Origin: Verrucomicrobiota bacterium
GTDB taxonomy: Bacteria; Verrucomicrobiota; Verrucomicrobiia; Chthoniobacterales; JAFAMB01
Direction of reading: 5' to 3'
DNA length: 45,592 nucleotides
NCBI GenBank assembly: GCA_019247695.1
Contig: JAFBAP010000141.1
Location: 1 to 45,592, forward strand
Numbering within the stretch: the stretch's first letter is position 1; every line of letters starts with the position of its first letter. The notes beneath the pieces are model-generated. The model was not told where the DNA came from. It ran no database searches and saw nothing but the letters and a program-made list of their open reading frames with translations. Both the position numbers and the translations under genes were made by a program. Shown piece after piece: positions 1-45,592 of this stretch.

Positions 1-19
1 CCTTTAGGAGCCTGTAAAG

Positions 20-1015
20 ATGCATTTTGTTACCTACAAGATCGGGAAGGCGCTTGCGCGACCATTTCTGCGCCGTTCCGGCCCGATCGCTCGTCTACTG
101 CTTCATCGGCGGTTGCTGAGGCGTCCGTGGAAGAGCCCGGTGGTTGAGGTCGTCCGCGACGTGGCATTGGGCGACGTGCTGATGTGTACCCCGGTCCTGA
201 GAGAAGTAAAGCGCCGGAACCCCCGATGCCGCATCCGCTTCTACACAAAATACGAGTCATTGGTAAAGGGGTTGCCCTATATCGATGAAGTCCTGCCGCA
301 CGAGCAAGCTCCTCCCGGCGCCGTGTTACTCCGGTATGAGCACGGGGTGCCGCCAGAGGTGCATCTGTCGCGCATTCTCGGCGACAGGATTGGTCTCAAC
401 GTCACCGATACTCGTCCGGATTGCGTGGTGCGCGAGGATCTGGTGGAAGGGTATAAGCAGGCCTTAGCGCACTTACCCCGCCCCCGGATCGTTTTCCTGC
501 GCCGCGCCAGCGTCTGGACACCGAACAAGAACTGGCCTGATTCGAACTGGGTGGCATTGATCACCTCGTTGGCACCTAATGCCACCATGATCGAAATTGG
601 CCAGAAGGAAGCGTCCACTCAGGCCATTGCCGGGCTGAACTATGTGGATATGCGGGATCAAACGTCATTGGAGCAACTCGTCGCGCTCATCGCCGTCGCC
701 GATTTGTATGTCGGCCCGGTCTCCGGACCGATGCACATCGCCGTAGCCGTGGGCACTTCGTCGGTGACGCTCTGCGGAGGCTATGAAAGCCCACGCGGCT
801 TACAACACGCCCCGGGCGTGAAGAGCACCGCCAATGTCTTCCTATCCTCGGATCTGCCCTGTGCCCCTTGCTGGCTGCGCGAGCCGTGCCCGATCGGTTT
901 GAAATGCCTGACCTCCATCGCACCCGCGCAGGTCCGGGAAGCGATCGTCGGCGTGCTCGGCACGGCCGGCGATGTCCAGAGCAGTTCAGGAACCGGCTCA
1001 GGCCGCCGAGTATAG
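20..1015 (+). CDS. Glycosyltransferase family 9 (heptosyltransferase-like), copy 1
   Basis: A 331-residue protein of the ADP-heptose:LPS heptosyltransferase (GT9) family, which moves a sugar (classically heptose) from a nucleotide donor to a growing surface glycan at the inner membrane. The N-terminal half has the GT9 segment LGDVLMCTPVLRE (about residues 50-62). The C-terminal half has the donor-site segment GPVSGPMHIAVAVGT (about 232-246). A Cys cluster C-x2-C-x5-C-x5-C follows near residues 278-293, as is common in GT9 enzymes. The ATG at 20 has a Shine-Dalgarno TAGGAG at 5-10. A paralogue lies at 11019-12017, roughly 70% identical by eye, so the two bracket the intervening glycosyltransferases. 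The acceptor and exact donor cannot be read from sequence. It is the first gene of a long plus-strand run that probably begins upstream of the window. Confidence 0.9.
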   Translation: MHFVTYKIGKALARPFLRRSGPIARLLLHRRLLRRPWKSPVVEVVRDVALGDVLMCTPVLREVKRRNPRCRIRFYTKYESLVKGLPYIDEVLPHEQAPPGAVLLRYEHGVPPEVHLSRILGDRIGLNVTDTRPDCVVREDLVEGYKQALAHLPRPRIVFLRRASVWTPNKNWPDSNWVALITSLAPNATMIEIGQKEASTQAIAGLNYVDMRDQTSLEQLVALIAVADLYVGPVSGPMHIAVAVGTSSVTLCGGYESPRGLQHAPGVKSTANVFLSSDLPCAPCWLREPCPIGLKCLTSIAPAQVREAIVGVLGTAGDVQSSSGTGSGRRV

Positions 1016-1078
1016 ACCGGCGAAAGGGATCAAGCCTTATTCCGAGTACGCCAATCAGACTACCCAAAGAGATGCACC

Positions 1079-2098
1079 ATGAAGCTTAGCGTTGTTATCT
1101 GTACACACAACCCGCGCCCGGCTTTTCTTTCCCGCACGCTGGATGCCCTGCGCGAGCAGACACTCCCGCTGTCCGAATGGGAACTGCTCATCGTCGACAA
1201 TCTATCAGATCCGCCGGCTTCAACTTTGGCCAGCCTCGATTGGCATCCGGACGGCCACCACCTCCGGGAGGAGGTTCTCGGCCTGACTCCGGCGCGTCTG
1301 CTGGGCATCCGGAAGTCACGAGGAGAGCTGATCGTTTTTGTCGATGACGACAACATTTTAGATAAGGATTACCTGGCCAACGCCCTCAACATCTATCACG
1401 AGTACCCGTTCCTTGGCGCGTTCGGAGCCAGCATAGACGCTGAATTTGAAGTGGACCCGCCTGCGTCGATCAGGCCGTATCTGGAGAACCTCGCCATCCG
1501 GCCGGCTACGCGCGACTACTGGTCGAATATCAAGAGATGGTCCGAGGCTACCCCATTCGGCGCCGGCCTGTGCATTCGACGTGAAGTCGCCGACCTGTAC
1601 GCAGAGCGTGTTCAGGGCGCTGGACTTCGTTTCAGCCTTGACCGGAGAGGCGTGGTCGGCCTCAACGGGGGCGGGGATATCGACATGGCGTGGACGTCGG
1701 TTTCGTTGAATAAAGGTATGGGGTGTTTCGCGCGGCTGCATTTACTCCATTTGATCCCCAAAGAGCGTCTAACCGAGGCGTACATCGAACGCCTGGAAAT
1801 GGGCTCGGGGTATACCGAAACGATCCTTGAGCATGAACATGCGGAGCATCCGAATGCGCACGTTCTGCAAACCCACAGGAGAACATTCTGGAACACGGCG
1901 ATTTACTGGGGCCGCTACCTTCGGTCATCCCCGCTCGGCCGGAGGCTGATGAAAGCCAGACGCGCCGGTAACAAGGCAGCGCACGAGGCCGTTGTTAAAG
2001 TGAGCTGCATCCAGGCCGCCGGTAAGCCTGTCAAGCAAACGGGTCACGACACCGGGTCCCGAACCGAAGCGCAACCGGTCTCCTTTAAAGGGGCTTAA
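1079..2098 (+). CDS. Glycosyltransferase family 2
   Basis: A 339-residue GT-A fold glycosyltransferase. The N-terminal strand is LSVVICTHNPRP (residues 3-14), followed by the nucleotide-binding ELLIVDN segment. The metal-binding DDD motif is at residues 89-91 (VFVDDDN). The central region (about 160-215) contains FGAGLCIRREVA and GGGDIDMAW, typical of the acceptor side of GT2 enzymes. The basic C-terminus has no obvious membrane segment, so the enzyme is probably cytoplasmic or peripheral. It follows the GT9 gene by 63 bp in the same direction and sits inside the glycan cluster. The specific sugar transferred cannot be inferred. Confidence 0.88.
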   Translation: MKLSVVICTHNPRPAFLSRTLDALREQTLPLSEWELLIVDNLSDPPASTLASLDWHPDGHHLREEVLGLTPARLLGIRKSRGELIVFVDDDNILDKDYLANALNIYHEYPFLGAFGASIDAEFEVDPPASIRPYLENLAIRPATRDYWSNIKRWSEATPFGAGLCIRREVADLYAERVQGAGLRFSLDRRGVVGLNGGGDIDMAWTSVSLNKGMGCFARLHLLHLIPKERLTEAYIERLEMGSGYTETILEHEHAEHPNAHVLQTHRRTFWNTAIYWGRYLRSSPLGRRLMKARRAGNKAAHEAVVKVSCIQAAGKPVKQTGHDTGSRTEAQPVSFKGA

Positions 2099-2135
2099 AC
2101 GTACCTGCACCCGCATCGGGCGCCCGCTTGAGCGT

Positions 2136-3047
2136 ATGAACGACGCGGAATCGCTTGCAAGAATGAATATCGCCAGTCAACCGGAAGCGAAATCAAGGCA
2201 GGTGGGCATCGGCATCTCCACCAAGGATCGCTGGGACGATCTCGCCGTGACCCTGTCCGAGTTGCGCAAAAGCGGATACGGGGACCTTGAAACGATCGTC
2301 ATTGACGACGGCTCCCGGCAACCGGTACCGCCGGCACTGCGCCGCGATTTTCCGAGGGTCCGTTTTGAAAGGGTTGATACCTCCCTCAATTACGTGGTGC
2401 AACGGAATCGACTGGCGCAGATGCTGACTTCAACTTATTACCTTAGCCTGGATGACGATTCTTTCCCGGTGGCCGGTGATCTCGGTGCAGCCGTCACCTG
2501 GCTTGAGGAGCATCCGTCCGTGGCCGCGCTGGCATTCCACATCATAAATCGGGATGATCCCGCGCCCCCGCCCGAAACGCTGGGCGAACCGTATCCCGTC
2601 CGGTATTACATCGGCTGCGCTCATCTGCTGCGGCGCCGGCAATTTCTCGAACTCGGCGGCTACCTGGAACGCCTGCATTATTTCGGGGAGGAACTTGATT
2701 TTTGCCTCAAGGCCTTACGCGAAGGCTTCGGCACGTATACCTTTCCGGGAGTTGTCGTCCGGCACAACCGGACCCCGGTGGCGCGCAACTCAGCCAAGGC
2801 GGCCCGCTATTACATCCGCAACGAGGCGATTGCCGGCCTGCTCCATTTCCCCTTCCCGTTTTCGATCCTTCGCGCGGTGAACTGCGTGCGCATCCTGGAG
2901 AACCCGAGGTGGAATGTGCACGCCCGCAGCCTGGTGTTGGGCTGGCTGGAAGCATTTATTTGCGGGACCTTTTGGTGGCACCTGCGCCGTCCGTTGTCCA
3001 TGGCGCAGTTTCGTGCCTGGAAAAAGCTCCCGTTGCCCGTGCAATGA
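2136..3047 (+). CDS. Glycosyltransferase family 2
   Basis: A 303-residue GT2 enzyme. Visible motifs are GIGISTKDRW near residue 25, ETIVIDDGS at 52-60 and the catalytic/metal DDD at 106-108 (YLSLDDDSF). The downstream FGEELDFCLKALREG segment is the usual acceptor-side ED-type motif. It is most like rhamnosyl- or galactosyl-type GT2 enzymes of O-antigen clusters, but the substrate is unknown. ATG 2136 is the longest start; an in-frame ATG at 2163 is an alternative. The stop TGA (3045-3047) overlaps the ATG of the next gene at 3044, which indicates translational coupling to the polymerase/ligase-like gene. Confidence 0.88.
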   Translation: MNDAESLARMNIASQPEAKSRQVGIGISTKDRWDDLAVTLSELRKSGYGDLETIVIDDGSRQPVPPALRRDFPRVRFERVDTSLNYVVQRNRLAQMLTSTYYLSLDDDSFPVAGDLGAAVTWLEEHPSVAALAFHIINRDDPAPPPETLGEPYPVRYYIGCAHLLRRRQFLELGGYLERLHYFGEELDFCLKALREGFGTYTFPGVVVRHNRTPVARNSAKAARYYIRNEAIAGLLHFPFPFSILRAVNCVRILENPRWNVHARSLVLGWLEAFICGTFWWHLRRPLSMAQFRAWKKLPLPVQ

Positions 3048-4375
3048 TGAATGCGAGCGCCGCACCTGCCGGCTGGATCAAGGGCTTGCCCAGGTGGTTT
3101 ATGCCCCTGTGGTGCCTTACGATGCCGATCACGTCGTTTTTGCTGATCCCCAGCATCCAGGGGACCCTGCCGGCGTACATGCTGGCGTTTGCCTCGGTGT
3201 TCTTCGTGGTGCTGAGCCGCACGGCGGGGGAGGCAAACCCTCAGCGAACCCGTTACTTCACCGTTGCCCTCACCGTGGCGGGGATCTGGTTACTCTTGTT
3301 ATGCGGGAGCCAACTCGGGCACCTCGTCACGAACCGGCATGACTTCGGCGACATGTCGCTGATCAACACCGACGATACCCGGGTGGCATTCCGGACCGCG
3401 CTCTTCACGCAGAGCCTGTATTTCGCCGCGTGCGTCTGCATCGCTTTGTTCTTTCGATTTTTCTTCCGCGAAGAGTGGATCCGGTATGTCCTTTGGGGCG
3501 CATGGTTCCTCGCCCTTTACGGGATCTATGAGTGGCTGTACTTCGCGATCTTTCACCAGCCGGGCGATTTTATCGTGAACCGCGCTTACGGCGGGGGCGC
3601 CCACACGGCAAGCTGGTCACAGGTGGTCCAGATCGGACCGTTCAGCTTGTTACGCATCAAATCCACCTACGGCGAGCCTTCCTGGTTTTCCGCCGGGGTC
3701 GTTCCCTACCTTTTACTTGCCCTGGAGAAAAGGAAAAAATGGCTTACCGTCGCCCTCCTCTTCTGCCTTATCTTCTCGACCTCGACCTCGGCATACCTGG
3801 CGTTCCCGTTTGGTTTGATTCTGTATAGCCTTTTCCAGAAAAGGCTGAATGCATCAGTCATCGTGGTAGTTCTTCTATTCGCTGCCGCGTTCGCTACCTT
3901 GTATTACGTTTTTCCCGATACTTATGAGGGAATGTTCACCTCCAAGATCAGCGGTGAGAACGACTCCGGCCAGTCCCGGCAGGAGACCGGCCTGGCGCTG
4001 GCTGAGACAGCACGGACGTTCACGTTAAACAATCGTATTTTTGGGATCGGTTTTGGGTATTGTTATTCCGGAGTGTTTTATGCAGTGGCTGTAAATACCG
4101 GCTGGATCGGCATGGCGATATATTTTTACGCTTTTCTGAAGCCCGTGATTCTGTTACGTACAACCCATGGAGCCCTGGCGTTTAAAGTGGCGGTCGCCGT
4201 ACTTTTCTTTCTGTTTTACATCTCTGTCTCGGAGCTCTTTCTGCCTACGACGTGGATGTTTTTAGGATTGGCCTACTGGCGCCTTGATCAGCAAAAGTAT
4301 GGGGGTGAGCCCGCGTCGTCCGGGCAGGCTGAACCTGGCGGCGGCCGCTATCTGCTGCGTCCGGGTGCGACATGA
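3044..4375 (+). CDS. O-antigen polymerase/ligase-like multispanning membrane protein
   Basis: A 443-residue polytopic membrane protein with about ten hydrophobic segments and a large hydrophilic loop near residues 170-215. The loop contains STYGEPSWF, resembling the short conserved loop motif of Wzy polymerases and WaaL-type ligases. Such proteins join lipid-linked glycan repeat units, or ligate glycan to an acceptor, on the periplasmic face. The reading frame stays open from 2702, but the upstream part is the shadow of the previous gene. The ATG at 3044 overlaps that gene's stop as ATGA and precedes the first membrane segment, so it is the preferred start. The C-terminal tail is Gly/Pro/Ala-rich. 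Polymerase and ligase cannot be separated from sequence alone. Confidence 0.8.
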   Translation: MMNASAAPAGWIKGLPRWFMPLWCLTMPITSFLLIPSIQGTLPAYMLAFASVFFVVLSRTAGEANPQRTRYFTVALTVAGIWLLLLCGSQLGHLVTNRHDFGDMSLINTDDTRVAFRTALFTQSLYFAACVCIALFFRFFFREEWIRYVLWGAWFLALYGIYEWLYFAIFHQPGDFIVNRAYGGGAHTASWSQVVQIGPFSLLRIKSTYGEPSWFSAGVVPYLLLALEKRKKWLTVALLFCLIFSTSTSAYLAFPFGLILYSLFQKRLNASVIVVVLLFAAAFATLYYVFPDTYEGMFTSKISGENDSGQSRQETGLALAETARTFTLNNRIFGIGFGYCYSGVFYAVAVNTGWIGMAIYFYAFLKPVILLRTTHGALAFKVAVAVLFFLFYISVSELFLPTTWMFLGLAYWRLDQQKYGGEPASSGQAEPGGGRYLLRPGAT

Positions 4376-4553
4376 ACCCGGCTGTGGCCCGCGCCGGGAA
4401 CCCGGCTTGCAGGCGGCACCTCCCGGCACCCCGGGGGCGAGGCCGCCCTGGCGGATGCGATCCCTTCGTAAACAACAACCAAGTTGATGACCTGCCTTTC
4501 CTGCCCGGCCGGAGGAGGTTTGGCCGGACCGGAATCCAGCCGATTCAGAGATT
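4376..4553. other. Intergenic gap inside the glycan cluster
   Basis: This 178 bp stretch between the polymerase-like gene and the next GT2 gene is very GC-rich. A 10 bp direct repeat GAACCCGGCT occurs at about 4374 and 4398. A 61-codon frame crosses it on the plus strand but looks non-coding (Pro/Arg/Gly-rich, no recognisable domain). No convincing promoter or terminator was seen. Confidence 0.4.
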
Positions 4554-5492
4554 GTGAAAGTGAATGAGAATGGCCTTGCTGTCTCGGTAATTATACCAAG
4601 TTTCAACCGGCCACAACTCACCCTCCGTGCGGTCCAGAGCGTTCTCGCCCAGACTTGGAGCAGGTTCGAGGTATTGGTTATCGACGACGGTTCTCACCCG
4701 GACCAGATTTTTCCCATTGGATCGGTCAACGATGAGCGGGTCAGGCTGATTCGCCATCCGGCTAACCTGGGCGTTTCGGCCGCGCGCAACACCGGCGTGA
4801 AGGCGGCCCGCTTTCCCCTGATTGCGCTCCTGGATTCCGACGACCACTGGCTGCCGGACAAACTTGCCGGCCAAATCGAAGCGTACGGTAAGCACAGCAC
4901 AAGAGGTAATCTTCTTATCTATTCCGCTTATTATCTCGAAGAGGGCACCGCCCGGGCGGTCTATCCATTGACCTCACGCCGAAGAAACGAATCTTTAAGT
5001 GACTTCCTTTTCCTGGATTGCGGCAGTGTGAATACCAGCAGTTGGCTTACGAGCCGGGCACTGCTTCAGCAATTCCCGTTTGATGTGCATTTATCCCAAT
5101 GTGAGGATTACGATGTACTTTTGCGTATGGAGGCGGCCGGCGTTGAATTCATCTATTGCAGCGCGCCATCGGTGGTGACCAACTGTGATCCCCGCCGGGG
5201 AGACCGGCTCAGCGGGCGCCTGCGCAGGGAATATTATGTAAAATTTCTCGAATTTAACGGCCAGCGGATGACTCCGATGTCCTACGTGGTGCTGGAGTCA
5301 ATCATTCTTAATGCGGCGCATCGTGGTTCTCTGGGAAGCAAGGTTCATAATCATATCATCCACTTCCTTAAGAGTCCCCGGCTGGGCTGGGCGGCCAGAA
5401 TTCATCTGGTGATTACTTACCTGGTCCGGCGCTGTGCGGTAAAGGTCAAGGCGCGCCTTCAGAACACGCGTGCGTACGTCAAGGAAAATTAG
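4554..5492 (+). CDS. Glycosyltransferase family 2
   Basis: A 312-residue classical GT2 (GT-A) enzyme. It has VSVIIPSFNRP at residues 10-20, EVLVIDDGS at 39-47, NLGVSAARNTG at 71-81 and the metal-binding DSDD at 94-97. A further CEDYDVLLRM segment near residue 183 is the acceptor-side motif. It is of the kind that adds one sugar to a lipid-linked oligosaccharide at the cytoplasmic face. The start is uncertain: GTG at 4554 gives the full frame, and a second in-frame GTG lies at 4560. Neither has a strong ribosome-binding site. It is followed at 32 bp by another GT2 gene. Confidence 0.87.
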   Translation: MKVNENGLAVSVIIPSFNRPQLTLRAVQSVLAQTWSRFEVLVIDDGSHPDQIFPIGSVNDERVRLIRHPANLGVSAARNTGVKAARFPLIALLDSDDHWLPDKLAGQIEAYGKHSTRGNLLIYSAYYLEEGTARAVYPLTSRRRNESLSDFLFLDCGSVNTSSWLTSRALLQQFPFDVHLSQCEDYDVLLRMEAAGVEFIYCSAPSVVTNCDPRRGDRLSGRLRREYYVKFLEFNGQRMTPMSYVVLESIILNAAHRGSLGSKVHNHIIHFLKSPRLGWAARIHLVITYLVRRCAVKVKARLQNTRAYVKEN

Positions 5493-5524
5493 GTGTGCTC
5501 CGGGGATAATCGGATCTGCTTGGC

Positions 5525-6361
5525 ATGAAGATTTCGCTCATCCTGGCGACGAAGAACCGAGTCGAAGAGGTTAGACGATTTGTCGAGTCTCTGGCCGTCC
5601 AGGCCCATCGTGATTTGGAGCTGGTGGTCGTTGATCAGAATGATGACGACCGGCTGGAAAGCGTTTTAGAAGACGCGGCGCCGGTCTGCCCTCCCATCCG
5701 TTTACGGTGTGAAGCGGGCTTGTCCCGGGCCCGGAACGCCGGTTTGGAGGTTGTCACCGGCGACATCATCGGTTTCCCCGACGATGATTGCTGGTATCCG
5801 GAAGGACTGCTGTCGCGCGTTGTCCATGAGTTCGAAAGCCAGCCCGGGTTACACGGTCTGACCGGACGCTCCGAAGACGGCGAGGGTCACCCGTCCGGAG
5901 GGTCCTTCAGCCGATCCCGCGGGGGCGTTGATTTCAATAACGTCTGGAAAAGGGGCATCTCGTATACCATTTTCCTGCGGTCGTCAGTCTGTGAGGCGGT
6001 CGGCACCTTTGATGAAGAACTCGGCGTGGGAGCGCGGACCCGCTTCGGTTCAGGCGAGGAGACCGATTATCTTATCCGGGCGGTGAAAATGGGCTTTCGG
6101 ATTCAATACCTGCCCGACCTCGTCGTCTATCATCCCAATCCGGTATTATACACCCGGAGCCATCGCGACAAGGCGTTCCGCTACGGGCTCGGCATGGGCC
6201 GGGTGCTGTCGAAGCATGATTACAAATTGTCTTTCAATTTCTTCGCCATCTTCCGGCCGGTCGCCGGGGCACTCCTTTCTCTGCTTACGTTGCGCCCACA
6301 GAAAGCCGCGTACCACCTGGCGATCGCCGGGGGCCGCCTCTGCGGTTTATGGTCATCGTGA
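5525..6361 (+). CDS. Glycosyltransferase family 2
   Basis: A 278-residue GT2 enzyme starting MKISLILATKNR, so the Rossmann-like strand begins right at the ATG, which supports this start. Motifs are LELVVVDQND (31-40), GLSRARNAGL (65-74) and the DDD metal site at 86-88 (GFPDDDCWYP). The segment GSGEETDYLIRAVKMG near residue 178 is the acceptor/catalytic region. Its organisation resembles the small GT2 enzymes of capsule and O-antigen loci. It lies between two other GT2 genes on the same strand. The sugar is not predictable. Confidence 0.87.
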   Translation: MKISLILATKNRVEEVRRFVESLAVQAHRDLELVVVDQNDDDRLESVLEDAAPVCPPIRLRCEAGLSRARNAGLEVVTGDIIGFPDDDCWYPEGLLSRVVHEFESQPGLHGLTGRSEDGEGHPSGGSFSRSRGGVDFNNVWKRGISYTIFLRSSVCEAVGTFDEELGVGARTRFGSGEETDYLIRAVKMGFRIQYLPDLVVYHPNPVLYTRSHRDKAFRYGLGMGRVLSKHDYKLSFNFFAIFRPVAGALLSLLTLRPQKAAYHLAIAGGRLCGLWSS

Positions 6362-6407
6362 GATTGGGTGATGCCTGGTTCATTTCCGCAATCGCCTTGT
6401 GTTTCTA

Positions 6408-7355
6408 ATGGAAGCTGAAGCGGCCATCCCCATCACCCCGAAACCGGCAACGCCGCCGGACGGTGCGTCTGTGGCCGTCATCGTGGCCACGAAGGGCCGC
6501 CCTGAGATCCTCGCGGAAACGCTCCGATCTCTCAGGCGGCAAACCCGGCGCGCCGCGCACGTTTACGTCAGCGTCAGCTCCGCCGCGGATGCACCTGTGG
6601 CCGGCGACGGGGCCGAGGGGATCATCGTGCTCGTCGGATCGCCCGGGGGAAGCGCGCAACGCAACACGGCCATTCGCCAGGTGCCCCCCGGCGTGAAGTA
6701 CATCGCGTTTTTTGATGATGACGTGGAGATGCATCCCTCCTACCTTGAAAATGCCGTCGGCTTCCTCGAGGAAAATCCTGACGTCGTGGCCATTTCCGGC
6801 ATCATGCTCGCCGATGGGAATATCTCTCGAGAGGCCGCGCGAACCCTGCTGGAACAGGACGCGACCTGGATGCAGGCCGCTGCCTTGCAGGACCGGGGAC
6901 GCCACCACATACTGTATGCCTGCAACGCGGTCGTCCGGAGCGGGCCGATGCGGGAAACGATGTTCGACGAAAATCTTCCGCTCTACAGCTACGGCGAAGA
7001 CTATGACCTCTCGCTGCGCCTCAAGAGATTCGGACGGGTTGGGCGCCTTTCCAATGCGATCGGCGTGCATTTGCAGGCCCAAACGGCGCGCGTCTCCGGG
7101 CGACGCTACGGCTACGCCACCATCGCAAATAACTGGTATTTCCTGCGGAAAGGGGTGTGCCACCTTCCCGCTCCGTGGAGTTACGTCCGGTTCGTGCTCA
7201 TTGTCGTCTTGAAGTGCATCTGTCTGAATTTCCGGAACGCGCTGGCCGGGCGATCGCCGCAGCGGGACCCGTGGGGCCAGGTCCAAGGTAATCTGCTCGC
7301 CGTGGCGGACATCATGCGCGGCCGCTCTTCTCCCGATCGCATCCTTGATCTCTGA
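6408..7355 (+). CDS. Glycosyltransferase family 2
   Basis: A 315-residue GT2 enzyme. A Pro/Ala-rich N-terminal extension of about 20 residues precedes SVAVIVATKGRP. The GGSAQRNTAI segment (80-89) is followed by the metal-binding DDD at 103-105 (FFDDDVEM). The acceptor-side segment YGEDYDLSLRLKRFG lies near residue 195. The C-terminal part includes a hydrophobic stretch (YVRFVLIVVLKCICL) that may dip into the membrane. I chose ATG 6408; an in-frame GTG at 6399 would add three residues. A 321-codon frame on the opposite strand is an antisense shadow. Confidence 0.85.
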   Translation: MEAEAAIPITPKPATPPDGASVAVIVATKGRPEILAETLRSLRRQTRRAAHVYVSVSSAADAPVAGDGAEGIIVLVGSPGGSAQRNTAIRQVPPGVKYIAFFDDDVEMHPSYLENAVGFLEENPDVVAISGIMLADGNISREAARTLLEQDATWMQAAALQDRGRHHILYACNAVVRSGPMRETMFDENLPLYSYGEDYDLSLRLKRFGRVGRLSNAIGVHLQAQTARVSGRRYGYATIANNWYFLRKGVCHLPAPWSYVRFVLIVVLKCICLNFRNALAGRSPQRDPWGQVQGNLLAVADIMRGRSSPDRILDL

Positions 7356-7419
7356 ACCTTTGAGTCGCAAACCCGTACGCGTCCACCCCCGGGAGCGAAG
7401 TTAAAAACCAAGTAGTCCC

Positions 7420-8448
7420 ATGACGTTGCAACCGTGTGTCAACCTGCGCACGCTCGGATACCACACCACCGGCGTCCAGAGATATCTCCGCAGCCTTTTG
7501 CCCTGCCTGCCTTCCGAATTGGAGGCGGTCAAGCCGCAGCATGCCTTGCAGGGCATCAAGGGACATCTCTGGGAACAGTTATACCTTCCTACCCGGCTTC
7601 GGCGCCGGCTGTTGTGGAGCCCCGGAAATACCGGCCCGATTACGGTGAGCCGGCAGGTGTTAACCGTGCACGACGCCTCGAGCCTGGATCATCCTGAGTG
7701 GTTCGATCGGAAATTCGCGCTGTGGTATTCAGCTCTGCTGCCGCCCCTCATTCGTAAAGTACGCGCGATCATCACGGTTTCTAACTTTTCGAAAGAGCGC
7801 ATCGTCCGCCTCACGGGCGTAAAGCCGGATCGGGTGCAGATGATTTGCAACGGCGTCGACGAGCGCTTCCGTCCCGCAACTCCGCCGCGGGTCAAGCAGG
7901 TGAGCGCAGACTACGGCCTGGACGGCCCATACATCCTGTACGTCGGTTCACTGGAGCCGCGCAAGAATCTGCGTGCCCTGCTGGAGACGTGGCGGGCGGG
8001 TGGTTTTGACGGGGCCACGCTGGCGGTGGTGGGAGCCGGCGGCCATTTATTCCCGAAAATGCAGTTTGGTTCCCTGCCGGCCGGCGTCCGCCTCCTTGGC
8101 CGGGTAGAGGACGACGTGCTGCCTGCCCTGTATTCCGGTGCGACCGGATTTGTCTATCCGTCGATCTATGAAGGGTTCGGCATGCCGCCGCTGGAGGCGA
8201 TGGCATGCGGCTGCCCGGTCGCCGTTTCCGACATCCCCGCGCACCGGGAGGTGTGCGGCGACGCGGCGCTCTACTTTGACCCGTTCAAGGCCGAGGAAAT
8301 GTCGGCCGCGCTGGAGTCGCTCCTGCGCCTTGACGGTCCGCTGCGGGCGTCTCTGGTGCAACAAGGATTGCTTCGTGCCGCCCGTTTCAGCTGGAAGGAT
8401 GCCGCCGGTGAAACGTGGCGCACCCTCGAACTCGCTGCGTATGGCTGA
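7420..8448 (+). CDS. Glycosyltransferase family 4
   Basis: A 342-residue GT-B fold enzyme of family GT4. The donor-binding C-terminal half shows YVGSLEPRKNL (about 168-178) and the E-x7-E signature EGFGMPPLE within a GT4-typical segment, followed by ACGCPVAVSDIPAHREV. The N-terminal domain starts with a TTGVQRYLRSL segment, like mannosyl- and rhamnosyltransferases of capsule or O-antigen clusters. It should act in the cytoplasm on a lipid-linked acceptor. Its last 8 bp overlap the next GT4 gene, so the two are probably translated together. Confidence 0.9.
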   Translation: MTLQPCVNLRTLGYHTTGVQRYLRSLLPCLPSELEAVKPQHALQGIKGHLWEQLYLPTRLRRRLLWSPGNTGPITVSRQVLTVHDASSLDHPEWFDRKFALWYSALLPPLIRKVRAIITVSNFSKERIVRLTGVKPDRVQMICNGVDERFRPATPPRVKQVSADYGLDGPYILYVGSLEPRKNLRALLETWRAGGFDGATLAVVGAGGHLFPKMQFGSLPAGVRLLGRVEDDVLPALYSGATGFVYPSIYEGFGMPPLEAMACGCPVAVSDIPAHREVCGDAALYFDPFKAEEMSAALESLLRLDGPLRASLVQQGLLRAARFSWKDAAGETWRTLELAAYG

Positions 8449-9676
8449 TACCACCGATCAAAAACAGGTTGAACCCGGCGCGGCCGCGCCGTCCGGACTC
8501 GGGCGCGTGCAGGAGCCTTCACACGGGCGCAACCTGCGCGTGGCGATCGTCCACCATTGGTTGATCTCGCTGGCAGGTGGCGAACGCGTGGTCAACACCA
8601 TCGCCGGCCTGTTCCCGGCGGCCGACGTCTTCACCCTGTTTGCCGACAAGCACAACCTTCCGCCCGCGCTGCACAAATGTAAAATAACCACCTCGTTTCT
8701 GGATAAAATCCCCGGCGCGCACAGAGTTTATCGCCACCTTCTACCCTTCTATCCGCTCGCCGTTGAAATGCTCGATCTGAGCGGTTATAACCTTATCATC
8801 AGCTCCGACAGCGGGCCGATGAAGGGCGTGCTTACAGATCCCGGTTCGACCCACATCTGCTACTGCCATTCGCCGATGCGCTATCTCTGGGATGGGTACC
8901 CGGCCTATTCGCGCCAGATGTCTCCCCTGACAAAGGGGCTTTTTGGCCTGATCTCGCATTACGTCCGGAACTGGGACTATGCCGCGGCTCAGAGGGTCGA
9001 TCATTTCATCGCCAATTCCAACTACGTAGCCGGACGCATCCGCAAGTATTACCGGCGGGACACCACCGTCATTCATCCGCCCATCGACACCTCGCAAAGC
9101 TTCCTGGCCGGCAACCATGAAGACTATTACCTGGCGGTAGGACGCCTTGTTCCCTATAAACGCACGGACATTTTGATCGAGGCCTGTTCCAAACTCGGCC
9201 GTAAATTGCTCATCGCCGGCGATGGACCGGAAATGAAGCGGCTCAGGAAGGCTTCCGCGAGGAACGTCGAATTCCTCGGGGAAGTCTCCGAATCGCAGCT
9301 GCGAAATCTTTACGCTCGCTGCCGGGCTCTCCTGTTCGCCGCGGATGAAGATTTCGGCATGGTTCCGCTGGAGGCCCAATCTTATGGGCGTCCGGTAATC
9401 GCGTTCGGGAAAGGGGGGTCGCTTGAAACCGTCATCGGGACCGGAAAGCCGTCCGGAGACCGGAAAGCCGAGCGAGACGGGTTGAGTACCGGCCTCTTTT
9501 TCGAAGAACAGACGGCTGCTTCACTCGCTGCGGCGATCCTGGCGTTCGAGTCCTGCGAGGAGACGTTTGTGCCGGAAGCGATCCAGGCGCACGCTCGCAG
9601 GTTCGACACGTCGATCTTTGTTGATCGCATGCGGAATTATATAAATTGTGTATTGTACAATACGTCGTGCGCTTAA
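8441..9676 (+). CDS. Glycosyltransferase family 4, WbaZ-like mannosyltransferase type
   Basis: A 411-residue GT4 enzyme. The N-terminal domain has VAIVHHWLISLAGGERV and later THICYCHSPMRYLWDGY. These features recall the WbaZ-like mannosyltransferase group, which usually takes GDP-activated sugar. The C-terminal half has GRLVPYKRTDILIEA and the E-x7-E motif EDFGMVPLE, then GRPVIAFGKGGSLETV. The frame is open from 8138, but the region before 8441 is the shadow of the preceding gene. ATG 8441 overlaps that gene's stop by 8 bp and gives a normal family length. GDP-mannose or GDP-heptose are both conceivable donors given the hddA/hddC-like genes nearby; this is inference. Confidence 0.87.
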   Translation: MADTTDQKQVEPGAAAPSGLGRVQEPSHGRNLRVAIVHHWLISLAGGERVVNTIAGLFPAADVFTLFADKHNLPPALHKCKITTSFLDKIPGAHRVYRHLLPFYPLAVEMLDLSGYNLIISSDSGPMKGVLTDPGSTHICYCHSPMRYLWDGYPAYSRQMSPLTKGLFGLISHYVRNWDYAAAQRVDHFIANSNYVAGRIRKYYRRDTTVIHPPIDTSQSFLAGNHEDYYLAVGRLVPYKRTDILIEACSKLGRKLLIAGDGPEMKRLRKASARNVEFLGEVSESQLRNLYARCRALLFAADEDFGMVPLEAQSYGRPVIAFGKGGSLETVIGTGKPSGDRKAERDGLSTGLFFEEQTAASLAAAILAFESCEETFVPEAIQAHARRFDTSIFVDRMRNYINCVLYNTSCA

Positions 9677-9832
9677 AATCCAACGCGTTCTTAAAGCTCA
9701 GGAGCAACGGGTTCTGCCGTGGAAGGTGCCGGCTCGAGCGGGCGCCAGGTTGTTTTTGACATGCCGGAAGAGTGAGCGACCTGCCGCGTGGGACTAACCG
9801 TTTCGTTTCCCAGCTAACCAGATTTGAGCGGT

Positions 9833-10900
9833 ATGCGAATCATGCACATGCTGAATCACACCCGGCCGAGCAACGGTCACGTGCACGTTGCCGTCGACCT
9901 GGCGTGTGTTCAGGCGAGGATGGGACATTCAATCTCAGTCGTCAGCGGCGGTGGAGCTTTCGATTCGCTTTTCGAGGCCTATGGCGTCAAGCATATCGTC
10001 ATAGATCAGGAGCGCCGGCTGCTCAATTTGATGAAGGCGACCTGCAGATTGCGCTCGGCGGTTGCTGCGTTCTCGCCCGACATCATTCACGCCCACATGA
10101 TGACGAGCGCAGGGCTGGCCTTTCTTCTGCGGCCCTTCATGAAGTTCAAACTCGTAACGACCGTGCATAACGAATTCGAGAAGGTGGCTATCATCATGGG
10201 CGTGGGCGACAGGGTTATCGCGGTAAGCAAGGCGGTGGCAGCGAGCATGGAACGGCGCGGCGTTCATAAATCCAGACTTCGGGTCGTGTTGAACGGAACG
10301 ATCGGTTCGCCGAGGCTTAGCGCTGAAACCCCGCCAACCAAAGACATTGATCGACCGGCGATTACCTTCGTCGGCGGGCTGCACCCACGCAAAGGGGTGG
10401 ACGACCTGATCACGGCATTCAAGACGGTCTGTGCGCGAGTGCCGTCGGCGTTTTTGTACCTGGTTGGAGATGGTCCTTGCCGGTCCGTTTATGAAGGATT
10501 GGCCTCTCGGACCGGGTTCGGCGAACGGATTCGGTTTTGCGGATCCCAGGCCGATCCGCGTCCCTACCTGCTGGGATCCGATCTCTTTGTGCTGGCCTCC
10601 CATGCCGAACCTGGTGCGCTGGTTCTGCCGGAAGCCCGCGAGGCGGGCTGCGCCATTATCGCCACCTCGGTTGACGGCATCCCGGAGATGCTGGACGGCG
10701 GCAAGGCAGGCATTTTAGTTCCTCCACGGAGACCCGACCTGCTGGCCGGTGCGATCATGGAGGTTCTTGGTGATAAAGCGCTTCTTGCCGAAATGCGGGC
10801 TCGGTCCCGCTCGAATCTGGATCATTTTACGGTTGATCGAGCGGCTAAGGAGTACATCTCGGTATACCGCAGCCTGTTAGATGGAAGTCACCGCCCTTGA
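9833..10900 (+). CDS. Glycosyltransferase family 4
   Basis: A 355-residue GT-B enzyme of the GT4 family. The N-terminal domain has the Gly-rich SNGHVHVAVDLA segment and PDIIHAHMMTS. The C-terminal domain carries FVGGLHPRKGVDDLI and YLVGDGPCR, then SHAEPGALVLPEAREAG in the position of the usual E-x7-E loop (E617-type ligands replaced by EPGALVLPE). The chosen start is ATG 9833; an in-frame TTG at 9824 is possible. A 156 bp gap precedes it, wider than most gaps in this cluster, so an internal promoter is possible though none is evident. Confidence 0.86.
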   Translation: MRIMHMLNHTRPSNGHVHVAVDLACVQARMGHSISVVSGGGAFDSLFEAYGVKHIVIDQERRLLNLMKATCRLRSAVAAFSPDIIHAHMMTSAGLAFLLRPFMKFKLVTTVHNEFEKVAIIMGVGDRVIAVSKAVAASMERRGVHKSRLRVVLNGTIGSPRLSAETPPTKDIDRPAITFVGGLHPRKGVDDLITAFKTVCARVPSAFLYLVGDGPCRSVYEGLASRTGFGERIRFCGSQADPRPYLLGSDLFVLASHAEPGALVLPEAREAGCAIIATSVDGIPEMLDGGKAGILVPPRRPDLLAGAIMEVLGDKALLAEMRARSRSNLDHFTVDRAAKEYISVYRSLLDGSHRP

Positions 10901-11018
10901 TCGTCGCCGGCGGCGGGCCTGCTGAGATCAAGGATGTTCGGGCCGCGGGCAAGTTTGGTCATTCCATCAATGGTACCCGGTTAAACTCAATGCTCGTTTC
11001 AAACTGAGCCGAAAGCTT

Positions 11019-12017
11019 ATGAGGATTCGCGTTCCCGCATACAAAACGTCCGCAGCGATCGTCGATGCGTTGCAACGACGATCCGGACCGGTTGCTCGCC
11101 TCCTGTGCAGGCTCCTGTACCCCAACCACATGAAGCGCCCGTGGAACGGACCAACGATTGAGCTGGGGCGCCCCGCGGCCCTGGGCGACGTGCTGATGTG
11201 CACGCCGGTGCTGCGCGAATTGAAGCGCCGCAACCCGCAACGTCGTATCCGCTTCTACACGGATTACGGGCCGCTGGTGAAGGGTTTGCCCTACATCGAT
11301 GAGGTCCTGCCCTACGACCGCAGGCCTGCCAACATTCTCGAACTGGGTTACGAGCACGCCGTGCCGCCCGAGGTGCACATTTCGCGGATCATCGGCGACA
11401 AACTTGGTCTCAAGCTGACCGACACCCGGCCGGATTGCATCATTCGGAGCGATCTGGTCGAGGGTTATCGGAAAACGTTGGCCCAACTGCCTGCCCCACG
11501 CATCGTTTTCCTGCGCCGCGCCAGTGTCTGGACACCGAACAAAACCTGGCCCGACCCGAACTGGGTGACGCTGATCAACTCGGTGGCGCGCAAGGCTGCC
11601 ATGATCGAGATCGGACAAAAAGATGCGGCTGCCGGAACCATCGCCAGCCCGAATTATGTCGATCTGCGGGGAGAGACATCACTGGAGGAACTGGTGGCAC
11701 TAGTTGCGGCCTCTGACCTCTACGTCGGACCCGTTTCGGGGCCAATGCACATCGCCGTGAGCGTCGGAACCCCGTCGGTGACGATCTGCGGTGGTTATGA
11801 AAGCCCCCGCGGCTTACAGCACGCTCCGGACCTACAGAGCACCCCTAACGTATTTCTCTCTTCAGATCTGCCCTGTGCTCCCTGCTGGCTGCGCGAACCG
11901 TGCCCGATCGGTTTAAAGTGCCTGAACGCAATCTCGCCCGCGCAGGTGGAGAAGGCCATGGACGGCGTACTTGCCGCTCATGCCCCGGTCACCGCGACTG
12001 CAATCGCAAGAAGTTGA
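11019..12017 (+). CDS. Glycosyltransferase family 9 (heptosyltransferase-like), copy 2
   Basis: A 332-residue GT9 protein, roughly 70% identical by eye to the copy at 20-1015. Shared features are ALGDVLMCTPVLRE, the KGLPYIDEVLP segment, RRASVWTPNK, the donor-site GPVSGPMHIAVSVGT and the C-x2-C-x5-C-x5-C cluster near the C-terminus. The two differ mainly in the first 45 residues and at the C-terminus. The gene follows a 118 bp spacer. Divergence suggests an old duplication, perhaps with each copy adding a residue at a different position of the glycan. Confidence 0.9.
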   Translation: MRIRVPAYKTSAAIVDALQRRSGPVARLLCRLLYPNHMKRPWNGPTIELGRPAALGDVLMCTPVLRELKRRNPQRRIRFYTDYGPLVKGLPYIDEVLPYDRRPANILELGYEHAVPPEVHISRIIGDKLGLKLTDTRPDCIIRSDLVEGYRKTLAQLPAPRIVFLRRASVWTPNKTWPDPNWVTLINSVARKAAMIEIGQKDAAAGTIASPNYVDLRGETSLEELVALVAASDLYVGPVSGPMHIAVSVGTPSVTICGGYESPRGLQHAPDLQSTPNVFLSSDLPCAPCWLREPCPIGLKCLNAISPAQVEKAMDGVLAAHAPVTATAIARS

Positions 12018-12097
12018 AAACCAGGGATATGCAACACGCTCGGTCTTCGCGAGACGGCGACCCGTGATCGGTATGCCCTGATAACACTTTTGCGTTC

Positions 12098-13045
12098 ATG
12101 TCCATTAAAATAGGATTTGCAATCGTTTCGCATAATCATCCGGAGCAACTTCGCCATCTGGTGGCAACGCTCACCGGGATGTTCGATGGGCCTTCCATTG
12201 TGTGCCATCACCATTTCGGCAGATGTCCGCTTCGCCCGGAGGATTTCCCAAGCAACGTGCGCTTTGTCGTGCCGCACATCGATGCCAGGTGGGGCCACGT
12301 CAGCCTGCCGTTGGCCGCGTTGAGCGCGCTCAGGCTGCTGAGGCAGTATGGACAGCCGGACTGGTTTTTTCTTTTAAGCGGCAGCGATTACCCGGTACGG
12401 CCGGCGGATGAGATCACCAACGATCTTTCCGTCACCGATTATGACGCTTTCCTGGACCACCGTGAAATCCTGTATAACGCGGTCCCGCCTGGCCAACTGT
12501 CCCGGTACGGGTTCGGACGTCCTGAGTGGATCCCTTTGGCCTACGACAGGTACTGCGCCTATCGTTTCCGGTTGATCTACCCATCGCGAGCGCTCCTGTA
12601 TTCAGGTTCTTTTCCATTTTGGAAGAGGCCTTTTCTCATCCGTAAGCCCGGACTGATCCGTTTGATCGAATGGTTTCAGCCCCGGTTAAGGGCGTGTCGT
12701 CCTGCGAAGATTTATGGCGGGGATTTCTGGTTTCACGCCAATCGAAAAACCATCGACCGGCTGCTGGATTCGCCTCTGGAGAAACTCGCCCGCTACTATC
12801 AAAACATTTACGTTCCTGAGGAATCATTCCTGCACACGGCATTGTGCAATCACGCCGGCCTCCGGATCTGTGCGGATCACAAGCGCTACGAAGACTGGAG
12901 CCGCGACGAACCCCATCCGAAATGGCTTGAGGAGTCGGACGTGCCGAAGATCCGTGCATCCGGCGCCTACTTCGCCAGGAAATTCCGGCCGGACGGGATC
13001 GTGCGAAGGTTAATCGACGAGGAGGCGCTGCGGATCTCCAGTTAA
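12098..13045 (+). CDS. Core-2/I-branching-type glycosyltransferase (GT14-like), copy 1
   Basis: A 315-residue protein resembling the beta-1,6-N-acetylglucosaminyltransferase/xylosyltransferase fold of GT14. The N-terminus is IGFAIVSHNHPEQL. The family-typical central segment WFFLLSGSDYPVRP lies near residues 88-101, followed by FLDHRE. The region YGGDFWFHANRK (about 206-217) and the ESFLHTALCNH segment (about 245-255) fit the catalytic-acid and acceptor region of GT14 enzymes. GT14 enzymes lack a DxD motif and form branches on existing glycans. The closest neighbour is a second copy 17 bp downstream. The donor is unknown. Confidence 0.82.
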   Translation: MSIKIGFAIVSHNHPEQLRHLVATLTGMFDGPSIVCHHHFGRCPLRPEDFPSNVRFVVPHIDARWGHVSLPLAALSALRLLRQYGQPDWFFLLSGSDYPVRPADEITNDLSVTDYDAFLDHREILYNAVPPGQLSRYGFGRPEWIPLAYDRYCAYRFRLIYPSRALLYSGSFPFWKRPFLIRKPGLIRLIEWFQPRLRACRPAKIYGGDFWFHANRKTIDRLLDSPLEKLARYYQNIYVPEESFLHTALCNHAGLRICADHKRYEDWSRDEPHPKWLEESDVPKIRASGAYFARKFRPDGIVRRLIDEEALRISS

Positions 13046-13062
13046 CCACTGCCGGAATCCAG

Positions 13063-14013
13063 ATGTCGGTTAAAGTCGGATTCGCCATCGTCTCGCACAA
13101 TCACCCGGAGCAACTGTTCCGCCTTGTCAGAACGCTCAACGCGATGTTCGACGCGCCTCCGATTGCGTGTAACCACAACTTCAGCATGTGTTCGTTGCAG
13201 CCGGAGATTTTTCCCGGCAACGTACGATTCGTCATTCCGCACGTTAACGCGCGGTGGGGTCACATCAGTATTCCCCTGGCGGCCTTGAGTGCGCTTCGGC
13301 TCGTGAGGCAGCATGGACAGCCTGACTGGTTTGTCTTGTTGAGCGGCAGCGATTATCCGGTGCGGCCGGCCCACGAAATCATGCATGACCTGTCCACGAC
13401 GGGGTACGATGCGTTTCTGGACCACCGTGAGGTTCGTCTCAATTCGCCGTCACCGTCCCCGGCCGGCCCGGTAGTCCGGCACGGATACGAACGCCCGGAA
13501 TGGGTCGGTGAGGCATACCGCAGATACTGCGCCTATTGTTTCTGTCTACCTTGGCCTTCGCCGAAGCGCCTGCTTTCAGGTGGTTTGCCGTTCTGGAAGA
13601 GGCGAGTTCCCATCCGCCATCCCGGGTTGATCCGGATGATTGAACGGCTCCAACCCCGGTTGACGGTTTGCCGGCCGCCGAAGATTTTCGCGGGGGATTT
13701 TTGGTTTGAGGCGAATCGGAAGGCCATCGATTGGCTGCTGGATCCTTCCTTGGAGAAGCTGGTACGTTTCTACGAGAGAAAACACATTCCTGACGAATCC
13801 ATTTTCCATACGGCGCTTTGCAATCACACGGCTTTAGGCATCTGCGCGGATAACAAGCGGTACGCAGACTGGACGGGCGGCGGATCGCATCCCAAGTGGC
13901 TCGACCTCTCCGATGTGCCAAGGATAATTGCCTCCGGGGCGCATTTCGCCAGGAAGTTCCTGCCCGGCGGCAGGGTACAAGACTATATCGATAGGAAATT
14001 GTTACAGCTATGA
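13063..14013 (+). CDS. Core-2/I-branching-type glycosyltransferase (GT14-like), copy 2
   Basis: A 316-residue paralogue of the preceding gene, roughly 60% identical by eye and collinear along its whole length. It keeps VGFAIVSHNHPEQL, WFVLLSGSDYPVRP, FLDHREV, AGDFWFEANRK and ESIFHTALCNH. The tandem arrangement with a 17 bp gap implies local duplication followed by divergence. Copy 1 has His and copy 2 has Glu in the FWF(H/E)ANRK motif, which could change donor or acceptor choice. It is the last plus-strand gene of the glycan cluster and converges with the hddC-like gene 38 bp away. Confidence 0.82.
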   Translation: MSVKVGFAIVSHNHPEQLFRLVRTLNAMFDAPPIACNHNFSMCSLQPEIFPGNVRFVIPHVNARWGHISIPLAALSALRLVRQHGQPDWFVLLSGSDYPVRPAHEIMHDLSTTGYDAFLDHREVRLNSPSPSPAGPVVRHGYERPEWVGEAYRRYCAYCFCLPWPSPKRLLSGGLPFWKRRVPIRHPGLIRMIERLQPRLTVCRPPKIFAGDFWFEANRKAIDWLLDPSLEKLVRFYERKHIPDESIFHTALCNHTALGICADNKRYADWTGGGSHPKWLDLSDVPRIIASGAHFARKFLPGGRVQDYIDRKLLQL

Positions 14014-14051
14014 CGCGCAAAACTATACGGCAAGCGGACCGGTTCCAGGCC

Positions 14052-14807
14052 TCATGGCCGGGTTCTTCCCACGCGTTCGACAGAACTCCGGGCGGGCGCC
14101 GGCGACGCCGCGAGAACCGGGATTAACCGTTGCGCCAGCGCGTAATCTGCGGGCGTCCCGATATCAACGAACCCCCTGACTGCCTTGACGGCAACGGGCT
14201 TCAATAAAGAAAGGTATTTGGGTAGAAAATCGCGCTCAAAGGAAAACGCGTCAGGAATTGGATACCTGCAGAAAAGGTCCCGCCGAAGGCAGTAAATCCC
14301 CGCGTTGACGTAGCCGCCGGTTGAGCCTTCTTTCTCGTGGAAGCCCGTCATAATACGGCTTGCCTCGTGGATGCTGATCGCCCCGTATCGCGCGACCTCA
14401 TCCGAATGGGCAATCGCGACGGCGAGGTCAACTCCCGGCGCTTCGAACGGGTGCATCATTTCTCGAAGGTCGGCATCCGCGTAAGTATCACCGTTCAACA
14501 CGATTACGTGGGGTTCCCTGGCTTGTGCTAACGCCAGTTTGATCGCACCACCTGTTCCCAACGGTTCGCCCTCGACAGAGTACGATATACTGATGCCGTT
14601 AAATGCCTCGCCGAAATAGTCCTGAATGGCTTGTGATTTGTACCCGGTTGCAAGGATCACGTGCCCGACCCTTTGCTGATGCAGACGCGTCAGCAACCAC
14701 CAGAGAAACGGCTTTCCGGCAATGTCCGCCATCGGTTTCGGCAGGTCGCGAACCAATGCGCTTAGCCGGGTGCCTTGGCCGCCTGCAAGCACGACAACCT
14801 CAATCAT
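14052..14807 (-). CDS. hddC: D-glycero-alpha-D-manno-heptose 1-phosphate guanylyltransferase-like nucleotidyltransferase
   Basis: A 251-residue sugar-nucleotide pyrophosphorylase. It has the signature LAGGQGTRL (residues 6-14) with PKPM following, GEPLGTGGAI, and the metal/product loop NGDTYAD. HddC transfers GMP onto heptose 1-phosphate to give GDP-D-glycero-alpha-D-manno-heptose. Assignment to HddC rather than another nucleotidyltransferase rests on adjacency to the hddA-like kinase. The frame is open to 14873, but ATG 14807 starts directly at MIEVVVLAGG and is preferred. The gene lies 99 bp downstream of the kinase on the same strand. Confidence 0.8.
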   Translation of the reverse strand: MIEVVVLAGGQGTRLSALVRDLPKPMADIAGKPFLWWLLTRLHQQRVGHVILATGYKSQAIQDYFGEAFNGISISYSVEGEPLGTGGAIKLALAQAREPHVIVLNGDTYADADLREMMHPFEAPGVDLAVAIAHSDEVARYGAISIHEASRIMTGFHEKEGSTGGYVNAGIYCLRRDLFCRYPIPDAFSFERDFLPKYLSLLKPVAVKAVRGFVDIGTPADYALAQRLIPVLAASPAPARSSVERVGRTRP

Positions 14808-14906
14808 GGTACGTACGAGAAGCCTCCCTGGGCCGTTTAACTGGACCACGCTGTAAAACTCATGGGCAGGCACGTATCAGGCGCCGGATCGACGACGCCT
14901 TGCCCG

Positions 14907-15953
14907 TCACATCACTTTCCAGGAGAGGACGCCTCGTTCAACGAACCGGCAAGTGGAGACGTACTCCGCAAGCTCCTGCAGGCAATTCATAACGCGCTTT
15001 CTCTTGAGGGGGTCGACGATAAACATCATAAACCCACCGCCCCCCGCCCCGGACACTTTCCCGGCCCGCGCACCCGCCTTCATGGCGACCTCATAGAGTT
15101 CATCAATCCGCGGATTACTGATTCCGTTTGCAACACGTTTCTTCGCGGCCCACGAGGTCTGCATCGCGGTGACCAACCCGTCGAAATCGCCATTCAGGAT
15201 GGCCCGTTTCATGGTCACCGCTTCGGCTTTCAGAACGTGCATGGCGCGCAAGGCGTTCTGATCGCCCCTGCTTACATTCTGCACCTGCTCATGCATGAGC
15301 CTCGCCGACGGCCTGCGCACCGCGGTATAGACCAGGAGAAGGGAGGATTCTAACTCGGCCCGGAGTTTTTGCCTGATCGGCAGCGGGTTGACGATGACCC
15401 GGTCGGCATAGAACTCCATAAAATTCAACCCGCCGAACGCAGCAGTGTAGTGATCCTGCTTCCCGCCGGCAAAACCCAGGTCGCCCCGTTCGATCTCGTA
15501 GGCGAGGCGGGCGTTCTCGTGCGCACTCAACGGCGCCCCGAGGTATTCACCCAAAGCTTGAACCAGCGCTACCACCAGCGTGGATGACGATCCCAGGCCG
15601 GACCCCGGCGGGGCATCGCAGTGGGTCTCGATCGAAATGGATAAAGGTTTCCTATCCCCGAATTCCCTCGCAAACCGGTTGTAGACTCCCGCATGCAATT
15701 CCAAGCCTTCCATCGAGGGAAGGGCTTCACCCGTGCGACCGTTCCAGGAGACCTTACCATCGGCCGCGAGCAACTCTACCCGGCCATCGTCGCGAGGCGT
15801 AATGGCGGCGTGCGCATACCGGTCGATAGCGGCGTTCAAAACGAAACCGCCATACCGGTCCGAAAAGGGCGAAATGTCCGTTCCCCCACCGGCAAAACCG
15901 AGCCGCAGCGGCGCCCGCGCTCTAATCTGGTTAAATGAAACTTCTGATTGCAT
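14907..15953 (-). CDS. hddA: D-glycero-alpha-D-manno-heptose 7-phosphate kinase-like GHMP kinase
   Basis: A 348-residue GHMP-family kinase. Motif 1 is RAPLRLGFAGGGTDI near residue 13, the ATP-binding motif 2 is PPGSGLGSSST near 115, and the C-terminal motif 3 is VSGAGGGGFMMF near 309. HddA phosphorylates D-glycero-D-manno-heptose 7-phosphate at O-1 on the way to GDP-heptose. The LRLGFAGGGTD start is characteristic of the HddA/FGGY-linked fucokinase-type branch. Together with the downstream guanylyltransferase it would supply GDP-D,D-heptose to the adjacent glycosyltransferases. The isomerase (GmhA) and phosphatase (GmhB) steps are not encoded in the window. Confidence 0.82.
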   Translation of the reverse strand: MQSEVSFNQIRARAPLRLGFAGGGTDISPFSDRYGGFVLNAAIDRYAHAAITPRDDGRVELLAADGKVSWNGRTGEALPSMEGLELHAGVYNRFAREFGDRKPLSISIETHCDAPPGSGLGSSSTLVVALVQALGEYLGAPLSAHENARLAYEIERGDLGFAGGKQDHYTAAFGGLNFMEFYADRVIVNPLPIRQKLRAELESSLLLVYTAVRRPSARLMHEQVQNVSRGDQNALRAMHVLKAEAVTMKRAILNGDFDGLVTAMQTSWAAKKRVANGISNPRIDELYEVAMKAGARAGKVSGAGGGGFMMFIVDPLKRKRVMNCLQELAEYVSTCRFVERGVLSWKVM

Positions 15954-16324
15954 ACACCCGGATCGCCCGATTCTCCTCTAGATTAGAATGCCCGGCCCGT
16001 CAACGCCTTGAATCTGCAGGCTCGTTAGACCACTGATAACAAGTCGATCTTAGATAACTCTTCGATCTTTTTATACGCTTGTCGGCCCCCGTGGTTCGGG
16101 CTTCCTCGCCAATGACGGACGAAACCGGCCCCTTCCCGGCAGGCCGTCTCCCGGCCCGCCGGCCCTAAGGCCGGTTTAACCGGTTATGGAGCATCGTCCG
16201 GCGCCGACATCCCCCTGAGCCGGCATTCTACCGAGATAACTATCTGAATGGTATTACGCGTCCCTGGGCGGCGCGCTGACCCGCCTGCCCTATTTAACCA
16301 ATTGGCAGATTACACATGGTGAGC
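15954..16324. other. Intergenic region upstream of hddA-like gene
   Basis: 371 bp without a gene, between the start of the hddA-like gene and the stop of the first binding-protein gene. The half next to hddA (15954-16140) is relatively AT-rich and is where the hddA promoter should lie; no confident -35/-10 pair was fixed. The other half (16144-16256) is one copy of the inverted repeat described separately, containing a 6 bp stem-loop CCGGCC-CTAA-GGCCGG at 16159-16174 that could act as a terminator. Confidence 0.5.
16144..16256 (-). repeat. Repeat D copy 1 (inverted mate at 19833-19943)
   Basis: Read on the minus strand, this ~112 bp segment aligns with 19833-19943 on the plus strand. The first ~33 bp (TAATA-CATTCAGA-AGTTATCTCGG-TAGAAT) differ at only two positions. 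The rest matches through GGCTCAGGGG, CGGCGCCGGA-GATGCTCC and GGCC-GGAGACGG with scattered differences. A stem-loop is embedded at 16159-16174. The pair brackets the binding-protein genes and fabD. Confidence 0.75.
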
Positions 16325-17494
16325 TTACGGCGCGATCCGCTCGACGATTTCGAATTTGCCGTCCTTGACCGTGATCACCAAGGCCGGTTTCGACGCGTTC
16401 CGTTGCGGGTCAAATGAAATGCGACCCGTAACCCCGGGGCAATCCCGGGTCTGCGCGAGAGCGCTCCGGATCGTCTCCGAATCGATTTTGCCGGTTACGC
16501 GCTCGATTGCGCCGGTGAGGAGCATGGCCGCGTCGTAACCGAGTGCACCGAAGGTGTCCGGTATCTGCCCATATTTTTGACGGTAAGCCTGCACGAACCG
16601 CTGCACCGCCGGGGCCGGGTCGTCAGGTGAGAAATGGTTCGTGAAGTAGGTATTTTCGGCCGCCTTACCCGCGACCGACAGCAGGGTCTGGTTCGCCCAA
16701 CCATCACAGCCGAGCACTGGAAACGTCATCCCAAACTGGCGGAGCTGCTTCAGAATCAGAGCGACTTCAGCGTAGTATCCCGGTACGTAAAGCGCATCGG
16801 GTTTCACCGCGCGGATGGCGGTAAGCTGGGCCCGGAAGTCGGTGTCACCGGTCGAATAACTTTGCTCGCGCACGATCGCGCCGCCAAGCCGGGTGAATTC
16901 CTCTTTGAAAAACCGCGCCAAGTCTACGCTGTAATCCTGCTTCACATCGGTGAGGATGGCGAGCTTTTGCACTTTTAACCGGTCGTGCGCAAACCTGGCA
17001 ATGACCCGGCCTTGGAACTCGTCGAGAAAACAAACCCGAAAAACGCAGTCACCGATCTCCGTGATGCGCGGGTTGGTCGCGCTCGGGGTGATCATCGGCA
17101 CCCGGGCCTGCTGGGCAATCGGGGCCGACTCCAGCGTGGCGGAGGAAGTCGCGTCGCCCAGGATGGCAAGCACATGATCCTGCGTGATCAACTTGCGGAC
17201 CGCGGTGGCGCTCTGGCCCGGCTTGGACTGGTCGTCCTCGGAGATAACGTCGATCTGTTGCCCTGAAATTCCGCCGTTCGCGTTTACCTGCTCAAGAGCA
17301 AGCGTAATCCCATTGTGACAACCGATGCCGAACTGCGAAACGCCACCACTCAACGGGTCGACCTCACCCAGATGAATCTGGGCGGTGCCGGGCAAAGCGA
17401 ATGCCACAAATGAAAAAATGCCACGAATGCCACAAATCAGGACATGCCACAAATGGCGGAATCCTGGGGTTGCGGCTTTTATCCCGGATTGCAT
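16325..17494 (-). CDS. Leu/Ile/Val-type ABC transporter substrate-binding protein with repeat-derived N-terminus
   Basis: A 389-residue type-I periplasmic binding protein (Peripla_BP_6 type). The mature part starts IHLGEVDPLSGG, continues with GITLALEQVNANGG and VRKLITQDHVLAILG, and has the TDVKQDYSVDL segment mid-protein. It is about half identical to the neighbour at 17602-18753. It should bind a small molecule, classically a branched-chain amino acid, in the periplasm. No permease or ATPase genes are adjacent. Residues 13-32 (RHLWHVLICGIRG and on) are encoded by family A repeat DNA at 17400-17460. They supply a hydrophobic stretch that could serve as signal peptide, ending in ALPGTAQ. ATG 17494 lacks a good ribosome-binding site, so the start is uncertain. 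Confidence 0.8.
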   Translation of the reverse strand: MQSGIKAATPGFRHLWHVLICGIRGIFSFVAFALPGTAQIHLGEVDPLSGGVSQFGIGCHNGITLALEQVNANGGISGQQIDVISEDDQSKPGQSATAVRKLITQDHVLAILGDATSSATLESAPIAQQARVPMITPSATNPRITEIGDCVFRVCFLDEFQGRVIARFAHDRLKVQKLAILTDVKQDYSVDLARFFKEEFTRLGGAIVREQSYSTGDTDFRAQLTAIRAVKPDALYVPGYYAEVALILKQLRQFGMTFPVLGCDGWANQTLLSVAGKAAENTYFTNHFSPDDPAPAVQRFVQAYRQKYGQIPDTFGALGYDAAMLLTGAIERVTGKIDSETIRSALAQTRDCPGVTGRISFDPQRNASKPALVITVKDGKFEIVERIAP

Positions 17495-17601
17495 TCCCGG
17501 CAGTTTTTCGATTGCGGCATTTGTTCGCTTCCGCGGTGGGTGAAGTGCCGCAAATCAAGCTCAGTCATTTGTGGCATTTCACCCGTGGCATTCCGCCTGC
17601 G
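17400..17601. repeat. Family A repeats between the two binding-protein genes
   Basis: Left block 17400-17459 has several ATGCCAC(A/G)AATG units reading on the plus strand. Right block about 17560-17596 has CATTTGTGGCATT and CGTGGCATTCC, the inverse orientation. Together they form an imperfect inverted pair. The right block starts, in the sense of the upstream gene, 10 bp after its stop codon. The left block lies inside the next gene. Confidence 0.75.
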
Positions 17602-18753
17602 TTAGCCCTTCGGCGGTTTGGCCGAACCCTTCGGCGGTTCGATCGTCTCCCAGTAATGTACCCCGCCATCTTTGATGGTAAGAATCACGGCCGACTTGGT
17701 GGCATTACGCTCCGGGTTGATGGTGATGCTGCCTGAAACGCCCGGAAAATCTCTGGTGTCAGCGATCGCGTCACGGATTTTAGCCGGATCCGGTCCACCG
17801 GCCCGCTTGATGGCGTCGGCCAGGAGTTTGACGGCGTCGTAACCGAGCGCGGCAAATGCATCGGGCATGGCGTTGTACTTCTTCTGGTACTTTTGCACAA
17901 ACGTCTGCACAGCCGGCGATTTATCCTCGTTGGAGTAGTGATTGGAAAAATAAGCGCCCTCGATCGCCTTGCCGCCCACCGGGATCAACGAAGAGCCATC
18001 CCAACCGTCTCCGCCCACGAAAGTCGCCTTGATCCCGAACTGCCTGGCTTGTTTGGCGATCAATGAGGCTTCGGGATAGTAGCCGGTAATGATGATCACG
18101 TCGGGATTTGCCGCCTTGAGATCGGTGAGTTGGGCTCGAAAATCTTTATCGCCGGAGCTGTAGCTCTGCTCACGAACGATCTGTGCGCTGTGTTTCTCGA
18201 GGTAATTCTTTGCGATCCCGGTCAAACCGACGCTGTAGTCCTGCTTCACGTCGGTCAGAAAAGCGACTTTCGTCTTTTTCAATTTCTCCAGGACAAACCG
18301 GGCGATCACCACGGCCTGAAAATCATCGGTAAAACAAACCCGGAAAACGTAATCGCCCGTTTGGGTGACCCTGGGATTCGTCGCGGCGGTGGCGATCAGC
18401 GGGATCTTGGCCGCTTGAGCAATCGGGGCGGCTTCCAGCGTTTTCGAAGACGCGACCTCACCGATCAACGCGATCACGTGGTCCTGGGAAATCAACTTGC
18501 GCACGATGGTCGTCGTTTCACCCTGCTTGGTTTGGTTGTCCTCAACAATGAGGTCGATCTTCTTGCCCAGGACACCTCCGGTATCATTGATTTCCTGCAC
18601 CGCTAATTGGACCCCGTTATTTTGCGAGATTCCGAAGCTGGCGTTATCGCCGGTCAAGGAACCAAACTCGCCAATTTTGATCGTGTCCTGGGCCAGGGCC
18701 GTGGCGGCTAGCGCAATGCCCAGGAAAACCGCGGATAGAAACCGACGCTTCAT
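17602..18753 (-). CDS. Leu/Ile/Val-type ABC transporter substrate-binding protein
   Basis: A 383-residue periplasmic binding protein of the LivK/Peripla_BP_6 type. A clear signal peptide, MKRRFLSAVFLGIALAATA then LAQ, precedes the mature start DTIKIGEFGSLTG. Family segments are NGVQLAVQEINDTGG, VRKLISQDHVIALIG, TNPRVTQTGDYVFRVCF and FLTDVKQDYSVGL. It ends in a Pro/Lys-rich tail (PPKGSAKPPKG). The frame is open to 18855, but ATG 18753 begins exactly at the signal peptide. It is the first gene of a two-gene minus-strand unit with its paralogue, divergent from fabD across 143 bp. Transport partners are not in the window; a sensing role is possible. Confidence 0.9.
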   Translation of the reverse strand: MKRRFLSAVFLGIALAATALAQDTIKIGEFGSLTGDNASFGISQNNGVQLAVQEINDTGGVLGKKIDLIVEDNQTKQGETTTIVRKLISQDHVIALIGEVASSKTLEAAPIAQAAKIPLIATAATNPRVTQTGDYVFRVCFTDDFQAVVIARFVLEKLKKTKVAFLTDVKQDYSVGLTGIAKNYLEKHSAQIVREQSYSSGDKDFRAQLTDLKAANPDVIIITGYYPEASLIAKQARQFGIKATFVGGDGWDGSSLIPVGGKAIEGAYFSNHYSNEDKSPAVQTFVQKYQKKYNAMPDAFAALGYDAVKLLADAIKRAGGPDPAKIRDAIADTRDFPGVSGSITINPERNATKSAVILTIKDGGVHYWETIEPPKGSAKPPKG

Positions 18754-18896
18754 GACGCCGGGTATAACGTTTTGCGCCCGTGCGGTGCAACCGCAAACCG
18801 CGAACAACCGGGAGAAGCGCCGGAAGGAAACCGCGGCGGGAATGCCGCCGGCCATTTCAGGATTGCAAAATTGTTCGTGCGGGCATAACTCGGGCC

Positions 18897-19835
18897 ATGG
18901 CGAGGAAAATTGCTCTGCTGTTCTCCGGGCAAGGCGCCCAGCAGGCAGGCATGGGTAAAGACCTGGCGCAACGTTATGCCGTTGCCGCCAACCTGTTTGC
19001 CCAGGCCGACCGATTGCTCAGACGCTCGTTGAGCCGCATCGCTTTCGACGCGCCCCTGGAAGAGTTGACGCAGACGGCTAACTGCCAACCGGCTCTCTAC
19101 GCGCACGGGTTAGCTGCGTTAAAGGCGCTGCAGGAAGAGGCTGGTGAGTTTCCAATTGCGGCCTGCGCCGGCTTATCGCTTGGTGAGTTCACCGCACACG
19201 CCGCGGCCGGGACGTTTTCCTTCGACACCGGCCTTCGCCTGGTGGCCTTGCGCAGCCAGGCGATGCAGGACGCCTGCCGGCAAACCCGTGGGACCATGGC
19301 CGCTTGCGTCGGGGGCCAAGAAGCCGAGGTGCGTGCGCTGGCGGCCCGTACCGGGGTCGACGTCGCCAACCTCAACGCCCCGGGTCAGGTCGTCCTCTCA
19401 GGCGAACAGGCAAGAATTGAAGAGGCGATCACCCTGGCAAGAGAATACGGCGTGCGCCGCGCCGTCATGCTGACCGTCGACGGTGCTTTTCACTCCCGCC
19501 TCATGGCCAGCGCCGAGGCCAAACTGCGGCCCGCGCTGGAAGAAGCGGAGATTCAGGTCCCGCAAAGCCCGGTAATCGCCAATGTCACGGCGCAGCCCGC
19601 CGACACGCCGGAAAAAATTCGCGAAACGCTGGCGCGGCAGGTCACCGGTTCGGTTCGCTGGACCGAGACCATCAATTTCCTCCTGGACGAAGCCGGTTGC
19701 GACTTGTTTCTGGAACTCGGTCCCGGCGGAATCCTGTCGGGACTGGTAAACCGTATCCGGAAGGGCGTTGAGGTATTGTCGATATCGGATGTGGCCAGCC
19801 TCGAATCGGCCGCACGGGTGGCGGGTAACTGGTAA
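18897..19835 (+). CDS. fabD: Malonyl-CoA:ACP transacylase
   Basis: A 312-residue FabD. It loads malonate from malonyl-CoA onto acyl carrier protein for fatty-acid synthesis in the cytoplasm. The start is LLFSGQGAQ (residues 8-16). The nucleophile elbow is GLSLGE with Ser94, where most relatives have GHSLGE. Arg119 lies in LRSQAMQ, and the catalytic His199 in GAFHSRLM. The product ends LESAARVAGNW. ATG 18897 is chosen because the upstream frame is Arg/Pro-rich and non-homologous. No other fab genes adjoin it, unlike the usual fabH-fabD-fabG-acpP order. The stop codon is the first base triplet of repeat D copy 2. Confidence 0.9.
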   Translation: MARKIALLFSGQGAQQAGMGKDLAQRYAVAANLFAQADRLLRRSLSRIAFDAPLEELTQTANCQPALYAHGLAALKALQEEAGEFPIAACAGLSLGEFTAHAAAGTFSFDTGLRLVALRSQAMQDACRQTRGTMAACVGGQEAEVRALAARTGVDVANLNAPGQVVLSGEQARIEEAITLAREYGVRRAVMLTVDGAFHSRLMASAEAKLRPALEEAEIQVPQSPVIANVTAQPADTPEKIRETLARQVTGSVRWTETINFLLDEAGCDLFLELGPGGILSGLVNRIRKGVEVLSISDVASLESAARVAGNW

Positions 19836-19943
19836 TATCATTCAGACAGTTATCTCGGTAGAATTTCGGCTCAGGGGAGGCGGCGCCGGAGGATGCTCCG
19901 TAGCTGGCTGAAGCGGTCTTACGCTCAACGGGCCAGGAGACGG
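19833..19943 (+). repeat. Repeat D copy 2
   Basis: The inverted mate of 16144-16256. It begins at the TAA stop codon of fabD (19833-19835), so the repeat and the gene end share bases. The best-conserved part is ATCATTCAGACAGTTATC at 19837-19854. Identity to copy 1 is roughly 75% by eye over the whole length. Confidence 0.75.
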
Positions 19944-19949
19944 TTTGAT

Positions 19950-20085
19950 GGCCTGAAGGGCCAAAGGAACTTAGCCCAGGGTTTACCCTGGGTAACCGTC
20001 AAATCACGGTCGAGCCCTGAAGGGGCGGCAGAACCCGCCGGCAACGCCTTCTGCCGCCCCTTCAGCCACCGGCGGATTTTATGCG
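19950..20085 (+). repeat. Hairpin-rich element C, likely bidirectional terminator
   Basis: Between the convergent fabD and DUF2339 genes are three consecutive stem-loops: GGCC-TGAA-GGGCC near 19955, CCCAGGG-TTTA-CCCTGGG at 19975-19992, and a perfect 17 bp stem at 20017-20033 pairing with 20049-20065 (arm CTGAAGGGGCGGCAGAA) with a 15 nt loop. The last is strong enough to stop transcription from either side. Confidence 0.7.
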
Positions 20086-20087
20086 CA

Positions 20088-20108
20088 CCCGTTACCCGTT
20101 ACCCGTTA
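20088..20108 (+). repeat. Three CCCGTTA units overlapping a stop codon
   Basis: Three perfect 7 bp units CCCGTTA run from 20088 to 20108. The last TTA (20106-20108), read on the minus strand, is the TAA stop of the DUF2339 gene, so the repeat forms the end of that gene. Confidence 0.8.
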
Positions 20109-21947
20109 CTTCCGCAGGAGTCGGTCGCTGTGGCGGTAATACACGGAGGAAAGCACGACCAGGGTTGCCCCCAGAATGATGCACGAAACAATCCTGTAAG
20201 GTGCCGATACTTCGGACGTGTCCAGCACCAGGACCTTGGCGGCGGTGACGAACAGCAGAACGATCGCCGCCAACCGGTACGACTTGCGCCGGGCAAAAAA
20301 TCCGTAAACGAGCATGGCCGCGCCGAACATCGCCCAAAGCAGCGAATACGCGACGGAAGCAGCCCGAGGATTGAATTGTGTCGCGGCACGATCGATCTCC
20401 AGGTTAAGAAACCCGAACAAGCCCACCACCCAGAGAACCTCGAACCAGGGATAAACGCGCCCCTCAAAGCCGGGTACCGGACGGCTGCGGTCGAGGCTGA
20501 TGACGGCCGCAAAGCAGGCCAGGGTCACCCCGGCCACAAACCAGCGGCTGATCAGGTGACCCGTCAACGGGGTGTGACCTGTAAGGATCGGATCCCAGAA
20601 AAGGCCGACATCCGACAGGAGTAACCGGTGGGTGGCAAACCCTGCGACGATGATCGAGCCAACGAGCAACACCCGATCGCGACTCCGGGCCGCCACCCAA
20701 TACAGGGCGACGGCCTGGCCTGCACAGAAAACCGTGATCCAACGCTCCGGCAAGGCAACGGCCCAGGTGGTAAGCAGGTAAATCATCCCTTCCGCGATGA
20801 GCCAGGTCGCCGCCAGACCCGGGCGCCGCTCCTGCCAGAACCATAAAGCGAGCCCGAGTGCGACCGCTGCATACGCCGCGGTCACGATCGAGACCGGGAC
20901 TTTGTGAAACTCGAGCAGGTAACCCGAGTTCCAGACGCACAACAGGCCGTTGACCATGCTGAGCCAGAAACCCTGCGGCTTCTCGGTATCCGCACGCACC
21001 AGGGCGCGGGCAAACGGCGCCACGCTGTAAAGGAAAAACAAAAACTGCGTAAAGGTGAAAGTCTCCAAAAACCGTTCACGCTGCTCGTGGTTAAGCGCCC
21101 AAATGCCGAGGCAGACCCACGAACACGAGGCGCCGAACGCATAGAGCAACGGCCACCGTCGCTGGTAGGCCAGGATCTGCGAGGCCACGTTGAGCACGGC
21201 GACGTAAAGAAAAAACAACCAGTGCCCGAACCTCTCCGCCACGAGCACCATCGGGGCCAGGTATCCCCCGAGGAAGGCGAGTACCGCCAGGAACAAGGAG
21301 TCCCAGGCGTTTGCCAGCACGAGGCCGAACGCCGCGATAATCAAGGCCAGGATCAGGCTCAGGTAATCGGGCAGCAGATCATAAATCTGCGAACCGGCGT
21401 AAGCGGAGAGGTAAAGCAGACCAAGGCCGAGGGCGGCCAAGCCGTTCTCGAGCCCTCCCGGACGGCGGCGCCGCCAGATGTGACCCAGCCCCAGGCAGCC
21501 AAGTCCGGCCGCAAAACCGAGCGTAATCTGGACGGGCGGGCCGATCCACCGCTCGTCAAAGGCGTACTTCAGGAAAAAACCGGCACCGAGCAGGATGACG
21601 ATAACGCCGAGTGCCAGGAACCATCGTTGGCCGACGGCGACTTCGTTGAGGCCGCGACGGACGCGCCCGGCGTCCGGCCGGCCACGTCCTTGCGCTGGAG
21701 GAGCGGGTTCCGAAACCACGGGTCGGACCGGTGGCGAGCCATCGTCGCTTCCGGTCCCGGGACGTTCGCTGGTTCGCGCCGTCGACGGAACGCTCGGTAG
21801 GGGCGGCGGCAGGCCCAACGCCGAGATCAACCGTCCGACGTCCGTCCGGAGCGCTCGCACTTCCTCATGAACCTGCAGGTCCAGACCGCAAGCGGGACAA
21901 ACGAACCGTTCAACCTCAGCCGAGCACCGCGGGCACTGTTTCGCCAT
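20106..21947 (-). CDS. DUF2339 family multispanning membrane protein with N-terminal zinc ribbon
   Basis: A 613-residue integral membrane protein. It opens with a double CxxC zinc ribbon (KQCPRCSAEVERF then CPACG). A linker rich in Pro, Ser and Gly (about residues 45-95) follows, then at least fourteen hydrophobic segments from about residue 110 to the end. Segments such as VGQRWFLALGVIVILLGAGF and FLKYAFDERWIGPPVQI are typical of DUF2339. The function of this family is not established. The frame is open to 21968, but ATG 21947 places the zinc ribbon at the N-terminus. It follows the small ORF at 21965-22171 by 17 bp on the same strand. Confidence 0.85.
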   Translation of the reverse strand: MAKQCPRCSAEVERFVCPACGLDLQVHEEVRALRTDVGRLISALGLPPPLPSVPSTARTSERPGTGSDDGSPPVRPVVSEPAPPAQGRGRPDAGRVRRGLNEVAVGQRWFLALGVIVILLGAGFFLKYAFDERWIGPPVQITLGFAAGLGCLGLGHIWRRRRPGGLENGLAALGLGLLYLSAYAGSQIYDLLPDYLSLILALIIAAFGLVLANAWDSLFLAVLAFLGGYLAPMVLVAERFGHWLFFLYVAVLNVASQILAYQRRWPLLYAFGASCSWVCLGIWALNHEQRERFLETFTFTQFLFFLYSVAPFARALVRADTEKPQGFWLSMVNGLLCVWNSGYLLEFHKVPVSIVTAAYAAVALGLALWFWQERRPGLAATWLIAEGMIYLLTTWAVALPERWITVFCAGQAVALYWVAARSRDRVLLVGSIIVAGFATHRLLLSDVGLFWDPILTGHTPLTGHLISRWFVAGVTLACFAAVISLDRSRPVPGFEGRVYPWFEVLWVVGLFGFLNLEIDRAATQFNPRAASVAYSLLWAMFGAAMLVYGFFARRKSYRLAAIVLLFVTAAKVLVLDTSEVSAPYRIVSCIILGATLVVLSSVYYRHSDRLLRK

Positions 21948-21964
21948 CCGGCTGCCTCCCAGGC

Positions 21965-22171
21965 TCAAGCAGCCAACTCGCCGTCACGGCATCGTTCCGT
22001 TCGCCATTGACGGACCGCGTAGATGAACATGGCAAGTTCCGATAACCAAGCCAGACGCTGCTCCTGGCTCATCCGGGTAAACTCGGTATGACCATCAAAG
22101 TGCTCTGCGCGAAGGTCGCCCCAAACGGCGGAACGGGATCCGGCGTGCTCAGATTCAAGGGTGTCCTTCAT
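21965..22171 (-). CDS. Small hypothetical protein paired with a nucleotidyltransferase
   Basis: A 68-residue protein, MKDTLESEHAGSRS onward, rich in charged residues. Its C-terminal half (MSQEQRLAWLSELAMFIYAV) is probably helical. It shows no match I can name with certainty. ATG 22171 has an AGGAG 10 bp upstream inside the end of the previous gene, and the two frames overlap by 17 bp, so translation is likely coupled to the nucleotidyltransferase. Small proteins of this type beside nucleotidyltransferases are candidates for the partner of a toxin-antitoxin or regulatory pair; that is inference. Confidence 0.6.
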   Translation of the reverse strand: MKDTLESEHAGSRSAVWGDLRAEHFDGHTEFTRMSQEQRLAWLSELAMFIYAVRQWRTERCRDGELAA

Positions 22172-22709
22172 CTCGCTTTTGCTCCTCTTCTTCAATTTGC
22201 TTCAACGCCTGGATGTCGCTCAGGTCCTTTGGACGGACCGGCTGCACCCGGCGCTTCATGTCTATCAACTTCTGTCGCGATGCAAAGCGAATGGTTCGTC
22301 CGCGGATCGACAACTCCTGGGCGTCAGCGACGAGGTAGTCAAAGCTGTTTTCACGGGTGAGGAACATATCAATCTGCCGGTAAGGCTCCCGCGGGCTCCA
22401 AAAAGTGAAGACCAAGGCATTTTTTTCGCGGATCAGTTGGTCGATGCGTGCAGGCTGCAGGATAAACTCAGCCGGTACCGGCGCCCTTGGCTCAAGTTCC
22501 AACTTGCGTAGAGCCGTCAAGAAACGCTCCAGGTTCGCCCGATCGAGCGACACCGCCACGTCCAGGTCGAGCGTCATACGCTCAACCCCATGCAAGACCG
22601 CGGCCACCCCGCCGGCGACCACAAAATGCACGTCGTGATCCACCAGCGCACAAAGCGTCTCCACCAGATAACTGTCCCGTTTAGCGGTCACGTCAAAAGC
22701 TTCGCTCAA
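22155..22709 (-). CDS. Nucleotidyltransferase-fold protein (AbiEii/DUF6036-like)
   Basis: A 184-residue protein with a minimal nucleotidyltransferase core: VVAGGVAAVLHG (residues 30-41) then RMTLDLDVAV, which carries the D-x-D metal site. A later QIDMFLT segment near residue 112 could supply the third acidic residue. ELSIRGRTIRFAS and KLIDMKRR follow, as in AbiEii-like and related nucleotidyltransferases. The C-terminus is a charged helix (EEEEQKRDEGHP). Some members of this fold act as toxins that modify tRNA or proteins. It overlaps the following small ORF and lies downstream of the two-component genes after a repeat-containing gap. Confidence 0.75.
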   Translation of the reverse strand: MSEAFDVTAKRDSYLVETLCALVDHDVHFVVAGGVAAVLHGVERMTLDLDVAVSLDRANLERFLTALRKLELEPRAPVPAEFILQPARIDQLIREKNALVFTFWSPREPYRQIDMFLTRENSFDYLVADAQELSIRGRTIRFASRQKLIDMKRRVQPVRPKDLSDIQALKQIEEEEQKRDEGHP

Positions 22710-22732
22710 AGATCGCGAGCGGTCAGGCCTAC

Positions 22733-22954
22733 CCGTTCGGAGCTCTGAGCTCGGCGTTCGGCGTTTGGGGTTCGGGGTTCGGAGCTCATCTTCGCGCTGT
22801 GCGCGCCGTGAGACCGTATCAGTTCCGGGTGGCGGGTGTCGAGTGCCGGGTGCCGGGTGCCGGCTCTGCCCCTTTCAGTGCGTGTTCTGCGGGCGGGATC
22901 CACCCGCACCCGTCACGCGGCGCCTCCGAACGCCGAACCCTGAACCCCGAACTC
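22733..22954. repeat. Diverged GTTCGGAG-type repeat with inverted ends
   Basis: The left end (about 22735-22788) carries TTCGGAG, GTTCGGCG and GGGGTTCGGAGCTC units. The right end (22924-22954) carries the inverse CTCCGAACGCCGAACCC and CCCCGAACTC, running to the stop codon of the histidine kinase. The middle has four 7 bp GTGCCGG-type units near 22835-22862 and a GTGTTCTGCGG segment recalling the family B core. It looks like a decayed relative of family B. Confidence 0.6.
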
Positions 22955-24275
22955 ACTCTGGGGTACCCGCCGGACCTGCCGCGGCTGCCGTCGAATCAGC
23001 CCTGAACGTGCAGCTGACGCAGGTCCCCTGGCCCGGAGCGGGGCCGATTCGGATGGCGGCGCCGACCATCTCCGCGCGGTAGTCCATGATTCGCAGGCCC
23101 ATGCCTCTTACGGCGGGCCGCTCACCAGCCATTCCGCAGCCATCATCCATAATCGTCAGGGTTACGTCCGGGCCGGATTGCTCAAGCGCGACGCTGATCC
23201 TCTTTGCCCGCCCGTGTTTTACGGCATTGCTGATGGCCTCCTGAGCAATCCGGTAAAGGTGTGTCGCCACTTTTGCATCGGCGAGGTAGACCGGGCGCGG
23301 GCATTCCCAACGGCACGTGACGTTAAAAAGCTTTTCAGACGCTACCGCCAGCGTCTTCAGAGCCGCCATGAGTCCCTGGGGGCCCGGTTGCACGGGCAAC
23401 CACCCATGCGCGAGCATTCGCGCCTGCTGCATGGCGTCTCGAAGCAATTTGCCGAGTTCAAGCGCCTCTGCCCGCAAATGCGGATTGCCGGCGAGCTCCT
23501 GCACAAGAACCGCATGCCGAAACTCAATGCCGGCAAGCTGCTGGCACAGACCGTCATGCAGATCCTGGCCGATGCGCTGCCGTTCGCGATTGCTGATCAG
23601 GAGGAGCTCCTGCTCGAGCGCCGCCCGCTCGCTGGCGGCCGCGATGGTATCCGCCACGGACTGGATGAAAAACCGGTCGTCGTCCGTAAAGTCGCGCGAG
23701 GTTTGCGTGTAAGCACCAAGTACCCCGTACGATTTGCCGCGGCCCCAAATGACCACGGCGATGCCGCTGACGATCCCGTGGCCAGACAACAGAGTGGATC
23801 CGGGAAAGCACCCCTCGTCAGTCAGGTGTCGAAGCGTTACCGGTCCGGCTGAAACCAAGGTCAAACCTTCATACGATTCCCTGCCGGCGGTAACGGTCGC
23901 GTGGCCCACCACCCCCTTTCGCCAGCCTGCGCCCCCCCGCAGGAGCAGCGATCTTTCATCCTCCTGCAATTCCAGCACCGCGCAGAACGGCACGTTGAGC
24001 AGGCCAAGTACTTTGGAAACCGCATCGCTCAGCAATCCCGTCATGTCCCGGCTTTGCAGGGCACGCTGCCGCAAGGCGGTCAGCGCGTGCTGCCGGCCGG
24101 CGCAGTTTTCGAGGATGACGGCCTGCTCTTCAACCAGCCTCCGGTACCGTTGGAGTCGGGCCCGCAGACCGCCAATCTCGCTTGCAGAACTGTCCATCGG
24201 ACGCCCGGTTTTCAAGCCGCATTTGGAAAGGGTTGGGGCCGAACCACACGCGTCGTCGTTATCCCTTGTCGCCAC
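22953..24275 (-). CDS. GAF-domain sensor histidine kinase (HisKA_3/NarX-type)
   Basis: A 440-residue soluble sensor kinase. A coiled-coil start (about 35-75) leads to a GAF domain (about 78-222). The HisKA_3 dimerisation helix is RERQRIGQDLHDGL with phospho-acceptor His240. The HATPase_c domain follows, with N-box RIAQEAISNAVKHG (Asn350) and DDGCGM (378-382). No membrane segments are present, so the signal is probably cytoplasmic. It should phosphorylate the regulator encoded immediately upstream (24259-24939). The GTG start at 24275 overlaps that gene by 17 bp; ATG 24197 (residue 27) is an alternative and neither has a good ribosome-binding site. The stop codon abuts a repeat. Confidence 0.87.
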   Translation of the reverse strand: MATRDNDDACGSAPTLSKCGLKTGRPMDSSASEIGGLRARLQRYRRLVEEQAVILENCAGRQHALTALRQRALQSRDMTGLLSDAVSKVLGLLNVPFCAVLELQEDERSLLLRGGAGWRKGVVGHATVTAGRESYEGLTLVSAGPVTLRHLTDEGCFPGSTLLSGHGIVSGIAVVIWGRGKSYGVLGAYTQTSRDFTDDDRFFIQSVADTIAAASERAALEQELLLISNRERQRIGQDLHDGLCQQLAGIEFRHAVLVQELAGNPHLRAEALELGKLLRDAMQQARMLAHGWLPVQPGPQGLMAALKTLAVASEKLFNVTCRWECPRPVYLADAKVATHLYRIAQEAISNAVKHGRAKRISVALEQSGPDVTLTIMDDGCGMAGERPAVRGMGLRIMDYRAEMVGAAIRIGPAPGQGTCVSCTFRADSTAAAAGPAGTPE

Positions 24276-24939
24276 GACTGGCAGCCCATCGGGCCGCGTA
24301 CGAAATAAGTTCGGCAGTCGTTTTGAAATTGAGCTTTTTCTTTATGCTCGCGCGATGCGTATCGACCGTTTTTGCGCTCAGGTGCAACCGGTCGGCAATA
24401 CGCCGGGAAGAAAGGCCGGTACCGATCAGCTCAAAAATTTCGAACTCACGATCGCTGAGCTGCTCGATTGAGGACCGTTTTCGCTCGGTCTGCCCTCGGG
24501 TGAAAATCTCCAGGATACGTGCCGACACGGAGTTGCTGACGTAAATGTCCCCCCTTAAAACCTGGCGGATGGCCTCGATCACCTTCTCGCCTCCGGCCTC
24601 CTTGGTAATGTACCCTCGGGCGCCGGCCCGCAGGACCCGCTCGGCGTAAAGTGATTCCTCGTGCATGGAAATGACAAAGATCGGCAGGCTCGGACGCAGG
24701 GCTCTGATGTCCTTGATCAATTCCAGGCCGCTTTTTCCCGGCAGCATCAGGTCGACGACGACCAGATCGGGGTCACTGGACTGCAACATTTCCAGCGCCT
24801 GGGCGGCGGCCTCGGCGTGACCGCACACCGTCATGCCCGGCTCGCGATTGATCAAATAGGCAAGCCCTTCCCGGGTTATCGGATGGTCCTCTACGATCAG
24901 GACCCGAGTTTGCTCTCCAGCCAGCTTTCCCGATTTCAT
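24259..24939 (-). CDS. NarL/FixJ-type response regulator, copy 1
   Basis: A 226-residue two-domain regulator. The receiver domain has VLIVEDHP (acidic pair 17-18), phospho-acceptor Asp63 (VVVDLMLPGKSG), the switch Ser in VISMHE and Lys in YITKEAG. The LuxR-type helix-turn-helix at the C-terminus has QLSDREFEIFELIG, SSRRIADRLHLSAKTVDTHR and a KKKLNF segment. It is the likely partner of the overlapping histidine kinase gene. ATG 24939 is preferred over the longer frame to 24966. A regulator about 55% identical lies at 26453-27112. A 247 bp gap upstream should hold its promoter, but no boxes were fixed. Confidence 0.9.
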   Translation of the reverse strand: MKSGKLAGEQTRVLIVEDHPITREGLAYLINREPGMTVCGHAEAAAQALEMLQSSDPDLVVVDLMLPGKSGLELIKDIRALRPSLPIFVISMHEESLYAERVLRAGARGYITKEAGGEKVIEAIRQVLRGDIYVSNSVSARILEIFTRGQTERKRSSIEQLSDREFEIFELIGTGLSSRRIADRLHLSAKTVDTHRASIKKKLNFKTTAELISYAARWAASRGDKG

Positions 24940-25186
24940 CACGCTCCGTGTACGGGGTCCACTCAACCATCACGGTTCCATCGTCTGAGCCAAGCCGATT
25001 CTCAACCGCTCCTCATCCGGGCGCGGTGAAAATCAGGATCTGCAATTTCACCCCACGACGGCTCCAACCGCTGGTGGCGACCTACGAAATCAGCGTTGCA
25101 TTCAGGTCGCCATTGGTCAAGCTGGGCCGGAGTTGTCGGGCGGGATCTGGACTCCCGGGATCCGATGGTCACCCGACGATTGCGTT

Positions 25187-26164
25187 CTACGCCGCAGGCG
25201 CCGAAAGATTCCGGGCGTGCGCCGCATAGAATGGCGGGCCGGGACCGGGCACAAAGTCGAGCCGGCCGGTCGCGTTGAGCGCGGCGGGCTCCAGGCGCAA
25301 ATACGCCTCAACCACAGGCCCGTCAGAAATGGCGTGCTTGAGCGAGAAATCCAGCGGCCAAGGGGTCTGGCCTCCAATCGGGATGACGATCAGCAAGCGT
25401 TCTTCACCCGGCAACAGGGGCCGGCAAGCCCGCCAGCGACGGGCCGCCGGCAGCCCCCGCCCACCCTGCAAAGGCTGCTCGCGCCAGTCCCGCTCGTCGG
25501 GTCGGAAATCCAGGCAACACGTGGGCGAATGGCCCAGCTCCACTTCGAATGCCGCCAACGGCTCACGGCTGGTGTGGTGGAGCGACACGTAAAGGTAATG
25601 GCTCAGCGAAGCGCCCATGGGATGAGGGCAAGAAGCAGCCGACTGAACTCGTAACTGGCCCCGTACCCGGGCCGAATTGGCACGGGGCACCGTGACCCCC
25701 CAGGCGCGCATGCGCTCCAGCGCAGTCCGCCCACTCGGGCCCTGCAGCCACCGGAGCAACTCGGCCCCGGCGAACACCTCGATGGCTGTCGGCTGGTCCT
25801 TCCGCCAATGCTCAAGCCATCGCCGGTCTTCAGGCGCCAGGGCCGCCGGCACACAAAGCGCCCAACGCCACGGGCCACCCGCCCCCTCCTGGATCAGCGT
25901 TCGCTGGAAGGCTTCCCGAACCTGCTGGCGCTTGAAACTGCACCAGCGTCCCAGAAAATACTTCGGCTGATAAATGGTTATCGCCAATGGTGAACCGGCT
26001 TTCGCTCCACTGACCCGAAGTCTCCCTTGAACATCATAAGGGCTCACCGCCTCAGTGCCAAACTCTCCTCGCAGGAGGGTTTCAACGATTTCGTTGAAGG
26101 CCGCCCTCGGTTCCGGCACGAAGAACTCGAGCTGTTCGAATGGGTTTAGACTCATAGCTGACAT
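25187..26164 (-). CDS. Uncharacterised protein with weak nuclease-like N-terminal signature
   Basis: A 325-residue protein that I do not recognise with confidence. The N-terminal third has FEQLEFFVPEPRAAFNEIV, then PLAITIYQPKYFLG and a downstream WRWALCVPAALAPEDRRW segment. This spacing recalls the strand-Q-x-K core of PD-(D/E)xK restriction-like domains followed by a cannot-be-named helical part, but the acidic residues are not clear. The second half (about 200-325) appears beta-rich, with HYLYVSLHHTSREPLAAFEVEL and GEERLLIVIPIGG, like an Ig-type or jelly-roll fold. The start is ATG 26164 (ATG 26155 is alternative). It lies between two paralogous response-regulator genes on the same strand. 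Confidence 0.65.
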   Translation of the reverse strand: MSAMSLNPFEQLEFFVPEPRAAFNEIVETLLRGEFGTEAVSPYDVQGRLRVSGAKAGSPLAITIYQPKYFLGRWCSFKRQQVREAFQRTLIQEGAGGPWRWALCVPAALAPEDRRWLEHWRKDQPTAIEVFAGAELLRWLQGPSGRTALERMRAWGVTVPRANSARVRGQLRVQSAASCPHPMGASLSHYLYVSLHHTSREPLAAFEVELGHSPTCCLDFRPDERDWREQPLQGGRGLPAARRWRACRPLLPGEERLLIVIPIGGQTPWPLDFSLKHAISDGPVVEAYLRLEPAALNATGRLDFVPGPGPPFYAAHARNLSAPAA

Positions 26165-26452
26165 GTGACCCCACCGGTTCCCCCGGGATTACGGCCGGCG
26201 CAAAATCCGAGAATGGCTGCGAACGCTTTGTTGTCGCTTCAGGACTAACGGGCAACCGGCCATCGGCCAACAGACCGGGAGGGGCCACAATGACCTCGAG
26301 TGTGGGCAGAACTTGGCTGGCTCCGCAATAAGAAAATCTCCCCGCCCGACACAAGGAACTGCGCTTGCAGTGATACCATCAACAGACCGGCCCGGCAGGA
26401 GCCAAGCCGCAGCTACCCTCAGCATGTTTGCGTTCCCGACCGGAGCCCTCAC
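26165..26452. other. Intergenic region between second regulator and unknown gene
   Basis: 288 bp. A 90-codon minus-strand frame crosses it but lacks coding character. I see no clear palindrome, promoter or repeat here. Confidence 0.35.
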
Positions 26453-27112
26453 CTACCGCGTGTCCTGCGTCTCTACCCAACGGGCCGCGAAAGAGATGAG
26501 CTCGGGCATGGTCCTAAGTTCCAGCTTCTCTTTGATCTTGGCCCGGTGCGCTTCGACCGTTTTCGTACTCAGATGGAGCTCTGCGGCAATGTCCGTAGTG
26601 CTTTTGCCGCGGCCGATAAGTTCGAACACCTCAAACTCCCGGTCACTTAACAAACCGAGCGGAGACGACTCCACCCGATGGCCAGCGAAGCTCTCCAGAA
26701 TGCGAGCCGAGATCTTCTCGCTTACGCAGAGTTGGTTGGCAAGCACCTGGCGAATGGCCTGGACCATCACCGGACCGGTTTCACGCTTCATGACGTACCC
26801 GCGCGCCCCGGCACGAAGAACGCGCTCGGCCCAGAGTAATTCGTCGTGCATCGAAAGAACGAGGATCGGCAGAGCCGGGTGAAATGCACGGAGGTCCTTG
26901 ATCAACTCCAACCCGTTACGGCCAGGCAGCCCGATATCAACCAGCACCAGGTCAGGGTTAAGTTCCGCAGTAGCCTTAAGACCTTCGGCGGCTGTTTCGG
27001 CCTCACCGCAGACGCTCAGGTCCGGTTCGCGGCTGATCAAAGTGCGCAGACCTTCCCGGATCATCGGGTGATCATCGACGATGAGGATGCGTTTTGTCGT
27101 TAACGGCGGCAT
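26453..27112 (-). CDS. NarL/FixJ-type response regulator, copy 2 (orphan)
   Basis: A 219-residue regulator collinear with the copy at 24259-24939. It has ILIVDDHP at the N-terminus, phospho-acceptor Asp59 (LVDIGLPGRNG), LSMHDE, Lys in YVMKRE, and a LuxR-type DNA-binding domain (LLSDREFEVFELIG, STTDIAAELHLSTKTVEAHR). It should bind DNA when phosphorylated. No histidine kinase is adjacent; the kinase at 22953-24275 is a candidate through cross-talk, by inference. Two palindromes upstream (27186-27199 and 27281-27294) may be operators. Confidence 0.9.
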   Translation of the reverse strand: MPPLTTKRILIVDDHPMIREGLRTLISREPDLSVCGEAETAAEGLKATAELNPDLVLVDIGLPGRNGLELIKDLRAFHPALPILVLSMHDELLWAERVLRAGARGYVMKRETGPVMVQAIRQVLANQLCVSEKISARILESFAGHRVESSPLGLLSDREFEVFELIGRGKSTTDIAAELHLSTKTVEAHRAKIKEKLELRTMPELISFAARWVETQDTR

Positions 27113-27185
27113 GAGGCGAACGTTTCAATCGGGCGCCTGCGCAGGCAGCAATTTTCGAAACGTGCCGATCCGACCAGGAGCGCTT

Positions 27186-27294
27186 GGAAAACGCTTTCCG
27201 CCGGCAAACCTCAACACCCTTTCCCTCGCCTACACGGCGACGTGGAGCCTAAGTTGCCGGAAAACTTACTTGTCCAGCATGCACCCTAGGGTGC
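27186..27294. promoter_or_regulatory. Two palindromes upstream of the orphan regulator
   Basis: GGAAA-ACGC-TTTCC lies at 27186-27199 and has the CG-centred form of LacI-family operators. A perfect 14 bp palindrome, GCACCCTAGGGTGC, lies at 27281-27294. Both are 74-182 bp upstream of the ATG at 27112. They fit regulator binding sites, but no regulator can be assigned. Confidence 0.4.
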
Positions 27295-27382
27295 GAGACG
27301 GGCTAAAACAACTACATCCCTTCCCAAGTCGCAAGCAGGAAAAAGCCTTAGCGCCACAAGGCGGTTTCCTCAATGGCTCTCA

Positions 27383-27701
27383 GGTCACACGGCGGGCACA
27401 GCGACAGAGTTCACACGGCGAACACGGCGAGCCACGGCGAACGCGGCGAGAAGATTAAATCATCCGCAGAACACGCAGAGAACGCAGAAAAGAGGAAACA
27501 TCCACAGATTACACAGATTGACACAGATTAAGAGGACCTGGCGGCAACTCTAAGACTGACGCTCGCACCCACCCCCCACGCTCGAACTCCGAACTCCGAA
27601 CTCTTTCCCCCTCTTCCCGCCGTGGTCGCCGTGTTCCGCCGTGGTCGCCGTGTGAACTCTTCCGTTGTGCCCGCCAAACCCGCCGTGCCCGTGGTGTGAC
27701 C
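27383..27701. repeat. Family B composite repeat, copy 1
   Basis: A 319 bp element with terminal inverted repeats beginning GGTCACAC at 27383 and ending GTGTGACC at 27701. Inside each end are GGCGGGCACA and CACGGCGAACACGG-type units. The core contains CATCCGCAGAACACGCAGAG, then ACAGATTACACAGATTGACA, then a GACGCTCGCACC block, then CGAACTCCGAACTCCGAACT. No reading frame of note is present. The remainder of the 27113-27720 gap holds the regulator promoter region described separately. Confidence 0.8.
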
Positions 27702-27720
27702 GAACGCCAATCCGTTGCCT

Positions 27721-28479
27721 TTAAAGCACGACGCTCTCGGACGGGGCATTCTCGATGGCGGCGGCACCGCCGGTCCGTTTGAACTCGCGGTGATGAAACA
27801 AGGCCGCTTCGACGATGACGTCCGCCGAGTGGGCAAAGCCCAAGCGGCCGGTGTTGAGCGTCAGGTCATACAAGGTCGCGTCATCGATCTCAGCGTTAAA
27901 ATAACGCCGCACATACGCGCGCCGCGCGTGATCACGGCTTTTGGCGATGCGAGCGGCTTCGGCCTGACTGACCTGATTTTGGGCGGCCAGGTGCTCGACC
28001 CGCCGTGTCCAGGGCGCGACCAACCGGACGTGAAACAGCTGGGGCATGCGCGCGGTAATGATGTTTGCGCCCCTTCCCACCAGGATGACGTGCCCCAGGC
28101 TGGCCAGCCGCAGGATGGTTTCAGTCGTAAGTTGTACCAGCGTCCAGGGCGAAGGGGTTAATCCCAGGAGTTCCGCGACGGCCGTATCCACCGGCGGCCG
28201 GGCCGCCTCTTCCATAAAGCGGGCCAGTTTGTCGGGCAGGTGGTGATCTTTCAAAACCTCCTCGGCCAGATTCGCATCAAATACGGCCCAGGGCCGGGAT
28301 TCACTGCTCGTTTCGAGGGCGCGCATCCGTTCAGCAATCATCCCGGCAATCGTAACGGCGCCGGCGCCCGCCTCGCGGGAGATTGTGATCGCCAACGGTT
28401 GCGGTTCACGCTGCTTTCCGGGCACAGTCGCGTGCGCCTGCAGGTAATGTCGGAAGGATTCGAGGGGGGAGGTTCGCAT
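27721..28479 (-). CDS. Cytidylate kinase-like protein
   Basis: A 252-residue protein of the cytidylate-kinase-like (Cytidylate_kin2) group. The N-terminal segment AITISREAGAGAVTIA occupies the place of the P-loop region. GHVILVGRGANII lies mid-protein. A basic lid-like segment is SRDHARRAYVRRYFNAEIDD, followed by YDLTLNTGRLG. These features match proteins annotated as cytidylate-kinase-like, whose true substrate is often unproven. The true Cmk for CMP phosphorylation may be elsewhere. It is a monocistronic-looking minus-strand gene, with its 3' end 19 bp from family B copy 1. Confidence 0.82.
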   Translation of the reverse strand: MRTSPLESFRHYLQAHATVPGKQREPQPLAITISREAGAGAVTIAGMIAERMRALETSSESRPWAVFDANLAEEVLKDHHLPDKLARFMEEAARPPVDTAVAELLGLTPSPWTLVQLTTETILRLASLGHVILVGRGANIITARMPQLFHVRLVAPWTRRVEHLAAQNQVSQAEAARIAKSRDHARRAYVRRYFNAEIDDATLYDLTLNTGRLGFAHSADVIVEAALFHHREFKRTGGAAAIENAPSESVVL

Positions 28480-28648
28480 AAGCTCCGGTTCTGTTTATTT
28501 ACCCTACATCAATCACATTTTCATCCTCGCATGCAATCGTTCGTTCCCTCGGCTGCACTGGCCGGCAACGCCCCCATCGCGAGAGGCCGCCCGGTGATGC
28601 TGATGGGAACGCTTGCTGCGAAGAAGACCGGCCGCCGGAGCGGATCAG

Positions 28649-29167
28649 TCAGGGTACAGCCTGGATTGACGCGACCTGCCGCAGTCTGTCATAACCCACG
28701 ACCAATCCTTCCAGCGTGTACGTCCGTCCTGCCACCATGTCCCGCGTCGAAACGGTACCGTTAAATTCCGCGCGTTCGTCCGGGTTAATGATCGCCGTGC
28801 TCAGGGTTTGGCTTACCGGCTGGTCGTCTGACCACTGGACCAGTTTCTTACCCGTGGCATCACGCAGAATAAAATCGTACCGGTGGCTGTTGTTGAAATA
28901 CAGGTTTACGGGGTTCCTGGACCGGTTGATCAATACCAGCCGCGCTTCGATCGTGCGCGTGTCCGCGAGTCTGACCACCTGCGGATTCACCTCGAGCCTC
29001 ACCTCAACCCCGTACGCCACCGATCCCCTGACAGCGCCATTAGCACTGCCTTTTACCGGCTTGACTTTGGGGGCCGCCGGCGTGCTTGCACGCCGTCCGA
29101 ACGGCAACCAGGCGCATCCGGCCAGGAGCAGCAGCATCAGCGCAGAGGAGAACACACGGGTCAGCAT
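28649..29167 (-). CDS. Putative lipoprotein with BsuPI-like domain
   Basis: A 172-residue secreted lipoprotein. The signal peptide ends in the lipobox LLAGC (Cys18), so it should be lipid-anchored facing the periplasm. After a Lys/Ala/Pro-rich linker, residues 55-165 form a beta-rich domain with LVLINRSRNPVNLYFNNSHR, YDFILRD and GRTYTLEG. This resembles BsuPI-type (intracellular proteinase inhibitor) domains. Inhibitor activity is not established for most such proteins. It is divergent from the M23 peptidase gene, 62 bp away, and a linked cell-envelope role is possible. Confidence 0.78.
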   Translation of the reverse strand: MLTRVFSSALMLLLLAGCAWLPFGRRASTPAAPKVKPVKGSANGAVRGSVAYGVEVRLEVNPQVVRLADTRTIEARLVLINRSRNPVNLYFNNSHRYDFILRDATGKKLVQWSDDQPVSQTLSTAIINPDERAEFNGTVSTRDMVAGRTYTLEGLVVGYDRLRQVASIQAVP

Positions 29168-29229
29168 GCAAATCGTTTAGCAGAGCCCCGGGAGGTTGCA
29201 AACTCTAAGCAGTTTCATACCAGTCGCTT

Positions 29230-30288
29230 ATGCGTGAACATCGAACCGGCGGATGGCTATCCGCCATGCTCCTCCTGGCGACATCAATCGCAGGATTCAG
29301 GCTGCCGCCAACCGCCCGGGCGGAGCCATTACAACTGGTACTGCCAACTGATAACGACGGACTCTTAACCGGCCATCCGGAAAACTTTTACCAGTACGTG
29401 CGACGCGATTTCGAAGGAGTACGGACGTTCGCGTGGGAAGGCGGCCAGTACGGGTTTGTGCGCAATCCGCACCGGTTCGGCCCCGAGGTCATCTACAGCC
29501 GTTTCCACGAGGGGATTGATATCCAGCCACTGCACCGTGACCCCAAGGGCGAACCCGAAGACGTCGTCGGGGCGATCGCACCGGGAGAGGTCGTCTACGC
29601 CAACGCACAACCCTCAGGTTCCAACTACGGCCGTTACGTCGTGGTCGAACATCAATTCGAAGGCTGCCCGTACTTCAGTTTGTATGCCCACTTGAAGCTC
29701 GTCACCGTTCAAATAGGGGACCGGGTCTCAGCCAAGGCGCCCCTGGGCATCATGGGATATTCCGGCGAGGGCATTGACCGTGAAAGGGCGCACGTCCACC
29801 TGGAAATTAATCTGCTGTTAAACGCCGCTTTTGACGCCTGGTACGCCCGGCATTTTCCCGGCGACGGTAACCGGCACGGTTTGTACAATGGCATGAACCT
29901 GGACGGCATCGACCTGGGAAGGCTTTACCTGGCTCTCCAACGCGACCCAAACTTGACGATCCCGCAGTTTCTGCACCAGGAAACCGTCTGGTACCGGGTT
30001 CGTGTACCGGCAACCACGGGCATGGACATCCTCGATCGTTACCCTTGGCTTTCACCTCAGGGGCGGTTGACGCCCGCTGGATGGGAGATCGCTTTCGCCC
30101 AGTCAGGGGTTCCGCTCGATTTCGAACCGGTGCAGGAAGCGCCGCCCGGTCCTGAACTGGTCTGGGTGCATCCGTCAAAGTTCCCGCAGCAAATGCTCAC
30201 GCGCGGCTACCTGCACGGGACGGTACCCAACTGCACTCTCAGCGCCGAAGGCTTGAACTACCTCGACCTGATTTGCCCAAGGCAGTAG
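29230..30288 (+). CDS. Secreted M23-type metallopeptidase (LytM-like)
   Basis: A 352-residue protein with a signal peptide ending near TARA (about residue 31). The LytM/M23 fold is recognised by H93-x3-D97 (FHEGIDI), His154 (LYAHLK) and the H-x-H motif at 188-190 (HVHLEI), which together would bind the catalytic zinc. Such enzymes cut peptidoglycan cross-bridge peptides in the periplasm or act as factors that activate amidases. The C-terminal part (about 215-352) has no recognised domain. The TAG stop is followed immediately by a family A repeat. Confidence 0.85.
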   Translation: MREHRTGGWLSAMLLLATSIAGFRLPPTARAEPLQLVLPTDNDGLLTGHPENFYQYVRRDFEGVRTFAWEGGQYGFVRNPHRFGPEVIYSRFHEGIDIQPLHRDPKGEPEDVVGAIAPGEVVYANAQPSGSNYGRYVVVEHQFEGCPYFSLYAHLKLVTVQIGDRVSAKAPLGIMGYSGEGIDRERAHVHLEINLLLNAAFDAWYARHFPGDGNRHGLYNGMNLDGIDLGRLYLALQRDPNLTIPQFLHQETVWYRVRVPATTGMDILDRYPWLSPQGRLTPAGWEIAFAQSGVPLDFEPVQEAPPGPELVWVHPSKFPQQMLTRGYLHGTVPNCTLSAEGLNYLDLICPRQ

Positions 30289-30576
30289 GAAATGCCACAA
30301 GCCGAAAAATGCCACAAATGGCAGAAAACTTGATTTACCCCGTGCCGGTCCCAATTCGGCTCATGGCATTGGATCACTGCCGCAAAACACGGAAACAGAG
30401 GAATGCTGCTTCGCTTATCCATTTGTGGCATCCTCCTTCAGCCGCAGCGATGACATCGCTGGGCGCCTTGTTTTTCAAGCGGTTTCGGAGGAGCGGTTGA
30501 GGTTAGATCGGGGCCTGTTCCATTGGTGGCATTTTTCCGCTTGCGGCATTTGTGGCATGCCTTTTTGTGGCATTCC
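30289..30576. repeat. Family A inverted pair between convergent genes
   Basis: The left arm 30291-30321 begins AATGCCACAAG, 2 bp after the M23 stop. The right arm 30520-30550 is its inverse with three mismatches in 31 positions, and a further unit (TTTGTGGCATTCC) runs to the emrB stop codon. A third unit, CCATTTGTGGCATCC, lies near 30419. The arrangement would fold as a long hairpin from either strand and fits a bidirectional terminator. Confidence 0.78.
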
Positions 30577-32154
30577 TTAATGGGCCCCGGCCATCTCCTT
30601 CGACAGCGGCCGTGAGGCTTTCTTGAACAGGAAGACCAGCGGCACCAGCAACGCACAGCCGATGACTAACATCCGGAACTGGTCGACGTACGCCCACACA
30701 CCCGCCTGCTGCTGCAGCACCTGATACATCATGCCGTAAGCCTCATGTTGAGCCGCCACGGGATCAACGCCCCGGGCGGCCAGGGAATGCTGCATGACCG
30801 CTAACTGGTTTGTGAACGGCGCATCGTAGGGGGTCATGTGGCCGACCAGCAGGTTCTGGTGGGTCTGCATGCCTCGGGTTACCAGGGCCGTAATCAGCGA
30901 GATACCGACGGAGCCGCCAAGATTTCGCACCAGGCTGGTTATACCCGTCGCGTCGCCCATACTCTGGCGAGAAACGGTCGCCATGGAAAACGTCGTCATC
31001 GGCACAAAAATCGAGGTGACCGCAAAGCCGCTGATGACGATCGGCCAGATCACGTTGCCCGGAGCAATCGAGAGGTTGACCTCGCCCAGCATGTACATCG
31101 TGACCGCGAGCAGTACGGCTCCCTGTGCCATCCAGTAGCGGCCGTCGATCCTGGAGATGATGCGCCCGGCCACCACGCTGCCGACGATCGCGCCCAGGCC
31201 GCGCGGGCTCATCACCAGACCGGATTGCAGTGCGGGGTAGTTCATCAGGTTTTGCAGAAACTGCGGTAACACCGCCGTGGTTCCAAACAGGATGGCGCCG
31301 ACGCTGAAATTGAGGATGACGCCGATCGAGAGATTCCGATCCAGCAGCACCCGCAGATTCACGATCGGGTTAGGCACCGTAAGCTCCCAGATGAGGAAGG
31401 CGATGAAACCGACCACAGCGCCGGTGGCCAGGATACAAATGAACCTTGAGGAAAACCAGTCCTCGTCCTGCCCTTTGTCGAGCATCACCTGCAGGCACGC
31501 AATCCAGAGCGCAAGGAGGCTGAAGCCGATGTAATCGATGCGCCCCGGCTTGCTTTCCTTCAGGTAGGGGGGATCCTCAAGGAAGAGAAAGCACAAGGTT
31601 GCCGCCAGGATGCCGATCGGCAGGTTGATGTAGAACACCCAGCGCCACGTAAGGTTGTCAGTCATCCAGCCGCCGAGGGTCGGCCCCAGGATCGGGGCCA
31701 CCACGACGCCCATGGCATAAACCGACATGGCCGAACCCCGCTTTTCAGGCGGGAACGTTTCCAGCAGGATTGCCTGGGCGATCGGCTGAAGGGCTCCGCC
31801 CCCGGCGCCCTGGAGGATGCGCGCGAGGATGAGCATTCCCAGGCTGTTCGCCATCCCGCACCAGGCGGAAGCCAGCGTGAAAATGCAGATGCAGCTGATG
31901 AGAAACTTGCGGCGCCCAAAATACCGTCCCAGCCAACCGGTCGCCGGCAGGACGACCGCGTTGGAGACGAGGTAACTGGTCAGCACCCAGGTGGCTTCGT
32001 CGGCGCTCGCCGACAGGTTGCCGGCGATATGATTCAACGCGACGTTCGCTACCGAAGTGTCCAGCACTTCCATAAACGTCGCCGCCATCACGGCGCCGGC
32101 GATCAGCCACGGGTTGGCCTTTGGACGCCATTCTTTAGTACCTGGACCCGCCAT
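30577..32154 (-). CDS. emrB: DHA2-family MFS multidrug efflux transporter
   Basis: A 525-residue 14-segment major facilitator of the EmrB/QacA (DHA2) type. It carries LDTSVANVALNHIAGNL in the first helix, the loop motif GWLGRYFGRRK, and ATWVLTSYLVSNAVVLPATG. It exports hydrophobic drugs using the proton gradient and is expected to pair with the periplasmic adaptor encoded just upstream (24 bp gap) and an outer-membrane TolC-like channel not found here. The start ATG 32154 has AAAGG about 10 bp before it. It is the last gene of a tetR-emrA-emrB unit. Substrate specificity cannot be predicted. Confidence 0.9.
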   Translation of the reverse strand: MAGPGTKEWRPKANPWLIAGAVMAATFMEVLDTSVANVALNHIAGNLSASADEATWVLTSYLVSNAVVLPATGWLGRYFGRRKFLISCICIFTLASAWCGMANSLGMLILARILQGAGGGALQPIAQAILLETFPPEKRGSAMSVYAMGVVVAPILGPTLGGWMTDNLTWRWVFYINLPIGILAATLCFLFLEDPPYLKESKPGRIDYIGFSLLALWIACLQVMLDKGQDEDWFSSRFICILATGAVVGFIAFLIWELTVPNPIVNLRVLLDRNLSIGVILNFSVGAILFGTTAVLPQFLQNLMNYPALQSGLVMSPRGLGAIVGSVVAGRIISRIDGRYWMAQGAVLLAVTMYMLGEVNLSIAPGNVIWPIVISGFAVTSIFVPMTTFSMATVSRQSMGDATGITSLVRNLGGSVGISLITALVTRGMQTHQNLLVGHMTPYDAPFTNQLAVMQHSLAARGVDPVAAQHEAYGMMYQVLQQQAGVWAYVDQFRMLVIGCALLVPLVFLFKKASRPLSKEMAGAH

Positions 32155-32178
32155 GAAACAATAACCTTTACGGCCTGA

Positions 32179-33465
32179 TTAACCCTGCCCTTTGACCCGC
32201 TTGGGCCGGCTCCGGAACCAGAGCGCCAGCAGCATCACGGCGACGGTCGCACCCGCTATCACGATCAGAGCGAAGGATGAATAGTGAAAATCCTGAACCT
32301 TCACCGCCGGCACCACCGATTCTCCCGGACCTAACGGCAGCCCCGACTGCGGCAATTCGTCAAAGACGATCTTCACCGGCACACGCTGGACCACTTTGAC
32401 GTAGTTTCCGGTCGCGTTCTCCGGCGGCAGCAGGCTGAACCGAGCGCCGCTGCCGGCCTGGATGCTGTCGACGCGCCCGTGAAATTTCTGCCCGTGCAGG
32501 GCGTCAATCTCGATCTCAACCGGTTGGCCGGGACGCATCAGGTCGAGTTGGTTCTCTTTAAAGTTCGCCGTCACCCAAACTCTTGCGGGAACGAGCGCGA
32601 GCAACGTCTGCCCCGTCTGGATGTAATTCCCAGGTTCAACGGCTTTCTTGGTCACGCGCCCGTCTTCGGGTGCACGGATTTCGGCGTACGACTCGTTGAG
32701 TTTGGCCGTCTGCAGATCGGCATCGGATTCCTCGGTTTTTGCCTGAACGCTCTTGAGCAAGGCGGCGTAAGTACTGACCGTGGCGCGCGCCTCGGCGACT
32801 TGAGCCTGGTCGCTGGCCACCTTCTTCAGGTTGGCCTGCAGTTGCGCCTGGGCGCTGTCCGTCGCGGCGCGGGCGGCGTCAAGATCCTGCGCGGACATCA
32901 CCTTGGTCCGGAACAACTCCTGGGTGCGCTGAAAATCCCTGGCCGCTTTTTCCGCCTGGGCCCGGGATGCATCCGCGGTGGCTTGATCGGACTCCACGGT
33001 GGCTTGCAGGGAATAGACGTGCGCGACGGCCTGATCAATGGAAGCCCGCACGGCGCCTTCCTGGGCGCGCGCGCTTTCCAACGCGGCGTCTTTCTGCTTT
33101 CTGGCGGACGCCAGGTCGCGGTCATCCAAGGCCACCACGAGGTCCCCTTTTTTGACGGTTTGGTTGTCGCTGACCAGCACGCGGTCGACGCGCCCGGCCA
33201 CCTTGGGCGCCACGTTGATGATGTGACCGTCGATGAACGCGTCATCTGTGCTCTGGTAGCCCTGGCCGTGCGCGTAGTAGTACGCGCCGGCAACGGCAGC
33301 CAATGGGACCAGGACCATCAGGAACAGGGTCAGCCGCAGGCTGCGGCGTCCCCCCTTTCCCTGTGGTTTGGCCGTGACCGGTTCTTCACGCGCCGGCGGC
33401 CGTTGCGCCGGACGTTCTGCAGGGCCTTTGCGGACAGCCGGCTCGGTTTCGATCTGTTGTGCCAT
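32179..33465 (-). CDS. emrA: HlyD/EmrA-family membrane fusion protein
   Basis: A 428-residue periplasmic adaptor. The N-terminal region is basic and Pro-rich (about 1-40), followed by one membrane helix (LRLTLFLMVLVPLAAVAGAY, 44-63). A lipoyl/biotinyl-like half (VAPKVAGRVDRVLV and DNQTVKKGDLVVALDD) follows, then a long alpha-helical hairpin rich in Ala, Gln and Lys (about 120-260). The second lipoyl half is EIRAPEDGRVTKKAVEPGN, followed by a beta-barrel with VWVTANFKENQLDLMRPGQP. A further hydrophobic segment lies near the C-terminus (FALIVIAGATVAVMLLAL), which is uncommon for EmrA. It lies between tetR and emrB. Confidence 0.9.
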   Translation of the reverse strand: MAQQIETEPAVRKGPAERPAQRPPAREEPVTAKPQGKGGRRSLRLTLFLMVLVPLAAVAGAYYYAHGQGYQSTDDAFIDGHIINVAPKVAGRVDRVLVSDNQTVKKGDLVVALDDRDLASARKQKDAALESARAQEGAVRASIDQAVAHVYSLQATVESDQATADASRAQAEKAARDFQRTQELFRTKVMSAQDLDAARAATDSAQAQLQANLKKVASDQAQVAEARATVSTYAALLKSVQAKTEESDADLQTAKLNESYAEIRAPEDGRVTKKAVEPGNYIQTGQTLLALVPARVWVTANFKENQLDLMRPGQPVEIEIDALHGQKFHGRVDSIQAGSGARFSLLPPENATGNYVKVVQRVPVKIVFDELPQSGLPLGPGESVVPAVKVQDFHYSSFALIVIAGATVAVMLLALWFRSRPKRVKGQG

Positions 33466-33468
33466 ACG

Positions 33469-34122
33469 TTACGATTGCTTGGCGGGCGCGCAGGTCTCGA
33501 TGCCCCGCACGAAAATTTCGACTAAGGTTTGTAAGTAAACGTCCCGGGGGCAGCTTCGGGGGCCGAAAGTCGACCACCGCAGGACCGCGCTGTGGAGCGC
33601 ATCCCGCAGGACTTCAACGGCGCCCATCGGATCAACTTCAGGCCGAACCAGGCCGTTTTGCTGGCCCTGGCGCAACCAGTCCGCAATCCGCTCCTTGATC
33701 GGCACAATCGCGCCGATGATTGTGTCCTGAATATCCTTCGGCAAAAGGTGACCCTCCCCGATCACGATGCGGGCCACGGCTTCCCGGCGTTCCACCACGC
33801 CGACGTAAGCCTTGACGTAATGAAAAATGGCCGCGCGAAGGTCATGGTCTTCGAACTGGTGATTGTCCATAAATGCCACTTCGGCCTTGAGCGTCTCGGA
33901 GATGACGGCCCGAACCAGATCCGACCGCGTCCGGAAGTGGCGAAACAAGGTGACCTCGTTAACGCCGGCGCGGCGGGCGATCTCCCGGGTTGTCGCTGAC
34001 TGAAACCCGAGTTCGGTAAACGCTGCGTCGGCGGCCCGCAACAACTTCTGGCGGGTACAATCGACGCCCGGGGATCGTCCCGGGTCAGCTTCAAGACCGG
34101 TAAGGAGCTGGTGCTGTGCCAT
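33469..34122 (-). CDS. TetR/AcrR-family transcriptional regulator
   Basis: A 217-residue repressor-like protein. The N-terminal helix-turn-helix domain (about 22-70) has LLRAADAAFTELGF, TTREIARRAGVNEVTLFRHF and the helix end RTRSDLVRAV. The C-terminal domain (about 80-210) should bind an effector, as in regulators of efflux pumps. Its stop codon is 3 bp from the emrA start, so it is cotranscribed and probably controls the pump and itself. Candidate operator palindromes lie just upstream at 34123-34169. Confidence 0.9.
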   Translation of the reverse strand: MAQHQLLTGLEADPGRSPGVDCTRQKLLRAADAAFTELGFQSATTREIARRAGVNEVTLFRHFRTRSDLVRAVISETLKAEVAFMDNHQFEDHDLRAAIFHYVKAYVGVVERREAVARIVIGEGHLLPKDIQDTIIGAIVPIKERIADWLRQGQQNGLVRPEVDPMGAVEVLRDALHSAVLRWSTFGPRSCPRDVYLQTLVEIFVRGIETCAPAKQS

Positions 34123-34169
34123 GCAAGTACTTACCTACAAATCCGGGAAAAATGCAAGTGATTACTTGC
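34123..34169. promoter_or_regulatory. Candidate operator for the tetR-emrAB unit
   Basis: Two dyads overlie the translation start region. One is GCAAGTACTTAC at 34123-34134, with the perfect core AAGTACTT at 34125-34132. The other is GCAAGT-GATT-ACTTGC at 34154-34169, with perfect 6 bp arms. Their centres are 33 bp apart, close to three helical turns. This suits cooperative binding by a TetR dimer, by inference. Confidence 0.45.
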
Positions 34170-34209
34170 GTTGTGGGAATGCCACAAGTGAAGACCGGTG
34201 CCGGGTGTC

Positions 34210-34578
34210 CGTCATACGGCGGGCACAGCGGGTTTGGCGGGCACGACGTAAGAGTTCACAAGGCGAACACGGCGGGCCACGGCGAACACGGCGGAAAGAG
34301 GAGGAAAGGGTTCGGAGTTCGGAGTTCGGAGCGGCAGCATGGGGGTTAGGTGCGAGCGTCAACCTTAGAGCTGCCGCCAGATCCTCTGAATCTGTGTCAA
34401 TCTGTGTAATCTGTGGATGGATCCTCTTTTCTGCGTTCTCTGCGTGTTCTGCGAATAATTCTGTCTTTCCGCCTGGTGAGCGTGACCTTCGGGGGCGATC
34501 GGGCCTGGTTCCACGACCTCTCCGAACTCCGAACCCCGAACTCTTCTCGCCGTGGCTCGCTGTGTTCGCGGTGTGATT
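34210..34578. repeat. Family B composite repeat, copy 2
   Basis: Begins GTCATACGGCGGGCACAGCG, includes CACGGCGAACACGGCGG, then GTTCGGAGTTCGGAGTTCGG, then the core in the opposite orientation to copy 1 (AATCTGTGTAATCTGTGGAT and TGCGTTCTCTGCGTGTTCTG), then a block ending GAGCGTGACCTTCGGGGGCG, then CCGAACTCCGAACCCCGAAC and CGCGGTGTGA at about 34576. The outermost right terminal repeat is missing, so this copy is truncated relative to copy 1. The remaining 34123-34209 and 34579-34647 hold the operator region and a family A fragment (GCGGCATTTTTCGGC) ahead of hisB. Confidence 0.8.
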
Positions 34579-34647
34579 CATCTGCGGCATTCGCGGCATT
34601 TTTCGGCTTGTGCCATTTCAAAATGTGCTAGTCTGGCCGACGCCCCA

Positions 34648-35238
34648 ATGAACAAACGTCAGGCTACCCTGCGCCGCGAGACGGGTGAGACCAGGATCGG
34701 CGTCACTCTCGAGCTTGATGGTTCCGGAAAATCCGAGATCCACACCGGCGTGGCATTTTTCGATCACATGCTCACGCTCCTGAGCAAACACAGCCTGATC
34801 GATCTGCAGGTCCGGGCTGAGGGCGATTTAAGCGTGGATTACCACCACACCGTGGAGGACACCGGAATCGTTCTTGGTGAATGCCTCAAACACGCTCTGG
34901 GCACGAAATCCGGGCTCCGGCGGTACGGTTGGGCGTTACTGCCGATGGACGAAACGCTCGTCGAAGTTGCGCTCGACCTGAGCGGCCGTTTTTACCTTGC
35001 GTTTGAAGCGCCTGACTTCCCGCAGCCGATCGGGACTTTCGATTTTCAGCTGGTGGAAGAGTTTCTGCGCGGTTTTGCCGCGAACGCAGGGATGAACCTT
35101 CATGTGACGGTCAAGCGCGGCCGAAACGCGCATCACGTTGCTGAGGCGATCTTTAAAGGGCTGGCTAAAGCTTTGGACCAAGCCTGCCAGGTTGATGCAC
35201 GGGTTATCGGGGTACCAAGTTCAAAAGGAATCTTGTAA
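34648..35238 (+). CDS. hisB: Imidazoleglycerol-phosphate dehydratase
   Basis: A 196-residue single-function HisB. It dehydrates imidazoleglycerol phosphate to imidazoleacetol phosphate in histidine synthesis. Metal-binding His-rich motifs are GVAFFDHML, DYHHTVEDTGI and RNAHHVAEAIFKGLAKAL. The conserved start region is RETGETRIGVTLELDG. The frame is open to 34552, but ATG 34648 matches the normal family start. The length is right for the monofunctional enzyme without an HisN phosphatase domain. It heads a hisB-hisH-hisA unit. Confidence 0.95.
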   Translation: MNKRQATLRRETGETRIGVTLELDGSGKSEIHTGVAFFDHMLTLLSKHSLIDLQVRAEGDLSVDYHHTVEDTGIVLGECLKHALGTKSGLRRYGWALLPMDETLVEVALDLSGRFYLAFEAPDFPQPIGTFDFQLVEEFLRGFAANAGMNLHVTVKRGRNAHHVAEAIFKGLAKALDQACQVDARVIGVPSSKGIL

Positions 35239-35275
35239 AACCATTTTTGAGAGGTAGAAAAAGCGGGGAGCACGG

Positions 35276-35905
35276 ATGAACCCTCGGTTAGGCTTAATTG
35301 ATTACGGCTCGGGCAACCTGCGGAGCGTGACGAAGGCGCTGGAACGCGTCGGCGCACAGGTGGCCCGGCTTGGTGATGGTGGCCAGATTAGTGATTTCGC
35401 CGCCCTGGTTTTGCCGGGGGTCGGTTCGTTCGGAGATTCGGTTAAGCAGCTGCACGCGCGGAGGATGTTTGAGCCCGTGCGAGAGTGGATCAGAGAAGGA
35501 CGGCCTTTTCTTGGCGTCTGCCTCGGTTACCAGCTCCTCTTCGAACGCAGCGAGGAAAGCCCGGGTGTAGCCGGGTTGGGTGTCTTGGCCGGAGTCGTAA
35601 AGCGGTTTGCCGCCGGCACCCCCGGCACCCTTAAGGTGCCGCACATCGGCTGGAACCAGGTAACCTGGCGCCGTGCGGTCCGTGAACGTTTCACCGCGTT
35701 ACCGGAACGCGCCTACGTGTACTTCGTGCATTCTTATTATCCGGAACCGGCCGATGCTTCAGTCGTCGCGGGCACGGCAGAGTACGGCGCCTCTTTTGCC
35801 GCCGCAGTCGCAACCAAGAACGTATTCGCAACGCAGTTTCACCCCGAAAAAAGCCAGGATGCGGGTCTAACCATCCTGCAGGAGTTTGTGAGGTCGTTGG
35901 CATGA
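35276..35905 (+). CDS. hisH: Imidazole glycerol phosphate synthase, glutaminase subunit
   Basis: A 209-residue class-I glutamine amidotransferase. It supplies ammonia to HisF, which is not in the window. The start GLIDYGSGNLRSV is family-typical. The nucleophile Cys82 lies in GVCLGYQLL, where most HisH have GICLGMQ, and the His-Glu pair lies in FATQFHPEKSQ. A ribosome-binding GGGGAG at 35265-35270 precedes the ATG by five bases. Its last four bases overlap hisA (ATGA), indicating coupling. Confidence 0.95.
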   Translation: MNPRLGLIDYGSGNLRSVTKALERVGAQVARLGDGGQISDFAALVLPGVGSFGDSVKQLHARRMFEPVREWIREGRPFLGVCLGYQLLFERSEESPGVAGLGVLAGVVKRFAAGTPGTLKVPHIGWNQVTWRRAVRERFTALPERAYVYFVHSYYPEPADASVVAGTAEYGASFAAAVATKNVFATQFHPEKSQDAGLTILQEFVRSLA

Positions 35906-36651
35906 TTATTCTACCCGCCATTGATTTATACGACGGTCAAGTGGTCCGGCTTCGCCAAGGCAAGCTGGAAGAAAAACAGGTCTATTCCGACGACCCGCTG
36001 GCGTTTGCCCGTTGTTGGGAAGAAGAAGGAGGCAATTGCCTCCACGTAGTCGACTTGAATGCCGCCTTCACGGGTGAGCAGAAGAATCTGCACATCGTCA
36101 AGCGGCTGGTCGGATCACTGAATATCCCCGTGCAGGTAGGCGGGGGGGTGAGGTCGATGGAAGCGGCTGCCGCGTTGCTTGAGGCCGGTGCCGCTCGCGT
36201 GGTGGCGGGAACCAAAGCCGTCCAGGATCCGGAGTTTGTGCCGGCGTTGACCGAAAAATTCGGGGGCGCGCAGGTTGCCGTCAGCGTCGACGTGCGGGAT
36301 GGCAGGGTTGCCGTAAAAGGCTGGGCGGAGACCACCTCCTTGCACGCGCTGGACTTCGTGCGCAGGCTCGATCAGCAGGGGGTCGGCACCCTGATTTTCA
36401 CCGACATTGCGACTGATGGGATGCTGACGGGGCCGAGCATCCCGCAACTGATTGAGGTGCTCAGGCATTTCCGCGGTCAGGTTATCTCCAGCGGTGGCGT
36501 CGCCAGCATCGAAGACGTAAGATCACTCGCCGGTCTTCACGGCCTGTACGGGCTGATCATCGGCAGAGCAATTTTCGACGGGACGATCGACCTGGGCGAA
36601 GCCGTGGCGGCTGCGGCCGTGGCCTCCGCTGCGCAAGGCGCCGTCGGTTAG
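35902..36651 (+). CDS. hisA: Phosphoribosylformimino-5-aminoimidazole carboxamide ribotide isomerase
   Basis: A 249-residue TIM-barrel isomerase of histidine synthesis. It acts on ProFAR to give PRFAR, the HisF/HisH substrate. The first strand is MIILPAIDLYDGQVVRL with catalytic Asp8. The second catalytic Asp lies in VSVDVRDGRVAVKGW near residue 131. Phosphate-binding glycines lie in VQVGGGVRS and in SGGVASIEDV. The ATG overlaps the hisH stop. The last residues are an Ala-rich tail (AAAAVASAAQGAVG). No further his genes follow; the next gene is convergent. Confidence 0.95.
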   Translation: MIILPAIDLYDGQVVRLRQGKLEEKQVYSDDPLAFARCWEEEGGNCLHVVDLNAAFTGEQKNLHIVKRLVGSLNIPVQVGGGVRSMEAAAALLEAGAARVVAGTKAVQDPEFVPALTEKFGGAQVAVSVDVRDGRVAVKGWAETTSLHALDFVRRLDQQGVGTLIFTDIATDGMLTGPSIPQLIEVLRHFRGQVISSGGVASIEDVRSLAGLHGLYGLIIGRAIFDGTIDLGEAVAAAAVASAAQGAVG

Positions 36652-36669
36652 CTACGAAGGCACGAGTAA

Positions 36670-36738
36670 CGGAAGAATGCAGCCCCGGGGCGGTTGTCTC
36701 CCCATTTGTGGCATTCTTCCGCTTGTGGCATTCTTTCA
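36670..36738. terminator. Hairpin between convergent hisA and prc, including a family A unit
   Basis: CGGAAGAATGC at 36670-36680 pairs perfectly with GCATTCTTCCG at 36711-36721 across a 30 nt loop that itself holds the palindrome GCCCCGGGGC (36682-36691). The right side is a family A repeat that, in the sense of the minus-strand gene, starts a few bases after the stop codon (36736-36738). It fits a bidirectional terminator. Confidence 0.6.
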
Positions 36739-38931
36739 GCGGGCGGCGCTACGCGGCACTTTCGTCTGCTCAATCAGGTCGGACAAAATGTTCACGGTCT
36801 CGCGTTTGATCGCATCGGCCTGTACGTTTCCGGCTTCCTCATCGTCGTTTGACGCGAGTTCATCTTCCGAGCGTTCCGCCCCGTCCGCCTTTGCCTTTTT
36901 GGCGGCAAGTGAATTCGGATCCTTGTCGAGCCGCTTCAACTGCGGCTTGTCGACGTCAGCCAGCGCCAGTTCATAATAACGGTCGTGATCCTGCGCCTCG
37001 GCTTTTTTCTCGTCTTCCTTCTCTTTATCCCGCTCACCCGTTTCATGCTCCAGTTCGTCACGCCGGATTTTTTCGTTCAGCGACAAACGGTTGTTCTTCA
37101 CGCGGTCATTCACATGCTTGACGTCCTGCACGATGTCCTGGAGAACAGGATCCTGGCTGGTGCGCCCAATGGATTTGCGCCGGATATCATCCACGAAAAG
37201 CGGCTTGCGATTGTTGGCCAGGTCGATCGGGGCCGGTTCCACTTCATCATACGGCAGCGCGTGTTCCAGGGCCGATTCGCCAAACTCCGGACTGTCCGTC
37301 AGTGACGGAAGGACGATGTCGGAAATCACGCCACGAAACTGGGTCGAGCCGCCGGCAACCCGATAAAATTTCTGGACCGTCAGCTTAAGGGCCCCCGCCT
37401 GGTTGGCTGAACTGCTCAGCATGGGCATGAACCGTCCGAGTTCCAGCATCGTTTGGACCGTGCCTTTGCCGAAGGTACTTGAGTCACCGACGATCAGCGC
37501 GCGCCCATAATCCTGCAGCGCCGCCGCGAAAATCTCGCTGGCTGAAGCGCTTAGCTTGTTGACCAGCACCACCATCGGCCCGCTGTAGGCGACGCCGGCG
37601 TCTCGATCTTTCAAGACATCGATGTCACCATTGGCGTCCTTGACCTGCACGACCGGCCCTTGGGTGATAAAGAGGCCGGTCATCTTGATGGCCTCGTCCA
37701 GCGAACCGCCCCCGTCCCGCCGCAAATCAATCGCCAGGGCCTGAATGCCTTCCTGCTGGAGGCGTTTCAATAAGGCCGCCACGTCACGAGAGGTGCTCTT
37801 GCCGGTCCGCGACTTTTCCATATCCTGATAAAAAGACGGCAGTGTAATCAGGCCGATTTTCTGCGTGGTGCCGTCCGGGAGATCGCGTTCGATGATTTCG
37901 GCCTTCGCTTCCTGTTCCGTCAATTTGACGTTGTCACGAATCAGTTCAACGACCTTCCGCTTGGATGGATCCGGGGCTGTGCCGGGGATCACCTGCAGGC
38001 GGACCAGGCTGCCCTTTTTCCCGCGGATCATCTCGACGACTTTATCGAGCTTGAGGTCGACCGTATCGACGAAATTGTCTTTCCCTTGCGCCACCCCGGT
38101 AATGCGATCGCCGACGCCGAGTTTGCCGCTCATCTGAGCCGGTCCCCCGGGCAGCAAACGGGCGATTTTAGCGTAACCGTCCTCCGAACGAAGCTCCGCC
38201 CCGATGCCGGTCAGCGAGAGGCGCATGTTGATTTCAAAGCTTTCCAGGTCCGATTTGCCGAGATACTCCGAATGCGGGTCATACGTCAGGGCAATCGAAT
38301 TCAGGTACGTCTGGAGTACGTCGTCATCGTCGCGTTCCTCCAGGCTCTTCAGCATCTGATCGTACCGCCGCCCCACCACCTTGGGCCCGGGTTCCGTGGC
38401 CAGCTTGTTAAGCTTTTCCTGGAGCAATTCCCCTTCAATGCGGTCGCGCCAAAGCGTATCCGCCTCGGTCATGTTTGCCGGCCAGGGCTCCTTTTTGCGA
38501 TCCAACGCGATGGTACGGTTGCTCTTGAAATTGTACTCCTTTTTAAGCAGCACCCGGATCTTCGCGATCCGGTCCTCAACACGCTGCTTGAATAGGGCGT
38601 AGATTTCCCGGGCCGGCTCGACATTGCCGACCAACAAGTCTTGCGCCATGCTTGGCCCGTACTTCTGCTTGATGTCGTTAATGTCCTCCTGCGTGAAAAA
38701 CAGCCGGTTATAGTCCAGGTTCTCCAGGTACGTGTCCAAAATCTTCTGCGCCGTTGCGCCGTCGATTTTCTGCCGGCTATAGTGGCCTTGCTCCAACAGC
38801 TTTACCACGGTCGTCGCAATCTGCCGGGAGTCGGAGGCGCTGATCTTCGCGGCCGCTCTTTGCTGAGCGAATAAGGGATTAAAGGGAAAAGACAATGCGA
38901 TCGCGGAAATCGCGACACAAAGAGTTTTCAT
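36736..38931 (-). CDS. prc: Tail-specific (carboxy-terminal processing) protease
   Basis: A 731-residue periplasmic S41 protease of the Prc/Tsp type. A signal peptide ends near LFAQQ (residue 24). A long N-terminal helical region (about 30-235) is followed by a PDZ domain (about 238-330; LTGIGAELRSEDGYAKI). The protease domain has AIDLRRDGGGSLDEA, the nucleophile region SASASE (Ser465 likely) and the general-base Lys489 in TFGKGTVQ. The C-terminal charged region (about 590-700) matches the DUF3340 extension of Prc. It degrades or trims proteins with exposed nonpolar C-termini. Divergent from the metallo-hydrolase gene across 97 bp. Confidence 0.92.
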   Translation of the reverse strand: MKTLCVAISAIALSFPFNPLFAQQRAAAKISASDSRQIATTVVKLLEQGHYSRQKIDGATAQKILDTYLENLDYNRLFFTQEDINDIKQKYGPSMAQDLLVGNVEPAREIYALFKQRVEDRIAKIRVLLKKEYNFKSNRTIALDRKKEPWPANMTEADTLWRDRIEGELLQEKLNKLATEPGPKVVGRRYDQMLKSLEERDDDDVLQTYLNSIALTYDPHSEYLGKSDLESFEINMRLSLTGIGAELRSEDGYAKIARLLPGGPAQMSGKLGVGDRITGVAQGKDNFVDTVDLKLDKVVEMIRGKKGSLVRLQVIPGTAPDPSKRKVVELIRDNVKLTEQEAKAEIIERDLPDGTTQKIGLITLPSFYQDMEKSRTGKSTSRDVAALLKRLQQEGIQALAIDLRRDGGGSLDEAIKMTGLFITQGPVVQVKDANGDIDVLKDRDAGVAYSGPMVVLVNKLSASASEIFAAALQDYGRALIVGDSSTFGKGTVQTMLELGRFMPMLSSSANQAGALKLTVQKFYRVAGGSTQFRGVISDIVLPSLTDSPEFGESALEHALPYDEVEPAPIDLANNRKPLFVDDIRRKSIGRTSQDPVLQDIVQDVKHVNDRVKNNRLSLNEKIRRDELEHETGERDKEKEDEKKAEAQDHDRYYELALADVDKPQLKRLDKDPNSLAAKKAKADGAERSEDELASNDDEEAGNVQADAIKRETVNILSDLIEQTKVPRSAAR

Positions 38932-38995
38932 GCAATTACTAAACGGCAGTTTTCAAAGCAAGAGCTTGTGACCCGAGGAAATCTCATCCCTTCAA

Positions 38996-39010
38996 GGTTT
39001 ACGTTAAACC
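38996..39010. promoter_or_regulatory. Dyad in the prc/metallo-hydrolase divergent region
   Basis: GGTTTA-CGT-TAAACC has perfect 6 bp arms around a 3 nt spacer. It lies 18 bp before the metallo-hydrolase ATG and 65 bp before the prc start. It could be an operator for one or both genes; no regulator is evident. Confidence 0.3.
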
Positions 39011-39028
39011 GTGCAATGTCCCTGCGTT

Positions 39029-39646
39029 ATGCTTGAGATTCAATCTTTTATTGGGGGTATTTTCGAAACCAACGGTTACCTCGTGCGGGCGCCTGAGGGC
39101 GACTTGCTCGTGGATGCGCCCACGGGTGCCCTGGAGTGGTTGGAGCGGGAGGGGCGCCAACCGGCGGTGCTGCTCATCACTCACGGCCATCTGGATCACA
39201 TCGATGACGCCGCCAAAATCGTCCGCCGATACGGCTGCCGGCTCGGGTGCCATCGCGATACCGTTCCGATGCTGACCGATCCCGAGTTTTTCCGCCGCCT
39301 CGGTTTCAGCCTCGAAGTCGAACCCGTACAGCCCGGTTTTCTGATTGAAGAATCCGAAAGTACCCCGGTGCTCGGTCTGGACTTCAAGGTGCTGCTGGTG
39401 CCCGGCCATTGCCCGGGAAGCCTCTGTTTCTATCACCCGCCCAGCGCCAACCTCTTCAGCGGCGACGTCCTGTTCGCCGGGAGCATCGGGCGGACGGACC
39501 TGCCCGCCGGCAATTACCCGGAGCTTATCCAGGGGCTTCACGACAAGGTCCTGCGGCTCCCGGATGAAACCCGCGTTTTACCGGGGCATGGTCCCGCCAC
39601 GACGATCGGGAAAGAGCGCCGGTCCAACCCTTTTCTGGTCATTTAG
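39029..39646 (+). CDS. MBL-fold metallo-hydrolase (glyoxalase II-like)
   Basis: A 205-residue metallo-beta-lactamase-fold hydrolase. The zinc motif THGHLDH at 51-57 (His52, His54, Asp56, His57) is followed by VPGHCPGSLCFY, the bridging Asp in FSGDVLFAGSIGRTDL and PGHGPATTIGKE. The pattern matches the short glyoxalase II-like (YcbL-type) group that lacks the C-terminal substrate domain of GloB. The substrate is unknown, probably a thioester. ATG 39029 is chosen; a GTG at 39011 would add six residues that look non-homologous. Confidence 0.9.
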   Translation: MLEIQSFIGGIFETNGYLVRAPEGDLLVDAPTGALEWLEREGRQPAVLLITHGHLDHIDDAAKIVRRYGCRLGCHRDTVPMLTDPEFFRRLGFSLEVEPVQPGFLIEESESTPVLGLDFKVLLVPGHCPGSLCFYHPPSANLFSGDVLFAGSIGRTDLPAGNYPELIQGLHDKVLRLPDETRVLPGHGPATTIGKERRSNPFLVI

Positions 39647-39690
39647 CTTTCAGCCGTCCACCTCGCCCGGCGCCCGCCAAATGATCCGGT

Positions 39691-40170
39691 TCAGCGCAGG
39701 ATCCCTTGCAGGTCTTCATCCGCCAAATCCAGGGGATGCCCCGTCCAGACCACCCTGCCGGTCCGGTCGACCAGGAAGGCTTGCGGGATACCGTCCACCC
39801 CAAAACGGCTGTAGAGATTGCGCGACGTGTTGATCGCCACCCGGTACTGCATCGGGAGTTGTTGTTGGAAGCGCCTGACGGTTGGCTCGTCCTCGTCCGT
39901 TACGCCGATTACCTCAAGACCTTGCGGATGATAACGGGCGTAGAGGTCGTTGAGATGGGGAATGCTCCTGCGGCAGGGCGGACACCACGTCGCCCAAAAT
40001 TCAACCAGCAACGGTTTCTTCTCCAAATCCGGTTTATTATCGCCCAGGTAAGTCAACGCCAGTGACGGCAGCCGGTCACCCGGCTTGAGAGTCGATTCCT
40101 GGCCGCGAATCAAAAAGATCGAGCCGAGCATCAGTACACCGACAATCAGGAGCGGGATCAGTTTTTTCAT
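39691..40170 (-). CDS. Membrane-anchored TlpA-like thioredoxin
   Basis: A 159-residue thioredoxin-fold protein. An N-terminal hydrophobic segment (KKLIPLLIVGVLMLGSIFLI, 2-21) should anchor it with the catalytic domain outside the cytoplasm. The active site is WCPPC (Cys63, Cys66). The typical VEFWATWCPPCRRSIPHL and GIPQAFLVDRTGRVVW segments are present. It would reduce or exchange disulfides in periplasmic proteins, as TlpA/ResA-type proteins do. The longer upstream frame (to 40305) is non-homologous; ATG 40170 begins at the anchor. It lies downstream of the fabZ-like gene on the same strand. Confidence 0.88.
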   Translation of the reverse strand: MKKLIPLLIVGVLMLGSIFLIRGQESTLKPGDRLPSLALTYLGDNKPDLEKKPLLVEFWATWCPPCRRSIPHLNDLYARYHPQGLEVIGVTDEDEPTVRRFQQQLPMQYRVAINTSRNLYSRFGVDGIPQAFLVDRTGRVVWTGHPLDLADEDLQGILR

Positions 40171-40301
40171 CGCTGCTTGGAACAAGGGACCATTACCGAT
40201 CGACCTTGTTATTTCAATATTTTCAAGGGCAGGTAAGAACCGGGCCCTGAGGTGCTCCCCCCCTTTGCGCGTCCCGCCTCTCGCCAAGCGCTGATAACGG
40301 C

Positions 40302-40721
40302 TCAAGCCGGACCCTTGCGCGGGCCGCGCGCAAGTACGACCCGGCCTTCGGCGACCGGTTCATCCGCCACGCAGGCCCGGACATCGCACAAAAACAGGCC
40401 TTGCAAATCCCCGGTCTTCCTGGCGGAAAACACGACGCGTTCACGCGGGCGGACGGGCCGGATGAATTTCATCGATTGAATGGCGGCGAGCAACAGGACG
40501 TGATCCGCATCCCCCAGGGCCACACCGGCGGTCTGAGCCATTCCTTCCGCCAGGAGCACACCGGGCACCAGCGGATTGCCGGGAAAATGTCCCTGAAAAA
40601 AGGATTCCTCACCCGAAAACACCTTCGTGGCCGTAGCGGCTACGCCCGGTTCATGCCGCTCCACCTCGTCGATGAAGACAAACGGCTCACGGTGAGGCAG
40701 GCCAAGCGCGATCGGATCCAT
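40302..40721 (-). CDS. FabZ-like 3-hydroxyacyl-ACP dehydratase
   Basis: A 139-residue hot-dog-fold dehydratase. The catalytic helix region is HFPGNPLVPGVLLAEGMAQ, with His45 and Glu59 as the likely catalytic pair. The start LPHREPFVFIDEV and the SMKFIRPVRP segment are family-typical. It resembles FabZ but may serve a non-primary pathway. The frame is open to 40847, but the upstream part is repeat DNA and ATG 40721 starts at the conserved region. A perfect 41 bp inverted repeat occupies its 5' leader (40741-40926). Confidence 0.85.
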   Translation of the reverse strand: MDPIALGLPHREPFVFIDEVERHEPGVAATATKVFSGEESFFQGHFPGNPLVPGVLLAEGMAQTAGVALGDADHVLLLAAIQSMKFIRPVRPRERVVFSARKTGDLQGLFLCDVRACVADEPVAEGRVVLARGPRKGPA

Positions 40722-40726
40722 GGAAT

Positions 40727-40940
40727 AATGCCGCGACGCAACAATGCCACAAATGCCACAAGTGAAAAAATGCCACAAATGACCGACCCCGTTAGGAAGG
40801 TTCTCCGGTCTTCGTACTCGCAGCCTTTCTAAAAAAACAGCCTGCAAATGGAATACTGCCAGGAGCGCCGCAGATGATGGACCGCCATTTGTGGCATTTT
40901 TTCACTTGTGGCATTTGTGGCATTGTTCCGTCGTGGCATT
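40727..40940. repeat. Family A perfect inverted repeat upstream of fabZ-like gene
   Basis: The 41 bp arm at 40741-40781 (start ACAATGCCACAAATGCCACA) is perfectly complementary to 40886-40926. With two mismatches the stem extends outwards to 40727 and 40940, about 55 bp in all, around a 104 nt loop. In the sense of the MFS gene the right arm starts 2 bp after the stop codon. The left arm reaches to within 6 bp of the fabZ-like start. Confidence 0.9.
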
Positions 40941-40942
40941 TC

Positions 40943-42625
40943 CTACCGGGCCCATTCCGCCGCGCTCAGGTCTTCAGTCGCCCCGGGCGGATTCGGCGCC
41001 GGCATCGGCATGTGGCGGTGCAACGATAATTCACGATTCACGCTGAGGTAAATTCCCTGCTCAATCGGTCCGGATCCGACGTGCAGCGACGCGGCCCGGT
41101 CGATGATTGCCTTCTCCGCCACCGTCAGCCGCTCATTTTGCAGCAGGTGCTCGGTCCAGGAGGGCACCGTCATCTCGATGCGGAAAGTGTTGGGGCGCAT
41201 AAGATCCTCGTGCAATCCCCAGCCGTAGGCGCCGTTGCGCAGGTGAATGAGGCGGACTTCCCGCATCAGCACCATAAACTCGCTGCCCCGGTTCCAGTCG
41301 ACCTCGAACTGGTACGTAATGATCACCGGCCCGTCGTGCGGCTGCGGCGTGTGAATCAACCTGTGCGAGGAGGGGGTGACCGGGGCAGGGTCAAAATTCA
41401 AATCCTGCGTAAAGTCGATCGACAGCGGGATGGCCAGAACAAGGCTGACGAGCAGCGAAGCCGCGGCCGCCAGCAGCGTGATCTTCAGGCCGAGGTTAGC
41501 GGCCGCCACGCCCCAGAGAACGCTGCCGAGAGCCGTCGCGCCTTGGCCGACCATCATGATGGTGGCATTCATTCTTCCCCGCGCCCAGGCGGGCATCGCG
41601 CGCTGGCTGGCGACCCAAAGCTCGGATGCGGCCATGGTCCACGCAATGCCGGCCAGCGCCGCGGTGAACATTAAGAACGAGCGGTTCTGAACGAGGGCCA
41701 TTTGCACAAAAACCAGCGCGAGCAGCAGGTTTGCCAGGATGGTGATCTGATTCGATTTAAGCCGCGATCTCGCCCGCGGAATCACGAAAATGGCGCCGAA
41801 CACCGAACCGATGCCCATGCACGTGAAAAGCAGGCCAAGGCTGGATGCCCGCAGGTGCAGCGCTTTCAAACCTACCACGGGCAGTAACGCCGGAATGATA
41901 CAGATGAAAAACGTAAAAAGAATGTTCCGCGCCAGCACCACTTGGATGCTCGGCGTGAAGCGCACGTAGCGCACGGCGGTAGCAAAGGACTCAAAGAAAT
42001 TTTCCAGCGGAAGTTTCGATTGGCGCTGCCGCGGGTGCCAGGCCAGCAAAGTGGCCACAACCGCCAGAAAGCAAACCGAGTTAGCTGCAAACACACAGTT
42101 CGCTCCCAGCAGGGGCAGCAGAAAGCCGCCGATCGCCGGCCCGATGATACTGGAAATGTTCAGCTGCAATCCGCTCAGCGTCGCCGCTGACGGCAACTCC
42201 TCGTCCGAAACGATCTCCGGGACGATCGCGGTCCAGGCCGGCGCATTGAATGCAAAGCCGACCCCGGTCAAAAAGATGGCACCCAAAATCACATACGGGT
42301 TCAGCAGGTGCGCAAAGCCGGCCAGGGCGAGCAAACCGGCCGACGCCGACAGCCAAAGGTTCATCACGCTGAGCAGCCTGCGGCGGTTGACCATGTCGGC
42401 CAGGGCCCCCGCTGGAAGCGTAAACAGAAAAAAGGGCAGGGACGCCACGGTCGACATCAGGGACAAAAGCACCGTAGACGAACTCAGGCTGTTAACCACC
42501 CAGGTGGCGGCGGTATCGTGCGCCGAAACCATGGTGCTGGAAACCACGCTGGCGAGCCACAAACGACGAAAAACCGGATTGCGGAGCGCGCGAAAGGTGG
42601 AAGTTGACGCGGCTGACATCTTCAT
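40943..42625 (-). CDS. MFS transporter with C-terminal soluble domain, copy 1
   Basis: A 560-residue major-facilitator protein of the MFS_3 (transmembrane secretion effector/EntS-like) type. It has twelve or so hydrophobic segments over residues 15-410, with NPVFRRLWLA at the N-terminus and the loop-2 motif GALADMVNRRRLL. Residues about 440-545 are hydrophilic: YQFEVDWNRGSEFMVLMREV, then SWTEHLLQNERLTVAE. They resemble a small ferredoxin-like (ABM-type) domain in length and pattern. Substrate unknown. A paralogue precedes it by 110 bp. The TAG stop abuts the family A repeat. Confidence 0.85.
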   Translation of the reverse strand: MKMSAASTSTFRALRNPVFRRLWLASVVSSTMVSAHDTAATWVVNSLSSSTVLLSLMSTVASLPFFLFTLPAGALADMVNRRRLLSVMNLWLSASAGLLALAGFAHLLNPYVILGAIFLTGVGFAFNAPAWTAIVPEIVSDEELPSAATLSGLQLNISSIIGPAIGGFLLPLLGANCVFAANSVCFLAVVATLLAWHPRQRQSKLPLENFFESFATAVRYVRFTPSIQVVLARNILFTFFICIIPALLPVVGLKALHLRASSLGLLFTCMGIGSVFGAIFVIPRARSRLKSNQITILANLLLALVFVQMALVQNRSFLMFTAALAGIAWTMAASELWVASQRAMPAWARGRMNATIMMVGQGATALGSVLWGVAAANLGLKITLLAAAASLLVSLVLAIPLSIDFTQDLNFDPAPVTPSSHRLIHTPQPHDGPVIITYQFEVDWNRGSEFMVLMREVRLIHLRNGAYGWGLHEDLMRPNTFRIEMTVPSWTEHLLQNERLTVAEKAIIDRAASLHVGSGPIEQGIYLSVNRELSLHRHMPMPAPNPPGATEDLSAAEWAR

Positions 42626-42735
42626 GGCGAGCTAGGCAGGAAATCGGCTCGTTACGCCCCCTTCCTCGACACTCGACGATAAATTTCCTCGCCCCAACCG
42701 CAACCGAAACCTGTGCCCCTCACCCGTTCGAGGCA

Positions 42736-44436
42736 TCACGCATCCGGCGGCGCCTTCCCGATTGCCTCCGGCTCGGCCGAAACCATTTCCGCTCCGGCCG
42801 ATTTGATGTTAACGGCCGGCGCAACCGGGAGCAGCGTCCGGCGCGGCAACAGTTCCCGCGTGATCGAAAGGTAATGTTTGACCACCGGCCGCCGGTTGCC
42901 GGCATTAAGCTTCCAGGTGCGCTCCCAGATGTCTAACTCGCTGCGAGTCATGCGCTCATGCTGGTGCAGGTGTTCCGACCAGGAAGCGATGATCATCTCC
43001 GTCCGAAACCGGTTGCGCTTTTCCAGGTCTTCATCCAGACGCCAGCTGGAAGCGCCGTTCCGCAGGTTGATCAGCCGCACTTCGCGCATGAGTTCCAGAA
43101 ATTGCGCTCTGTCCTCCTCGCGGATGTCGAATTCCATGCTCACGGCCACAGGGCCGTCGTGCGGCTCGGGCGCGTGCAGCATGCGATGATGCACCGTGGT
43201 GAGCGGCGCGGGATCGGTGTTGAGTTGGTTGGCAAAATTGATCGAGAGCGGCACCGCCAACCCCAGGCTGAGAAAAAGCAGCAGCGTCGCCGCGAGCAGC
43301 GCGAACTGGATTCCGGCTGACGATGCCAGCGCGCCCCACACCAGGCCGCCCAGCGCCATGCCCCCTTGAGAAACCATCATGTGCGTGGCGTTCATCCGGC
43401 CCCGAGCCCAGGCCGGCATGGCGCGCTGCCCCGCCACCCACAACTCCGAGGCCGTCAGCGTCCAGCTTACCCCGGCGAGGGCCGCCACCAAAAGGAACGC
43501 GTTCGTGTCGCGAACCCAGACCATCAGGAGAAACACCGCACCCAGCAGGCTGGTGGCCAAGATCGTTAACGTATTCGGAGAATAGTGGGCTCGCGCCCGC
43601 GGGATGATAACCATCGCGCAAACCACGGATCCGATCCCCATGCTGGTGAAGAGCATGCCCAGGTGAGTCGAACCGAGGTGCAGTTCGCGCAGCCCCACCA
43701 CCGGTAACAGAGCCGGAATCGCCGCAATAAACACCGCAAACAGGACGTCTCGAGCCAACACCACCTGCATGCCGGGCGCATAACGGACGTACCGGATCGC
43801 GCTCGCAAACGATTCAAGGAAGCTTTCCAGCGGCACCTTGCTCTGGCTCGAGGTGGGGCGCCAGAAGCTCAGAGCGATCACGAGCACGAAAAAACAAACC
43901 GAGTTTAACCCGAACACCGCCTGTGCGCCGAACAAGGGAAGCAACAGACCGCCCAGCGCCGGGCCGATGATCCCGGAAATGTTCATCTGCACCCCGCCCA
44001 GCGTCAGCGCTGAAGGCAGCTCTTCTTTGGTGACCAGTTCCGGGATCACCGCCGACCATGCGGGCGCGTAGAAGGCAAACCCCGCACCGATGGCGAACAC
44101 GCAGATCAGGATCAAGGCCGGGTCCAGCACATGCACCGCCTCGAGCACACCAAGCGCCGCTGCCGCCGCTGACAACCAGACGTTGATCCAAATCAACAAC
44201 TTCCGCCGGTCGATCATGTCAGCCAAGGCGCCGGCGGGCAGCGTAAAGAAAAAGAACGGCAGCGCAGCCACGGTTGACATGGCTGAAATCAGAAAGCTGG
44301 AACTGGTGATCGTATTCATGATCCAGGTTGCCGCCGTGTCCTGAGCCGACACGCAGCAACCCGAAATGATGCTGGCTATCCAGAGCCTGCGGTAGACCGG
44401 ATTGTGCAGTCCCCGCCAAATCGAAGTATCACTCAT
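42736..44436 (-). CDS. MFS transporter with C-terminal soluble domain, copy 2
   Basis: A 566-residue paralogue of the preceding protein, roughly 55-60% identical by eye over the whole length. Matching segments are NPVYRRLWIASI, ALADMIDRRKLL, NISGIIGPALGG and the C-terminal FLELMREVRLINLRNGASSW. The C-terminal extension (about 430-540) is retained, so it is an old part of this transporter type and not a late fusion. It is the upstream gene of a probable two-gene unit, divergent from the P-loop gene across 215 bp. Substrate unknown. Confidence 0.85.
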   Translation of the reverse strand: MSDTSIWRGLHNPVYRRLWIASIISGCCVSAQDTAATWIMNTITSSSFLISAMSTVAALPFFFFTLPAGALADMIDRRKLLIWINVWLSAAAAALGVLEAVHVLDPALILICVFAIGAGFAFYAPAWSAVIPELVTKEELPSALTLGGVQMNISGIIGPALGGLLLPLFGAQAVFGLNSVCFFVLVIALSFWRPTSSQSKVPLESFLESFASAIRYVRYAPGMQVVLARDVLFAVFIAAIPALLPVVGLRELHLGSTHLGMLFTSMGIGSVVCAMVIIPRARAHYSPNTLTILATSLLGAVFLLMVWVRDTNAFLLVAALAGVSWTLTASELWVAGQRAMPAWARGRMNATHMMVSQGGMALGGLVWGALASSAGIQFALLAATLLLFLSLGLAVPLSINFANQLNTDPAPLTTVHHRMLHAPEPHDGPVAVSMEFDIREEDRAQFLELMREVRLINLRNGASSWRLDEDLEKRNRFRTEMIIASWSEHLHQHERMTRSELDIWERTWKLNAGNRRPVVKHYLSITRELLPRRTLLPVAPAVNIKSAGAEMVSAEPEAIGKAPPDA

Positions 44437-44651
44437 GCAAGGTTTATCCTATCCGCACGACCCCCCCGAACCGGACTCATGGCGGCTGCGTTCATATTTT
44501 CCATAAAAACTATGAAATCCGGCCGGAAGGTGCCCTTAAACTTCCTTGTCTCTGCCAGTGTGCAACCGTGAAGAAGCTTGACTTGCACCCCGATTCCCCG
44601 TGCGGTTGAACTTTCCCCCTCATCGGTTTTTAAGCCGATCCGTCCGTCCCC

Positions 44652-45284
44652 ATGTTGCGCAAACGTTCTCCAAAAATCATCCTCGAAGGTACCCGGCTCA
44701 CCGGCAAAACCGACCTGGCCTTCGCATTGAACGAACACCCCCGGATCATGGGTGCCCGCAAGTACCGCTACCATTCGCCGATCATCTCCGCAGAATGGAA
44801 CGGCCTGACCCGCGATCCCTGGGGTGCAAGCCTGATCAATTTTGAGCCTGAGTACGAAGGCATCGTCATGGAAACGTACCGGACGTGGGCCCGGCTCTTT
44901 GAACTCTATGCTTATTACTCGTGGATCGTGGACCGTTTCCATATCTCGACTCAGACCTCCCGTTGGATCTATGCCGGGCACCGGTATGACTTTACCTGGC
45001 TGGAAACGCGTTTGGTCCGCCTGGGATTCCGGTTGATTTTTTGCTGGCGCGAACCCGGGTCCTTTGAACTCGCGCGAAAACGGCGCCTCCAGGTTTCCAG
45101 TAACCCGGCCCAATACGATAACCTGGCCCTCTTCGTGCGAGAACAAGAGGTCATCCAGGAATACATCGACCAATCGCTGCTGCCGAAGCTGGTGGTGAAT
45201 CTCACCGACAATAATCTCTCCCGCGCGGCTGACGAAATCGCCGATTGGATGGAGGCAACCGGCGGCCTCACCGCACCCGACTAG
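44652..45284 (+). CDS. P-loop kinase-like protein of unknown substrate
   Basis: A 210-residue protein with an N-terminal Walker A motif, EGTRLTGKTDLA (G-x4-GKT, about residues 12-23). A mid-protein WIVDRFHIST segment (about 91-100) recalls the DR(F/Y)H motif of deoxynucleoside and thymidylate kinases. A following FCWREPG and basic RKRRLQV could be a lid-like region. It is most like small nucleotide/nucleoside kinases, but the substrate is not predictable. The opposite-strand 301-codon frame (44433-45338) starts in repeat DNA and is judged a shadow. No clear ribosome-binding site precedes ATG 44652. The stop codon's last G is the first base of a family B repeat. Confidence 0.7.
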   Translation: MLRKRSPKIILEGTRLTGKTDLAFALNEHPRIMGARKYRYHSPIISAEWNGLTRDPWGASLINFEPEYEGIVMETYRTWARLFELYAYYSWIVDRFHISTQTSRWIYAGHRYDFTWLETRLVRLGFRLIFCWREPGSFELARKRRLQVSSNPAQYDNLALFVREQEVIQEYIDQSLLPKLVVNLTDNNLSRAADEIADWMEATGGLTAPD

Positions 45285-45592
45285 GTCACACGGCGGGCAC
45301 AGCGGGTTTGGCGGGCACAGCGAGGAGGGCGGGCACAACGACTGAGTTCACACGGCGAACACGGCGAACCACGGCGACCACAGCGGGAAGAGGGGGGAAA
45401 GAGTTTGGAGTTCGGAGGCGTCGTAGAACCGGGTCCGATCTCCCGCGAGGGTCACGTTCACATGGTGGGAAGACCGAATCATCCGCAGAACACGCAGAAG
45501 AACGCAGAAAAAGATCCACGAAACCGGAGCTTGACACCGGCAGCTCGCCCCCATGCTGCCGCTCCGAACTCCGAACTCCGAACTCCGAACTC
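45284..45592. repeat. Family B composite repeat, copy 3 (runs off the window)
   Basis: Starts GGTCACACGGCGGGCACAGC at 45284, directly at the end of the P-loop gene. Then come TTCACACGGCGAACACGGCG, GAGTTCGGAG, a GAGGGTCACGTTCACATGG block and ATCCGCAGAACACGCAGAAG. The ACAGATTACACAG unit seen in copies 1 and 2 is missing. It ends in CCATGCTGCCGCTCCGAACT and further CCGAACT units at the window edge. The other terminal repeat lies outside the window. Confidence 0.8.

Follow-up and report, generated by a model that had tools for sequence, protein, structure and literature searches.

A dispersed repeat arm as the probable source of most of a binding-protein signal peptide in a Verrucomicrobiota bacterium

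An arm of a dispersed hairpin repeat probably replaced most of the signal peptide of PBP2, a Peripla_BP_6 binding protein, which would still be exported. As a whole, this reading of the sequences is the best explanation we can offer, and we consider it quite likely. PBP2 and its neighbor PBP1 are tandem, co-directional genes on the minus strand of the window (the whole stretch of 45,592 nucleotides analyzed). The features concerned are the following.

16325..17494, minus strand: PBP2, second binding-protein gene, Peripla_BP_6; intact ORF of 389 aa
17381..17494, minus strand: PBP2 signal-peptide codons 1–38; cleavage site predicted from the -3/-1 rule and the sister-orthologue alignment
17401..17454, minus strand: right (3') arm; its four ATT(T/C)GTGGCAT copies account for most of the codons of HLWHVLICGIRGIFSFVAF
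17381..17597, minus strand: inverted-repeat spacer, folding into long RNA stems according to fold energy and pairing
17568..17591, minus strand: left-arm copies ATGCCACGGG and ATGCCACAAA, just past the upstream stop codon
17602..18753, minus strand: PBP1, first binding-protein gene, Peripla_BP_6; start taken as MKRRFLSAVFLG at 18753

The genome carrying the window (G000; the window lies on contig 141) is a draft of 191 contigs and 5.19 Mb. Its repeat and gene statistics were obtained from sampled stretches amounting to 1.375 Mb (26.5%), and the repeat families were surveyed in 982 kb, comprising the window and 60 contig stretches. For comparison, we used the sister species (G001) and other genera of the same family (g2, g3, and g4); all of these genomes are many-contig drafts, mostly or all MAGs. 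Genes were called with a simple caller that scores codon usage, which biases its starts against repeats. Elsewhere in the window, duplicate genes lie in tandem at 12098-13045 and 13063-14013 (74% DNA identity across 300 nt), and a pair of ~500-nt segments (117-627 and 11131-11641; 73-76% identity) is separated by 11 kb.

The PBP2 N-terminus and its hairpin spacer

The PBP2 N-terminus reads MQSGIKAATPGFRHLWHVLICGIRGIFSFVAFALPGTA followed by QIHLGEV, with a predicted mature start at Q39. Residues 14–32 (HLWHVLICGIRGIFSFVAF, HLWH...FVAF) are largely translated from four copies of ATT(T/C)GTGGCAT, located at 17454-17444, 17437-17427, 17428-17418, and 17411-17401. A sequence-only reading had proposed that this N-terminus is a translation of family A repeat units, and the four copies were found where it had placed them. 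The sequence ATTTGTGGCATT occurred 76 times in 1.375 Mb of G000 (0 for the reversed control), and CATTTGTGGCATTT..TGTGGCATT gave 63 genome matches (control 0). A further pattern, CATTTGTGGCATTTTTC, was present in 54 copies in G000, 57 in G001, and 0 in seven other genomes of the family. The match of PBP2 to the repeat is far beyond chance. The repeat-built segment is also the sole signal-peptide-like N-terminus of PBP2, in line with its earlier description as the only hydrophobic stretch before IHLGEV. A repeat origin holds for most residues of the signal peptide but apparently not for its last part, ALPGTAQ, which aligns with ALPGFAQ of the sister orthologue and looks ancestral.

Signal peptides were scored with a home-made rule based on hydrophobicity, charge, and the -3 and -1 residues, which is no substitute for SignalP; by this rule, the PBP2 N-terminus obtained 3.83 (median of the signal-peptide-like genes, 3.77). 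Shuffled versions of the N-terminus attained this value in 1.65% of cases, and internal ATGs passed in 7.4% at any score and in 2.3% at 3.83. The n-region has a net positive charge (K6, R13, and R23) with no acidic residues before the core, and the core around IFSFVAFAL is uncharged, spans at least 9 residues, and has a mean Kyte-Doolittle value of 2.63. Small residues occupy positions -3 and -1 of the cleavage motif (G-T-A before Q; G-F-A before Q in the sister orthologue). These are characteristics of a type I Sec signal peptide. Two features count against a signal peptide: the hydrophobic run is broken by R23, and the n-region, at ~24 aa, is long. No clear ribosome-binding site was seen upstream of the PBP2 ATG at 17494. 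PBP2 is most likely still exported. PBP1 (18753-17602) carries the signal peptide MKRRFLSAVFLGIALAATALAQ, which is conserved and as ordinary as the sequence-only reading had it, and thus serves as an internal control.

Translation of PBP2 could instead begin farther downstream, at TTG 17395 or GTG 17407, in which case the protein would stay in the cytoplasm and the repeat would be a 5' leader only. We regard this as very unlikely. The start at 17395 was indeed the choice of our gene caller, and other genes start right after a repeat arm, but this choice comes from codon-usage scoring and is hence biased against repeats. Moreover, Peripla_BP_6 proteins act outside the cytoplasmic membrane, and both PBP1 and the family orthologues carry signal peptides.

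The repeat encodes signal-peptide residues, as proposed, but is not confined to them: the inverted repeat extends over the full spacer, as far back as the PBP1 stop codon (17602). RNA running from there to the end of the PBP2 signal-peptide codons folded at -102.2 kcal/mol (z -6.5, 0/200 shuffles). In the predicted fold, the PBP2 start codon (17494-17492) would be on the paired 5' side, its partner being 17427-17429 within the signal-peptide codons. For the spacers between PBP1 and the second gene, z was -6.7 in G008, -6.0 in G010, -5.6 in G006, -5.4 in G000, and -3.5 in G003; the values were weaker in G005 (-2.7), G002 (-2.2), G001 (-1.9), and G004 (-0.8). Control spacers gave z between -0.4 and +1.0 in five of six cases and -7.3 in the remaining one. 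The latter is the spacer between PBP2 and PBP3 of G005 (L069), a strongly folded inverted repeat unconnected to any signal peptide, the left arm of which contains GGCAAAGCGGGGACGCTTTGCC. The weak hairpins in G001, G004, and G002 and the folded control spacer of G005 count against our explanation.

Repeat families and arm polarity

Six repeat families were abundant in the 982-kb sample of G000: A (AATGCCACAAATG), B (CCGAACTCCGAACTC), C (CACGGCGAACACGGCG), D (GTAACGGGTAACGGG), E (CGCAGAACACGCAGA), and F (AATCTGTGTAATCTGTGGATG). They are degenerate, with periods of 7 and 9 nt. The pooled period peaks were at 7 and 9 in G000 and at 7, 14, and 21 in G008; family A itself looks like 9. With a degenerate mask applied to the 1.375 Mb, repeats covered 17.0% of the intergenic and 0.56% of the genic bases, a roughly 30-fold difference in density. 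A repeat of at least 24 nt was found in 40% of the convergent gaps as compared to 10% of the tandem or divergent gaps. Our searches of the open-licence literature brought up no paper describing these Verrucomicrobiota repeats.

The arms follow a fixed order. Each of the 39 inverted pairs kept the order of its family, and all six families were fixed in this respect, with a purine-rich left arm and a pyrimidine-rich right arm. Because of this order, genes start behind a right arm and end before a left arm: the arm closest to a gene start was the right one in 31 of 33 cases (31:2), and the arm closest to a stop was the left one in 103 of 110 (103:7), a polarity that is dictated by the hairpin layout and is therefore not an independent test. 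The same polarity was seen in clusters with one recognizable arm. Right arms of families A, C, E, and F contain a hydrophobic frame and the corresponding left arms are hydrophilic; the right arms of B and D are not hydrophobic. The right arm of family A has zero stops in three frames, reading FVAF, ICGI, or HLWH.

Several genes border on repeat arms in other ways. Four apparently cytosolic genes (L138:19232, L098:9737, L119:22, and L024:1332) start a few bases from a family-A right arm. In the window, a family-A inverted pair is present at 40740-40918, and an open frame coming from the repeat (LWHFFTCGICGIVA) enters a gene that probably starts with MDPIALGLPH after the arm. The open frames through a repeat arm in L134, L098, and window 40847 were not scored as signal peptides, because the likely start is just past the arm in each. 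In L096, an ordinary signal peptide belonging to the gene itself follows the arm, and the L014 candidate CGIFPLVAFVTFLPAAW was dropped since it lacks a usable start codon upstream. In the sampled G000 contigs, 1.8% of the bases in the last 60 nt of genes overlapped repeats, compared with 0.4% in gene interiors, so left arms may also extend C-termini with hydrophilic tails.

Recurrence among relatives and in further, apparently exported proteins

Orthologues gave a mixed picture that favors replacement. The g2 signal peptide contains no recognized repeats; that of G001 (MRRMIVLICGCATALALPGFAQ) differs from that of the window PBP2 and contains 12-mers of another dispersed repeat, family F. As background, any repeat 12-mer was present in 1.2% of interior coding windows. 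The G001 spacer is full of other repeats, and its signal peptide shares VLICG and ALPGxAQ with that of the window PBP2. Taken with the constraint on the mature domain, the comparison supports the earlier suggestion that a repeat insertion would have replaced the original signal sequence.

In g4, the second gene occupies the same operon position and belongs to a different paralogue clade than the window PBP2, so replacement tracks the position rather than the identity of the gene. Repeats were found in the second-gene signal peptide of four g4 species, where they make up the n-region but no more than a part of the hydrophobic core. G008 has a CTCAC array, the pattern of which (CACYTCTCACTTCTCAC) is present in 105 copies in G008, 58 in G010, 30 in G004, 4 in G006, and 0 in the other five genomes. 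G010 has CACCAATCACTAATCAC (15 copies), with an inverted partner directly behind PBP1. A 9-nt-period arm with an inverted partner is found in G006, and a TTTCAC array in G004. The G008 and G010 repeats are dispersed solely in g4. The second-gene signal peptides of G008, G006, and G003 hold an arm of an inverted repeat (inverted-repeat shuffles were few, 12 each). Copy searches gave zero copies of the G003 pattern and two of the G006 pattern in G006; these two are therefore inverted repeats and not established dispersed families. The g4-clade paralogues located away from PBP1 (C58b of G000 and the fourth genes of G003 and G005) have ordinary signal peptides.

Two other, apparently exported proteins show the same phenomenon. 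In an NAGPA-family gene (PF09992, phosphodiester glycosidase; G000 contig 64, 7101), the n-region is built from family D and the core from family A. The sister orthologue retains the repeat-built signal peptide with a net in-frame indel of 12 nt, and the g2–g4 orthologues have ordinary signal peptides; dN/dS was ~1.0 for the signal peptide and 0.25 for the mature part. The second is an unnamed, apparently exported protein of g4 (G008, G010, and G004), in which QSPITN(H/R)LS(L/R)LTF is encoded by ATCAC and CTCAC repeats. Its frame is kept across the three species with a 6-nt in-frame difference, and its G006 orthologue lacks the repeat-built signal peptide. Among the 1065 genes called in the G000 sample (26.5%), 313 had signal-peptide-like N-termini, and two of these were convincingly repeat-built (under 1%). 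Repeat-built signal peptides are occasional and recurrent, and not a general rule.

The sequence-only reading had also offered that PBP2 might be a broken paralogue, a reading that we reject in view of dN/dS and the unbroken frame. The mature part is 93% identical to that of G001 without gaps, with a dN/dS of 0.063 (0.081 for PBP1), and is under strong purifying selection. The Pfam domain is complete (PF13458: 3.9e-72, 244.2 bits against a curated cut-off of 31.7, profile 2-342/343). A broken or dying gene, in which the repeat removed the signal peptide and left an accidental open frame, would profit from the fact that family A is stop-free in three frames, making an open frame through repeats cheap, and many cytosolic-looking genes also show an open frame via an upstream arm. 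Nevertheless, the mature domain carries zero indels relative to G001, and the NAGPA-family and unnamed proteins held their frames across species despite length changes of 12 and 6 nt, which leaves the dying-gene account just as improbable as the downstream start. Similarly improbable is an ordinary signal peptide driven toward the repeat sequence without insertion by RNA-structure selection, the right arm pairing with the left: a hairpin at the operon position in most species despite unrelated sequences and the shared VLICG and ALPGxAQ would fit, but drift would hardly arrive at sequences identical to a repeat found throughout the genome (76 sampled copies as against 0 for the reversed control), and close species differ in the repeats used.

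Proposed mechanism and known systems

Replacement by a repeat arm may have proceeded as follows. The spacer between PBP1 and PBP2 would belong to a class of dispersed hairpin elements that are made of short degenerate repeats and are located mainly behind stop codons, where they presumably act as 3'-end hairpins of mRNA. The element would have come to fill the whole gap to the downstream gene, its right arm taking the place of the n-region, together with most of the h-region, of the former Sec signal peptide, and the ancestral c-region ALPGTAQ, as suggested by the sister orthologue, would have been left in place. The hybrid N-terminus may have been kept because signal peptides tolerate varied hydrophobic sequences and frame changes in the repeat can still encode hydrophobic residues. 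More speculatively, the hairpin may tune the translation of PBP2 relative to PBP1, in view of the predicted pairing between the start codon and signal-peptide codons. Hairpin spacer repeats might even amount to a permanent, renewable supply of Sec signal peptides in this family: exported proteins starting behind such an element could have their signal peptide overwritten, because the arm facing the gene start is pyrimidine-rich and in several families encodes hydrophobic residues, and the start-codon pairing would make the same sequence a translational control element. This is a tentative idea that we find possible and rather doubtful.

These cases outline a sequence-level route from spacer DNA to a functional protein segment. 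Several genes and species, with different repeats at one operon position and internal controls, provide natural replicates. Arm polarity and stop-free hydrophobic frames offer a reason for the replacement, and the old idea that many sequences can act as signal peptides becomes testable in nature. Annotation is affected as well: callers that depend on codon statistics may shorten such genes at the 5' end and label exported proteins as cytosolic.

The kind of event is already known; what is new, as far as the searched open literature shows, is its recurrence with several repeat families, together with the arm polarity and the effect of position. Cyanobacterial STRRs are short tandem repeats, mostly with a 7-bp unit, that lie between genes, including between hupS and hupL, and can form hairpins; they have been suggested to stabilize transcripts or to couple translation (PMC2670836). 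Our elements resemble them as short-period intergenic hairpin repeats, and the 7-nt tandem period applies to some families only; they differ in having both 7- and 9-nt periods, in their occurrence in Verrucomicrobiota, in their long inverted-repeat arms, and in an arm that is read as protein. REP elements are small high-copy palindromes of 20-40 bp with hypothesized roles in transcription termination or mRNA stabilization (PMC3733652); the present elements are longer, form periodic arrays, and have one arm read as protein. Set against MITEs and other mobile inverted-repeat elements, which are marked by terminal inverted repeats, target-site duplications, and a defined length, the present elements have inverted arms, but at a variable spacing. 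Rickettsia palindromic elements are dispersed palindromic repeats of ~150 bp, inserted in unrelated metabolic genes and translated in frame within otherwise normal genes, as described in a review (PMC10969869). In the present case, the arm becomes a 5'-end signal peptide, and the ~30-fold intergenic excess departs from insertion into coding sequences. The closest precedent for a repeat-derived signal peptide is a one-off, Yersinia RU-2, where the signal peptides of similar proteins from other genera are unrelated in sequence. RU-2 has a 168-bp unit and few reported loci, whereas the elements described here are short arrays with 7- and 9-nt periods from several unrelated families, with repeated events, fixed polarity, cross-species retention, and a position effect.
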